NCBI GenBank assembly: GCA_938003855.1 | Contig: CALKXD010000152.1 | Coordinates: forward strand, 1 to 51,694 | DNA length: 51,694 nucleotides | DNA from: an uncultured Granulosicoccaceae bacterium | Lineage (GTDB): Bacteria; Pseudomonadota; Gammaproteobacteria; Granulosicoccales; Granulosicoccaceae | Reading direction: 5' to 3' | Shown: in pieces, positions 1 through 51,694 of the stretch | Layout of the letters: the number at the start of each line of letters is the position of its first letter | Position numbering within the stretch: the first letter of the stretch is position 1 | Made by a program: the position numbers and the translations under genes | Notes under the pieces: model-generated | Told to the model about the DNA's origin: nothing | The model's database searches: none | The model's input: the letters and a program-made list of their open reading frames with translations, nothing else

Positions 1-170
1 TATTTTTGTTGCCTAAACGTAAAGAAAAATATACAAATTGCATCGTAAATCGATGCTAACGTTTAGTGGCGGAAAAGCACGGTCAGTTCTAAACGCCAAT
101 TTTTCAAACTCGTTACAGTGTTGGCCATAGTACACAGAACCAACAGACTTCAGTATTTCGAGGACAGATT

Positions 171-1421
171 GTGAAAAATAACAAATCCATCAAACCCGCT
201 TTTTTCCAATTGGCGATATTGCCGCTAGCGATCGGCGCGACTCTGGCCAGCACGTCGGTTTCCGCTGCGCCGAACAACGCACCCAGCTTTACTCCGGGGG
301 CAGAAACCACGGCGAACGGTTGTGACGGGCTGGTCTCGCATATTGGCTGGGCGCAGAATGTCACTGATGGTGACGGTGAAACCTCGGGTCTGAAATTTCG
401 TATTACTGGAATTTCCAACCCGGACATATTTTCAGAATTCCCGTTTGTCAGCTGGCCCTCGCTGACACTTACCTATCGCATCAAGCCGGGCACGCCAGCG
501 GGTATGGCTTCCACAGTGACAGCAGTATTGACAGACACCTCTGGAACCGGGCAAGGCGGAAGTGATACTTCTGAGCCACAGTCATGGCAGATCAGTACCT
601 CTGGCTGTACCGATGTAGATCTGGACGGTATTGCAGATGAGATCGATCCGGAAATAACGCCTCCAGTGGATACTGATGGTGATGGCATTCTCGACCGCGA
701 TGACGATGACGACGATAACGACGGCATCTCTGACGCTGACGAGGGCGACGGCCTGGTCGATACTGATGGCGATGGCATCCCGGATTCGCTCGATACCGAT
801 TCTGATAACGACGGTATTCTCGATGCCGATGAGACGGGTGATTCCGACAACGATGGCATCCCTGATTCACAGGAACCAAATGGCGATGACGTAACCACGG
901 ACACGGATGGTGACGGTATCACCGACGATATCGATATCGACGATGACAATGATGGCATTCCGGACGCACTGGAAGGTGATGGTAACGTTGATACTGACAA
1001 TGACGGTGTTCCTGACTCCCGCGATCTTGATTCAGATAACGATGGCACCAGTGATCTGGTTGAATCGGGCGCGGATGCAGCGACACTGGATACTAATAAC
1101 GATGGCATGATTGATGGTCCGGTAGGCAGCAATGGCCTGGCTGATGTTCTGGAAACCTCTGTCGATAGTGGCGAACTCATAACAGCACCAGCCGATACAG
1201 ACGCTGATGGCACTCTTGATTCGCAGGACGACAGTGTCGGTGGATCCGGGGTTTCGGATGATCCGGTTGTTGATGGTCAATCCGGTACCGGTAACTCACT
1301 TATAGAAACCGGCTTGAAAGGCGGTGGTTGCGCCATCGGTACAGGTTCGGCATTCGATCCACTCCTGCTCCTGACAGCTCTGATGGCAACATTGGGTTTG
1401 CGTCGGCGCAGAAACAGGTAA
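171..1421 (+). CDS. Exported thrombospondin type 3 repeat protein with C-terminal sorting tail
   Basis: The 416-residue product has a Sec signal peptide (about residues 1-33, cleavage near VSA-AP), a roughly 120-residue globular N-terminal part, then about a dozen Asp-rich repeats of the form D-x-D-x-D-G-x-x-D between about residues 148 and 355. These are thrombospondin type 3 repeats, which bind calcium. The C-terminus holds a [14 protein letters not shown] motif, a hydrophobic stretch and RRRR, the layout of Cys-containing protein-sorting signals such as JDVT-CTERM or MYXO-CTERM; which family is my inference. The GTG start is supported by GAGGA at 160-164, six bases upstream. The next gene, an OmpA protein with its own TSP3 motif, begins 19 bp downstream, so the two are probably cotranscribed. 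The product is likely a surface calcium-binding or adhesive protein. The true function is unknown. Confidence 0.85.
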
Positions 1422-1440
1422 TACACAGGTAACAAGCATT

Positions 1441-2622
1441 ATGGTTAAAGGCGGCACTCGGCTTTCACAAAGAAGTTCAGTTATACCCTTCGCCACCGTG
1501 GTGGCGGCAATGGTGGGTATGTCCCCGGCAACTGCCGATATTTATGGGGGGATCGGGCTTCTGTCGTCCAAGTTAGAGCCTCGTGTCAATGAATCGGGAT
1601 TTACGGTAACTGAGAGCAACAGTGCAGGTGCACAGGTATTGCTCGGTGCTGATGTGAATAGTCGATTGAGTATCGAGGGATCGTATTCGAACCTTGGAGC
1701 CGCCGAATTAACCAACGGTACCATCAGTGGTGAAATTGACTACGAGGCTGCTGCATTAAGTGGTGTGTTGTATCTGTACAGTAGCCAGGGCGGTGATGGC
1801 CTGGCTACGCGTCAGGGATTGATGCTTTATGCTCGAGGTGGTCTCGGCTACCTCGACAATACCAGTGACACTATTCCGTTCAATCGCCTGAAAAGCACGC
1901 ATTTTCTAAGTGGCGTGGGCGTTGAGTATGATTTTTCCAATGGATTTGGTGTGCGCGCTGAATGGCAGAGCCTTGATGCTGATGCACAGGATGTGACGTT
2001 CGCAGTAATTAAACGTTTTGGCGGATCTGAGGACTACGTAGATGCGACTGAAGTGCCTATGGTTGAAAATCCTGTAGCGCTTGTACCGCTGGAGCCTGAG
2101 GTAGTACCGGAGCCTGAACGGCCGGTTGTTGTGCCTGAGCCAGTTGAAGAAGAAGTCGTGGCGCAACTGGTCGAGCCAGTGGTTCCGGCAGACACCGATG
2201 GTGACGGCGTCCCTGACGATCAGGATCTTTGCGTGTCAACCGCGCAAGGTCAGTCAGTTGATCAAACCGGTTGTGTTTACTCCGGGGTGATTAAAGACGT
2301 CAACTTCAACTCCAACTCTGCCGCGCTGACACCGGCGGCGACTGCCGCGCTGGACGCTGCAATAATTGAATTTGCCGCCAACCCGACGCTGCGAATTGTT
2401 ATCGAATCACACACAGATAACCGCGGGGAAGCCACATCTAACATGGCGCTTTCGCGATTGCGTGCCGAGACAGTCGTGCGCTACCTGGCGGATGTCGGCG
2501 GTGTTGATCTGGGTCGTATGTCTGCCATCGGATTCGGTGAGAGTCGCCCACTGGTCAGCAACAAAACTGCTGAAGGCCGCTACGCTAACCGGCGAGTCGC
2601 AATCAAAATACTGGGCAAGTAA
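1441..2622 (+). CDS. OmpA-family outer membrane protein with TSP3 motif
   Basis: The 393-residue protein has a signal peptide ending near ATA-D (residue 33), an N-terminal region resembling an eight-stranded OmpA-type beta-barrel (about 34-195), a Pro/Glu/Val-rich linker (about 205-250), one calcium-binding motif DTDGDGVPDDQDLC, and a C-terminal OmpA peptidoglycan-binding domain with IESHTDNRGEATSNMALSRL and a terminal NRRVAI. It should tether the outer membrane to peptidoglycan through its C-terminal domain, as OmpA and OprF do. The linker plus a TSP3 motif ahead of the OmpA domain resembles OprF. It follows the TSP3-repeat gene by 19 bp and ends just before a strong hairpin at 2626-2661. 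Confidence 0.9.
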   Translation: MVKGGTRLSQRSSVIPFATVVAAMVGMSPATADIYGGIGLLSSKLEPRVNESGFTVTESNSAGAQVLLGADVNSRLSIEGSYSNLGAAELTNGTISGEIDYEAAALSGVLYLYSSQGGDGLATRQGLMLYARGGLGYLDNTSDTIPFNRLKSTHFLSGVGVEYDFSNGFGVRAEWQSLDADAQDVTFAVIKRFGGSEDYVDATEVPMVENPVALVPLEPEVVPEPERPVVVPEPVEEEVVAQLVEPVVPADTDGDGVPDDQDLCVSTAQGQSVDQTGCVYSGVIKDVNFNSNSAALTPAATAALDAAIIEFAANPTLRIVIESHTDNRGEATSNMALSRLRAETVVRYLADVGGVDLGRMSAIGFGESRPLVSNKTAEGRYANRRVAIKILGK

Positions 2623-2625
2623 CCT

Positions 2626-2661
2626 CCGGGCCACCGCAGGCTTGCGCCTGTGGTGGCCCGG
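2626..2661 (+). terminator. Strong hairpin after the OmpA gene
   Basis: Two 16-base arms (2626-2641 and 2646-2661) pair fully apart from one G-U, around a 4-base loop, beginning four bases after the stop codon. There is no T-run behind it, so it may be an RNA-stabilising 3' structure or a factor-assisted terminator instead of a classic intrinsic terminator. Confidence 0.55.
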
Positions 2662-2843
2662 ACATGCATGCCAGAGGCTGTGCCTCGCGCGCAGTCCGCT
2701 GTCTGCTTCCGTACCCGTTGCTTTTCCGGCTAACCCTGTCGTAATGTTGAATTAAACATGTTCAGGGTCTGTCTATCTATGAATGCTAACGTTGACCGCT
2801 AACAGTCAGAGCAGGTCGAAACCTGGTTCATTGGGAGAAACAA

Positions 2844-3536
2844 ATGAAAATCCGCTTAAATACAGTCGTTGCCGGCAACGTGCTTGCGGTGGCGTTAATT
2901 ACCGGTGGGTGTGCCACCAATGATTCATTAAGTCGCGGTCAGACCGGTGCGGCAATCGGGGCGGTTGCCGGTGCTGTTCTTGGTCATCAGGTAGATGGCG
3001 ACAAAGGTCGATTTCTAGGCGCTGCCGTTGGTGCTCTGGCCGGTAACGCGGTTGGACGGTATATGGATGAGCAACAGCAGGAACTGGAAGCGCAACTGAG
3101 TCAGGAGCGGGCAAACCGTGAGATTGAAATATCGCGACTCCAGGATAACACCCTGAAAGTGAACCTGAGTAGCGAAGTATCGTTTGACACGAACAGTGCA
3201 AACATTAAAGCCGACTTTCAGACCAGCCTGAACAAGCTGGCGGGTGTGCTCTCTGATTACCCGGAGACCGCGATTCATATTGTGGGACACACCGACAGCA
3301 CCGGTACAGAGCAATATAATCAGAAATTATCGGAGCGACGTGCGGCCAGTGTGAACGGCTATCTTGCGCAGCGTGGCGTGGCCCCCGGTCGCACACGGAC
3401 CATCGGGTACGGAGAGTCGCTGCCAATTTCTGACAATAACAGCGAGCAAGGCCGGCAGAGAAACCGGCGGGTGGAAATCTTCTTAAAACCGATTGTCGAA
3501 GGGCAAGAGGCGAGTGCTTTCGTCCCTCCGGTGTAG
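2844..3536 (+). CDS. OmpA-family protein with glycine-zipper domain, YiaD-like
   Basis: The 230-residue protein has an N-terminal signal ending in a Cys (ALITGGC, Cys 23), which would be a lipobox with an unusual residue at -3. A glycine-zipper segment follows (about 33-72, repeated G-x-x-x-G with A and V), then a short helical region rich in Glu/Gln, and a C-terminal OmpA domain with HTDSTGTEQYNQKLSERRA and QRNRRVEI. The arrangement matches the YiaD family of outer membrane lipoproteins that bind peptidoglycan. A good ribosome binding site (GGGAG) lies just upstream of the ATG. It is separated from the previous OmpA gene by about 220 bp and converges with the permease gene. Confidence 0.9.
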   Translation: MKIRLNTVVAGNVLAVALITGGCATNDSLSRGQTGAAIGAVAGAVLGHQVDGDKGRFLGAAVGALAGNAVGRYMDEQQQELEAQLSQERANREIEISRLQDNTLKVNLSSEVSFDTNSANIKADFQTSLNKLAGVLSDYPETAIHIVGHTDSTGTEQYNQKLSERRAASVNGYLAQRGVAPGRTRTIGYGESLPISDNNSEQGRQRNRRVEIFLKPIVEGQEASAFVPPV

Positions 3537-3557
3537 ATTCAGGCCGATGGCCGGCTG

Positions 3558-5336
3558 TTATAGCGGCCAGACGATCAACAGTAGTGGCACGGAGATGCAT
3601 ATGATAATAATCTCCAATGGCAGGCCCATGCGCCAATAGTCTCCAAAATGATACCCGCCCGGACCCATTACCAGTGTATTTGACTGATGGCCTATGGGTG
3701 TTAAGAAGGCACATGAGGCACCCACAGCGACGGCCATCAGAAATGCATCACTGCTTACACCCAATGACGTGGCGATGGCCACGCCGATAGGCGCCATCAC
3801 CAGTGCGGTTGCCGCGTTGTTGATAATATCGGACAGAAACATGGTGACGATCAGTACCATGGCCAGCAGCGCAGCCGCTGGTAAGCCCTGCGTCACGTCA
3901 AGAATAACGTTTGCCATCCAATCAGTGGTGCCGGTACTTTCCAGCGCCCTGCCTACAGGGATCATCGCACCGAGCAGAACAATCACCGGCCAGTCGATCT
4001 CATCGTAGATTTCACGTACCGAAATAGCATTCATCAGGATATAGATTCCGATGGCAATTAAAAATGCAATAGGTAGAGTGACCACACCCGCGACTCCCAG
4101 TGCGATAGCGCCGGCGAACACCAGTAGGGCGGGAATCACCTTGCGCTGTCTGTTGAGCGCCAGTGGGCGCTTAGCCAGAGGCCAAAGGCCTAGATCGTGA
4201 AATTGATTGTCGATGGAGTCGGCATTTCCAAACACCATTAATACGTCGCCGGCTTTGAAGCGCTGTCGCTTCAGGCGGGTTTTTATGGTCTCGCCATTGC
4301 GCGCGATACCAACCAGTGCAAGCGTTCGCTGAGTCTGCACGCGTAAAAACTCGACACTCCTGTCGATCAGGGGCGAGTTCTGTCCAACCACACCTTCAAG
4401 CATAATTTCTTTGTCGGACTCTGGTTGCACAAAGGAGTTTGAAGCGCTGGTCAGTAGTGCCAGGCCAAGTTTCTCGACCACTGTTTGTAGATGGGTGGGG
4501 TCGCCCTGGACTAGCAGAATATCCCCGGCGGCGAACATATAGTCCGCTGGCAAGGGTCGTGCGAAACCGTTTTTCTGCGCGTAGCCGACAATATCAATTT
4601 GCTCGGTATTGAATGCCTCAACGTTAACAATTAATTCGCCGATTACAGAGGAACCCTCTTTCACATCTATTTCGGTAAGGTAGTGCGAAATTTCAAACAG
4701 TGCCTTGGCGCTGTCCGAACTGCTTCGGTCGGCCGGTATAAAGCGCCAGCCAATCAGTGTCACGAAAGCCAGTCCGACGATTGCCACCAGCAGACCCACC
4801 GCACTGAAATCAAACATTGAAAACGGTTGCCCGCTGATCTCAGCGCGGTAGCTCGCAATAATAATGTTAGGCGGGGTTCCAATGAGTGTTGTCATGCCGC
4901 CGAGGATACTGCCGAATGCCAGTGGCATGAGCACCAATGCCGGTGATCGGTTCGCTTGATTGGCGGTGGCAATTGCTACCGGCAGCATCAAGGCGAGCGC
5001 ACCGACATTATTCATAAACGCTGAAGCCACGGTGACCACACAGGTCAGTGATGCAATGTGTATATAGATATTGCTGGTAAAGGGGGTCAGGTACGAAGCA
5101 ATAACATTAACCACACCGGCATTTTTCAGTGCATGGCTGATGATAAGTACCGCAGCGACCGTGATGACCGCAGCGTGGCCAAAGCCACTGAACGCATCGT
5201 CGGCAGGGACGACGCCGGCTACGGTTGCCATCACCAGGCAAAAGATGGCGACAATGTCGTGTCTATATTTGCCCCAGGCAAAAAGCACCAGTGTAATTAG
5301 CAGAATGATGCTTATCGTAAGCTGAGGTGTTGTCAT
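3558..5336 (-). CDS. SLC13/DASS-type permease with two TrkA-C domains
   Basis: The 592-residue integral membrane protein has an N-terminal bundle of transmembrane helices (about 1-205), a cytoplasmic part with two TrkA-C (RCK_C) regulatory domains (about 215-390), and a C-terminal helix bundle. The family motif region ALMLPVAIATANQANRS and the GGMTTLIGTPPNI segment are typical of divalent-anion sodium symporters and ArsB-like permeases. Members carry sulfate, dicarboxylates or similar anions. The substrate is not readable from sequence. The nearby O-acetylhomoserine sulfhydrylase gene on the same strand makes sulfate a reasonable guess, but only by context. Confidence 0.85.
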   Translation of the reverse strand: MTTPQLTISIILLITLVLFAWGKYRHDIVAIFCLVMATVAGVVPADDAFSGFGHAAVITVAAVLIISHALKNAGVVNVIASYLTPFTSNIYIHIASLTCVVTVASAFMNNVGALALMLPVAIATANQANRSPALVLMPLAFGSILGGMTTLIGTPPNIIIASYRAEISGQPFSMFDFSAVGLLVAIVGLAFVTLIGWRFIPADRSSSDSAKALFEISHYLTEIDVKEGSSVIGELIVNVEAFNTEQIDIVGYAQKNGFARPLPADYMFAAGDILLVQGDPTHLQTVVEKLGLALLTSASNSFVQPESDKEIMLEGVVGQNSPLIDRSVEFLRVQTQRTLALVGIARNGETIKTRLKRQRFKAGDVLMVFGNADSIDNQFHDLGLWPLAKRPLALNRQRKVIPALLVFAGAIALGVAGVVTLPIAFLIAIGIYILMNAISVREIYDEIDWPVIVLLGAMIPVGRALESTGTTDWMANVILDVTQGLPAAALLAMVLIVTMFLSDIINNAATALVMAPIGVAIATSLGVSSDAFLMAVAVGASCAFLTPIGHQSNTLVMGPGGYHFGDYWRMGLPLEIIIICISVPLLLIVWPL

Positions 5337-5393
5337 CGTTTAAACTCTTGCGTTTAGCAGCAATAGTTTATCGCGAATGACGAAAATAAGCTT

Positions 5394-5414
5394 GTTGCAC
5401 GAGCCTCGTGCAAC
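5394..5414 (-). terminator. 10-bp-arm palindrome between the CBS and permease genes
   Basis: Two perfectly complementary 10-base arms flank one central base (folding as 8 bp with a 5-nt loop). On the minus strand, after the CBS gene, it is followed by AAGCTTATTTT, so it may terminate the CBS transcript. Its position 60-80 bp before the permease start also fits an operator. Confidence 0.4.
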
Positions 5415-5473
5415 ACGAGCGCGGGCAGTTTCACAAAAAATTCACACGACCGACGTATCCACCGCGCCGTGTT

Positions 5474-5902
5474 TTAGCTCATTATGTAGCCTTCGAGGTG
5501 CTGAATGGTGTCGGACTGCTCGGCAATAATTGCCTTGACTAAATCCCCGATAGATAAAACACCGGTAATTCGGCCACTATCCATCACTGGCAAGTGGCGG
5601 ATTTTATTTTTAGTCATCAGTGACATGCATTGCTCGATTGAACTAGTCGGCCCGACACTGACCACGTTTGACGACATGATCTCTGAGACCAGGGTGTTGT
5701 GAGATTCTTTTCCCTTTAAAATCACTTTTCGTGCGTAATCGCGTTCGGATACGATTCCCACCAACTGCGTTGCATCGGTGACGAGTAAAGCGCCAATCTC
5801 TTTCTCGCTCATTATCTTGATCGCATCGAGAACAGAACTGTCTTTTTCCACTGTCCAGACAATCGGGTCCTTGCCTGCGAGTAGCTGTGCTGCGGTCTTC
5901 AT
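5474..5902 (-). CDS. Two-CBS-domain protein
   Basis: The 142-residue protein consists of two CBS motifs. The first covers about residues 10-65 (VDSSVLDAIKIM-like opening, GIVSERDYARKV end) and the second about 75-130 (SSIEQCMSLMTKNKIRHLPV, GVLSIGDLVKAI). Such stand-alone Bateman modules bind adenosyl ligands and act as energy sensors or partner regulators. There is no fused catalytic domain. A strong Shine-Dalgarno GGAGG precedes the ATG on the minus strand. It sits between the permease and metY genes on the same strand, so it could regulate either, but no direct evidence shows this. Confidence 0.9.
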   Translation of the reverse strand: MKTAAQLLAGKDPIVWTVEKDSSVLDAIKIMSEKEIGALLVTDATQLVGIVSERDYARKVILKGKESHNTLVSEIMSSNVVSVGPTSSIEQCMSLMTKNKIRHLPVMDSGRITGVLSIGDLVKAIIAEQSDTIQHLEGYIMS

Positions 5903-6038
5903 GGTTGTGTCCTCCAGAGCTACCGGTTAATACAAGTATGCTTCCCAACAAACCTGTTGCCAAATTAACCGGAAATGGATGCTTCTGCAACTCAGTGGGA
6001 TAGAGATGCCTGATGGCCGGCGCAAAAACCCCGTCCGT

Positions 6039-7322
6039 CTAGCCCACCTTTTGCAGTGCCTGGTCGATATCCCAGATGATGTCATCGATGTACTCTATGC
6101 CGATAGAGAGTCGAATTAGATCTGCTGAGACACCAGCGGCGAGTTGTTCTTCCTCATTCAGTTGTCGATGCGTTGTTGAGGCCGGGTGTACCACCAGGGT
6201 TTTGGCATCGCCAATGTTTGCAACGTGGCTCAGGAACTGTACTTCGTCAATAAACCTGACACCGTTTTGCATGCCCCCGACGATGCCAAATGACATCAGC
6301 GCACTAGCGCCTCTGGGCATGTACTTCTGCGCCAGATCGTAGTACTTGTTGCCTGGCATGCCCGGGTAGTTCACCCAGGCGACTTTTGGATGCGATGAAA
6401 GATGTGTGGCAACCGCCAGGGCGTTTTGGCAATGTCGCTCCATTCGAATGTGCAGTGTTTCCAGTCCTTGCAGGAATGCAAAGGCATTAAACGGGCTCAT
6501 TGACGGACCCAGTGTTCGCAGATATTCCATGCGTGCTTTGGTAACAAACGCAAAGTCACCAAACGTCTCATAGAATTTCACCCCGTGGTATCCATCCGAC
6601 GGCTCACACATTTCAGGGAATTTGCCGTTGTCCCAGGGGAAGGTTCCGGATTCAACAATAACACCGCCTATCGATGTGCCATGACCGCCGATAAACTTGG
6701 TAGCGGAGTGGATAACTATATCAGCGCCGTGCGCTATTGGTTTGCATAGAAACGGTGAAGATACTGTGTTATCGACAATCAATGGGATATCCGCCTGGTG
6801 CGCGACAGCGGCGACGGCCTCAATGTCCAGCACGTTCAAGTTCGGGTTGCCTATGGTCTCTGCGTAAACGCAGCGTGTTTTATCGGTGATGGCACGGCGG
6901 AAATTTTCCGGATCATCCGGGTCGACAAAGGTGGTTTTTATGCCGAGTTTTTTGAAATTGACCTCTAACTGCGAGTAGCTGCCGCCATAGAGTGTTCGTG
7001 CGGCAACTATTTCGTCTCCGTGGTTGCACAGTGTCAGCAGTGCAATAAGCTGAGCAGACATCCCGCTGGCCACGGCCAGGGCCGCGCGTCCACCTTCAAG
7101 TGCGGCGACCCGTTCCTCGAAAGCAGAGCAGGTCGGGTTGCTCAATCGAGCATAGACATTGCCGAATGTTTGCAGGTTGAACAAGCTTGCGGCATGCTCA
7201 GCGTCGTCAAACACGTAGGAGGTGGTTTGATAGATCGGCATTGCCCGGGAGCCGGTAGCTTCATCGGGGATCTGTCCGGCGTGCAGGCACAGGGTTTCAT
7301 CGGCAAATTCTCTATCGGCCAT
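6039..7322 (-). CDS. metY: O-acetylhomoserine aminocarboxypropyltransferase (sulfhydrylase)
   Basis: The 427-residue PLP enzyme belongs to the Cys/Met metabolism gamma family and makes homocysteine from O-acetylhomoserine and sulfide, giving direct sulfhydrylation. The opening ETLCLHAGQIPDEATGSRA, the IYQTTSYVF segment, the PLP-lysine motif HSATKFIGGHGTSIGG and the length near 425-430 fit MetY better than MetB/MetZ (about 390 residues). The CoA-binding protein gene ends 27 bp upstream, so the pair is probably cotranscribed. I did not recognise a SAM or cobalamin riboswitch upstream of that pair. Confidence 0.93.
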   Translation of the reverse strand: MADREFADETLCLHAGQIPDEATGSRAMPIYQTTSYVFDDAEHAASLFNLQTFGNVYARLSNPTCSAFEERVAALEGGRAALAVASGMSAQLIALLTLCNHGDEIVAARTLYGGSYSQLEVNFKKLGIKTTFVDPDDPENFRRAITDKTRCVYAETIGNPNLNVLDIEAVAAVAHQADIPLIVDNTVSSPFLCKPIAHGADIVIHSATKFIGGHGTSIGGVIVESGTFPWDNGKFPEMCEPSDGYHGVKFYETFGDFAFVTKARMEYLRTLGPSMSPFNAFAFLQGLETLHIRMERHCQNALAVATHLSSHPKVAWVNYPGMPGNKYYDLAQKYMPRGASALMSFGIVGGMQNGVRFIDEVQFLSHVANIGDAKTLVVHPASTTHRQLNEEEQLAAGVSADLIRLSIGIEYIDDIIWDIDQALQKVG

Positions 7323-7349
7323 GTGGTGTCCGTGAGTTGTGTTAGTTGT

Positions 7350-7829
7350 TTATCTGAAACCGCGGCGTGATGAGATCATGCGGGTATTTACACCGGCGAA
7401 ACCCAGACCACCAAAGATTCGGGCGTGTTCAATTTTTACGCAGCGGTTTGAGACGACGTCGAGTCCGGCATTGTGTGCCGCGGTTTCTGCTTGTGGATGT
7501 TCTATGCTCAGCTGAAGCCACAGGCATTTGGCTTCAATTGAGATAGCCTGCGTTGCCAGCGCTGGAATTTCGTCAGCGTGGCGGAAGCAATCAACGATAT
7601 CAACCGGTTCCGGTATGGCCTCGAGGGATTCATAGCAGGTTTCCCCAAGTACGGTTTTGTAGCGGGGGTTTACCGGGATGATTCTGTAGCCATGGTGCTG
7701 CATATATTTTGCGGCAAAATAGCTGGGCCGGTGTGGTGAATTCGAGACGCCGACGATAGCAATGCTTTTGTATTTGCTCAATATACGGCGGATCGCATGA
7801 GTATCAGCGGTTTGGTACGGTGTTTCCAT
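7350..7829 (-). CDS. CoA-binding domain protein, YccU-like
   Basis: The 159-residue protein consists of one CoA-binding Rossmann domain. The nucleotide-binding opening SIAIVGVSNSPHRPSYFAAK is at about 24-43, followed by VNPRYKTVLGETCYESLEAI and the conserved end region with NRCVKIEH. Family members are small single-domain relatives of succinyl-CoA synthetase alpha whose cellular role is not established. The gene lies 27 bp upstream of metY on the same strand, which suggests cotranscription and a link to homocysteine synthesis or acyl-CoA handling. The ATG has no clear Shine-Dalgarno sequence. Confidence 0.88.
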   Translation of the reverse strand: METPYQTADTHAIRRILSKYKSIAIVGVSNSPHRPSYFAAKYMQHHGYRIIPVNPRYKTVLGETCYESLEAIPEPVDIVDCFRHADEIPALATQAISIEAKCLWLQLSIEHPQAETAAHNAGLDVVSNRCVKIEHARIFGGLGFAGVNTRMISSRRGFR

Positions 7830-8032
7830 GGTCAGGGATCAGGCCAGCGAAACATCATCTTTACGGATTTAACGCGCAGGTGCAACTGTGATAGAGCGCC
7901 CGTATTGATATCTCCGGCCCGGTCGGTTCGCGGTCAGGTCGATACAGTCACTGATGTGGCGGCATTCCGTATTAAAATACGTTTACGGGTGTGCAAAGCG
8001 ATGAAGCCCGACTCGTCACCGATTGGATACTG

Positions 8033-8218
8033 ATGGCAGATATACTTAAATTCAGGAAAAAAAAACCTGGCCTGAAAAGTAAAGGCAAAACGCTGTGCGC
8101 CAACAACCATCATAAGTGGAAGATTGATAACGCTCGACAGTTTGACGTAACCAGCGGCAAACTGATCACGTTGTATCGCTGTGAGCGTTGCGGAGTACAG
8201 AAGACCAGGCTGTTGTAG
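8033..8218 (+). CDS. 61-residue zinc-ribbon-like conserved protein
   Basis: The product is small, very basic and Lys-rich at the N-terminus (ILKFRKKKPGLKSKGKTLC). It holds a Cys and a His pair early (CANNHHKW) and a CERCG knuckle near the end, a likely zinc-binding arrangement. I recall similar short proteins in other gammaproteobacteria, with no known function. I chose the ATG at 8033 because conserved-looking sequence starts there. A GTG at 7991 in the same frame would add 14 residues. The positive charge would suit nucleic-acid binding, but that is inference. Confidence 0.7.
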   Translation: MADILKFRKKKPGLKSKGKTLCANNHHKWKIDNARQFDVTSGKLITLYRCERCGVQKTRLL

Positions 8219-8254
8219 CGTACCCGTCTGATTATCCGGTAATAGAACTGCGTG

Positions 8255-9553
8255 TTAGTTGGTTACGTGCACACAGTTTTGACCGTGCTCTTTTGCGTAG
8301 TCGAGTGCTTCCTGAGCATTTCCAATCATCGCCAGAAACGTTTCATCGGGGAAGGTACTGACGCCAATACTGCCGGTAATGTTGACCACGGTGGCGCCAC
8401 ATTGCACGGGTGTTTTGGCGATGAGTTGACGAATCCGTTCAAACACCATGATAGCGTTGTGATCGCCCACGTTAGCCGCCAGACACGCGAAGGTACCGGC
8501 ATTGTAGCGCGCCAGTACATCGTTTTTACGCAACTCTTTTTGCAGTATTGGTGCAATGGTCTTGAGCACTTCATTACTGACTTCAAGGCCGTGTAAGGTC
8601 GTCAGGGAATCGAAATTGTCGATCTGGATCATAGCCATCGACAATTTGATATCACCGCGTTGGGCACTGGCGTATATTTTTTCCCCCACATCGAACAGGT
8701 AGTCGCGGTTGTAGATGCCGGTTAAAGAATCTCTGGTGGCGGAAAACTTAATTTCTCTAACCCGTTCCACTGACTCTACACACTGCTTGATACGGTAATA
8801 GAATTCGTCGGCCTGATAAGGCTTGCTGATGACATCGTTTGCGCCGACCCGCAGCAGTCGCGCCGTGCAAGCCGGGTTCGGTGTGTCGCACACAGCGGCG
8901 ATTGACAGGTCTTCACGGCGGTAGTTTTGGCGCAGGCTATTGATTAGAGCAAGTTCGTCCTGCTCGATTGCCTGGTGGTCAATAAGTACCAGTGAAATGT
9001 CGCGATTGGATTCAAGCTGACGGCGAACATCTGCCTCAGTACGGACATCTATAACGGTGTAGCGATGGATATCGAGCATCTGCCGGATGACTTTGCGGTT
9101 GAAGTCGTTGCTGCTGTAGAAGAGTATTTTGCGGGTGTGGTTGAGCAGGGTGCGAGTCACCAGGTCGGCGATCAATTCGCTGTCCTCGTCGCTGCGCTTC
9201 AGCACACAATCAATGATGTGGCGGTCCTGCAAACGGGTGGCGACAGGTTCGGTGACCTGTGATGTTATCGCTATGGTTGGGATCTGATTACTGGTTAACA
9301 CCTCCAGAACTTCACCTTCCGGTGCATCGGGCAATCGGGTGTCGACAACCGCCAGCACAAATTCGCCCTCGTGGGCACTGAGGAGCTTCCGGACCGCGCT
9401 GGCAGTGTTGACAGCGTCAGCGTGTACACCGAGGGCATCGTGTACACGCTCCACCAGGGCATCTCTGACCGCTTGTTCCTGTTGGGCGACCAGTACACGC
9501 AGGGTGCTGCCGAAGTCGTTGCCGGGAATTGATTCTTGCTGTTGTAGTCTCAT
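8255..9553 (-). CDS. Tandem REC-GGDEF protein with degenerate active site
   Basis: The 432-residue soluble protein has two receiver-like domains (about 18-135 with Asp71, and 142-258 with Asp192 and Lys244 in ISKP) followed by a GGDEF domain (about 272-430; opening SATRDSLTGIYNRDYLFD). The signature that should read G-G-D-E-F is N-A-G-T-F (residues 351-355), so diguanylate cyclase activity is unlikely. The RxxD inhibitory-site motif (R-K-N-D) stands exactly five residues before it, so c-di-GMP could still bind. It is transcribed alone, divergent from a Nudix gene. It is probably a response-regulator-type c-di-GMP effector. The output partner is not visible here. Confidence 0.87.
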   Translation of the reverse strand: MRLQQQESIPGNDFGSTLRVLVAQQEQAVRDALVERVHDALGVHADAVNTASAVRKLLSAHEGEFVLAVVDTRLPDAPEGEVLEVLTSNQIPTIAITSQVTEPVATRLQDRHIIDCVLKRSDEDSELIADLVTRTLLNHTRKILFYSSNDFNRKVIRQMLDIHRYTVIDVRTEADVRRQLESNRDISLVLIDHQAIEQDELALINSLRQNYRREDLSIAAVCDTPNPACTARLLRVGANDVISKPYQADEFYYRIKQCVESVERVREIKFSATRDSLTGIYNRDYLFDVGEKIYASAQRGDIKLSMAMIQIDNFDSLTTLHGLEVSNEVLKTIAPILQKELRKNDVLARYNAGTFACLAANVGDHNAIMVFERIRQLIAKTPVQCGATVVNITGSIGVSTFPDETFLAMIGNAQEALDYAKEHGQNCVHVTN

Positions 9554-9703
9554 TCGTCACGCTGTGTTAGGAGCTGTGAGCCGCAGGGGTGCGGAAGGCA
9601 TCGCTAATCCATTCACTATGCTAGATTGATACCACCGTCTCATTTACCCTGTCGCGTCTTTCATGCCAGAAACCGTCTGGTTACATCATTCGTCTGATAC
9701 CTG

Positions 9704-10360
9704 TTGTTGAGAGATCAATTGCCAGATTACCCACTTGACTGGATACATCAAACCGAGGGCTTGTTGCAGCGCTCGGATCTGCCCGAGCGGCTGCTACGGG
9801 TTGACGGGGAGTTACCCCGGGCAACTGCCGCGTCGGTATTGGTGCCGCTGTTCCGCAGGGATGAGGATTGGCATTTGCTGTATATCCGGCGCGTCAGTAA
9901 CGTTCGTGACCGACACAGCGGGCAAGTGGCGTTCCCCGGCGGCCGGCGCGACCCTGCTGATAAAAATGCGACAGCCGTGGCGTTGCGAGAAGCAGAAGAG
10001 GAAGTGGGGTTATCGGCAGCACACGTGGAAATTGTTGGATTACTTGATGAGTATCGGACCAGCAGCAATTTTATCGTCACGCCGGTTGTCGGCTCGGTGC
10101 CCTGGCCGTATTCCTACACGCCGCAACTGACCGAGGTTGATCGCATCTTCTCGATCCCGCTCAGCTGGTTGGCTGATGCCTCTAACCACGAATTGCGCAA
10201 TCGCCAGATTCAGCCCGATGGTGCCTCCAGTCAGGCACCAGTCAAGGTGGTGTATTTTTCACCCTATGATGGAGAGATATTGTGGGGTGCGACCGCCCGC
10301 ATGACACTGTCTTTTCTGAAAGCACTGCACGAAAAGCATATCGTGCTCCCATCAGGCTAG
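9704..10360 (+). CDS. Nudix hydrolase, CoA pyrophosphatase type (NudL-like)
   Basis: The 218-residue Nudix protein carries the CoA-diphosphatase form of the Nudix box, GGRRDPADKNATAVALREAE followed by EEVGL, preceded by the family segment VRDRHSGQVAFPGG. Enzymes of this type split CoA or acyl-CoA to 3',5'-ADP and phosphopantetheine. The open frame starts at a TTG (9704) with no convincing Shine-Dalgarno sequence, so the exact start is uncertain. It converges on the PatB-like gene, whose stop lies only 15 bp away, with no terminator seen between them. Confidence 0.85.
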   Translation: MLRDQLPDYPLDWIHQTEGLLQRSDLPERLLRVDGELPRATAASVLVPLFRRDEDWHLLYIRRVSNVRDRHSGQVAFPGGRRDPADKNATAVALREAEEEVGLSAAHVEIVGLLDEYRTSSNFIVTPVVGSVPWPYSYTPQLTEVDRIFSIPLSWLADASNHELRNRQIQPDGASSQAPVKVVYFSPYDGEILWGATARMTLSFLKALHEKHIVLPSG

Positions 10361-10375
10361 TATCAGCGCCTTTTA

Positions 10376-11524
10376 CTATGTCACCGAATTGACGGCCTTT
10401 GCTATTTTCTCGATGCCCTGGTTCAGTTGTTCGCGGCAGCAGGCGAAATTGAGGCGCTGAAAGTTTGCATCACCAAACTGTGCTCCCGGTGAGAGTCCAA
10501 CCCCGGCCTTGAGGAAAAAATCGTGTGCATCCTCTACCGGGATCCGGCTGGTGTTAATCCAGCCGAGGTAAGTCGATTCGATGTCGTCCATTGATAGCAG
10601 TGGCATGTCGTCGACTGCCGCTCTCAGTGTGGCGAGGTTGCCGCGAAGATAATCGATCAGTGCCTGATGCCATTCCCAGCCGTGCTGGTAGGCGGCCTGG
10701 GCGGCGGTGTATGACAGTGTCGGGACGATAGGCACGGTGTACAGGCATGCGCTGCTGAAACGCTCGCGGATTGCCGGATCAGGTATTACCGCGAACGAGC
10801 AATTTGCACCAGCCAGATTAAACGTTTTGCTGGGTGACATCAGTGTCAGAATGTTATTTTGCCGGTCGCTGGCAGCGCGCCCTGTCGGGCAGTGCGTTTT
10901 GCTTGGATGCAGTACCAGATCACAGTGGATCTCATCAGACACCAGCAGGATATTATTATCGCTGCAGATATCCGCCACTCGACGCAGTTCCTCGCTCGAG
11001 AACATTGTGCCAGTCGGGTTGTGCGGACTGCACAGCAGCAGCATTTTGCTGCGGGGAGTAATGGCCTCTTTAAAAGCGTCAAAATCAATGGTCCAGCGCC
11101 GGTTGACGTATTGCAGTGGAACATCGACCCGGTTTCTGTTCTTCATTTCCGGTAGGTATCGCAATGGATGATAGATCGGGCTGAAGACAATGACTTCGTC
11201 GTTAACATCACCAGCCATTGTGCAAGCTGCCGCAACGCCGGGTACCACACCAGGCAGCCAAACCAGCCAGTCGCCATCAATCTGCCAGTCGTGCCTGTCG
11301 GACAGGTAGTTTATCACCGCTGTTTTTAGATCAGCCGGGGCGCTGGTGTAACCGAGTATCGGATGTTGTAATCGATCCGTCATCGCTTCGATGATTTTGG
11401 GTTCTGTGGCAAACTCCATATCGGCGACCCACATAGGGATCACATCAGGGTCTGCATATTTATTCCACTTGATAGACGCCGTATTGCGGCGGCTTACCGG
11501 TTGATCAAAACAAGGGTGGTTCAT
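10376..11524 (-). CDS. PatB/MalY-type PLP-dependent C-S lyase
   Basis: The 382-residue protein belongs to the fold-type I aminotransferase family, MalY/PatB subgroup. Its opening NTASIKWNKYADPDVIPMWV with VADMEF is typical of that group, as are SPHNPTG and the PLP-lysine motif SPSKTFNLAG. Members act as cystathionine beta-lyases, turning cystathionine into homocysteine, pyruvate and ammonia, and some are bifunctional aminotransferases. With metY nearby the cell has both sulfhydrylation and possibly transsulfuration routes. It is transcribed singly, with a 320-bp gap upstream. Confidence 0.9.
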   Translation of the reverse strand: MNHPCFDQPVSRRNTASIKWNKYADPDVIPMWVADMEFATEPKIIEAMTDRLQHPILGYTSAPADLKTAVINYLSDRHDWQIDGDWLVWLPGVVPGVAAACTMAGDVNDEVIVFSPIYHPLRYLPEMKNRNRVDVPLQYVNRRWTIDFDAFKEAITPRSKMLLLCSPHNPTGTMFSSEELRRVADICSDNNILLVSDEIHCDLVLHPSKTHCPTGRAASDRQNNILTLMSPSKTFNLAGANCSFAVIPDPAIRERFSSACLYTVPIVPTLSYTAAQAAYQHGWEWHQALIDYLRGNLATLRAAVDDMPLLSMDDIESTYLGWINTSRIPVEDAHDFFLKAGVGLSPGAQFGDANFQRLNFACCREQLNQGIEKIAKAVNSVT

Positions 11525-11844
11525 CAGCGTGGTGCTACCTGAGGGATTGAATCGTCAGGGTGATTTAACCATTGTTTGATGGAGGTTGCGACTACTGTGA
11601 GACGGGTGTCCCTGCGCACAATGATGAGGCATAACAGTCACGGCGCGGCGGTAGGCAGCCTCGCCGGACCCGGGCTCACGGAAATGACACCCATGGGGAA
11701 AAAGTAAAAGGGTGGGATCCGCCGAAGCATCACCAACCAATTTACCGCCATTATGAGAAAGTAAGTCTCATGTGTTGAAATAATTCTCCTGGAGGCTTCG
11801 CTCAAAACAATCCGGGCCAGCAGACTGCTCCGGCTCAACGCTCG
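11525..11844. other. Intergenic region between patB-like and phosphatase genes
   Basis: This 320-bp gap is downstream of the phosphatase gene and upstream of the PatB-like gene, both on the minus strand, so it should hold a terminator and a promoter. I found only a weak 6-bp stem (ATGAGA/TCTCAT near 11755-11773) with no T-run. A short minus-strand frame ending at 11638 has an AGGAG upstream of a six-codon ATG frame, but nothing supports it as a gene. Confidence 0.5.
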
Positions 11845-12810
11845 TCAACAGATCCTCACTTCAACAATTGAGATATCGTCGTTGACGTGGGTTCCTTTAA
11901 CGAAACTCTCGAAGCGTTGTTTAATCCCCTCGAGTCTGCCATCGGTCACAGTTTCGCTGGAAATCACCCGTTCAAGGTGATCGAGATCAAAGTATTCATC
12001 GTTAGCGCCCGGCGCTTCGATCAGCCCGTCCGTAAAGGCGTACAAAGAATGCGGTTTTTGATACTGTTTTGAGAAAACCTTCACGTTATCGGTGAAGTCC
12101 TGAATCCCTAACGGCAGCTCAGTGCTGGGGACGCGGTCGATGATGTCGCCACTGTCGCCAACGATTAACAGATCCGGCAGCCCGGCGTTGCAAATTGTTA
12201 CATTGTTCTGGTCTGTTCGGATCACAGCGGCGCAGCAAAAAAAACCGGCCGGCAGGATTTCGGTGAGTTTGCTGTTGAGTTCCCGGATTATTTCAGCAAC
12301 GGGTAAACCTTGCTTTGCTGTGGCTTGAAATACCGAGGCGACCGGTGTAGCACCCATGGCAGCCGCGATGCCGTGACCGGTGAGATCCGCTAGCAGAGTG
12401 TACGACTTGCCGCACGGGCTGACACAGGCGATGGCCAGATCACCGGAAAAGCGATGCAGTGGTTTTTGCCAGATCTGAGCATGCCGGACGGGTTGTCCGG
12501 AAGGTTGCACAATATGATTTAAGATTTTCAGCGCCAGGTATTCGTCGCGGGTCTGGAGACGTTTCTGGTGGACCTGTCTTTTGCCCAGGTGACGAAGCAG
12601 TCGGCTCCGGCGATGTTGCGTTTGTTGCTGTGCCCACAGTCTTTGCTGTGCAAACAAAATGATTGTGGCAAGTAACACGGCCACGGCGGCAATCTGCCAT
12701 GAAGCCTGCCAGAACAGCGGCAGCAGCAGTGCAATAGTGCAGACAGCCGTGATGAGTTGGTACGCAGGCACTGTATAAAAAGCCAAAGTTGATTTGAAGC
12801 GTGACGCCAA
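11845..12810 (-). CDS. Membrane-anchored SpoIIE/PP2C-type serine phosphatase
   Basis: The 321-residue protein begins with two transmembrane segments (about 12-32 and 37-55), a basic helical linker (60-100), then a SpoIIE-like PP2C phosphatase domain. Metal-binding residues are visible in SGD (Asp124), ADLTGHG (Asp142) and FTDGLIEA (Asp261). Relatives (RsbU, SpoIIE, ICFG) dephosphorylate anti-anti-sigma factors or STAS proteins. No STAS or anti-sigma kinase gene lies beside it, so its partner must be elsewhere. There is no obvious sensor domain beyond the membrane segments. The frame starts at a TTG codon without a clear Shine-Dalgarno sequence, and no better upstream start was found. Confidence 0.88.
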   Translation of the reverse strand: MASRFKSTLAFYTVPAYQLITAVCTIALLLPLFWQASWQIAAVAVLLATIILFAQQRLWAQQQTQHRRSRLLRHLGKRQVHQKRLQTRDEYLALKILNHIVQPSGQPVRHAQIWQKPLHRFSGDLAIACVSPCGKSYTLLADLTGHGIAAAMGATPVASVFQATAKQGLPVAEIIRELNSKLTEILPAGFFCCAAVIRTDQNNVTICNAGLPDLLIVGDSGDIIDRVPSTELPLGIQDFTDNVKVFSKQYQKPHSLYAFTDGLIEAPGANDEYFDLDHLERVISSETVTDGRLEGIKQRFESFVKGTHVNDDISIVEVRIC

Positions 12811-12930
12811 CCAGAGCTGGCACCGTACTTATGGATGCCGGGTTAGCGGCTGATTGCCGGCTTTATTGAAAATTAAGACTGACATTAAGCGGGATGCAAC
12901 TGTCTGGTTGCCTGAGTAAGCGGTGGAGAA

Positions 12931-13578
12931 TTATTCCAGGCACTGTGGTCCGTCGTTGCGGGCGTTGTTGACGTAATCTCCAATTTCACGGATGTTGAAG
13001 CGGTTGTCTGTCAATGGTGCCAATTGCTGATTAATATTTTCGGGGGAATCATTGCTGAGCCATGCTTCCATTTTGTCGGGCTCGATCACCACGGGCTGCC
13101 GGTGATGGATGGATTGCATTTCCGCGTTGGATTCAGTAGTGATGAGACAGCACTGCATATAGCCATCGGCATGCACCTGAATTATCGCGCCGAGTGCCAT
13201 GGCCGGACTGTCCTTCAGTGTGATGTGGTGGGCTACTCGCTCCTTGCCTTTGCGACGCCATTCGTAAAAACCATTGGCTGGCACTATTCCCCGATAACGT
13301 CGTATCAGATTTTTGAATGAGGGTTTTTCCCACACACTTTCGGCACGGGCATTAAACAACGGGCGTTTGAATTGCCCCTCCTTCGCCCACGGTGGAATAT
13401 AACCCCACTGCATTGGCTCGAGGGTCAGCGCTGTTCGTGATAGTGCGACCCCCCATAGCGCCGCGGTCGGAGCGACATTGTATTTAGGGGTGAACTTTTC
13501 TTCCGGGAGAATCAGGCCCAACTCGTTCAGCAGCCACTGTATGCCTTCGTGGTCGGAGATATTCATGCGTCCACACAT
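12931..13578 (-). CDS. SOS response-associated peptidase, YedK/HMCES family
   Basis: Family members covalently trap abasic sites in single-stranded DNA using Cys2, freed by removal of the initiator Met. The start here is set by that rule: the ATG at 13576-13578 gives M-C-G-R-M and a 215-residue protein, although the frame stays open for another 69 codons upstream. Other active-site motifs are FNARAES, PANGFYEW (catalytic Glu) and SIHHRQPVVI (catalytic His). It stands alone and diverges from an outer-membrane protein gene. I saw no clear LexA box in the 250-bp region between them. Confidence 0.93.
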   Translation of the reverse strand: MCGRMNISDHEGIQWLLNELGLILPEEKFTPKYNVAPTAALWGVALSRTALTLEPMQWGYIPPWAKEGQFKRPLFNARAESVWEKPSFKNLIRRYRGIVPANGFYEWRRKGKERVAHHITLKDSPAMALGAIIQVHADGYMQCCLITTESNAEMQSIHHRQPVVIEPDKMEAWLSNDSPENINQQLAPLTDNRFNIREIGDYVNNARNDGPQCLE

Positions 13579-13827
13579 TAGTTTTACTCTAGTGGTGTTT
13601 GGTAGAAAGTACGGTTGAATTCTAAAAAGCCATCGGGCGTGCTGCAATATCATAACGATTTCATAGCGGCACGAAAACGGCGTTACCGATAAATCAACGG
13701 CACTGGCCGGTGTTAGCCGATGTTTAGTGATGTCAGGCTGTGGCTTGCCAGGGTGGTGTGTTGGCGGACAGTCATTGTTCAGCATTGATCATTGAAAATA
13801 CCTGCTCGCACAACCTGGACATCTATT

Positions 13828-14502
13828 ATGCGTTTCATTCCATTGGCAGTTGCCGGCCTATTACTCTCTATAACCGGAACCCCTGCGCTGGCTGACCACC
13901 TTGATACCAAGCGACCCGTGAAAAACTCCCGCGCAATGCAATACGGCAGCCTGTCGACCTACCTCGGTGGCGGTTGGGGGTTTGGTGGCGATGAAATAGG
14001 CCGTTTTGCCGATAATAACGGCGATGTTGAAAAAGTGCGCAGTGGTGGTGGGCTGCTGCTGGAAGGTGGATTGTTGTTGTCTCTTGACCCCGGGACCCGT
14101 GTACGATTAACAGCGGGGTATCAGGTTGACTCTGCCAGTCGGGTAAATGGTGATACCTCCTTTGAACGAATTCGCTTTGACGGTATGTTGTTGCGTGGTT
14201 ATGGACCGCATGAGTTCGGTGTCGGTATCACTTCTCACACCTCGGTTGATTACAGTTGCAATATCAGTTCGGTTTGCTCTGGCGATGTAGAGTTTGACGC
14301 GGCGGTTGGCTACACCTTGGAATATGCAGTGCGCATAGGTGATTTCAGCAACTACCGGCAAAACCGACGCTCCGGCAGCAGTGGCGTCAGACTCGGGCTT
14401 CGCTACACGGGCATTGAGTATAGACCCAGGCTTGCAGACAGCACGGTGGAAGACTTCAAAAACGGTAATTCTGTACTCGGCTTTGTTGGTTTTAACTTCT
14501 AA
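13828..14502 (+). CDS. Predicted outer membrane beta-barrel protein
   Basis: From the ATG at 13828 the product is 224 residues with a clear signal peptide (RFIPLAVAGLLLSITG, cleavage near ALA-D). The mature part alternates polar and hydrophobic residues, is rich in Gly and aromatics, and ends in F (LGFVGFNF), as barrels recognised by the BAM complex do. An in-frame TTG at 13792 would add 12 residues before the signal peptide and is less likely. Neither start has a good Shine-Dalgarno sequence. I do not recognise a specific family. A small 8-12-strand porin-like or OmpW-sized barrel is a reasonable guess. Confidence 0.7.
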   Translation: MRFIPLAVAGLLLSITGTPALADHLDTKRPVKNSRAMQYGSLSTYLGGGWGFGGDEIGRFADNNGDVEKVRSGGGLLLEGGLLLSLDPGTRVRLTAGYQVDSASRVNGDTSFERIRFDGMLLRGYGPHEFGVGITSHTSVDYSCNISSVCSGDVEFDAAVGYTLEYAVRIGDFSNYRQNRRSGSSGVRLGLRYTGIEYRPRLADSTVEDFKNGNSVLGFVGFNF

Positions 14503-14573
14503 GGCAGGACACAGTTATTTTGCTTTCTAGTACTTTCGTGTAAGGTCTGAGCTTGTTTTAAACGGACAAGTCA

Positions 14574-15518
14574 TTGAAAGCGTCACTGCACTATAGCGAC
14601 ATGAAGATTGATCGCGCCGATCATTTGCGGCGCGATGAAAAAATTATTCATTCTTTATGGGAGAAACCGTCGACCGTTCTGGTTCCCGTGCATCAATCGA
14701 AAAGCCTGATCGATGCTACAAGCAATAGTGCTGTGGTTAAAACGCAGTTGCAGCTTGCTGAAGCAGGCCTACAACATAATATCGGTAGCTTTTTGGGGCT
14801 TGACGGTGAAACCGCCTGTTTTGCTGTTGACTGCGACGAGCAACAGGCAGCCCGATGGAGTCAACTGGACGACACCACCTTTGCCGATCTCCGCGTGTAC
14901 GGGCCCTTGTTGCCCGGCAACCAGGCTGCACTACTGGCCTATGCAAGAGGGTTGACTTACTGGCAACGGCAAAACCCTTTCTGCTCGCTGTGCGGGTCAG
15001 CCACTCAGCTTGAAAATGCAGGCCACATGATGAGCTGTTCGTCGGCGTCGTGTCAGAAAATATCGTTCCCCAGAACGGACCCTGCGGTAATCATGCTGGT
15101 CGAGAGAGTCGCTGATGACGGACAGCGTTACTGCTTGCTTGGTCGTAGTCCGCAATGGGCAGAACTGGTCTTTTCAACCCTGGCAGGTTTTGTCGAAGTC
15201 GGTGAGACGCTTGAGGCCGCGGTCACCCGTGAAGTGTATGAAGAGGCCGGCATCGTTGCGGTTAATCCGCGCTACATGGCTTCCCAGCCGTGGCCTTTTC
15301 CGCAATCGATCATGCTTGGCTTTCTCGCCAGCGCTACGACGTCAGATATTGTAATTGATGAAAATGAACTGGCTGAAGCACGCTGGTTTACGGATACGGA
15401 AATCCGCACATTCGGTGATTGGGGAGATGACAGTAATGAATTCAAGTTACCCCGTAAGGATTCGATAGCCCGGCACCTGATTGACAGCTGGTGTGCACAG
15501 GAAAATCTACCTGAGTGA
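14574..15518 (+). CDS. nudC: NADH pyrophosphatase / RNA deNADding enzyme
   Basis: The 314-residue protein has the NudC layout: an N-terminal domain, a four-Cys zinc ribbon (CSLCG ... CSSASC) around residues 138-160, and a Nudix domain with GFVEVGETLEAAVTREVYEE followed by the family marker SQPWPFPQSIMLGF. NudC splits NAD(H) to NMN(H) and AMP and removes NAD caps from RNA. Candidate starts are TTG at 14574 and ATG at 14601 (nine codons shorter). Neither has a strong ribosome site. It is transcribed alone, about 70 bp after the barrel gene. Confidence 0.93.
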   Translation: MKASLHYSDMKIDRADHLRRDEKIIHSLWEKPSTVLVPVHQSKSLIDATSNSAVVKTQLQLAEAGLQHNIGSFLGLDGETACFAVDCDEQQAARWSQLDDTTFADLRVYGPLLPGNQAALLAYARGLTYWQRQNPFCSLCGSATQLENAGHMMSCSSASCQKISFPRTDPAVIMLVERVADDGQRYCLLGRSPQWAELVFSTLAGFVEVGETLEAAVTREVYEEAGIVAVNPRYMASQPWPFPQSIMLGFLASATTSDIVIDENELAEARWFTDTEIRTFGDWGDDSNEFKLPRKDSIARHLIDSWCAQENLPE

Positions 15519-15651
15519 TAAACCGTCGGGGAGGGCGGAGTGCCCGTCTGGTTGCTGTCTGGTCGATTTTGCGTCAATTTACAGCTTACATCTGGTAATT
15601 GCCGTTGTTTGACCCCAACTATAAGGCATTGATAAGAATCAGGGTGCTGTA

Positions 15652-16254
15652 ATGGCTAGACATCAATCGGGTCCGTGGCAGAACAACCACCGGGATACAA
15701 ATCAATTTTCCGAAGCCGGCGAACAGGCGGTGCGACTGATAGGGCAATTTGTAACGATTGCCAGCGATCTGGGGCGCACGCTCGGTGATGGCGTTGATCT
15801 CAATGCCAGGTCGTCGGGTAAGCCTGCGGACAGTGATGCCTCTGAGGTGCTTCGCGAGTCAGGTAAGAAGCTACGGGAATTCCGTGAAGCCGCAGGCTAC
15901 AGCATCGAAGCATTCGCAAAGGCACTGGACCGGCAAGGTGCAGAGGCTGCTGTCGCAGCGGCTGAGGCGGGCAGGTCTGCCTTTCCAAAACCGTGGCTAG
16001 AGCGCGCTGCGAGTCTGCTAAGTAATGGTGATCCGCTGGCGTTTTATGAGAATTTCTATAGATGCTATGACTCAGAGGACAGCGTTACCGGGGAGTCTGA
16101 TCTGGGCGCTGAACGCGCGGAGAGTCTAGCTGAGATGTTTCATGGCGATAGTCAGCTGGGTAAGCTATCGGAGCATCAGTTTGCTAAATTGCACCAACAT
16201 ATGGCAAGCCACTATGCGTCGGTAAAAGCATTGCTCGATGACCCGGCTGAATAG
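15652..16254 (+). CDS. Uncharacterised protein with HTH-like segment
   Basis: The 200-residue soluble protein has an N-terminal polar region and, from about residue 68, a helix-turn-helix-like stretch (LRESGKKLREFREAAGYSIE) that resembles the start of Cro/C1 (XRE) domains, though the usual second half is poorly conserved. The remainder is helical and acidic (LGAERAESLAEMF, then KLHQHMASHYASVKALL). There are no membrane segments or catalytic motifs. AGGGTG lies just before the ATG. A regulator or a protein that interacts with DNA or a partner through the HTH-like fold is possible, but I cannot assign a function. Confidence 0.65.
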   Translation: MARHQSGPWQNNHRDTNQFSEAGEQAVRLIGQFVTIASDLGRTLGDGVDLNARSSGKPADSDASEVLRESGKKLREFREAAGYSIEAFAKALDRQGAEAAVAAAEAGRSAFPKPWLERAASLLSNGDPLAFYENFYRCYDSEDSVTGESDLGAERAESLAEMFHGDSQLGKLSEHQFAKLHQHMASHYASVKALLDDPAE

Positions 16255-16408
16255 TGCTTTAGAGCCTGGTTTGTTCGAGACGTGCAGGGTCGCGTTGGTA
16301 CGGCAATACGGTGTAAACAACCGGCTTTCTATAAAATAAATTAACAGAAGATAAGATCGCTTCGCAGGGCGTCTGACTATTCTGCAGAGTGATTAACCGC
16401 GTAGATTG

Positions 16409-16436
16409 GCGGGAACCTGATTGCGTCCCGCTTTTT
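16409..16436 (+). terminator. Possible intrinsic terminator after the HTH-like gene
   Basis: A 6-bp stem GCGGGA/TCCCGC with an 11-nt loop is followed directly by TTTTT on the plus strand. It lies 155 bp after the stop of the upstream plus-strand gene in a convergent intergenic region. Confidence 0.4.
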
Positions 16437-16485
16437 ATCCCTGAATACGACCACTGATGTGCGGCGAAGGCGGTGGTGGCTGTCG

Positions 16486-16506
16486 ACCCACAGGCGGTCT
16501 GTGGGT
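16486..16506 (-). terminator. Perfect 8-bp hairpin downstream of gor
   Basis: ACCCACAG and CTGTGGGT pair perfectly around a 5-nt loop, 30 bp past the gor stop. No T-run follows on either strand, so it is more likely an mRNA 3'-end structure than a complete intrinsic terminator. Confidence 0.4.
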
Positions 16507-16535
16507 TGGGCAATCGTCGATAGCGCAGAACAGAT

Positions 16536-17882
16536 CTAGACCAGAGTGACCAGTTCCTCGGAACTTGTGGGGTGAATGGCAACGGTATCGTCAAAGTCGC
16601 GCTTGGTCGCACCCATCTTCACAGCAACGGCAAATCCCTGCAACATTTCATCAGCGCCGGCGCCGATTAAATGTATACCAACCACGCGCTCTTCTTCACC
16701 AACGACCACAAGCTTCATGGCAGTTTTCTGCGGATGCGGTGTGAACGCGTGATACATCGGTGTAAAAGTCGCCTGATAGCATTTTACTGTGTCACCGAAC
16801 TTCTCTCTGGCCTGAACTTCAGTCAAGCCAACGGCTCCGATTGGAGGGTGGCTGAATACGACGGATGCGATGTTGTCGTAGTTGAGATGGCGGTCTGTCA
16901 TGCCGGCGTAAAGGCGTTCGGCCAGACGTCGGCCGGCGGCAATGGCAACCGGGGTGAGTTGGTCTCTACCGGTGACATCGCCTATAGCGAAGATATTATC
17001 GACGTTGGTGACCTGCCATTTATCCGTGGGTATGTAACCTCTGGAATCAACCTCGACGCCGGCATTTTCAGGGGTCATTTCGGCGCTTAGTGGTCGGCGA
17101 CCGATTGCCCAGATAACTTGATCGAAATGCCCGAGGTCGCGGCCATCTGTGGTGGTAACTGCGATTCCCTTATCACTGCTGGCAAGCTTTGCAAGTGAGG
17201 TGTTATTGACAACCTTCAGTCCCTCGTCGTGCATGATGCCGGTTAGGGTCGAAGACAGGATTTCGTCGAATTCGCGTAGAAAATGTTCTTTTCTAATCAC
17301 CAGGCTGACATCGCTGCCCAGTGAGTGCAGCATGCCGGCGAGCTCGACGGCAATGTAGCCTGCCCCTACAACGGCCACTTTTTCGGGAAGTTCGGTCAGT
17401 TCAAAAAAGCCATCTGACGTTATACCAAGGTCGGCGCCGTCGATCTCGGGAATGACCGGCGTACCCCCCGGTGCGAGAATAATGCGGTCTGCGGTGTAGG
17501 TGTTATCTCCGACTTTGACGGTATGCTTGTCGATCAGTGATCCGTGGCCTGGCAGATAGTCCACGTTCTCACGCTCCAGGTTGGATTCATAAATACCGTT
17601 AAGGCGACGAATGTAGTTTTCCCGATCTACGATCAGTTTGTTCCAGTCAAAACTTTTTTGTTCTACATCAAAGCCATACCCGGATGCATCCCGGATGGTG
17701 TGCGCGATATGAGCGCCATACCACATGACCTTTTTCGGCACGCAGCCTCGATTTACACAGGTTCCGCCGAGTCGGTCATATTCAACCACGGCGGCTTTGG
17801 CACCGTGTTTGGCGGCCCGTCTTGCTGCGGCGACACCGCCGCTGCCACCACCTATTGCTATGAGGTCGTACTGGTAACTCAA
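16536..17882 (-). CDS. gor: Glutathione reductase
   Basis: The 448-residue flavoprotein reduces glutathione disulfide with NADPH. It has the FAD-binding GGGSGG at 11-16, the redox pair Cys42/Cys47 in [13 protein letters not shown], the NAD(P)-binding [11 protein letters not shown], and a C-terminal His437 with Glu442 in IHPTSSEEL that completes the active site of the partner subunit. Arginines in [11 protein letters not shown] after the second Rossmann beta strand indicate NADPH preference. The frame starts at TTG (17880-17882), eight bases after a GGAG, so a TTG start is well supported. It diverges from ubiA across about 270 bp. Confidence 0.94.
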
Positions 17883-18152
17883 AGGATACTCTCCGTTTTA
17901 TTAATTGGCCGTGCGCATGGCTGTTAGTGTGCGGCTGCTGAGGGCATTATAGTAGCAATAGACAACTGTGCGGCGGCTAGCGCTGTCGATCTGATCTGTT
18001 TATTATTCACCGGGTGCGGTCGTCACTGTCGGCAGTCATGCTGGTCGCACTCTGGTGTTTGTGAAACTTAATGTCACTTGATCAGGCATTCAAGTCGTTA
18101 CAGGTTCTCCTGTGCCGGTCCCGACGATACAATAGGCGACACACCCCAACGT

Positions 18153-19034
18153 ATGCGAAATATGCAGACTGGTTTGATAGCAGACCGGCTTACTCAATAC
18201 CTGCGCCTGGTTCGTGCGGACAAGCCCATCGGTGCATTTTTACTGCTGTGGCCAATGCTGTGGACGCTGTGGCTTGTGTCAGAAGGAAAGCCCGATTTGC
18301 TGGTGCTCCTGGTCTTTCTGAGCGGTACTTTCCTGATGCGCTCTGCCGGTTGCGCTATTAATGACTATGCTGACCGGCACATCGATGGTGCGGTAGCCCG
18401 ATCAAAAGACCGCCCGATTGTTAGCGGTCGGGTAACACCCGCAGAGGCATTGCTGGTGGCCGCTACGCTGGCCCTGATGTCTTTCGCGTTGGTTCTGACG
18501 ATGAACCGCCTGACTATTTTGTTGTCTTTTGTCGGTGTCGCGCTGGCGGCGGTTTATCCGTTTTGCAAGCGCGTAACCCATTGGCCGCAATTGGTGCTGG
18601 GGTTGGCATTTGGCTGGGCGGTGCCAATGGTGAGCGCCGCTCAGACAGAGCGTATTGTGCCAATGGCCTGGTGGATTTATCTGGCGGCCATATTGTGGGC
18701 GCTTGCCTACGACACCATTTACGCTATGGTGGACAGGGACGATGACCTGAAACTAGGGGTTAAATCAACCGCGATCTGGCTGGGCCGATATGATGTCGCA
18801 ATGGTGATGAGTGTTCAGTTCAGTGTGCTGTTCATACTGTTTGCCATCGGAGTCAGCAACGGGCTTTCCTGGCTGTTCTTTTCCGGCCTGGCCCTGGCGC
18901 TGCTGACGGTAGGCCGTCAGTGGACGTTGATTCGCACTCGCAGGCCGGCGGACTGCTTTCAGGCTTTTCTACTCAACAACTACATGGGCGCGGCAATCTT
19001 TCTGGGTGTATTTGCTCATTATCTTGCCCGATAA
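18153..19034 (+). CDS. ubiA: 4-hydroxybenzoate octaprenyltransferase
   Basis: This polytopic membrane enzyme attaches the polyprenyl tail to 4-hydroxybenzoate in ubiquinone synthesis. Both Asp-rich motifs are visible: NDYADRHIDGAVARSKDRP and DTIYAMVDRDDDLKLGVKST. The ATG at 18153 gives about 293 residues, close to family length. ATG 18162 is three codons later, and the frame is open upstream to 18078, which would add an unlikely 25-residue polar extension. The octaprenyl synthase gene ispB for its other substrate lies at 47.4 kb. The next gene, a GTPase, starts 64-76 bp later on the same strand. Confidence 0.95.
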   Translation: MRNMQTGLIADRLTQYLRLVRADKPIGAFLLLWPMLWTLWLVSEGKPDLLVLLVFLSGTFLMRSAGCAINDYADRHIDGAVARSKDRPIVSGRVTPAEALLVAATLALMSFALVLTMNRLTILLSFVGVALAAVYPFCKRVTHWPQLVLGLAFGWAVPMVSAAQTERIVPMAWWIYLAAILWALAYDTIYAMVDRDDDLKLGVKSTAIWLGRYDVAMVMSVQFSVLFILFAIGVSNGLSWLFFSGLALALLTVGRQWTLIRTRRPADCFQAFLLNNYMGAAIFLGVFAHYLAR

Positions 19035-19109
19035 TCACTTGAAAAAAATGACTCTACAACTGGCAGTGAGGCAACCCGGTGCATACGACTCACGGGTGTG
19101 GCGACACTG

Positions 19110-20900
19110 ATGCGCGATTTTCTATCGCTGCTAACGGCGCGATATCGTGCGGCACTGGCGAGTGATCTGGACGCCGATAAGGACGACGTTGACGAGCTCC
19201 GGGAAGCAATTGCCTCGCTGGCGCTGGCGGAATCGGCCCTTGATAAGGTATCGCTCTGTGAGCGGTACCCGCAGCGCCCGCTGCAGCTGGTGGTTATAGG
19301 TCCAACCCAGGTCGGTAAAAGTACGATGGTCAATCAGTTGCTGCATCAGCAACTGGCAGAAGCCAGTCCGATGGCCGGATTTACCGTACATTTACAGGGC
19401 TATGCTGTCACTGACAGAATTGCCGACCCTTCCGGGAGGGACTGGAGCACCAGTTATTTTCGTGAGCAGTCTGCGCGAGCGCAGCAAGCACTTGATCGGG
19501 AAATTCTCGATGAATACTCAATTACTGACGTGGAATCCGTCGCCGGTAACCCTTTTGTTGATACCGTGGTGTGGGATACACCGGATTTCGACTCGGTGGC
19601 GTCGTTTAATTACCGTCGCTCAGTGTTGCATGCCGTTTCGCTAGCCGACCTGATTGTGTTTGTTGTCAGCAAGGAAAAGTACGCCGACAAAACGGTCTGG
19701 CAGTTTTTATCCCTGTTGCATCAGTTGAATGCCCGTGTTCTGCTGGTGATGAATAAAACGCCGGTTGAAGTGCGTGAACAGCTTGCCGATTCTGTTACTC
19801 GAAAGTATACCCAGTTGCTGGCAGAGGCCAATGAACCACGCAAATCAACGCTGCCGCAATTGCTGTTTTTAGATGATTATGGTCTTGATACCGATGCGGC
19901 CATGGTCAGCGCTGAAATGGCCGGGATACGTGCGACAGTCAGTGCCGAACTGCTCAAGCACGAAAAAATAAGCCGCGACTGCGTTGCTTTGCGTACCGAT
20001 GCCGTGCGATTTATGCAATCTCAATGGTCGTTGTGGACCGCGCCGCTCGACAGTCAACTGCGTCTTAGGCGTGACTGGAAAAACCACATTGACACCACTT
20101 GCGATGACCTGCTGAAACGCTATCGCACTGAGTACCTCGATCACTCGCGGTATCGCGAGACTTTTCAACTGGCGCTTGCCGAGTTGTTAGTGCTGCTGGA
20201 GGTACCCGGCATGGCTGAGCCTCTCGGTAAAATACGCAACCTTGTGACCTGGCCTGTAAGAAAGCTGCTGTCAACGGCGCGGGAGTCGCGCACTGAGTCA
20301 GGACCGAAGGATGAACGCACGGAGGAGCGTCGCGTATTGGATGAACTTGGCGAACATGGAATGACCCGGCTTGCCAGTCAAATTACGCTGGCGCCCACTG
20401 ACCGTGAATTGTGGCAGCAGGTCGGCGACAACTTCGCGCAAAGCAATGACGCTGTTCTGGAAAAATACCAAAGCGGGCTCGACAACTATCAGACGCTGTT
20501 ACAGGTAGAAATTGAACGCGCAGCACACTCTTTGTACCGCCGTCTGCAAGAGCAGCCGGCTACTCTTAACGGGCTGAGAGCGGCGCGTGTGTCAGCGGAT
20601 GCGGCGGCGGTGGTGCTAGCCGTGAAGTCCGGCGGACTCGGAGCCGCTGATTTAATCATTGCCCCGGCGATGTTGTCGTTGACCACCATGCTGACGGAAG
20701 GAGCGCTCGGTCAATACATGCAAACGGTTCAGGATGATCTGCGGCGCTATCAGGAAAAGGAGGTTGCCTCGTTGATTAGTCGCAAACTGCGCACCCCGCT
20801 TTACCCGCTCTCTGCGGTGGCCCGGCAGGAAGGTATCCCCGAGGTTGCAGAAACTGAATTGCGAGCGGCACAGGAAAAACTGGAGCGTGGTGATGTCTGA
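19110..20900 (+). CDS. Large dynamin-like GTPase A of a tandem pair
   Basis: From ATG 19110 the product is 596 residues (a GTG at 19098 adds four). Numbered from the ATG, a P-loop GPTQVGKST stands at 64-72, a switch II-like DTPDFDS at 156-162 and an NKTP base-recognition motif at 215-218, giving a TRAFAC-class GTPase of the dynamin/Era-like kind. The C-terminal two thirds is mainly helical, with an Ala/Leu-rich hydrophobic stretch around 503-535 that could insert into or lie on membrane. The stop overlaps the start of a second, related GTPase gene by 8 bp, so the two are translationally coupled. I do not recognise a characterised family. The pair resembles bacterial dynamin-like pairs only in general architecture. 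Confidence 0.85.
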   Translation: MRDFLSLLTARYRAALASDLDADKDDVDELREAIASLALAESALDKVSLCERYPQRPLQLVVIGPTQVGKSTMVNQLLHQQLAEASPMAGFTVHLQGYAVTDRIADPSGRDWSTSYFREQSARAQQALDREILDEYSITDVESVAGNPFVDTVVWDTPDFDSVASFNYRRSVLHAVSLADLIVFVVSKEKYADKTVWQFLSLLHQLNARVLLVMNKTPVEVREQLADSVTRKYTQLLAEANEPRKSTLPQLLFLDDYGLDTDAAMVSAEMAGIRATVSAELLKHEKISRDCVALRTDAVRFMQSQWSLWTAPLDSQLRLRRDWKNHIDTTCDDLLKRYRTEYLDHSRYRETFQLALAELLVLLEVPGMAEPLGKIRNLVTWPVRKLLSTARESRTESGPKDERTEERRVLDELGEHGMTRLASQITLAPTDRELWQQVGDNFAQSNDAVLEKYQSGLDNYQTLLQVEIERAAHSLYRRLQEQPATLNGLRAARVSADAAAVVLAVKSGGLGAADLIIAPAMLSLTTMLTEGALGQYMQTVQDDLRRYQEKEVASLISRKLRTPLYPLSAVARQEGIPEVAETELRAAQEKLERGDV

Positions 20901-22557
20901 GCAGGAAGCAAGAGCGCTATTTGCCGATGCCCGCAAATTTACGCAAAAGTTGTCTGCTGCGGGCTGGATCGCCGATGTCGACACCAGCGCTTATACCACC
21001 ACTGCGCCGACTGACTTGTTTGATGGCAACAATGACAATCGACCTTTGGTGGTTGGTCTGTTTGGTGGCACCGGGGTAGGTAAAAGCAGTTTGCTGAATA
21101 AGCTGGCCGGTGTTGATATCGCACGTACCGGCGTCGTGCGACCAACCTCAATGGAAATAACCGCTTATCTGCACTCGGATCGGCGTATTGCACACCTTCC
21201 CGAAGGATTCCCTGTCGGGCAGTTTTCTGAGCATCGCCATAACAATGATATCTATCGCGATGTTGTGTGGGTTGATATGCCCGATTTTGACAGCGAAGAA
21301 ACACAGAATCGTGATCAGGTCATGCAGTGGCTGCCGCACATAGATTTACTGCTCTATGTGGTTACACCCGAGCGCTACAAAGACGAGGAAGGCTGGCGAC
21401 TGCTGCTGGAGCATGGTTACCGTCACGGCTGGCTGTTTGTGATGAATCAATGGGACCGGGCGGTGGAGGAGCAGTTCAGCGACTTTCGATCATTGCTGGT
21501 ACGAGCGGGCTTTTCAGACCCGGTGATTTTCCGCACGGTTAGTAATAGCAGCGCTCATGAGCTTGACGCGACAGCAAATCTCGGTGAATTTGTCGCTCGA
21601 CTATCCGAGCGAAAAAATGTGCTGCAACTTGATGAACGTGGCTGGCTGCAGCGCTTGTATACCGCCAGCAGCAGCTTGCAAAAGCAAATAGATGACCTCA
21701 ATCAGGTGCAATCCGAAGGATCGCTGCAAGACAGTTATAGAGTGCATTGGCAGGATGCGCGCGATGCGATTCAGAGTAACCTGGATATTCCATTCCGGGA
21801 GTTCAGTAACGGCTTCGCGAAAAACCAGCTCGACCCCTTGCGCTCTATGGTTAAGTCTCTGGGGGGCCCTGGGGATGCGGCAACCATTGGACGGCAAATA
21901 GCGTCTCGTGCGGAAGCCGAAATGTTATGGGATAGCTGGTCGGCCGTGCGCCTGACTGACTCTCTGGCCCGGTTCCATATGGATTCACAGGCGCATGGTG
22001 TACCGCATAAAAAACTGGAAATGGTTACCGCCGGATCCGTTCAAACCGCCACTGCGGCTGTGCGCAAGCAACTCGGAAGTCATTTGGATGAGGCATTGGT
22101 GCGCCCGGGGACGCACTACCAGCGTGTCGCGGGGAAAGTGCTGGGCTACCTTTGTCTGTTGCTGCCTGTCGCGGCACTGGCCTGGATCGGATATCGGGTG
22201 GTCAATGGTTTCATTAACGGGGTTGATGATGAAAGTGCGTATGTCAGTGTGAATTTCCTGGTCAACGGGCTAATGTTGGCGGGTTTGGCCTGGTTGGTGC
22301 CCTGGGGGCTTGGGCGTTTGTTCATCCCCTCAGTGCCGGACTCGGTCTATGCCGGTCTGCAGGCAGCCGTCAACGAGGGGCTGGCTGAGGCCGAGAGCGA
22401 TGTCAACGCCCAGTTGCAGGTCGTCGCCGCTGAGAAAAATACCCTTCTGACAGAGGCCAATCAATTGCAGAGCGCACTTGAATCTACCTGTGCGCGTTCG
22501 ACGATTCTAGAAAACCCCGAGTTGAAAAAAGTACTGATGGCGTATCCGCAAAATTGA
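20893..22557 (+). CDS. Large dynamin-like membrane GTPase B of a tandem pair
   Basis: From ATG 20893 (overlapping the previous stop within ATGTCTGA) the product is 554 residues. Motifs are a P-loop GGTGVGKSS at 58-66, a conserved Thr in RPTSMEIT, DMPDFDS at 128-134 and NQWD at 185-188 in place of NKxD. A helical region follows, then two transmembrane helices at about 414-434 and 455-477, and a C-terminal amphipathic helix rich in Ala, Glu and Gln. The shared D-x-P-D-F-D-S motif shows kinship with the upstream GTPase. An upstream in-frame start at 20845 is possible but would lengthen the overlap. Likely role: membrane remodelling or stress-linked membrane maintenance together with its partner, by inference only. 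Confidence 0.85.
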   Translation: MSEQEARALFADARKFTQKLSAAGWIADVDTSAYTTTAPTDLFDGNNDNRPLVVGLFGGTGVGKSSLLNKLAGVDIARTGVVRPTSMEITAYLHSDRRIAHLPEGFPVGQFSEHRHNNDIYRDVVWVDMPDFDSEETQNRDQVMQWLPHIDLLLYVVTPERYKDEEGWRLLLEHGYRHGWLFVMNQWDRAVEEQFSDFRSLLVRAGFSDPVIFRTVSNSSAHELDATANLGEFVARLSERKNVLQLDERGWLQRLYTASSSLQKQIDDLNQVQSEGSLQDSYRVHWQDARDAIQSNLDIPFREFSNGFAKNQLDPLRSMVKSLGGPGDAATIGRQIASRAEAEMLWDSWSAVRLTDSLARFHMDSQAHGVPHKKLEMVTAGSVQTATAAVRKQLGSHLDEALVRPGTHYQRVAGKVLGYLCLLLPVAALAWIGYRVVNGFINGVDDESAYVSVNFLVNGLMLAGLAWLVPWGLGRLFIPSVPDSVYAGLQAAVNEGLAEAESDVNAQLQVVAAEKNTLLTEANQLQSALESTCARSTILENPELKKVLMAYPQN

Positions 22558-22625
22558 CCGGGCGGGCGTAGCGCTTGTGCGGGTATGCCGGCCGGCAAAT
22601 CCAGCGGCTGAATTGCGCGGGTTGA

Positions 22626-22798
22626 ATAGCTAGTGCCCATCCAGAAACAAGCGCTACTGCGTACCACTCAGGCACGCACTCTTTTACCGGCCACAGGTAG
22701 TTACTTAAGAGCAACTAAGCACCTCCATGGGATAGGCAAAATCTCACGCCCCTGAATGATCCTCGCGACCCCCTGTTTCTGGATAGGCACGAACTATG
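22626..22798. repeat. Imperfect fold-back element between convergent genes
   Basis: The best-conserved arms, 22633-22651 and 22772-22790, are inverted copies matching at 17 of 19 bases (core ATCCAGAAACA). Inside them the complementarity continues in register at about 55-60 percent toward the centre near 22712, without insertions over the next 39 bases, so the whole 170-175 bp is one degenerate palindrome. It sits between the GTPase B and comF stops and its right end covers the comF stop codon. No open frame lies inside. It could be a MITE-like relic or a long 3' RNA structure. Confidence 0.5.
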
Positions 22799-23522
22799 GC
22801 GTTCTGGCGAAGACCCAGACGGCTATGCCTGCCGCTCCGGCTTTATGCAGACTGTTCGCCAGTGATCTGCAGGTAGCGCCGGTAGTGTACACATCATCGA
22901 TGATGGCGATTCGCTTGCCACGGACATCTCCAACAACTTCAAACGCGCGTTTGATATTGAGGTCCCGCGCTCGAGCACCTAATTGTGCCTGAGGGGATGG
23001 GGCGGTTACCCGGATTGTGCTGCGTCTGTCGATTGAAATGGCCAACCGTTTTGCCAGAATAGTTGCAACTTGTTCGGCCTGGTTGTAACCGCGCTCACGC
23101 AGCCTTTGCTGGTGTAGAGGAACCGCCACCAAAATGTCAGGCTGATACCTGTCTGGACGAGCCAATACAGCGCGGCTCATCAATTCGCCGATAATACGAC
23201 TGTATTTGAGTTCACCAGCAAACTTCAAACGTTTGACCATATAGTCGACCGGTGGCCGGTACAGGTACGGTGCAATAGTCTCGACAAAGGGTGTTGGTGA
23301 GGTAAGGCAGTGGCCACACAAGATTTGTGCGGTACTATCTGCCTGTCTTGTCAGGTCAGGTGTCGGTCGCTGCGGTAACGGCAGGGCACATCGGGCACAG
23401 CAATTGCCATTCACGGGTAGCATCCGGCAGCACTGGACGCAAAGATCCAGTTGCCCTTTTGCTGTGTCGTCGCACAGCGCACAGGTTGCAGGCGCGATGT
23501 TGTTGTAAATAATTCTGAACAC
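22794..23522 (-). CDS. comF: ComF-family phosphoribosyltransferase-like protein
   Basis: The 242-residue protein has an N-terminal zinc-binding part with paired cysteines (CALC, CVQCC, CCARC, CGHC) and a C-terminal phosphoribosyltransferase fold with the PRPP-binding motif IAIIDDVYTTGATC near residues 206-219. RERGYNQAEQVA is another family landmark. ComF/GntX proteins are needed for DNA uptake in competent bacteria and for use of DNA as nutrient. Their chemistry is unsettled. The gene is alone on the minus strand. Its 3' end overlaps the fold-back element described separately. Confidence 0.9.
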   Translation of the reverse strand: MFRIIYNNIAPATCALCDDTAKGQLDLCVQCCRMLPVNGNCCARCALPLPQRPTPDLTRQADSTAQILCGHCLTSPTPFVETIAPYLYRPPVDYMVKRLKFAGELKYSRIIGELMSRAVLARPDRYQPDILVAVPLHQQRLRERGYNQAEQVATILAKRLAISIDRRSTIRVTAPSPQAQLGARARDLNIKRAFEVVGDVRGKRIAIIDDVYTTGATCRSLANSLHKAGAAGIAVWVFARTP

Positions 23523-23898
23523 GTAAACTTGGCGCTGTATCTGCCGCTAAGCGTGTTCCGCAGTATAACCGGCTAGGTTACAAAGATGTTGGCTAACATT
23601 TCTTGTGTAGTGAAATGTTGATCCCCGCGCTTTAAGTTGTGTTAGGATTAATACAGCCGTGTATGTTTTTTGATATTGACAGTGCGTCGAGCGAAAAACA
23701 TTAAGGTTTTGTGCCGTGGTTGCGTGGTAGGAGGGGTTGACCCTTGTAGTATTTTTAAACCCGTGCAACTATTGACGCAGCGGAATACAAGTTGAGCACG
23801 CATGCACGCGTGTAATCTATGGGCGAGTAGGACGTTCGTTGGATAACCCCTACTTAATAATACTGTTCAATCATGCAATCGCAAGTTGGAGTGATTCA
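23523..23898. other. Divergent intergenic region, comF / Pal-like lipoprotein
   Basis: This 376-bp region separates two divergent genes and should hold both promoters. I see one candidate plus-strand promoter (23676-23704, listed separately) and an AT-rich stretch around 23640-23760. No hairpin, RNA gene or credible small frame was found. Confidence 0.5.
23676..23704 (+). promoter_or_regulatory. Candidate sigma70 promoter for the Pal-like lipoprotein gene
   Basis: A perfect -35 TTGACA at 23676-23681 is followed after 17 bp by CATTAA (3 of 6 to consensus). It would give a leader of about 190 nt before the ATG at 23899. The weak -10 keeps confidence low. Confidence 0.35.
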
Positions 23899-24558
23899 AT
23901 GCATACAAAACTCCTGTCTGTCGCCATAGCTGCTGCGCTAATGACCGGCTGTGGCACATTTTCAGGCGGCGCACCATCCGCAAACGCGGGCTATGTCAAC
24001 GGTGGTGGTGTATCAACTGCTGATGGCTGCCTAAGAACCGGAGGCTGGTCAGACGACGCTGAAGGATGTGGCGGTGACGAAGAAAAAATGATGTCTGAAA
24101 AGACAATGGAAGCGGAAGAAGTCGCTGATGCAACACCACCACCGCCTCCACCACCACCACCACCACCACCAGCTCCGACACCAGCAGCAGCTCCTGAGCC
24201 TGCCAGTGTTGAAAAGGTTGTGCTGAGTGGTCGGGCGCTGTTCCCTTACGACTCGGCTCAGCTGACCTCTCAGGGTGATCGCGAGATGAGCACTCTAATC
24301 ACCAAGCTGCAGTCCTACCAGGACATCGAGTTGGTTGACGTTGTTGGTCATGCCGACAGCCGGGGCTCGGTTGAGTACAACCAGGCGCTGTCTGAGCGTC
24401 GAGCTGAAACAGTAAAAGGCAAGCTGGAAGGTTCATTCCCGCAAGTGCCAATTACAGCAACAGGATTGGGTGAAACAGCTCCGATTGCGGACAACAACAC
24501 CGAAGAAGGACGCAGACTTAACCGACGCGTCGAGATTCGAGTTGAAGCGATCAACTAA
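23899..24558 (+). CDS. OmpA/Pal-like lipoprotein with polyproline linker
   Basis: From ATG 23899, with GGAG eight bases upstream, the product is 219 residues: a lipoprotein signal ending in ALMTGC, an acidic region with several Cys and Gly, a run of twelve prolines then PAPTPAAAPEP as a rigid spacer, and an OmpA C-terminal domain with GHADSRGSVEYNQALSERRA and RRLNRRVEI. The first 20 codons of the longer frame (from 23839) are not signal-like and were excluded. It should anchor in the outer membrane by lipid and bind peptidoglycan. The polyproline arm may set the distance. A good terminator follows. Confidence 0.9.
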   Translation: MHTKLLSVAIAAALMTGCGTFSGGAPSANAGYVNGGGVSTADGCLRTGGWSDDAEGCGGDEEKMMSEKTMEAEEVADATPPPPPPPPPPPPAPTPAAAPEPASVEKVVLSGRALFPYDSAQLTSQGDREMSTLITKLQSYQDIELVDVVGHADSRGSVEYNQALSERRAETVKGKLEGSFPQVPITATGLGETAPIADNNTEEGRRLNRRVEIRVEAIN

Positions 24559-24588
24559 GGCAGCTTGAAGCCATTGTCGATTGTTGAG

Positions 24589-24614
24589 AAGGCGGCCCTC
24601 GGGTCGCCTTTTCT
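24589..24614 (+). terminator. Intrinsic terminator after the Pal-like lipoprotein gene
   Basis: AAGGCGGCCC (24589-24598) pairs with GGGTCGCCTT (24601-24610), with one G-U, around a 2-nt turn (in practice a slightly larger loop), and is followed by TTCTC. It lies 30 bp after the lipoprotein stop and 30 bp before the convergent radC stop, so it may serve both. Confidence 0.75.
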
Positions 24615-24643
24615 CTGTCCGGGGTGTAGGTGGCGAAAGGTAT

Positions 24644-25318
24644 TTACAGGTCGCCACGTTCCGCCATTGATACCTGGTATCCGTCACCGGCGATGATGTG
24701 GTCGAGTACCCTTATATCGACCAGTGCCAGGGCTTTTTTCAGCTTAGCGGTGATCTCGATATCCGCCCGGCTGGGCTCCGCCACACCGGAAGGGTGATTG
24801 TGGGCAAATATAACGGCGGCGGCGTTTTGCTTCAGTGCTGCTTTCACTACCTCTCTCGGATACACGGAGGCGCTGTCTATCGTGCCGTTGAAGAGTTCCT
24901 GGTAGTTGATCAAGCGATGCCGGTTATCAAGAAACAAGCAGGAAAACACTTCGTTTTCGAGGTCCCGCATGTGTAGCGCAATAACGCTTTTTACAGCATC
25001 CGGGGATTCAAGAAATTCGCGCTCACCAGCGCGACCCGTCTGATAGCGTTTCGCCATTTCCAGCACAGCGGCAAGTTGAGCGTATTTTGCGGGCCCGAGG
25101 CCGCGTGTGCGACAGAAGTTTTTTTGATCCGCATTCAGCAGCGGTACCAGACCACCGTACTCGTCGATAATATCGTGAGCAATTTGAAGGGCACTCCGGC
25201 CAGGGATGCCAGTGCGCACAAAGATTGCCAGCAACTCTGCATCGGACAGAATACTCGCGCCGCGTAACAGTAGTTTTTCACGCGGCTGTTCACTACGGGG
25301 TACATCTGGTATTGCCAT
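24644..25318 (-). CDS. radC: RadC family JAB-domain protein
   Basis: The start at [16 protein letters not shown] (25316-25318) gives 224 residues, the usual RadC length. The frame continues 16 codons upstream without family similarity. An N-terminal helix-hairpin-helix region ([20 protein letters not shown]) is followed by a JAB/MPN domain with the metal motif [16 protein letters not shown] and DHIIAGDG. Despite the name, a role in DNA repair is not established, and the JAB domain suggests hydrolase activity. It diverges from coaBC across 130 bp, an arrangement also seen in Pseudomonas. Confidence 0.95.
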
Positions 25319-25440
25319 AGTGCCAGTGTTTGTTTTTTGAAAAGCCAGAACGTTGCTCGGTGTCACAGTTCTTCCAGAATCCGTGTCGTCATCTCTGCGC
25401 TGTAATGAATGGGTATTTGGAGCGCTTCCTATGTTCTTAT

Positions 25441-25449
25441 TGCTACAAT
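25441..25449 (+). promoter_or_regulatory. Extended -10 element at the coaBC start
   Basis: TGCTACAAT matches the extended -10 pattern TGnTATAAT except one base. Transcription would begin around 25456-25457, which is the ATG chosen for coaBC, implying a leaderless or nearly leaderless mRNA. No good -35 is seen at the right distance, as is allowed for extended -10 promoters. Confidence 0.4.
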
Positions 25450-25456
25450 GGTGAAC

Positions 25457-26698
25457 ATGCCTTTGAAAAACAAAAACATACTAGTAGCGGTGTGCGGTGG
25501 AATTGCGGCATACAAAAGCCCCGAGGTTATCAGGCGCTTGAGCGATCACGGCGCTAACATTCAGGTAGTAATGACCGCGGCGGCCTGTGAGTTTGTCAGG
25601 CCTCTGGTGTTTCAAGCCGTTAGTGGCAATCCGGTGCATCTGGATCTGCTCGATGAGCAGGCCGAGGCAGGGATGGGTCACATTGAACTAGCCCGTTGGG
25701 CCGACATACTTGTGGTGGTGCCGGCGACCGCAAACACAATGGCGCGCCTCGCCAGCGGTATCGCTGACGATCTGTTAACTACGGTCTGTCTTGCCACTCG
25801 CGCGCCGATAATTGTTGCGCCGGCAATGAACAGCGTTATGTGGGAGCACCCGGCAACTCAGTCAAACCTGCAATGCCTGCAATCCCGTGGTGTAAGGGTG
25901 CTTGCACCCGGCGCCGGTGCGCAAGCCTGTGGCGAAACCGGCGTTGGCCGCTTGATGGAGCCGGACGATATTGTAGAGGCGCTGCGAATTTTCATAGAGA
26001 GCCTCAGCAATCCTGTGGCGGAGTCACCAATCACTCAGGCTGGTCTATTGTCAGGCATCAGTCTGCTGCTCACTGCGGGCCCGACCCGTGAAGCGTTGGA
26101 TCCGGTCCGATTTATCAGTAACCACAGCAGTGGAAAAATGGGTTTTGCCCTGGCACGGGCGGCAGCGAGCGCCGGTGCCGAGGTTACGCTGATCGCAGGA
26201 CCAGTGAATCTGGACACACCGGCTGGTGTGCACAGAGTTGATGTTTCCAGTGCACTTGAAATGCATGAAGCGGTGCTTTCCCGAGTCTGTCAGTCACAGA
26301 TCTTTATCGCTGTCGCAGCCGTTGCTGACTACCGTGCCGCTGATATACAGGATCAGAAGATAAAAAAATCCACAGGCGATATGACGCTGACACTGCAGAG
26401 AAACCCTGACATTCTTGCCGATGTCGCCGGATTGCCGGACAAGCCGTATTGCGTTGGCTTTGCTGCAGAGACACAGGATCTGCAGCGTTATGCGCGCGGG
26501 AAACTGCAGAAAAAAAACCTCGACATGATCGTTGCCAATTTGGTGGGTGTGAAAAACAGCGGTTTTAACAGTGACAGTAACGCGGTGGAAGTGTTTTGGG
26601 GGGAAAGTGGTCAGGCGTCTTACCCGTCTCGCACGAAAGAAACGTTGGCAGATGATCTGGTTGAATTAATTGCCAGCCGATATACAGAGTCTTTATGA
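25457..26698 (+). CDS. coaBC: Phosphopantothenoylcysteine synthetase/decarboxylase
   Basis: This bifunctional CoA-synthesis enzyme joins cysteine to 4'-phosphopantothenate and decarboxylates the product. The N-terminal CoaC flavoprotein half has [15 protein letters not shown], the active-site-type [20 protein letters not shown] and [15 protein letters not shown]. The C-terminal CoaB half has [20 protein letters not shown] and AVADYR. ATG 25457 gives 413 residues. ATG 25448 lies inside a -10 promoter motif, and the longer frame from 25409 adds non-conserved residues. Its TGA overlaps the dut ATG (ATGA), so the two are translationally coupled. Confidence 0.96.
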
Positions 26699-27150
26699 GT
26701 ACCGCAATGCAGATAAAAATTCTTGACGATCGACTGGGTAAATCCATTCCGTTGCCGCAGCGTGCCAGTGATGGTTCAGCAGGTCTCGATCTACACGCCT
26801 GTGTCGACGAAGCGCTCGAAATGGCGCCTGGCAAAGTGGTGTTGATACCAACGGGGTTTGCGCTCTATATCGCTGACCCGGGTCTGGCCGGGATGATACT
26901 GCCAAGATCCGGACTCGGTCACAAGCATGGCATTGTACTCGGTAACCTTGTCGGCTTGATTGATTCTGACTATCAGGGCCAATTGTACGTTTCGTGCTGG
27001 AATCGATCGGAGACCTTGTACCGAATTGAGCCTGCTGAGCGAATTGCGCAATTGGTCATTGTGCCAATTGTGCAGGCGGAGTTTGCATTCGTTGATGAAT
27101 TTCAACAAACCGATCGAGCTGAAGGCGGCTTTGGGTCATCGGGTCGGTAA
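26695..27150 (+). CDS. dut: Deoxyuridine 5'-triphosphate nucleotidohydrolase (dUTPase)
   Basis: The 151-residue trimeric dUTPase hydrolyses dUTP to dUMP and keeps uracil out of DNA. The five family motifs are recognisable, including GSAGLDLHA, the uridine-binding [22 protein letters not shown], the [12 protein letters not shown] region and the glycine-rich C-terminal tail GGFGSSGR. Translation starts in the ATGA overlap with coaBC. The pgm gene begins 125 bp downstream on the same strand. coaBC-dut-pgm-argB is the order known from Pseudomonas. Confidence 0.97.
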
Positions 27151-27275
27151 ATGTCGGTTCTATTCCGGCGATACGTGGGCTGGTTAGCAACGGTTCAGTT
27201 GTGGCGGGTTTTGTGCTTTTTGCCCTCAACCACTAATTATTAATGAAAAAATCAGACTTGAACAAGAGGTAGTAG

Positions 27276-29590
<2,315 letters not shown>

Positions 29591-29605
29591 CCACGTTATG
29601 CCATC

Positions 29606-29632
29606 ATGGCCTGCACCGCGGGTGGAGGCCAT
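29606..29632 (+). terminator. Hairpin between convergent argB and DUF4124 genes
   Basis: ATGGCCTGCACC and GGTGGAGGCCAT pair with one mismatch around a 3-base loop, 16 bp after the argB stop. No T-run follows on either strand, so termination is plausible but not proven. Confidence 0.45.
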
Positions 29633-29652
29633 CAAAGGGTTCAGGCGCGCGG

Positions 29653-30357
29653 TTAGTTTTCGCTGTATGCCGCGTTGGCCGAATGCGTGGTCAGTTCGCG
29701 ATACCGCGCCAGATCGGTCGAGAACTTTTTTGCAACTTGGCGTCGCTCACGCAGTTTCGATTTGATCAATGCATTGGTGCTGTTAATGCTTCGCATAACC
29801 GCGATTCTGTCGGATTCCAGACCGGCGCTTTTAGACTGCCCGTTCGAAACCCGGCCTCGTATCTTCGCGTCGATTGACGACAACCGGGAATTCAGAATCA
29901 CCAATTGATCGTGCATGCGCGATACGGTTCCGTCAATATGACCCAGGCGTTTGTCGCGTGTTCGGGTCAGGTCAACCTCTCTCGGAAACGACTTGATCAG
30001 CATTTGATCATGTTGCCGCTCTGCTCTGATCGCGGCCATTTTTTTTTCCTGTGCCAGCCGTTCCTTTTTACTGGGAACCCGTTCGACGGTAACTCCCTGT
30101 CCGTTGAGCACCTGGGTTGACTCATCGTAGTCTGCTGGAGGTGGTCTGTCCTGGTAGGAAATATTGCCGGACTCATCGACCCATTTGTACCAACGGGCGC
30201 TTGCTTGATCTGGTACCAGCAGGGCCAGGCCCAGGAGGATAATGCCGGAAACAAATACTGTGTACTGCAGCCGGGTCTGGTCACTTTGGTTTCTGCTGAT
30301 AGTCACAACCTTTGCACCGCCGGCAGCATCGGCGCAGGATTTAAAGCACTTTTTCAC
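29653..30357 (-). CDS. DUF4124 domain envelope protein
   Basis: After a hydrophobic export segment (VFVSGIILLGLALLVP, then DQASA) the protein opens with RWYKWVDESGNISYQDRPPP, the signature of DUF4124, a short domain found at the N-terminus of many proteobacterial periplasmic proteins. The remaining 150 residues are basic, helical and probably coiled coil. The 234-residue frame has a long N-terminal stretch before the signal. A GTG at 30304-30306 would start 17 codons later and give a more normal signal peptide. Function is unknown. It converges with argB. Confidence 0.75.
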   Translation of the reverse strand: MKKCFKSCADAAGGAKVVTISRNQSDQTRLQYTVFVSGIILLGLALLVPDQASARWYKWVDESGNISYQDRPPPADYDESTQVLNGQGVTVERVPSKKERLAQEKKMAAIRAERQHDQMLIKSFPREVDLTRTRDKRLGHIDGTVSRMHDQLVILNSRLSSIDAKIRGRVSNGQSKSAGLESDRIAVMRSINSTNALIKSKLRERRQVAKKFSTDLARYRELTTHSANAAYSEN

Positions 30358-30586
30358 AGTTCGGGCCTGGGCTCATTGAGGAAATTTGTAAGGGGTACGC
30401 TCTGCTGAACGCGTCGAATAACCTTATATAGCGGGTGAAATGAGAGATAGTTAAGTGTCTGCAGAAGTATTGCGTATTGTTTTTGTCTTGTAATTTATCT
30501 ACCTGACGACAAGTCGACTCAGGCAGCCTGCATAACCGTCCGCAATTGTGCGATTATTAAGCCTGACTGGAATAGATTGGCCCCAA

Positions 30587-31366
30587 ATGAGAATCATTAC
30601 GTTAAATTGCAACGGCGTACGCGCCGCGTCGAGAAAGGGGTTCTATAGCTGGATGCAGCAACAGGATGCTGATGTGGTCTGCCTGCAGGAAACCAAGGCA
30701 CAGCAGCATCAACTCGATGACGAGATATTTAATCCGGCCGGGTATAGCCGGTTTTTACACGATGCTGAAAAACCGGGTTACAGTGGCACTGCGCTGTATT
30801 GTCGACACCCTCCGAAGCGGGTGATCTACGGAATCGGGGATGAAGACATCGATCGGGAGGGACGTTACCTTGAGGCTGTTTATGGCAATCTTTCAGTTGT
30901 CTCTCTATACATGCCGTCGGGATCCTCAGGTGATGTCAGGCAGGCATTTAAAATCAGAATGATGGGCATCGTGATGCCGCACCTGCTGAAGCTCAAGAAA
31001 AGACGTCGTCAGTATGTGCTTTGTGGTGACTGGAATATCGCACATAAAGAGTGTGATATCCGCAACTGGCGTGGCAATAAAAAGAACTCTGGATTCCTGC
31101 CGGAGGAGCGCGAATGGTTGACAGAACTGTTTGACAAACACCGCTATGTTGATGCCTTCCGCCGACTGGAGCAGGAAGAGCACGAATACACCTGGTGGTC
31201 CAATCGAGGTCAGGCCTGGGCAAATAATACCGGTTGGAGAATCGACTATCAGATCACCACGCCGGGATTAGGGGATCGCGTGCAAAAAACGTCGGTCTAT
31301 CGTGATGATCGATTTTCCGATCATGCGCCACTGACCATCGACTATGACTTTGAGATTGAAACCTAG
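30587..31366 (+). CDS. xthA: Exodeoxyribonuclease III
   Basis: The 259-residue protein is an ExoIII/APE1-type nuclease that cuts at abasic sites and removes 3' blocks. Landmarks are LNCNGVRAASRKGF, the metal-binding Glu in LQETKAQ, GTALYCRH, GDWNIAHKECDI and the C-terminal FSDHAPLTIDY. The ATG at 30587 begins MRIITLNCNG, the standard family start. The frame upstream to 30548 is not conserved. It stands alone and converges on the AmpG-like gene across 150 bp with no clear terminator seen. Confidence 0.92.
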   Translation: MRIITLNCNGVRAASRKGFYSWMQQQDADVVCLQETKAQQHQLDDEIFNPAGYSRFLHDAEKPGYSGTALYCRHPPKRVIYGIGDEDIDREGRYLEAVYGNLSVVSLYMPSGSSGDVRQAFKIRMMGIVMPHLLKLKKRRRQYVLCGDWNIAHKECDIRNWRGNKKNSGFLPEEREWLTELFDKHRYVDAFRRLEQEEHEYTWWSNRGQAWANNTGWRIDYQITTPGLGDRVQKTSVYRDDRFSDHAPLTIDYDFEIET

Positions 31367-31518
31367 CGATATGTGCGGCCGGACATCTGCACAGCGATCA
31401 TGCTCTGACGGCACGCTATAGCAACCAATCGCGCGGCGTATTATAGGGGGTAATGTGGCGTGTAGTTGATTCGAACACCGTACTCGCTATGCACATTTCC
31501 GCAAGGCGGGTCAGATGC

Positions 31519-33243
31519 CTATCGCACGATAACAGTATCGTTGAACTTATTGCGGGCGAGGTAGATCAGGACAAGAACCGGAACGGTCAGCAAAGCGGTC
31601 ATGGTAAAGAAGTTTGCATAGCCAATCGACTCTACAATCGATCCCGAGTATCCACCTAGAATTTTGGGAAACAGTGTCATCAAGGAGCTGAAGATTGCAT
31701 ACTGAACCGCGGTGAACGAGATGTTGGTCAGTGCTGATAGAAAGGCAATAAACGCCGCACTGGCTAGCCCTGCAGATAAGTTATCTGCACCGATAACCGC
31801 GAACAGCATTGGCATGCTGGCTTCTGATCCGGCCAGTACGATAAACAGCAAATTGGTCAGGGCGGATAATACGGCCCCTAAAAACAAAATACGCATAACA
31901 CCAAAGCGCATGGCGAGAAAACCTCCAAGGAAGCCACCAGCGATGGTCATCAGTAGCCCGAACACTTTGGCTACATTGGCTATTTGTTGCTTGGTGTAGC
32001 CTAAATCCTGATAAAACACGTTCGCGATTACGCCCATCACGATGTCGGAGACGCGATACAAACCAACCAGCGCTAACAGCAGGAAAGCGACTCCCGGGCC
32101 GTAGCGGCTGAAAAAGTCCCTGATAGGATCAACATATGATTCTGTAATCATCTGCTGATTTCCGACACCGGCACTCACCAGTCCGCGGGCAACGTACCAG
32201 GCTACTGTTGCAGCAAAGGTCAATCTGACTGTGGACACGATAAAGGCCGCCAGATGTCGGTTATTGAGTGACTCTGCCAGGGCTGACCTGGTGGAACTGA
32301 CGAGATCGGAACTAAACTTAAACACTGCGATAAACGCGATAACTGCGACCATGAACACTAACAGGAAGCGAAGGTAGTCAGATGCCTGGTAGTGATCCTG
32401 GTCAGCACGCGGGTTGTCAGGCTCGCGCACCACTAACGTGGTGGCCACGCCAATCAGCATCACCGCGGCCATAATCGCATAGGTGTTCTGCCACGCAGCA
32501 TAACTGTAGAGTTCTTTGGTCGACCCGAAATGAGAAGCCAGATAGAGAGCACCTGCACCGGCCACGATCATGCCAATGCGGTAACCGGCTATGTAGGTGG
32601 AGGACAGCAATGCCTGGAGTTCAGGGCCGGCGGATTCAATACGGAAAGCATCGATGACGATGTCCTGAGTCGCTGAGGAAAAGCCCAATGCTACTGCGGC
32701 GAACGCCATGACAGTTAAGCTGCCTTGCCCCTGTGCCGGGTCGGTCATCGCCATCCAGAGAATGGCTGCAATTACGGCAAACTGCGACAGCAGCAACCAG
32801 CTTCGACGCCGACCCAGGCTGCGAGTAAGCAATGGCAGAGGCAGTTTATCGATTAATGGAGCCCAGACAAATTTGAATGAATAGCCCAGTGCCGCCCAAC
32901 TAAAATAGGTTACTGCTGACTTTTTCACTCCCGCTTCGCCGAGCCACAGACTCAGGGATGAAAAAATCAGCAGGATTGGAACTCCGGCAGAGAATCCAAG
33001 GAATAACATCACAATAGCGCGAGGGTGCAACAGCACGTGTACGCCATAGCTGATGGCCGCTACACAGGTGACTCTGAAGATGAGCAAAGGTGAGTTAGCC
33101 AAACCCGGCAGGCCACCAAAGAAGGATTTGATCAGTAGCAGCCCGCCGACTACGAGTATTAGCGCTGCGACACGGTTGCGGTTGTGTCCCCAGTCTATTT
33201 CGCCAGCCATATAATCCCTGTGATGATGCGATGTGTGGGCCAA
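31519..33243 (-). CDS. AmpG-like MFS permease
   Basis: The 574-residue major facilitator protein has about 14 predicted membrane segments. The region VMLFLGFSAGVPILLIFSSL with WAALGYSFKFVWAPLID and LGRRRSWLLLSQ is typical of AmpG, which imports anhydro-muropeptides released during wall growth. Also present is SSATQDIVIDAFRIES. The N-terminal extension of about 70 residues, with a His-rich start and its own hydrophobic segments, is longer than in Escherichia coli AmpG. A second Met (codon ending at 33210) could be the true start. AmpG-family relatives with other substrates exist, so the substrate is likely but not certain. Confidence 0.88.
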   Translation of the reverse strand: MAHTSHHHRDYMAGEIDWGHNRNRVAALILVVGGLLLIKSFFGGLPGLANSPLLIFRVTCVAAISYGVHVLLHPRAIVMLFLGFSAGVPILLIFSSLSLWLGEAGVKKSAVTYFSWAALGYSFKFVWAPLIDKLPLPLLTRSLGRRRSWLLLSQFAVIAAILWMAMTDPAQGQGSLTVMAFAAVALGFSSATQDIVIDAFRIESAGPELQALLSSTYIAGYRIGMIVAGAGALYLASHFGSTKELYSYAAWQNTYAIMAAVMLIGVATTLVVREPDNPRADQDHYQASDYLRFLLVFMVAVIAFIAVFKFSSDLVSSTRSALAESLNNRHLAAFIVSTVRLTFAATVAWYVARGLVSAGVGNQQMITESYVDPIRDFFSRYGPGVAFLLLALVGLYRVSDIVMGVIANVFYQDLGYTKQQIANVAKVFGLLMTIAGGFLGGFLAMRFGVMRILFLGAVLSALTNLLFIVLAGSEASMPMLFAVIGADNLSAGLASAAFIAFLSALTNISFTAVQYAIFSSLMTLFPKILGGYSGSIVESIGYANFFTMTALLTVPVLVLIYLARNKFNDTVIVR

Positions 33244-33326
33244 CTATATCGTATATGTATGATCAGTCCCACAACGTATAGCAACCGCCTGAAGTCTTCT
33301 ACTGCGGCGCGCATGGTGTCTACTTT

Positions 33327-34061
33327 CTATTGATAGTTGTCGGTGACTAATCTTAGACGCGGCTTGCCGGTCTCGGAGTGTTCCGGATCTTCGGACGTGT
33401 CATCGGACGATGCCGGATCAGAGTTATTATTCCCCGGCCACCAGGATTTTGCCGAGATAGCTTGATTCATGGCCTGTGCGAGTCCATCCATAAATTCCTC
33501 ACGCTGACTCTTGCCAAGCAGCCATTCGCGATACATCGGTTCGGTACTGATTTTGTCCTCGGTGCCATCACGCATCTTCCATTGCATTGTGTAGCGTGGT
33601 CGCATATCACGCCACACCAGCATGCCAATCAAAAAACCGAGCATAATCGGCAGGTAGACAATGGCATAGTTTTGCGATGTCTCCTTAAATATATCAATGG
33701 CAATAGCGACAACTAGCATTAGCGTTGAAGTAAGTAAAAGTACTTTACAGAATAAACGGTTGACTGGTGTAGCCCGGTAGTAGTTTTTATGCAGGCTGAT
33801 CATGTGCTCAAACATATACGTTTTGAACATGCGATCGTTCGGGTCTATATAGGCCAGGCGGGTGTTTGTGACGAGCACGGTGCCCTTGCGGAAAATCTCT
33901 GTCTCACCCGGAAACAGTTCAATCGGCTTCGGGCTGCTGCTGCCTGCGCTGAAGTGTCTCTTGTAAAATGACACGCACCACTTTTTGAACAGTGCCGGGT
34001 GAATTTGCATGGGGGCTGATTCCGTCTTCGGGTGGACTGCGGCAGCTACTTGCTGCAGCAA
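33327..34061 (-). CDS. Membrane protein with two central TM helices, unknown function
   Basis: The frame is 244 residues. A second Met (codon ending at 34010) would shorten it by 17 and remove an overlap of 16 bp with the upstream methyltransferase gene. The N-terminal soluble part contains LFPGETEIFRKGTVLVTNTR and AYIDPNDRMFKTYMFEHM, reminiscent of bacterial PH-like membrane-protein domains that begin with a conserved 'gE' and 'vTnqRl' pattern. Two hydrophobic helices follow (about 107-125 and 133-150), then a basic/acidic tail rich in Ser, Asp and Pro. I do not recognise a named family. It is probably cotranscribed with the methyltransferase. Confidence 0.7.
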   Translation of the reverse strand: MLQQVAAAVHPKTESAPMQIHPALFKKWCVSFYKRHFSAGSSSPKPIELFPGETEIFRKGTVLVTNTRLAYIDPNDRMFKTYMFEHMISLHKNYYRATPVNRLFCKVLLLTSTLMLVVAIAIDIFKETSQNYAIVYLPIMLGFLIGMLVWRDMRPRYTMQWKMRDGTEDKISTEPMYREWLLGKSQREEFMDGLAQAMNQAISAKSWWPGNNNSDPASSDDTSEDPEHSETGKPRLRLVTDNYQ

Positions 34062-34684
34062 TATACCTGGGTTGGCGGCAGATTCTGCCAGACGGTCTGA
34101 GTCTTGTGTACGGTAGAGAAGTGCAGCGGAAGGCTGTTAATAAAGTAGCGCCCGCGGGCACGTGTCTTTGCACCAAGATAGACAATCGAAATAAATCGCC
34201 CACCGGGTTTCAAACAAGCTGAAATAGCTTCCAGTAGCTGATCCTGTTCCGGAGCATCGAATATGGTCCAGGGCAAGCTGGTAACAATGCAATCACAGAG
34301 TCCATAGGAATTGGCATTTAAGTAGTGTGATAGCCGGGCAGCAGAATCGTGGTAGACGCGCGCCTGCGGACAACGATTTCGGGTGGCATCAACAAAGGCT
34401 TCGTTAACCTCGATGGCGAAAAAATTGGTGTCTGGACTGATTGTGCGGATTATCTGCTCGGTAAAAACGCCTGTCCCCGGTCCCAGCTCCACCACGGTTT
34501 TCGCATCGTTGAGGTTCGCGAGCTCGACTACGCGTTTGGCAACAAACGAGGAAGACGGTGCGATAGCGCCAGTCAGTGACGGACGCTTCAACGATTCTTT
34601 GGCAAAGTTGATCAGCCTGAATTTTTTTTCTGACGGCGGTTGCCGGTTCACACGTGCCGCGTGGTTGGTTACGGGAGGAAGCAT
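34046..34684 (-). CDS. SAM-dependent methyltransferase, PmtA-like
   Basis: The 212-residue class I methyltransferase has the SAM-binding motif I VVELGPGTGVFTEQI near 64-78, an acidic residue after beta 2 (FFAIEVNEAF), and an IVTSLPW motif IV. The N-terminus LKRPSLTGAIAPSSSFVAKR is typical of the group containing phospholipid N-methyltransferases (PmtA) and KsgA-like rRNA dimethylases. The short length and lack of the C-terminal KsgA domain favour PmtA. It would methylate phosphatidylethanolamine, though this is not certain from sequence. Its 3' end overlaps the start of the adjacent membrane protein gene. Confidence 0.8.
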   Translation of the reverse strand: MLPPVTNHAARVNRQPPSEKKFRLINFAKESLKRPSLTGAIAPSSSFVAKRVVELANLNDAKTVVELGPGTGVFTEQIIRTISPDTNFFAIEVNEAFVDATRNRCPQARVYHDSAARLSHYLNANSYGLCDCIVTSLPWTIFDAPEQDQLLEAISACLKPGGRFISIVYLGAKTRARGRYFINSLPLHFSTVHKTQTVWQNLPPTQVYCCSK

Positions 34685-34761
34685 TTCTTGTTAGCCTGTT
34701 TGGTTGCTCCCGTCGGAAACACTGTCACCGTCGGGTAAAAAATGTCGAGTCGGGATAAGGA

Positions 34762-35241
34762 TCAGGAGTCGTTGACGTCGGTCAGATCCATAGCACCGGT
34801 GACATCAAAAGGAATGGGGTTTGGCCAGTTTTTCACAGCCACGGTCCCTGCAAGCTCGTAGTCGAGGTTGAGTGTTTGACCTTCAAGCAGGGTTTTTAAG
34901 GTGGTTATCAGTCGATCAATGCCAGCGGTTACATCGAGGGTCAGTGTGCCCTCACCGTTGGCTGGAATGGTTTTTATTTGAGTGCTTTTGCCACTTGCAA
35001 TATCTGCGTCGTTGAAGCGGGCAATGAAATTAACAGCCTCGACCGGCAGTGCAAAATTGTTGGGGTTGGTTATTTTCAGCTCGAATCGCAGTTTTTGCTC
35101 GGTCAAGCTGATATTCAGCGGAATTATGCTGACGAGCTGGACTGTCGGCTTGACCGGTTTTGTTTGTAGTGTGGTGCACGCGGCAAGCGTGGCTAACAAA
35201 AGGGCCAGTACAATCTTGGCCATCGTTTTTGTAATCACCAA
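34762..35241 (-). CDS. LEA14/WHy-domain lipoprotein
   Basis: The 159-residue protein has a lipoprotein signal ending LLATLAAC and a single LEA type 2 / WHy beta-sandwich domain, with LKITNPNNFALPVEAVNF as its characteristic Asn-Pro-Asn segment and a conserved IPANGEGTLTLDV. These small desiccation- or stress-linked proteins are found in many proteobacteria as periplasmic lipoproteins of unknown role. The start is TTG at 35239-35241, five bases after GGAG. An ATG six codons later (35221-35223) is the alternative. It is upstream of the methyltransferase by about 80 bp. Confidence 0.85.
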   Translation of the reverse strand: MVITKTMAKIVLALLLATLAACTTLQTKPVKPTVQLVSIIPLNISLTEQKLRFELKITNPNNFALPVEAVNFIARFNDADIASGKSTQIKTIPANGEGTLTLDVTAGIDRLITTLKTLLEGQTLNLDYELAGTVAVKNWPNPIPFDVTGAMDLTDVNDS

Positions 35242-35534
35242 AGGGTCTCCGGTGAAAGCGCTTCTGGCCAGTCTGTGAAAGCACCAACAGAGTGCTTCGC
35301 TGCACTGCTTGAAGGCTCAGAAAAACGGAGATTATATCATGGTGCCTGCACAGTTTGCTGACCAGCAGGATAGTTGTTGCAGTGTGTCAAAGGAGGTCAA
35401 TGACAGAGTAGCAACAATAGAGCGGCAATCGCCGGGAAATGGTGGTTGAGTAGCCAGCGCTACAGCGGGCGGCGTGGCGGAGCAATGCTCGCCTGGCCTG
35501 GGCGGCGGGTTGAGGTCCCGCCGCCGGGAATGGC

Positions 35535-36860
35535 TTAGTTCAGCAGTTGGTGAAGTGTCTTGAGCTCGACGGCAGCCTGTTGGAGAATTTGCTTGGGGTT
35601 TTGCAAATCGATGCCTGCCTGTTGCAGCTTTCTCGGCAGCAGCAGATTGACGACGCTCGGGATCGATTTATTTTCACCCTCGGGCATTTCGCTCTCTACT
35701 GTCAGCAGTGCCCCGGTAACGAGGTCGGCGTAGGTAATCTCACCGGTGTGGTTTCGATAGAAATCACGAGACAATTCCACCGCCTCGATGAAGTGGCTGT
35801 TGAATCCCCAGGCACCCAGCAGCCACATGCCGACGATCTCGCGCAAATTGCGAGCAGAGGCCTGTAGCGCTTCGGCATCTTTGAACTGGTCCGGGTGGTT
35901 GTTTGCGTGTCCCAGGACGATCAACTCACCGACGTCGGCCAGCAATCCAATTAAATGCGCCCGCTCATCGGACAAATGAGGTACAGATTTGGCGAATACC
36001 TTACAGATCGCAGCCGTCAGGGTGGCGCGTCGCTGGTAGTTTGTCATGTGTTTTTCGAACAGTGGATTAGCTGCCTGCCACTTTTGCTCTGAAGGGATCT
36101 TCACGGCCAGCGCGTTGGCACTCTCGACACCAAGCCGGGTAATGGCACCGCGCATGGTTTGAGTGGTTTCACCGGTGCCGGCGAGCTTGTTGGCTTCGTG
36201 CAGTGTGTGGGCAGTCAGCGCTGGATCTGATGCCAGAGTATGAGACAACTCCGGTATACCCATTGAGCCTTTTTGCACCAGTGCAGAAATTCTCTGGCCG
36301 GTATCCGGCTGGCAATGAAGTGATACGTTACGCTGCTCGAAGGCCAGCACGATATCGTCGAAAATGATGTTGTCATTTTCGGTGACGTGTATGTCGTGCA
36401 CCTTGGTGGCAGTTTTCTGCTGCTCGTTGAGCAGAATATCGAACAGTTCGCGGCCAAATCGGACCAGTTGGGCAGTCGTCTTTGTCCGCACCGAATGATG
36501 CTGGGTAAACTCTTTGAGCACCGGCTGCAGCGCGCGGTCTGAACCAGCCGAGAGAGCTTCGGAATCGTCTTTGTCCCGAGCGTTGACAACATCAACCTGA
36601 CCTTCCAAAAGGTAGGTGAACCAGCGATGCTCTTTATTGGCCGCAATGTCCGATGAGCGATTCATATTGAATACAGAAGCTGATTTGCAAATCGTTAACC
36701 GGTTTGCCTCGTTGAGCTCTGAGATTGGCGACAAACGCGATGCAAGGTCAAGAAGCTGACCCATGTCGTTTGCGCTGGTGTCTACTGCCGCCGATGATTT
36801 GGAGTCGAAATTGAACACGTAGTTACGCCCAATGTTGGTTGTTACAATGCTTTGGAACAT
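35535..36860 (-). CDS. HDOD-domain protein
   Basis: The 441-residue cytosolic protein has an N-terminal region (about 40-160) that looks like a poor cyclic-nucleotide-binding or helical segment, and an HDOD domain from about 190 to 400 (PELSHTLASDPALTAHTLHE, MRGAITRLGVESANALAV, HLIGLLADVGELIVL). HDOD proteins resemble HD phosphohydrolases but usually lack the metal-binding residues, and act in signal relay for motility, biofilm or stress. No obvious Shine-Dalgarno precedes the ATG, so an internal start (Met33) is possible. It is separated by about 115 bp from ispH and may have its own promoter. Confidence 0.8.
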   Translation of the reverse strand: MFQSIVTTNIGRNYVFNFDSKSSAAVDTSANDMGQLLDLASRLSPISELNEANRLTICKSASVFNMNRSSDIAANKEHRWFTYLLEGQVDVVNARDKDDSEALSAGSDRALQPVLKEFTQHHSVRTKTTAQLVRFGRELFDILLNEQQKTATKVHDIHVTENDNIIFDDIVLAFEQRNVSLHCQPDTGQRISALVQKGSMGIPELSHTLASDPALTAHTLHEANKLAGTGETTQTMRGAITRLGVESANALAVKIPSEQKWQAANPLFEKHMTNYQRRATLTAAICKVFAKSVPHLSDERAHLIGLLADVGELIVLGHANNHPDQFKDAEALQASARNLREIVGMWLLGAWGFNSHFIEAVELSRDFYRNHTGEITYADLVTGALLTVESEMPEGENKSIPSVVNLLLPRKLQQAGIDLQNPKQILQQAAVELKTLHQLLN

Positions 36861-36975
36861 CCATCGGCGGGGATTCAGTAATGTTTAGAGATAAGACTTA
36901 TACCGTGTCGTAGAGCACATCAGCGGAATCTATTGATTTACCTGTACAATTTTGACGCGCATGGCTGGTGCCATG

Positions 36976-37911
36976 TCACAAAGTGCGCAGTAGCTTTGGA
37001 ATGCTGAAAGTAATGTTCTCTTCTTTTCCGGCCAGTTCGGTGACTACCACAGCGCCGCGTTGCTTCAGGTGCTCGATAACCTGCTGGACGAGCTCTTCAG
37101 GTGCTGATGCGCCGGCGGTAACACCGACTCGCTTGCAGCTCAACCATTGGTCGTCGATATCACCGGCACCGGTAATCAAATAAGAAGGTAGCCCTGCGCG
37201 CTCGCCCAGTTCTCTCAACCGATTGGAGTTGGAACTGTTTGACGCACCCACCACCAACAGAAGATCAGAGGTTTGGCACAGCGCTTTTACAGCGTCCTGG
37301 CGGTTCTGAGTGGCGTAGCAGATATCGTCCTTACGCGGTGTTTTAATGTGCGGAAAGCGCTGCTGCAGACAGGCGATGATCTCCTGGGTATCGTCAACCG
37401 ACAGAGTGGTTTGTGATACAAACGCTAACCTGGAGGGGTCAGTAACCTCCAGGGTGTCAACGTCTCCCGGGGTTTCCACCAACAGTATTTTGCCTCCATG
37501 GCTGGTGTCGTAGCGCCCCATTGTGCCTTCTACCTCTGGATGCCCGGCGTGGCCGATCAATATGACTTCACGACCGTCCTGAGCGTATTTAACGACTTCG
37601 ATATGCACCTTTGTGACGAGCGGGCAGGTGGCATCGAATACGCGCAGCTGGCGTGATTCGGCCTCGACCTCAACACTGCGCGGTACTCCGTGAGCAGAGA
37701 AGATGACGGTGCTGTCGTCTGGAACTTCGTGGAGTTCGTCAACAAAAATAGCTCCCTTGTCGCGTAAGCCGTCGACCACATATTTGTTGTGTACGACTTC
37801 GTGGCGGACATAAATCGGTGCACCGAACAATTCTATTGCACGCTCAACGATCTCGATAGCGCGATCGACACCGGCGCAAAAGCCCCGGGGGTTGGCCATG
37901 ACTATTTCCAT
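36976..37911 (-). CDS. ispH: 4-hydroxy-3-methylbut-2-enyl diphosphate reductase
   Basis: This iron-sulfur enzyme makes IPP and DMAPP in the last step of the MEP pathway. The three cluster-ligand cysteines are in [19 protein letters not shown] and ICYATQNRQ. The proton-relay residues [10 protein letters not shown] are also visible. Length 311 matches. It is the last gene of the murJ-ribF-ileS-lspA-ispH group and begins 38 bp after lspA. In Pseudomonas fkpB lies between them, and none is found here. Confidence 0.96.
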
Positions 37912-37949
37912 GCTGCTGAATCTCTTTGGCTGATGCTGTCGGTGATTTT

Positions 37950-38444
37950 TTAAGAGGTGCTGGTGGTGTTGGCAGCTGCGTCGTCGGGCTCGTTTTTAAA
38001 CGACGTGGCAAGCAGGATCACGGTGCCGACGCAAATTGCTGCATCAGCGATATTAAAAGCCGGCCAGTAGAAGCGATCGTAATACCATTGTATAAAATCG
38101 ATAACGTAGCCAAATATTAGGCGATCTATTAAATTGCCGATGGCGCCGCCGAGTATTAAAGACAGTGCCAGCCCAAGCCATTTCTCGTGCGCCTTCAGCC
38201 TGACAATCCAGACCGCCAGAACGATACTGATGATGGCGGCAACGATAGTGAAAAACCAGCGTTGCCAACCACCTGCATTACTTAAAAAACTGAATGCTGC
38301 CCCGTAATTGTACATCAGAGTCCAGTTGAAAAACGGCATCACAGGATTCTGCTCATGCAGTGTCAGTGATGTATTAGCCACCCACTTGGTGATTTGATCA
38401 ATCACAATGATAGCCAGGGCGATAGCAAAATAGATCTTTTTCAT
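37950..38444 (-). CDS. lspA: Lipoprotein signal peptidase
   Basis: This 164-residue integral membrane aspartyl protease removes signal peptides from diacylated prolipoproteins. Four membrane segments and the catalytic aspartates in [16 protein letters not shown] and [11 protein letters not shown] are visible. It lies 63 bp after ileS, in the order usual for gammaproteobacteria. Several lipoprotein genes in this window would be its substrates. Confidence 0.95.
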
Positions 38445-38507
38445 AAAGGCTCTTTCTTTATTCTCTACAGCGATGCCGCGCCAAAGTACCTGACGCTGCG
38501 ATCCCGG

Positions 38508-41333
38508 TCAGGTGAAATGGCGTGGCTCACCGGCGCCATCGACGTTTTCGACACAGCGGCCGCACAAATCCGGGTGCGCTTCGCTGCTACCGACGTCTGA
38601 GCGGTGATGCCAGCAGCGCGAGCACTTCGGGTGCTCTGATGCGCTGGCGTCGATCCATAATTCACCGTGTTCTAATTCTGCCTGAACCGCATTGTCCGGT
38701 TTGGTGTCCAGGGGATTCAGATGAGCATAGGAGGTGATCAGGACAAATCTGAGCTCATCATCAAGTTTACCGAGCAATTTGTGAATATCCTCGTCACAGT
38801 AAAGGGCAACTTCGGCATCCAGAGACGAGCCAATTTTTCCGTCTACCCTGAGCACTTCCAAGGCGCGTGACACCTCGACGCGCAGCTTAATGATGCGCCC
38901 CCATTCTTCGGTTGTTAGAAGAGCATTGGCCGGTAACGCCGGCAGTGCCTCGTAGTAGGTTTCGGTAAAGATAGTGTCACTGTGCTGACCGGGCAGTTGC
39001 TGCCATATTTCCTCTGCGGTGAAACTCAGAACCGGTGAGATCCATCGCGTCATGGCTTCTGCAATGTGGTACATGGCCGTTTGTGCTGATCGCCTGGCGT
39101 GGCTATCGGCCTGTGTGGTGTACTGGCGATCTTTGACGATATCAAGATAGAAGCCGCCAAGCTCAGTGGTACAGAAGTTATGCAATCGCTGATACACCGT
39201 GTGGAACTGATAGTGATCGAATGCTTCGCGGATTTCCTCCTGCAAACTTCCGGCGGTAGCGACCGCCCACTGATCGAGCGCCAGCAGTTTGTCTGCTTCA
39301 ACGATGTGCTCGGCGGGATCGAAGCCGTTCAGGTTAGCCAGTAGAAACCGCATGGTATTACGAATACGACGATACGAATCAGACATGCGGTTCAGGATTT
39401 CGTCAGAGACACTCATTTCGCCGCGATAGTCCGCCGAACATACCCACAAGCGGATGATATCTGCGCCAAGTGTTTTCATCACTTTTTGTGGTGCGATAAC
39501 GTTGCCGACAGACTTAGACATTTTTCTGCCCTGCTGATCGACGGTAAAGCCATGCGTCAACACCTGCTTGTAAGGGGCAATGCCGTTGATCGATACACTG
39601 GTGAGCAATGATGAGTGAAACCAGCCGCGATGCTGATCCGACCCCTCCAGATACATGTCTGCCGGATAAGCGTAGCCACGTTTCTGCAGTACATGTGAGT
39701 AAGTCGTGCCGGAATCAAACCAGACATCCAGTACATCGGTGGATTTTTCGTACTGATCTGCATCTGCGCCCAGGAAGTCCTCGGTGGTTAAATCGAACCA
39801 CGCTTGTATGCCGCCTTTTTCTATGTGCGTTGCGGCTTTTTCCAGTAGGTCCAGGCTGTCGGGGTGCATTTCGCCGCTTTCCTTGTGCACAAATAATGTG
39901 ATGGGGACGCCCCAGAAACGCTGTCTGGAGATACACCAGTCGGGGCGCTTGGCGATCATACCGTCGATGCGTGCTTCACCCCAGGCAGGTACCCAGCGCA
40001 CCGTCTTGATCGCCGCGAGCGAGTTTTCACGTAAGCCTTCTTTTTCCATGCTGACAAACCACTGCGGGGTTGCGCGAAAAATGATTGGCGTATTGGTTCT
40101 CCAGCAATGCGGGTAGCTGTGCAGAAAGGATTCACTCTTCAGTAATTTATGGTGCGTGGTAAGTTCATCGAGAATATTTTTTTCGACCTTGTAGACGTGC
40201 TGTCCGGCGAATTTTTCAACGTAACTTTCATACGCCCCCGTTGCCCCGACACTGTTTAACAGCCCCAGATCATATTTAATACCGGTATAGAAATCGTCGA
40301 CGCCGTGGTCCGGGGCCGTGTGTACAGCGCCTGTGCCCGCTTCGGTAGTAACGTAGTCAGCCAGCACCAATAGCGAGGTGCGTTCGTAGAACGGGTGTTG
40401 CAATAACTGACCTTCAAGTGCGGCCCCGTTGCATCGTGATATTTCGCGGTAGTCGCTGCACTCGTAGCGATTCATGCAAGTCTCGACCAGCTCTGCAGCA
40501 AACAAAATGGCCTCGGGCCCCTGACCCATGTCGCACTCGACAACAGCGTATTCGAGTTCAGGATGAACTGCGACGCCGAGGTTGCCGGGTAACGTCCAGG
40601 GGGTTGTGGTCCAGATGGCAACTGAAATCGGCAACTCTGTGCGGGTGCTGTTGCAGAGTTGATGAAATTCGGCGTTGTTGATTGCACTGAATTTCACGTC
40701 GACAGAGGTGGATTTTTTATCGTGGTATTCAACTTCCGCCTCGGCGAGGGCGGATCGTGCACCGATACTCCAGTACACCGGCTTTGTACCCTTGTAGACG
40801 TGTCCCTGCTTGATCATCTGGCCAAGTGAGCGGACGATTCCAGCCTCATTTTCATAAGCCATCGTCAGGTAGGGGTTGTCCCATTCGCCAAAAACCCCTA
40901 ACCGTTTGAAGTCTTCCCGCTGCCCTTGAATCTGCTGTTCGGCATACTCGCGGCAGCGTGCACGAAAGGTTGCTTCATCGATATCTTCACCGGGCTTGCC
41001 GATTTCGGATTCGACTTTGTTTTCGATGGGCAGCCCGTGGCAATCCCAGCCCGGCACATAGGGAGAATCGTATCCATCGAGTTGCTTGCTTTTGACGATC
41101 ATGTCTTTGATCACCTTATTAACCGCATGGCCGATATGGATGTCACCATTGGCATACGGGGGGCCGTCGTGCAGGATAAACTGCTTGTCGCGGCCGCCAG
41201 AGGCTTCACGAATCTTGTTGTAGATGCCCATTTTTTCCCATTTCGCCAACGTTTCAGGTTCGCGATTGGCCAGATTTCCACGCATTGGGAATTCTGTTTT
41301 CGGCAAATTCAAAGTATGTTTGTAGTTACTCAC
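38508..41333 (-). CDS. ileS: Isoleucyl-tRNA synthetase
   Basis: The 941-residue class I synthetase carries HIGH at 66-69 ([10 protein letters not shown]), the KMSKS loop near residue 603 ([10 protein letters not shown]), the editing domain in between, WDCHGLPIE and a C-terminal zinc-binding CSRCWHHR...CGRCVENV. Full-length bacterial type. It is in the murJ-ribF-ileS-lspA-ispH operon. I saw no convincing T-box or other leader element in the 76-bp gap after ribF, as expected for a gammaproteobacterium. Confidence 0.97.
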
Positions 41334-41409
41334 CGTGAAATCTCAGTAGTGCATTCAGTATGTGTTCGATGCGGCTTAACTCTTCTTTGTCAGCTAGAGA
41401 AGCTTAGTA

Positions 41410-42351
41410 TCAGTTGTTGGCTTTAAACCAGTCTCTGGCTGATGCTTCATCCGAGGCAATTGCCCGGGTCAGGTCACCCAGTGACGCAAATTTTTTCTCA
41501 TCGCGAATCTTGTGTAAAAACTGCACGCGCAATCGCTTGCCATAGAGATCGCCTGCGTAGTCAAGCAGGTGTACTTCCAGTGTCACGCGAGTGCCATCGA
41601 CCGTGGGTTTGGCTCCCAGATTGGCAATGCCCGGCAGCGCATTGTCATTGCCGGTGTCCACGGTAACGGCGAAAACACCCCGCAACGGCGGGTTTGCTGC
41701 TTCGAGCGCGATGTTGGCTGTTGGAAATCCGATCGTCCGACCAAGTTGAGCACCCGTTTCGACTCTGCCTTGTAGAGCATAGTGCCTGCCGAGCAGAGTT
41801 GCAGCAGTGCCGAGCTCACCAGCCGCCAGTAACTGACGTATCCGTGTGCTGGAGACCCGCTCACCCTGGTAAAGGTAGGTGCTTGCCTGTTGTAAGGTAA
41901 ATCCGTAACGGTCACTAGCCTGCTTGAGCAGTTCGATATCCCCCCGGCGATTGCGGCCAAACTTGAAATCGTCGCCGACCAGCAGGTGCTTAACGTTAAG
42001 GCCGTCTATCAGCACCTGCTGAATGAAGTCGGATGCTTCGGTGCCGGCGAGTTGCTTGTTGAAGTTAAGCAGCAACAATTGCGGGAGTTCACAGGCCGCC
42101 AGCGCCCGGGATTTCTCACGTAAATGCATCAGCCGCGATGGGGCTTTTTCCGGCGCTACAAAATACTCGGCCGGAAGCGGCTCAAAGCTGATTACGCAGG
42201 CAGCGGTCTCGAGCTGCGACGCTGTGTCGCACACCGATCTAATGAGATGCTGATGGCCCAGGTGAACACCGTCAAAATTGCCGATGGTGGCAGCGACGCC
42301 CTGATGATGCTTGCGAATATTGTGCAGGCCGCGAATTAATTCCAAGTGCAA
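41410..42351 (-). CDS. ribF: Bifunctional riboflavin kinase / FAD synthetase
   Basis: The 313-residue protein makes FMN and then FAD. The N-terminal adenylyltransferase half begins IGNFDGVHLGHQHLI, and the C-terminal flavokinase half carries GRTIGFPTANIALE and a conserved VHLLDYAGDLYGK. The frame starts nine bases after the murJ stop, so the two are cotranscribed. ileS follows after 76 bp. Confidence 0.96.
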   Translation of the reverse strand: MHLELIRGLHNIRKHHQGVAATIGNFDGVHLGHQHLIRSVCDTASQLETAACVISFEPLPAEYFVAPEKAPSRLMHLREKSRALAACELPQLLLLNFNKQLAGTEASDFIQQVLIDGLNVKHLLVGDDFKFGRNRRGDIELLKQASDRYGFTLQQASTYLYQGERVSSTRIRQLLAAGELGTAATLLGRHYALQGRVETGAQLGRTIGFPTANIALEAANPPLRGVFAVTVDTGNDNALPGIANLGAKPTVDGTRVTLEVHLLDYAGDLYGKRLRVQFLHKIRDEKKFASLGDLTRAIASDEASARDWFKANN

Positions 42352-42360
42352 GAGGTCCGG

Positions 42361-43965
42361 TTAATGCGTTCTAGCTTTGCCGCGGTGATGATTCACCGTC
42401 AGGTCGTTGGGGCGCACACCCAAAGCAGCCAGGGTGCAACAGTAAACTGTAACAGCAACGCTAATTATACCGATTAACTGAATGGCACGCTGAATTGCCT
42501 GCATTGCCAGCCAGTGGGAGGTATCCGGTGTGATCATCGCGATGGTGATCGTCATAACCACGGTCGCCACAACGGCACGACCGATGATGCCAGCGGTACT
42601 CTGGCTGCAGTGATAGGCGTCTTCAAGGCGCAGCTGCCGATAGAGCATAAAGGCTTGTTGATTGGCAGATAAAGCGGTTGCCAGGGCGAGTCCTGTATGG
42701 GCGGCCGGTAGCGCCAGTGCCAGCATACTGCCAACCAGTACAACGTTGTAAACCATATTGCTTATCATTGCGATTATACCGATGCGTACCGGGGTTTTGG
42801 TGTTCTGGCGTGCAAAAAAACCGGGTGCAAGAATCTTGATGACGATAAAGCCGGGCAGCGCCAGCGAGTAGGCGCACAAGCTGTACGTCGACATTTGAAT
42901 GTCTTCCGCGCTGAACTCACCATAGCCAAACAGCGTGGTAAGTATCTGGCTGGCCAACAGAAACAGACCTGCAGCACAGGGTAGTGCGATCAGCATGCCC
43001 AGCCGCAAACCCCAATCGAGGGTCCGGGTAAATTCATCCTGCTGCTCTTGCGCGTGTATTGAGGACAGGCGCGGTAGCAAGACGGTGGCGATGGCAATCC
43101 CGAATACCCCCAATGGAAATTCCACCAGCCGATCGGCGTAGTAGAGCCAGCTGACACTTCCGGCGACCAGAAAGGAGGCAATGATGGTATCGAGCAGCAG
43201 GTTTATCTGTGCCACCGAAGATCCGACAATCGCGGGCAGCATCAGCCGCAGTATTTTATTCACACCGCTGTCGCGCCAGCCCCATCGCGGCAGCACCAGT
43301 AACCCGAGTCTGTGGAGCGATGGGATTTGAAACAGCAACTGGATGACGCCGGCTGCAAATACCCCCCATGCCAGGGCGATGATTGACTCATCGAAAAACT
43401 GCGTGCCCCAGAGTGCTGCAGTGATGAGGCTGATGTTCAGAAACACCGGGGTTAAGGCCGGTACGGCAAAGCGCTGGAACGAATTGAGTATTCCCGCAGC
43501 GTAGGCAACCAGTGAGATAAAAAATAAATAGGGGAAGGTAATCCGCAGCATCTGAATGGTCAGTTGCTGACGCTCGCCGCCGGACTCGAAACCCGGCGCA
43601 AACAGGCTCACCACCTGCGGTGCAAACAAAGAGCCTGCAATAGCGATCAGTAGCAGAATCAGTCCCAGTGTGCCGCTGACCCTTGCGGCCAGGTCGATCA
43701 TGTCCTGGCGGCTTCGAGTCTCCTTGTATTCAGTGAACACTGGCACGAAAGCCTGCGCAAATGCGCCTTCGGCAAACAACCGTCTCAGAAAATTGGGGAT
43801 TTTGAAGGCGACAAAAAAGGCATCGGTCATCGGACCGGCACCCAGAAAAATGGCAAATACCTGATCGCGCACAAAGCCCAGCACCCGGGAAATCATCGTC
43901 ATGCCGCTGACGATGCTGCCGGATCGCATCAGACTTGTTCGTTGGCCGGGTTTCTGAGTGCTCAC
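42361..43965 (-). CDS. murJ: Lipid II flippase MurJ
   Basis: The 534-residue MOP-superfamily protein has about 14 transmembrane segments and flips lipid II across the inner membrane for peptidoglycan synthesis. Landmarks include SGMTMISRVLGFVRDQVFA, an early membrane-embedded Arg-rich region, FRRLFAEGAFAQAFVPVF and PLGVFGIAIATVLLP. It heads the minus-strand group, divergent from rpsT across about 130 bp. Confidence 0.96.
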   Translation of the reverse strand: MSTQKPGQRTSLMRSGSIVSGMTMISRVLGFVRDQVFAIFLGAGPMTDAFFVAFKIPNFLRRLFAEGAFAQAFVPVFTEYKETRSRQDMIDLAARVSGTLGLILLLIAIAGSLFAPQVVSLFAPGFESGGERQQLTIQMLRITFPYLFFISLVAYAAGILNSFQRFAVPALTPVFLNISLITAALWGTQFFDESIIALAWGVFAAGVIQLLFQIPSLHRLGLLVLPRWGWRDSGVNKILRLMLPAIVGSSVAQINLLLDTIIASFLVAGSVSWLYYADRLVEFPLGVFGIAIATVLLPRLSSIHAQEQQDEFTRTLDWGLRLGMLIALPCAAGLFLLASQILTTLFGYGEFSAEDIQMSTYSLCAYSLALPGFIVIKILAPGFFARQNTKTPVRIGIIAMISNMVYNVVLVGSMLALALPAAHTGLALATALSANQQAFMLYRQLRLEDAYHCSQSTAGIIGRAVVATVVMTITIAMITPDTSHWLAMQAIQRAIQLIGIISVAVTVYCCTLAALGVRPNDLTVNHHRGKARTH

Positions 43966-44023
43966 GGGGCGGACACGGGATCACGACCAGTACAGGCCGG
44001 GGATAAAAACATGACAGGGCTGG

Positions 44024-44052
44024 TTGACAATGAATGGGTCACAAACGATACT
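44024..44052 (+). promoter_or_regulatory. Sigma70 promoter for rpsT
   Basis: Perfect -35 TTGACA (44024-44029), exactly 17 bp spacer, then GATACT (44047-44052; 4 of 6 to consensus). Transcription would start around 44059, about 34 nt before the TTG start of rpsT and upstream of its Shine-Dalgarno sequence at 44082-44086. Confidence 0.7.
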
Positions 44053-44092
44053 AGCGAGTTAGCTTTTGAAATTGTTTATCTAGGAGAATGAG

Positions 44093-44353
44093 TTGGCCAA
44101 CTCGCCGCAAGCCAAAAAACGTGCCCGTCAAGCTGAGAATCATCGTACCCGCAACGCTGGTATGCGGTCTATGATGCGCACACACGTTAAAAAAGTTGTT
44201 TACGCAATTGAGGCGGGTGACAAAGAAGCCGCTCAGAATGCTTATAAAGATGTGGTTCCAGTGCTCGATAGCATGGCGCGAAAAGGCCTGGTACATAAAA
44301 ACAAGGCTGCCCGGCACAAGAGCCGTTTGAACCAGCAAATAAGAGCTCTTTGA
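44093..44353 (+). CDS. rpsT: Ribosomal protein S20
   Basis: The 86-residue basic helical protein begins [15 protein letters not shown], the standard S20 opening, and binds 16S rRNA in the small subunit. Translation starts at a TTG, six bases after a strong AGGAG (44082-44086). The Escherichia coli rpsT gene also uses a UUG start, which contributes to its autoregulation, so the unusual codon is probably conserved for function. The gene is alone between divergent murJ and convergent proB, with its own promoter at 44024-44052. Confidence 0.97.
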
Positions 44354-44387
44354 TCCATTTCGAGCGCATTGACAGCGACTGAGCATC

Positions 44388-46729
<2,342 letters not shown>

Positions 46730-46987
46730 TTACGCGTCGACAATACTGACAAATTTGCGGTTTTTCGGGCCGCCAGTATGGAATTTCACAAATCCATTCG
46801 CTTTGGCGAACAATGTGTGGTCCTTGCCAACGCCCACGTTCGCGCCTGCGTGCACCTTGGTGCCTCGCTGACGAATAAGGATATTGCCGGCAAGTACTGC
46901 CTCGCCACCATATTTCTTTACGCCCAGTCGCTTGGAGACTGAATCGCGACCGTTACGTGTACTACCACCAGCTTTTTTATGTGCCAT
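46730..46987 (-). CDS. rpmA: Ribosomal protein L27
   Basis: The 85-residue basic protein begins [16 protein letters not shown], the standard L27 opening whose N-terminal tail reaches the peptidyl transferase centre, and contains [20 protein letters not shown]. There is no Firmicutes-style cleavable N-terminal extension. AGGA precedes the ATG by nine bases. The L21 gene that nearly always stands just upstream is absent here. Confidence 0.97.
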
Positions 46988-47359
46988 TGAATCGATTCCT
47001 GTGACCGGGCAGTTTGCCGGTTAAAACATGACGTGCTCTGACGCCATACTGATAATTAAACAATATTAGGTTTACACCAAAACTTTGTGCCAACAACGCG
47101 GCCAAAGCCAATATACTGTTGCGCCCGATACTCGCAGGTTGCAGTATTGACGTGTTATTGAATCTGCGACAAACGAAACGGCGTAACAGAGTCTGTTTGC
47201 CATGACTGATGTATTTCGAAACACGCAGAAAGCCCTATATGATAGAACGCCCCCAATCATGAGTCAATCGTTTGATCCCGCAATTGCCGCTGTATTCCAA
47301 TTGAATATGCCCTGGTTTCATCCGGGTGGCGCGCCATTTCGACATGGCGACAATCCTCT
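46988..47359. other. Divergent region rpmA / ispB lacking rplU
   Basis: In gammaproteobacteria the slot between ispB and rpmA normally holds rplU (L21, about 103 residues). All frames here lack the L21 opening or any basic 100-residue product. The only frame on the minus strand (47072-47260) encodes a Cys/Trp-containing, non-ribosomal-looking peptide. What is present is a minus-strand promoter (47239-47267) and a leader of about 245 nt up to the rpmA ATG, with one weak stem near 47010. No tRNA or other RNA gene was recognised. Confidence 0.7.
47239..47267 (-). promoter_or_regulatory. Near-consensus sigma70 promoter for rpmA
   Basis: On the minus strand TTGACT (47262-47267; 5 of 6), a 17-bp spacer and TATCAT (47239-47244; 5 of 6) form a strong promoter. 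Transcription would begin near 47232 and give rpmA a leader of about 245 nt. Confidence 0.75.
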
Positions 47360-48349
47360 ATGACCGCCAACAGAATTGATGAACTGACAAACCTGCAGAT
47401 GCAAGGAGTCAACCAGAAAATCGAGCTGGCGCTTCGATCCGATGTTGCGCTGATCAGTCAGATGGGGGCGTACATCATCGGGGCGGGTGGCAAGCGCTTG
47501 CGCCCCCGGCTGGTGCTCATTTCAGCGCTGGCGCACGATTACCGGGGCGAGCATCACCAGAATGTTGCGGCGATCATCGAATTTATTCACACCGCAACGC
47601 TCCTGCATGACGATGTCGTCGATTCCAGCGCTATGCGCCGCGGCCAGGACACTGCAAACGCGGTATGGGGCAACGAGGCAGCTGTGCTGGTAGGAGATTT
47701 CCTCTATTCGCGTGCCTTCGAAATGATGGTCGAAGTGGGGCAGATGCGGGTGATGGAAATATTGTCAGCCGCTACCAATACCATTGCAGCCGGCGAAGTG
47801 ATGCAGTTGCTCAACATCGGTGAAGTCGATGTCTCAGTCGAGCGCTACATGGAAGTCATCGGTGCAAAAACCGCCAAGTTGTTCGAGGCGGCAACTCAGC
47901 TTGGTGCAGTATTGGCGAATGTAGATTCTGACACCGAGCGCGCGATGGCCGGCTATGGCTCTCATTTGGGAATCGCATTTCAATTGATTGACGATGCACT
48001 TGACTACACCGCAGACAGTGCGGAGTTGGGTAAAAACTGCGGGGATGATCTTGCCGAGGGCAAGCCGACGTTGCCACTGATCTATGCCATGCAGGACGGT
48101 GACGAACAGACACGTCAGTTAGTCCGCCAGGCGCTGAGTGACGGTGCTGAAAATAGTCGGGAAGACAATGGTGAGCGGTTGCAGATGATTGTCGGTCTTG
48201 TGATTAAATCAGGTTCGATAGAACGCACTTACGAACAAGCACAAAGTCATGTGGATGCCGCGATTGAGTGCATTGAGCCGCTGTCAGATAGTATCTATAA
48301 GCAGGGATTAATCGATATTGCCCAGCGATCGGTCGCGCGTCGTTCCTGA
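47360..48349 (+). CDS. ispB: Octaprenyl (polyprenyl) diphosphate synthase
   Basis: The 329-residue trans-prenyltransferase makes the ubiquinone side chain. The first Asp-rich motif LLHDDVVDSSAMRRG has DDVVD at 84-88, and the second LIDDALDYTAD has DDALD at 211-215. GGKRLRPRLVL marks the IPP-binding region. Its product feeds UbiA at 18.2 kb. It diverges from rpmA. Chain length cannot be read directly but the family and genome context favour octaprenyl. Confidence 0.95.
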   Translation: MTANRIDELTNLQMQGVNQKIELALRSDVALISQMGAYIIGAGGKRLRPRLVLISALAHDYRGEHHQNVAAIIEFIHTATLLHDDVVDSSAMRRGQDTANAVWGNEAAVLVGDFLYSRAFEMMVEVGQMRVMEILSAATNTIAAGEVMQLLNIGEVDVSVERYMEVIGAKTAKLFEAATQLGAVLANVDSDTERAMAGYGSHLGIAFQLIDDALDYTADSAELGKNCGDDLAEGKPTLPLIYAMQDGDEQTRQLVRQALSDGAENSREDNGERLQMIVGLVIKSGSIERTYEQAQSHVDAAIECIEPLSDSIYKQGLIDIAQRSVARRS

Positions 48350-48415
48350 CTGGTTGGTGGTCTGGCGGTTGTCAGTCGAGGTCATAAAGCCCCCGCCGGA
48401 GTGCTATTACCGGCA

Positions 48416-50092
48416 CTACCCCCAGTGCTTGCGGCGGGTGTGATTGGACCTGCTGATCGCCCCGAGGACAAGTAACAGCACAAACAGCGGTTGCAATGCA
48501 ACGCTGCCGCCACCAGAGCCACCACCGGTACTGCCCGCTGACGCTGGTGGTGTATTGGAACTGCCAGAGTCATCATTCGTGGCAATCACCAGCGTATCGG
48601 GCGTCTCTTCGGTGGCCGCGATAACAATCTCTGCGCTGTTGTTGACTGGTTGCGGGTCGATAAATGCTATCGCCTCAATTGTCGCTGCGATGTTTTTTTC
48701 GTCAGTGCCTTCGGGTTGCAGAGTAAAAGACAATTTGAAGCTCTCGCCGGCTTCAGTCGCTGGCACCGCGCACTCGAGCAGTGTTGCCGCTTCGATTTCG
48801 CAAAATGCAGGGGCAGCGGCAATCGAGGTATTTTTGAGTTCCACCTTGAGCAGCATTTCCGGGAAGGCCCGGTATTGATCGGTGTTGGTGATAACGGCGG
48901 TGAACGTGTCGGTGCCTTCGAGGGCAAGCGTCAAGCCAGCATCGATTGCATCGATCAGGCAGCTGCCGTAGTGCAGGCCCTGGTTAATGGCGTCTTTGCT
49001 GCAGGTTGAGAAATCTTCGGTGGTGGTGGCGCTGATATGTGAATACATAAGTTGGTCTGTGCTGCCCTTGCACAGGTCGGTTTCGTCGTCATGCAGCGCA
49101 CCGAGATTGTGTCCGATCTCGTGCGCCGTCAGTAGTACCGGGTAGCGAAACGGCAGGGACACGCTGACGTCGTAGCCGTCTGTCCGACAGGCCGAGCCGA
49201 TGTAGGCCAGCCCGACAGAATCATCGCTCGGGGTGGCACCGGTGAATAAATGCACCAGGCTTAGCTCTGGCTCGAGTAAATCGGTACCAAAGCGATAGTC
49301 ACGAAATCGGGCCAGATTTTCTTCCAGTGGAACATTTGCCAGATTCAGTGTTTCGTTGTCTGTGATTATGATTGCATGCTCGACTTTCAGTGCCAGGCCG
49401 AATTTCTCCCGGTACAAACCGTCCACGGAGTTGATTGTTGAGATTGCGTTGTTGAGGCCGCGACCACCGTGGGCTTCGTCATAGAGGTTATCGACCACGA
49501 TAGCAATACTGGCAACGCGCGTAACCGCGCCGGGTTTGTTGGCGAGGTCATTGTTGATGTCGATTTCAACTACTTCGCGTATTTTGCGATTTTGATCATA
49601 GAGGTCCCGGTGCGGCGTGGGGGGGTACACCAGGGTGTCGACCGAGGTGATCGCATGCAGAGCCTTGCGTATTTGCGAGCGGCTCGGCAGCAGGCCACGG
49701 CTGGAGTTAATGTAGTACCGCTCTTTGCCAATGTCGATGATGCCATCGACCAGGCCGTCTTGTATGGCGATGCGAACCCAGGAACCGGGGATGTCTTCAA
49801 CCACACCCTCGTAGGCCAGTTGCGGGACATTGCCAGCAGTCTCAACGGGCTTGCCTGTCGTGTCGGTGATGATTAGATTCTGGAAAGCGGTGCTGTGATT
49901 CAGCAGAAGATTTTCCGCGCGATTGCCGAGCATCAGGGTGGTGCGATAGGCGTAGTCGCCATACTGCAGCCACTCTTGCTGCATCACTGTTACGTCGAAT
50001 ATTTCTTCAGATTGAACGGGCCGAATCAGCGAGAACAGCAGCAGGAAAATCGTTACCACTGCCTCGCACGCCCTGCTTCTGACGAGTATCAT
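48416..50092 (-). CDS. Secreted metzincin metalloprotease with GlyGly-CTERM-like tail
   Basis: The 558-residue protein has a Sec signal peptide (AVVTIFLLLFSLIRP, cleavage near QSEE), a prodomain-like N-terminal region, and a reprolysin/ADAM-type (M12B-like) catalytic domain with the zinc motif HEIGHNLGALHDD near residue 322 followed by a short Cys-containing segment and a Met-turn-like LMYS. A DUF11-like beta-sandwich follows. The C-terminus is GSTGGGSGGGS, a hydrophobic helix, and a basic tail, the plan of GlyGly-CTERM signals processed by rhombosortase for release by type II secretion. It is alone on its strand, convergent with ispB. Confidence 0.88.
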   Translation of the reverse strand: MILVRSRACEAVVTIFLLLFSLIRPVQSEEIFDVTVMQQEWLQYGDYAYRTTLMLGNRAENLLLNHSTAFQNLIITDTTGKPVETAGNVPQLAYEGVVEDIPGSWVRIAIQDGLVDGIIDIGKERYYINSSRGLLPSRSQIRKALHAITSVDTLVYPPTPHRDLYDQNRKIREVVEIDINNDLANKPGAVTRVASIAIVVDNLYDEAHGGRGLNNAISTINSVDGLYREKFGLALKVEHAIIITDNETLNLANVPLEENLARFRDYRFGTDLLEPELSLVHLFTGATPSDDSVGLAYIGSACRTDGYDVSVSLPFRYPVLLTAHEIGHNLGALHDDETDLCKGSTDQLMYSHISATTTEDFSTCSKDAINQGLHYGSCLIDAIDAGLTLALEGTDTFTAVITNTDQYRAFPEMLLKVELKNTSIAAAPAFCEIEAATLLECAVPATEAGESFKLSFTLQPEGTDEKNIAATIEAIAFIDPQPVNNSAEIVIAATEETPDTLVIATNDDSGSSNTPPASAGSTGGGSGGGSVALQPLFVLLLVLGAISRSNHTRRKHWG

Positions 50093-50230
50093 TTCTAGTA
50101 CACCGGTATCTGTGACCTATTTGTCGCCCGTCCATGTGTCTTTGCTGAAGCTTCTTTTGATGGACTGCAAAAGCGACACGCGTCGCTTAATGGTAACAAC
50201 ATATTGACTTTTAGGAAGTTAAAAAATAAA

Positions 50231-50260
50231 AAAACCCGCACCGTTGCTGGTGCGGGTTTT
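50231..50260 (-). terminator. Intrinsic terminator after the repeat lipoprotein gene
   Basis: AAAACCCGCACC (50231-50242) and GGTGCGGGTTTT (50249-50260) pair perfectly over 12 bp around a 6-base loop. On the minus strand the stem runs into TTTATTTTTT, 33 bp past the lipoprotein stop. Confidence 0.9.
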
Positions 50261-50293
50261 CTGACAACTAATTGCCACTACATGTAGTGGGTG

Positions 50294-51481
50294 TTACATA
50301 GGTGAGACACCCAGAGCACGAACGGTGGCGATGTTCAGGTACTGGTCCACCGGCAAGCCCTTGGCTCGTTGGAAAGAATTTACCGCTTTCATGGTAGATC
50401 CGCCAATGACACCATCGATAGCTCCGGGGTTGTGGCCGGCCGCTTTCAATGCATTCTGAATGTTGGTGATGCGATCACGGGTCATGTTGGTATCGCAGAG
50501 AATTTCCCGCCAGTCCATCATGCCGTCTTTAACCAACTTGCGTTTTGTCACAGTGGCGTATTTTGCTGGAATTTTGATTTTTCGCTCTTTTGGGGGTGAG
50601 GCTTCTTCTGTGACAGAAACTGTTTTGTACTCAGCCGGGATGATGACCTTTCGCGTTGTTGGCGGTGTCGCGGTAACGCGCTTGTCGACAGTGCTGTAGA
50701 CCGCTGGTATCTCAACGACTCTGGTGCTGGCGGGCTTTTTCAGAATGCGTTTTTTGATCGATTTGTAAGTCGCCGGTACTTCGACCAGGCACATGATTTC
50801 GCCGGTAGTTTCGTCGATGCGCTGAATCGGTCCAGTGCCTTTTTTCCAGGTTGTGTGGGCTGGCTTGTCAACAACTCGCTCGTTGAGTGTTTCGTAGACA
50901 GCGGGTACCTGGACCAGTTTTTTGGTTGCCGCTTTGACCAGTACGCGTTCTTTGACGGTTTTGAAAGTAGCGGGAACCGTTACCAGCTTTTCCGATGCTT
51001 CTTTAGTCAGGATGCGTTTTTTTGTGGTCGTGTATTTGGCCGGAATAACTTCAATGCGCATGCCTTCTTCTTCAACAAGAATTCGCTCAGTGACCGTGTC
51101 ATATCTGGGTGGTACCCACAAGCGAGTGAAGCACTGACCCGGTTTTGCATCGGGTGGCAGCAGGTCACCGGCGCCATAGTTGCCACCTGCAGCAACCTTA
51201 GAGCTGCCGGCCTCGCTGGCTTTGGCGGCAAGCATTGACTCACGCTTGTCGAGATCTGCGGCTCGTTTGTTTAGTTCGGCGGCCTTGGTGTCCAGCATTT
51301 TGGATTTTTCTGCCATGGCGTCGTCGGCGTCGCCGGACATAGTATCCGAAGCTGCATCAGCTACCTTGCCTGCGGCACCCGTCACGCCGTCTTTCATTTT
51401 GCCCACGGTCGAACAAGCCGACAGGGAGGCGATGATTACCGTCGCGGATGCGAGCGCTCCAAATGATCTTGCTAGTTTCAT
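50294..51481 (-). CDS. Lipoprotein with eight 23-residue repeats and peptidoglycan-binding domain
   Basis: The ATG at 51479-51481, preceded by GGAGG nine bases upstream, gives 395 residues. The 44 codons further upstream in the frame are not conserved-looking. A lipobox (IIASLSAC) is followed by an Ala/Asp/Lys-rich helical coiled-coil segment (about 25-90), then eight tandem repeats of 23 residues with the consensus [VI]PAxYxTVxxRxLxKxAxxxxVx. Repeat 4 carries a 20-residue insert with a Cys. A C-terminal PG_binding_1 domain (DRITNIQNALKAAGHNPGAI, STMKAVNSFQRAKGLP) ends the protein. It is likely an outer-membrane-anchored spacer protein that binds peptidoglycan, but no family function is known to me. 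Confidence 0.88.
   Translation of the reverse strand: MKLARSFGALASATVIIASLSACSTVGKMKDGVTGAAGKVADAASDTMSGDADDAMAEKSKMLDTKAAELNKRAADLDKRESMLAAKASEAGSSKVAAGGNYGAGDLLPPDAKPGQCFTRLWVPPRYDTVTERILVEEEGMRIEVIPAKYTTTKKRILTKEASEKLVTVPATFKTVKERVLVKAATKKLVQVPAVYETLNERVVDKPAHTTWKKGTGPIQRIDETTGEIMCLVEVPATYKSIKKRILKKPASTRVVEIPAVYSTVDKRVTATPPTTRKVIIPAEYKTVSVTEEASPPKERKIKIPAKYATVTKRKLVKDGMMDWREILCDTNMTRDRITNIQNALKAAGHNPGAIDGVIGGSTMKAVNSFQRAKGLPVDQYLNIATVRALGVSPM
50505..51116 (-). repeat. Eight tandem 23-codon repeats inside the lipoprotein gene
   Basis: Each unit starts with V/I-P-A/P-x-Y/F and ends with two or three hydrophobic or polar residues. Seven units are exactly 23 codons (spacing checked by hand). 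The fourth is 43 codons because of a 20-codon insert. The units are diverged at the DNA level, so the array is old. Ends are approximate to a few bases. Confidence 0.8.
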
Positions 51482-51694
51482 TAAATAAGTCCTCCGAGGG
51501 ACAATTCGCTGGTAAAAATTGAACTGATCAGTCGTTGCCTTTCTCGTGGGGCAATTCGACAAGTTGGTAGTGCCATAAACTAAACGTATAAAAATATTAC
51601 GTTGTATATTCACAACAAATTAGACACATTTCAGACCACGCTCGCCAACCCATTTGTCGAAATCAGGTTGAATGTAGAATGTAAATCAGGAAAA

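Follow-up and report, generated by a model that had tools for sequence, protein, structure and literature searches.

A conserved gene pair encoding predicted dynamin-like GTPases with an altered switch II motif in gammaproteobacteria

Two adjacent genes, here called A and B, in an uncultured Granulosicoccaceae bacterium probably (with a probability of roughly 0.7) encode proteins that together make up a heterotypic bacterial dynamin-like machine, which would be chromosomal, have a housekeeping role, be anchored in the inner membrane by B, and remodel or stabilise membrane. The genes lie on the forward strand of the window, i.e., the whole stretch of 51,694 nucleotides that was analysed. Most bacterial dynamin-like proteins (DLPs) occur as side-by-side pairs (PMC6104087), and the first-pass annotation of this DNA had proposed a pair of large dynamin-like GTPases; the predicted fold, the C-terminal pair of transmembrane (TM) segments in B, and the co-occurrence and adjacency of the genes back this proposal. 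Judged from the sequences, the unusual points of the pair are an aspartate in the G3 motif of both proteins and the absence of the G4 aspartate in A.

Arrangement and distribution of the gene pair

Gene A (19110..20900, forward strand) encodes a protein of 596 residues and gene B (20893..22557, forward strand) a protein of 554 residues, and the stop of A overlaps the start of B by 8 bp (20893..20900), exactly as first annotated. A Shine-Dalgarno-like GGAG (20882..20885), read by eye from the sequence, lies 7 nt 5' of the ATG of B. The start of A is the ATG at 19110; an in-frame GTG is also present at 19098. Scans for promoters and terminators gave no excess over shuffled sequences. Upstream of A lies ubiA (18078-19034) and downstream of B, on the opposite strand, a ComF-like phosphoribosyltransferase gene (22794-23522); the other window genes examined are ordinary housekeeping genes. 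Because A and B are both conserved at 32-65% identity across dozens of genomes, chance open reading frames are excluded. The two proteins are homologous (paralogous) in the G domain, with 29% identity over 174 residues (BLASTP E 2e-13).

Every one of the 48 genomes from the host's order (Granulosicoccaceae) carries both genes. Of 274 genomes sampled across the class, 20 carry A; all of these carry B as well, and a fragment of B is present in one further genome that is 58% complete. B is also present in 129 of 151 genomes of the order to which genome G295 belongs, which we infer to be Methylococcales from the pmoA found in that order and the names of matching records; the 20 negative genomes listed all fall within two families. 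Close records that carry names come from Granulosicoccaceae and a Chromatiales bacterium from Bugula neritina (65% identity in B), followed by many Methylococcales. A profile of A searched against 398 genomes across the phylum gave P-loop matches alone outside the host. The distribution is patchy across the gammaproteobacteria, with the pair being core in two orders.

Among 80 retrieved loci, A lies directly 5' of B on the same strand in 67 according to open reading frame calls, and a six-frame search added four loci with A directly before B. The genes are separated on the contig in three loci; in the remainder A was not found, some of these loci being at contig ends. Unlinked single genes in most relatives, the arrangement that the first-pass annotation had set against a paired system, are thus not what was found. 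Most relatives have an overlap or a short gap between A and B, as in the window, although the overlap is not universal. For example, in one genus of the host family (g5), A and B lie 0.7-10 kb apart on the same strand in most genomes, and 27 kb and 184 kb apart in two genomes; in others they are on separate contigs. Judging from gene spacing, translational coupling is plausible for most relatives, but it would not be essential, because the genes are distant or unlinked in this genus. There, the intervening genes include one for a CobT/VWA-like protein (read from the sequence) and others, none of them widely recurrent or informative about function. The outer neighbours are fixed within the host family and vary among lineages, which identifies the two-gene unit as the conserved element. 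Elsewhere these neighbours include pabB-like and amino-acid-kinase-like genes (also read from the sequence), which are not widely recurrent and give no functional clue.

Two specialised roles can be weighed against this distribution. In type I methanotrophs, the pair might build or maintain intracytoplasmic membranes, and such a role would agree with most of the B-bearing genomes in the order of G295 having pmoA and with the many Methylococcales among the named records. However, pmoA is present in only two of the 20 pair-bearing genomes of the class-wide sample and is missing from the host, two families (f251 and f252) have PF02461 (pmoA-like) genes without the pair, and the distribution of the pair tracks phylogeny. 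Because of these pmoA counts and the two families without the pair, a methanotroph-specific role is disfavoured and appears improbable; a link to methanotrophy as a general rule was rejected from the pmoA tables.

Still less probable is a role in phage defence or toxin release, with the pair being a LeoABC-like dynamin system carried on a mobile island. PADLOC models of LeoA do match the proteins, weakly and partially (4e-10 and 1e-7), and LeoABC and IniA/IniC are likewise tandem bacterial dynamins, IniA being matched by fold. LeoABC differs from A and B in being located on an island and in that LeoB retains DxxG (PMC4159319), and both LeoABC and IniA/IniC differ in taxonomy. Moreover, the pair is near-universal in two orders, its neighbours are fixed in the host family, and a family profile search of viral contigs found no relative of B. 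A tblastn search of plasmid records returned one match, an 11.85-Mb Nonomuraea gerenzanensis replicon that resembles a chromosome. A mobile defence role is disfavoured because of the core distribution of the pair.

Predicted fold, membrane segments and G motifs

Sequence libraries place A and B only in general terms. For the proteins as submitted, the generic GTPase family MMR_HSR1 was the sole Pfam family above its cut-off, with Dynamin_N just below its own (26.5 for A and 23.0 for B, cut-off 27); in the genome search, A reached 29.6 with Dynamin_N, i.e., above the cut-off. No NCBIfam equivalog fits A or B, and the curated EngA equivalog scored 47 bits, its cut-off being 306.7. Searches of the PDB by sequence, with single sequences and with profiles, gave mainly P-loop matches to other GTPases, although the A profile also matched Cj-DLP1 at E 0.0026. 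The first-pass annotation had found no family that it could name, which holds for these weak or generic library matches; the structure models, on the other hand, match the dynamin superfamily.

AlphaFold2 models were built from the window and locus sequences (mean pLDDT 85.6 for A and 87.8 for B). In both proteins, they predict a G domain joined to a long helical stalk, which is of the dynamin-superfamily type, the long helices lying C-terminal to the G domain, in agreement with the C-terminal helical regions originally described. The best PDB matches of both models (Foldseek) are BDLP (1.2e-7 for A and 8.1e-10 for B), the Campylobacter jejuni DLP1/2 pair, IniA, and mitofusins, which act in mitochondrial fusion. 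Aligned with the yeast mitofusin Fzo1, the B model gives Z 23.6, with an rmsd of 3.1 across 291 residues; with Mfn1 it gives Z 21.7. By comparison, GTPases matched in the G domain only reach about 15-16.5. The A model gives Z 19.1 with Fzo1 (rmsd 6.3 over 323 residues) and about 15 for G-domain-only matches, and its stalk fits more loosely than that of B. Thus, the superfamily fold expected of bacterial dynamins, a G domain with a neck/trunk helical stalk, is seen in the models of both proteins.

These comparisons also bear on whether A and B could be ribosome-associated GTPases of the Era/Der type with extra helices, as the MMR_HSR1 assignment of both proteins and the top sequence-profile matches in the PDB (Der, Era, and YlqF) might suggest. 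Those matches cover mainly the P-loop, whereas the fold of B resembles mitofusin across residues 1-541 and scores well above its matches to Era and EngB. Furthermore, B has two TM helices, and no known RNA-binding domain is among the Pfam matches of A and B. An Era/Der-type identity is accordingly very unlikely.

In mitofusins and BDLP, the TM segment or paddle is located between the stalk and the last helix. The mitofusin-like neck and G domain of B are followed by a first TM-containing helix (residues 408-441, 22114..22215, forward strand; hydropathy peak of 1.98 at about residues 416-434) and a second TM helix (residues 453-476, 22249..22320, forward strand; peak of 1.82 at about residues 451-469), both helical in the model. 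This TM pair (within residues 408-476) follows the stalk and precedes the last long helix (residues 481-535), the position expected of a membrane insertion element in a bacterial dynamin. We infer that B sits in the inner membrane and that its G domain faces the cytoplasm. A, by comparison, has no strong TM helix and only a weak hydrophobic stretch near its C-terminus, with a single hydropathy peak at about residues 499-517; the conserved hydrophobic region around it (residues 483-530, 20556..20699, forward strand) is a candidate membrane paddle modelled with low confidence. Two TM helices in B and one hydrophobic C-terminal stretch in A are also what the first-pass annotation had reported.

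The first nucleotide-binding motifs are canonical, i.e., both proteins have a G1 of the GxxxxGKS/T form and a G2 with T/S. In A, the P-loop GPTQVGKS (residues 64-71, 19299..19322, forward strand) keeps GPTQ and GKS unchanged across all 59 sequences; in B, the P-loop is GGTGVGKS (residues 58-65, 21064..21087, forward strand) and the G2 motif RPTS (residues 83-86, 21139..21150, forward strand) is invariant in 67 sequences. The DxxG motif and a G4 of RD or N/TxxD have been described as common to all bacterial dynamins, G4 being the less conserved (PMC5827413). Both A and B depart from DxxG in having DxPD, with aspartate in place of the glycine. The G3/switch II motif is DTPDFDS in A (residues 156-162, 19575..19595, forward strand), invariant except for T157 (n = 59), and DMPDFDS in B (residues 128-134, 21274..21294, forward strand), in which D128, M, P, D131, D133, and S134 are invariant (67 sequences). 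With the preceding residue, these read WDTPDFDS and VDMPDFDS in the window proteins. The aspartate replaces glycine in all 59 A sequences (D[TS]PDFDS) and all 67 B sequences (DMPD[FIM]DS). At the G4 position, A has NKTP (residues 215-218, 19752..19763, forward strand), in which NK is invariant and the fourth-position aspartate of N/TxxD is missing; 11 of the 59 A sequences have that aspartate. B has NQWD (residues 185-188, 21445..21456, forward strand), whose N and D do not vary across the 67 sequences.

The shared P-loops and D-x-P-D-F-D-S switch motif noted at first reading are therefore real and conserved. Of the two B motifs then singled out as distinctive, this description suits the switch motif with its invariant aspartate; NQWD fits the ordinary N/TxxD pattern (PMC5827413). 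A full-text literature search, in which few subscription papers were covered, found no paper on a DxPD dynamin motif. Since both G3 motifs depart from DxxG and A lacks the G4 aspartate, GTP hydrolysis by A and B is uncertain. Nevertheless, because fold and layout fit and one stated motif fails, the pair is best regarded as a variant that would work like a bacterial dynamin pair.

Relationship to known dynamin pairs

Relatives of both genes outside the gammaproteobacteria were found in Nonomuraea gerenzanensis, where they are adjacent, in the same order, and overlap by 4 bp (locus L205, 3737-5803 and 5800-7692). Their G3 motifs, DAPDIDS in the A relative and DLPDHDS in the B relative, share the aspartate, and the B relative has two C-terminal TM peaks in addition to a weaker peak at about residue 354. 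In profile comparisons, the A families match at E 2.1e-12 over 430 columns, including the hydrophobic motif, where the Nonomuraea protein has a similar STGGL...E..LG-type stretch aligned to the hydrophobic region of A. The B families match at E 3.8e-18 in the G domain alone, and their stalks have diverged past clear alignment. Thus, the Nonomuraea pair shares order, overlap, G3 aspartates, the TM pair of the second protein, and homologous G domains with A and B, but belongs to another phylum, the Actinomycetota, and differs in the B stalk. Another such adjacent pair is carried by an IMG/VR contig; the actinobacterial side of the comparison consists of Nonomuraea and two IMG/VR fragments.

In Streptomyces, dynA and dynB form an operon, DynB has two TM segments that keep it in the membrane, and DynA and DynB stabilise Z-rings (PMC8748795, PMC6428758). 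This pair is probably the nearest characterised analogue of A and B, likened here by published description rather than by sequence: both consist of adjacent dynamin-like genes, the second of which encodes a protein with two TM segments. They differ in that DynAB acts with SepF2, SsgB, and SepX in actinobacterial sporulation. Could A and B be the gammaproteobacterial counterpart of DynA/DynB by descent, acting at the septum and stabilising FtsZ rings? Gene order, the paired operon, and the TM segments of the second protein would fit, as would the adjacent Nonomuraea relatives with their matching G3 motifs. However, although a G-domain tree separates four groups well, the grouping of A with actinobacterial A has support of 63/28, and alternative topologies have p-AU of 0.52 and 0.32. 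Moreover, the host genome has no match to SepF, a divisome partner of Streptomyces DynAB, and MinC is found in 11 of the 20 pair-bearing genomes and in 104 of the other 254, i.e., not less often. Descent from a common septal system is therefore rather unlikely, and since the host lacks SepF, any divisome role of A and B would need other partners. The same MinC counts show no association with the pair and lend no support to it as a replacement for the Min system.

Cj-DLP1/Cj-DLP2 of C. jejuni are also a heterotypic gene pair of similar fold, but identity is 10-12% and the assembly domain of Cj-DLP1 is Campylobacter specific (PMC6104087). Nostoc BDLP1 and the mitofusins (Mfn1 and Fzo1) share with A and B the G domain, the neck bundle, and a TM segment or paddle between the stalk and the last helix; they differ in identity (11-17%) and in having DxxG rather than DxPD. 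The claim that the pair is an undescribed system stands in part: no paper on it in methanotrophs, Granulosicoccus, or gammaproteobacteria was found in the literature search, with its limited coverage of subscription papers, but paired bacterial dynamins are known and actinobacterial pairs share the G3 signature. A tentative reading, to which we give clearly less than even odds, places the pair in a widespread clade of its own, made up of obligately paired dynamins in which both members have G3 glycine changed to aspartate, one member is without the G4 aspartate, and the sites are composite. In Granulosicoccales and Methylococcales, such a pair would be a core machine of the inner membrane, one subunit of which is mitofusin-like and anchored in the membrane.

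Proposed function and significance

For the preferred reading, a heterotypic dynamin-like machine, the likeliest model is an A-B assembly anchored in the inner membrane by B, because of the work on Cj-DLP1/2, in which GTPase activity requires both P-loops (PMC6104087), and on DynB (PMC8748795, PMC6428758). A would be tethered both via its hydrophobic tip and via B, and its G domain would pair with that of B across the nucleotide. GTP-driven assembly might then tether, curve, or stabilise the membrane. The motifs suggest that B could be the main guanine-binding subunit and A an activator or a subunit with altered nucleotide preference, and composite G motifs may likewise imply slow or assembly-dependent turnover. 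By analogy with Streptomyces DynA/DynB, the most likely cellular job would be a housekeeping one, either maintaining the inner membrane or aiding constriction during division.

Knowledge of most bacterial dynamins derives from a handful of model systems, and what they do in the cell is disputed. Within this context, a pair belonging to the core genes of two gammaproteobacterial orders, with Methylomonas and Methylobacter among the genera that have cultured strains, makes a housekeeping role testable. The invariant G3 aspartate in A and B offers a direct test of whether dynamin-type GTP hydrolysis needs DxxG, and B, as predicted, represents the mitofusin layout in a compact bacterial form.

Separation of A and B in a sister genus

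The genes for the two predicted dynamin-like GTPases, A and B, are separated by opposite-strand genes in one sister genus (g5) of the host family (L186, 3564-11632; L190, 3850-11632; L136, 6293-11572), whereas elsewhere the pair is adjacent. One of these intervening genes, judged by reading its sequence, encodes a putative CobT/VWA-like protein. Side-by-side relatives of A and B are carried by Nonomuraea 'plasmid I' (NZ_LT559118.1; 11.85 Mb), an entry of the plasmid collection that is almost devoid of annotation; this replicon is most likely a chromosome misfiled as a plasmid.

Other genes of the window

The minus strand at 48419-50092, close to obg, murJ, and a class-I tRNA synthetase gene, encodes a 558-aa zinc metalloprotease that is reprolysin-like (M12B). 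The 244-aa ORF at 33330-34061, also on the minus strand, has no Pfam match at E 1e-5.

MinC in the host family

MinC was not found in the host genome, an assembly of 312 contigs, although two other members of its family in the sample carry it. Its absence could be due to a gap in the assembly or could represent a true loss of the Min system.
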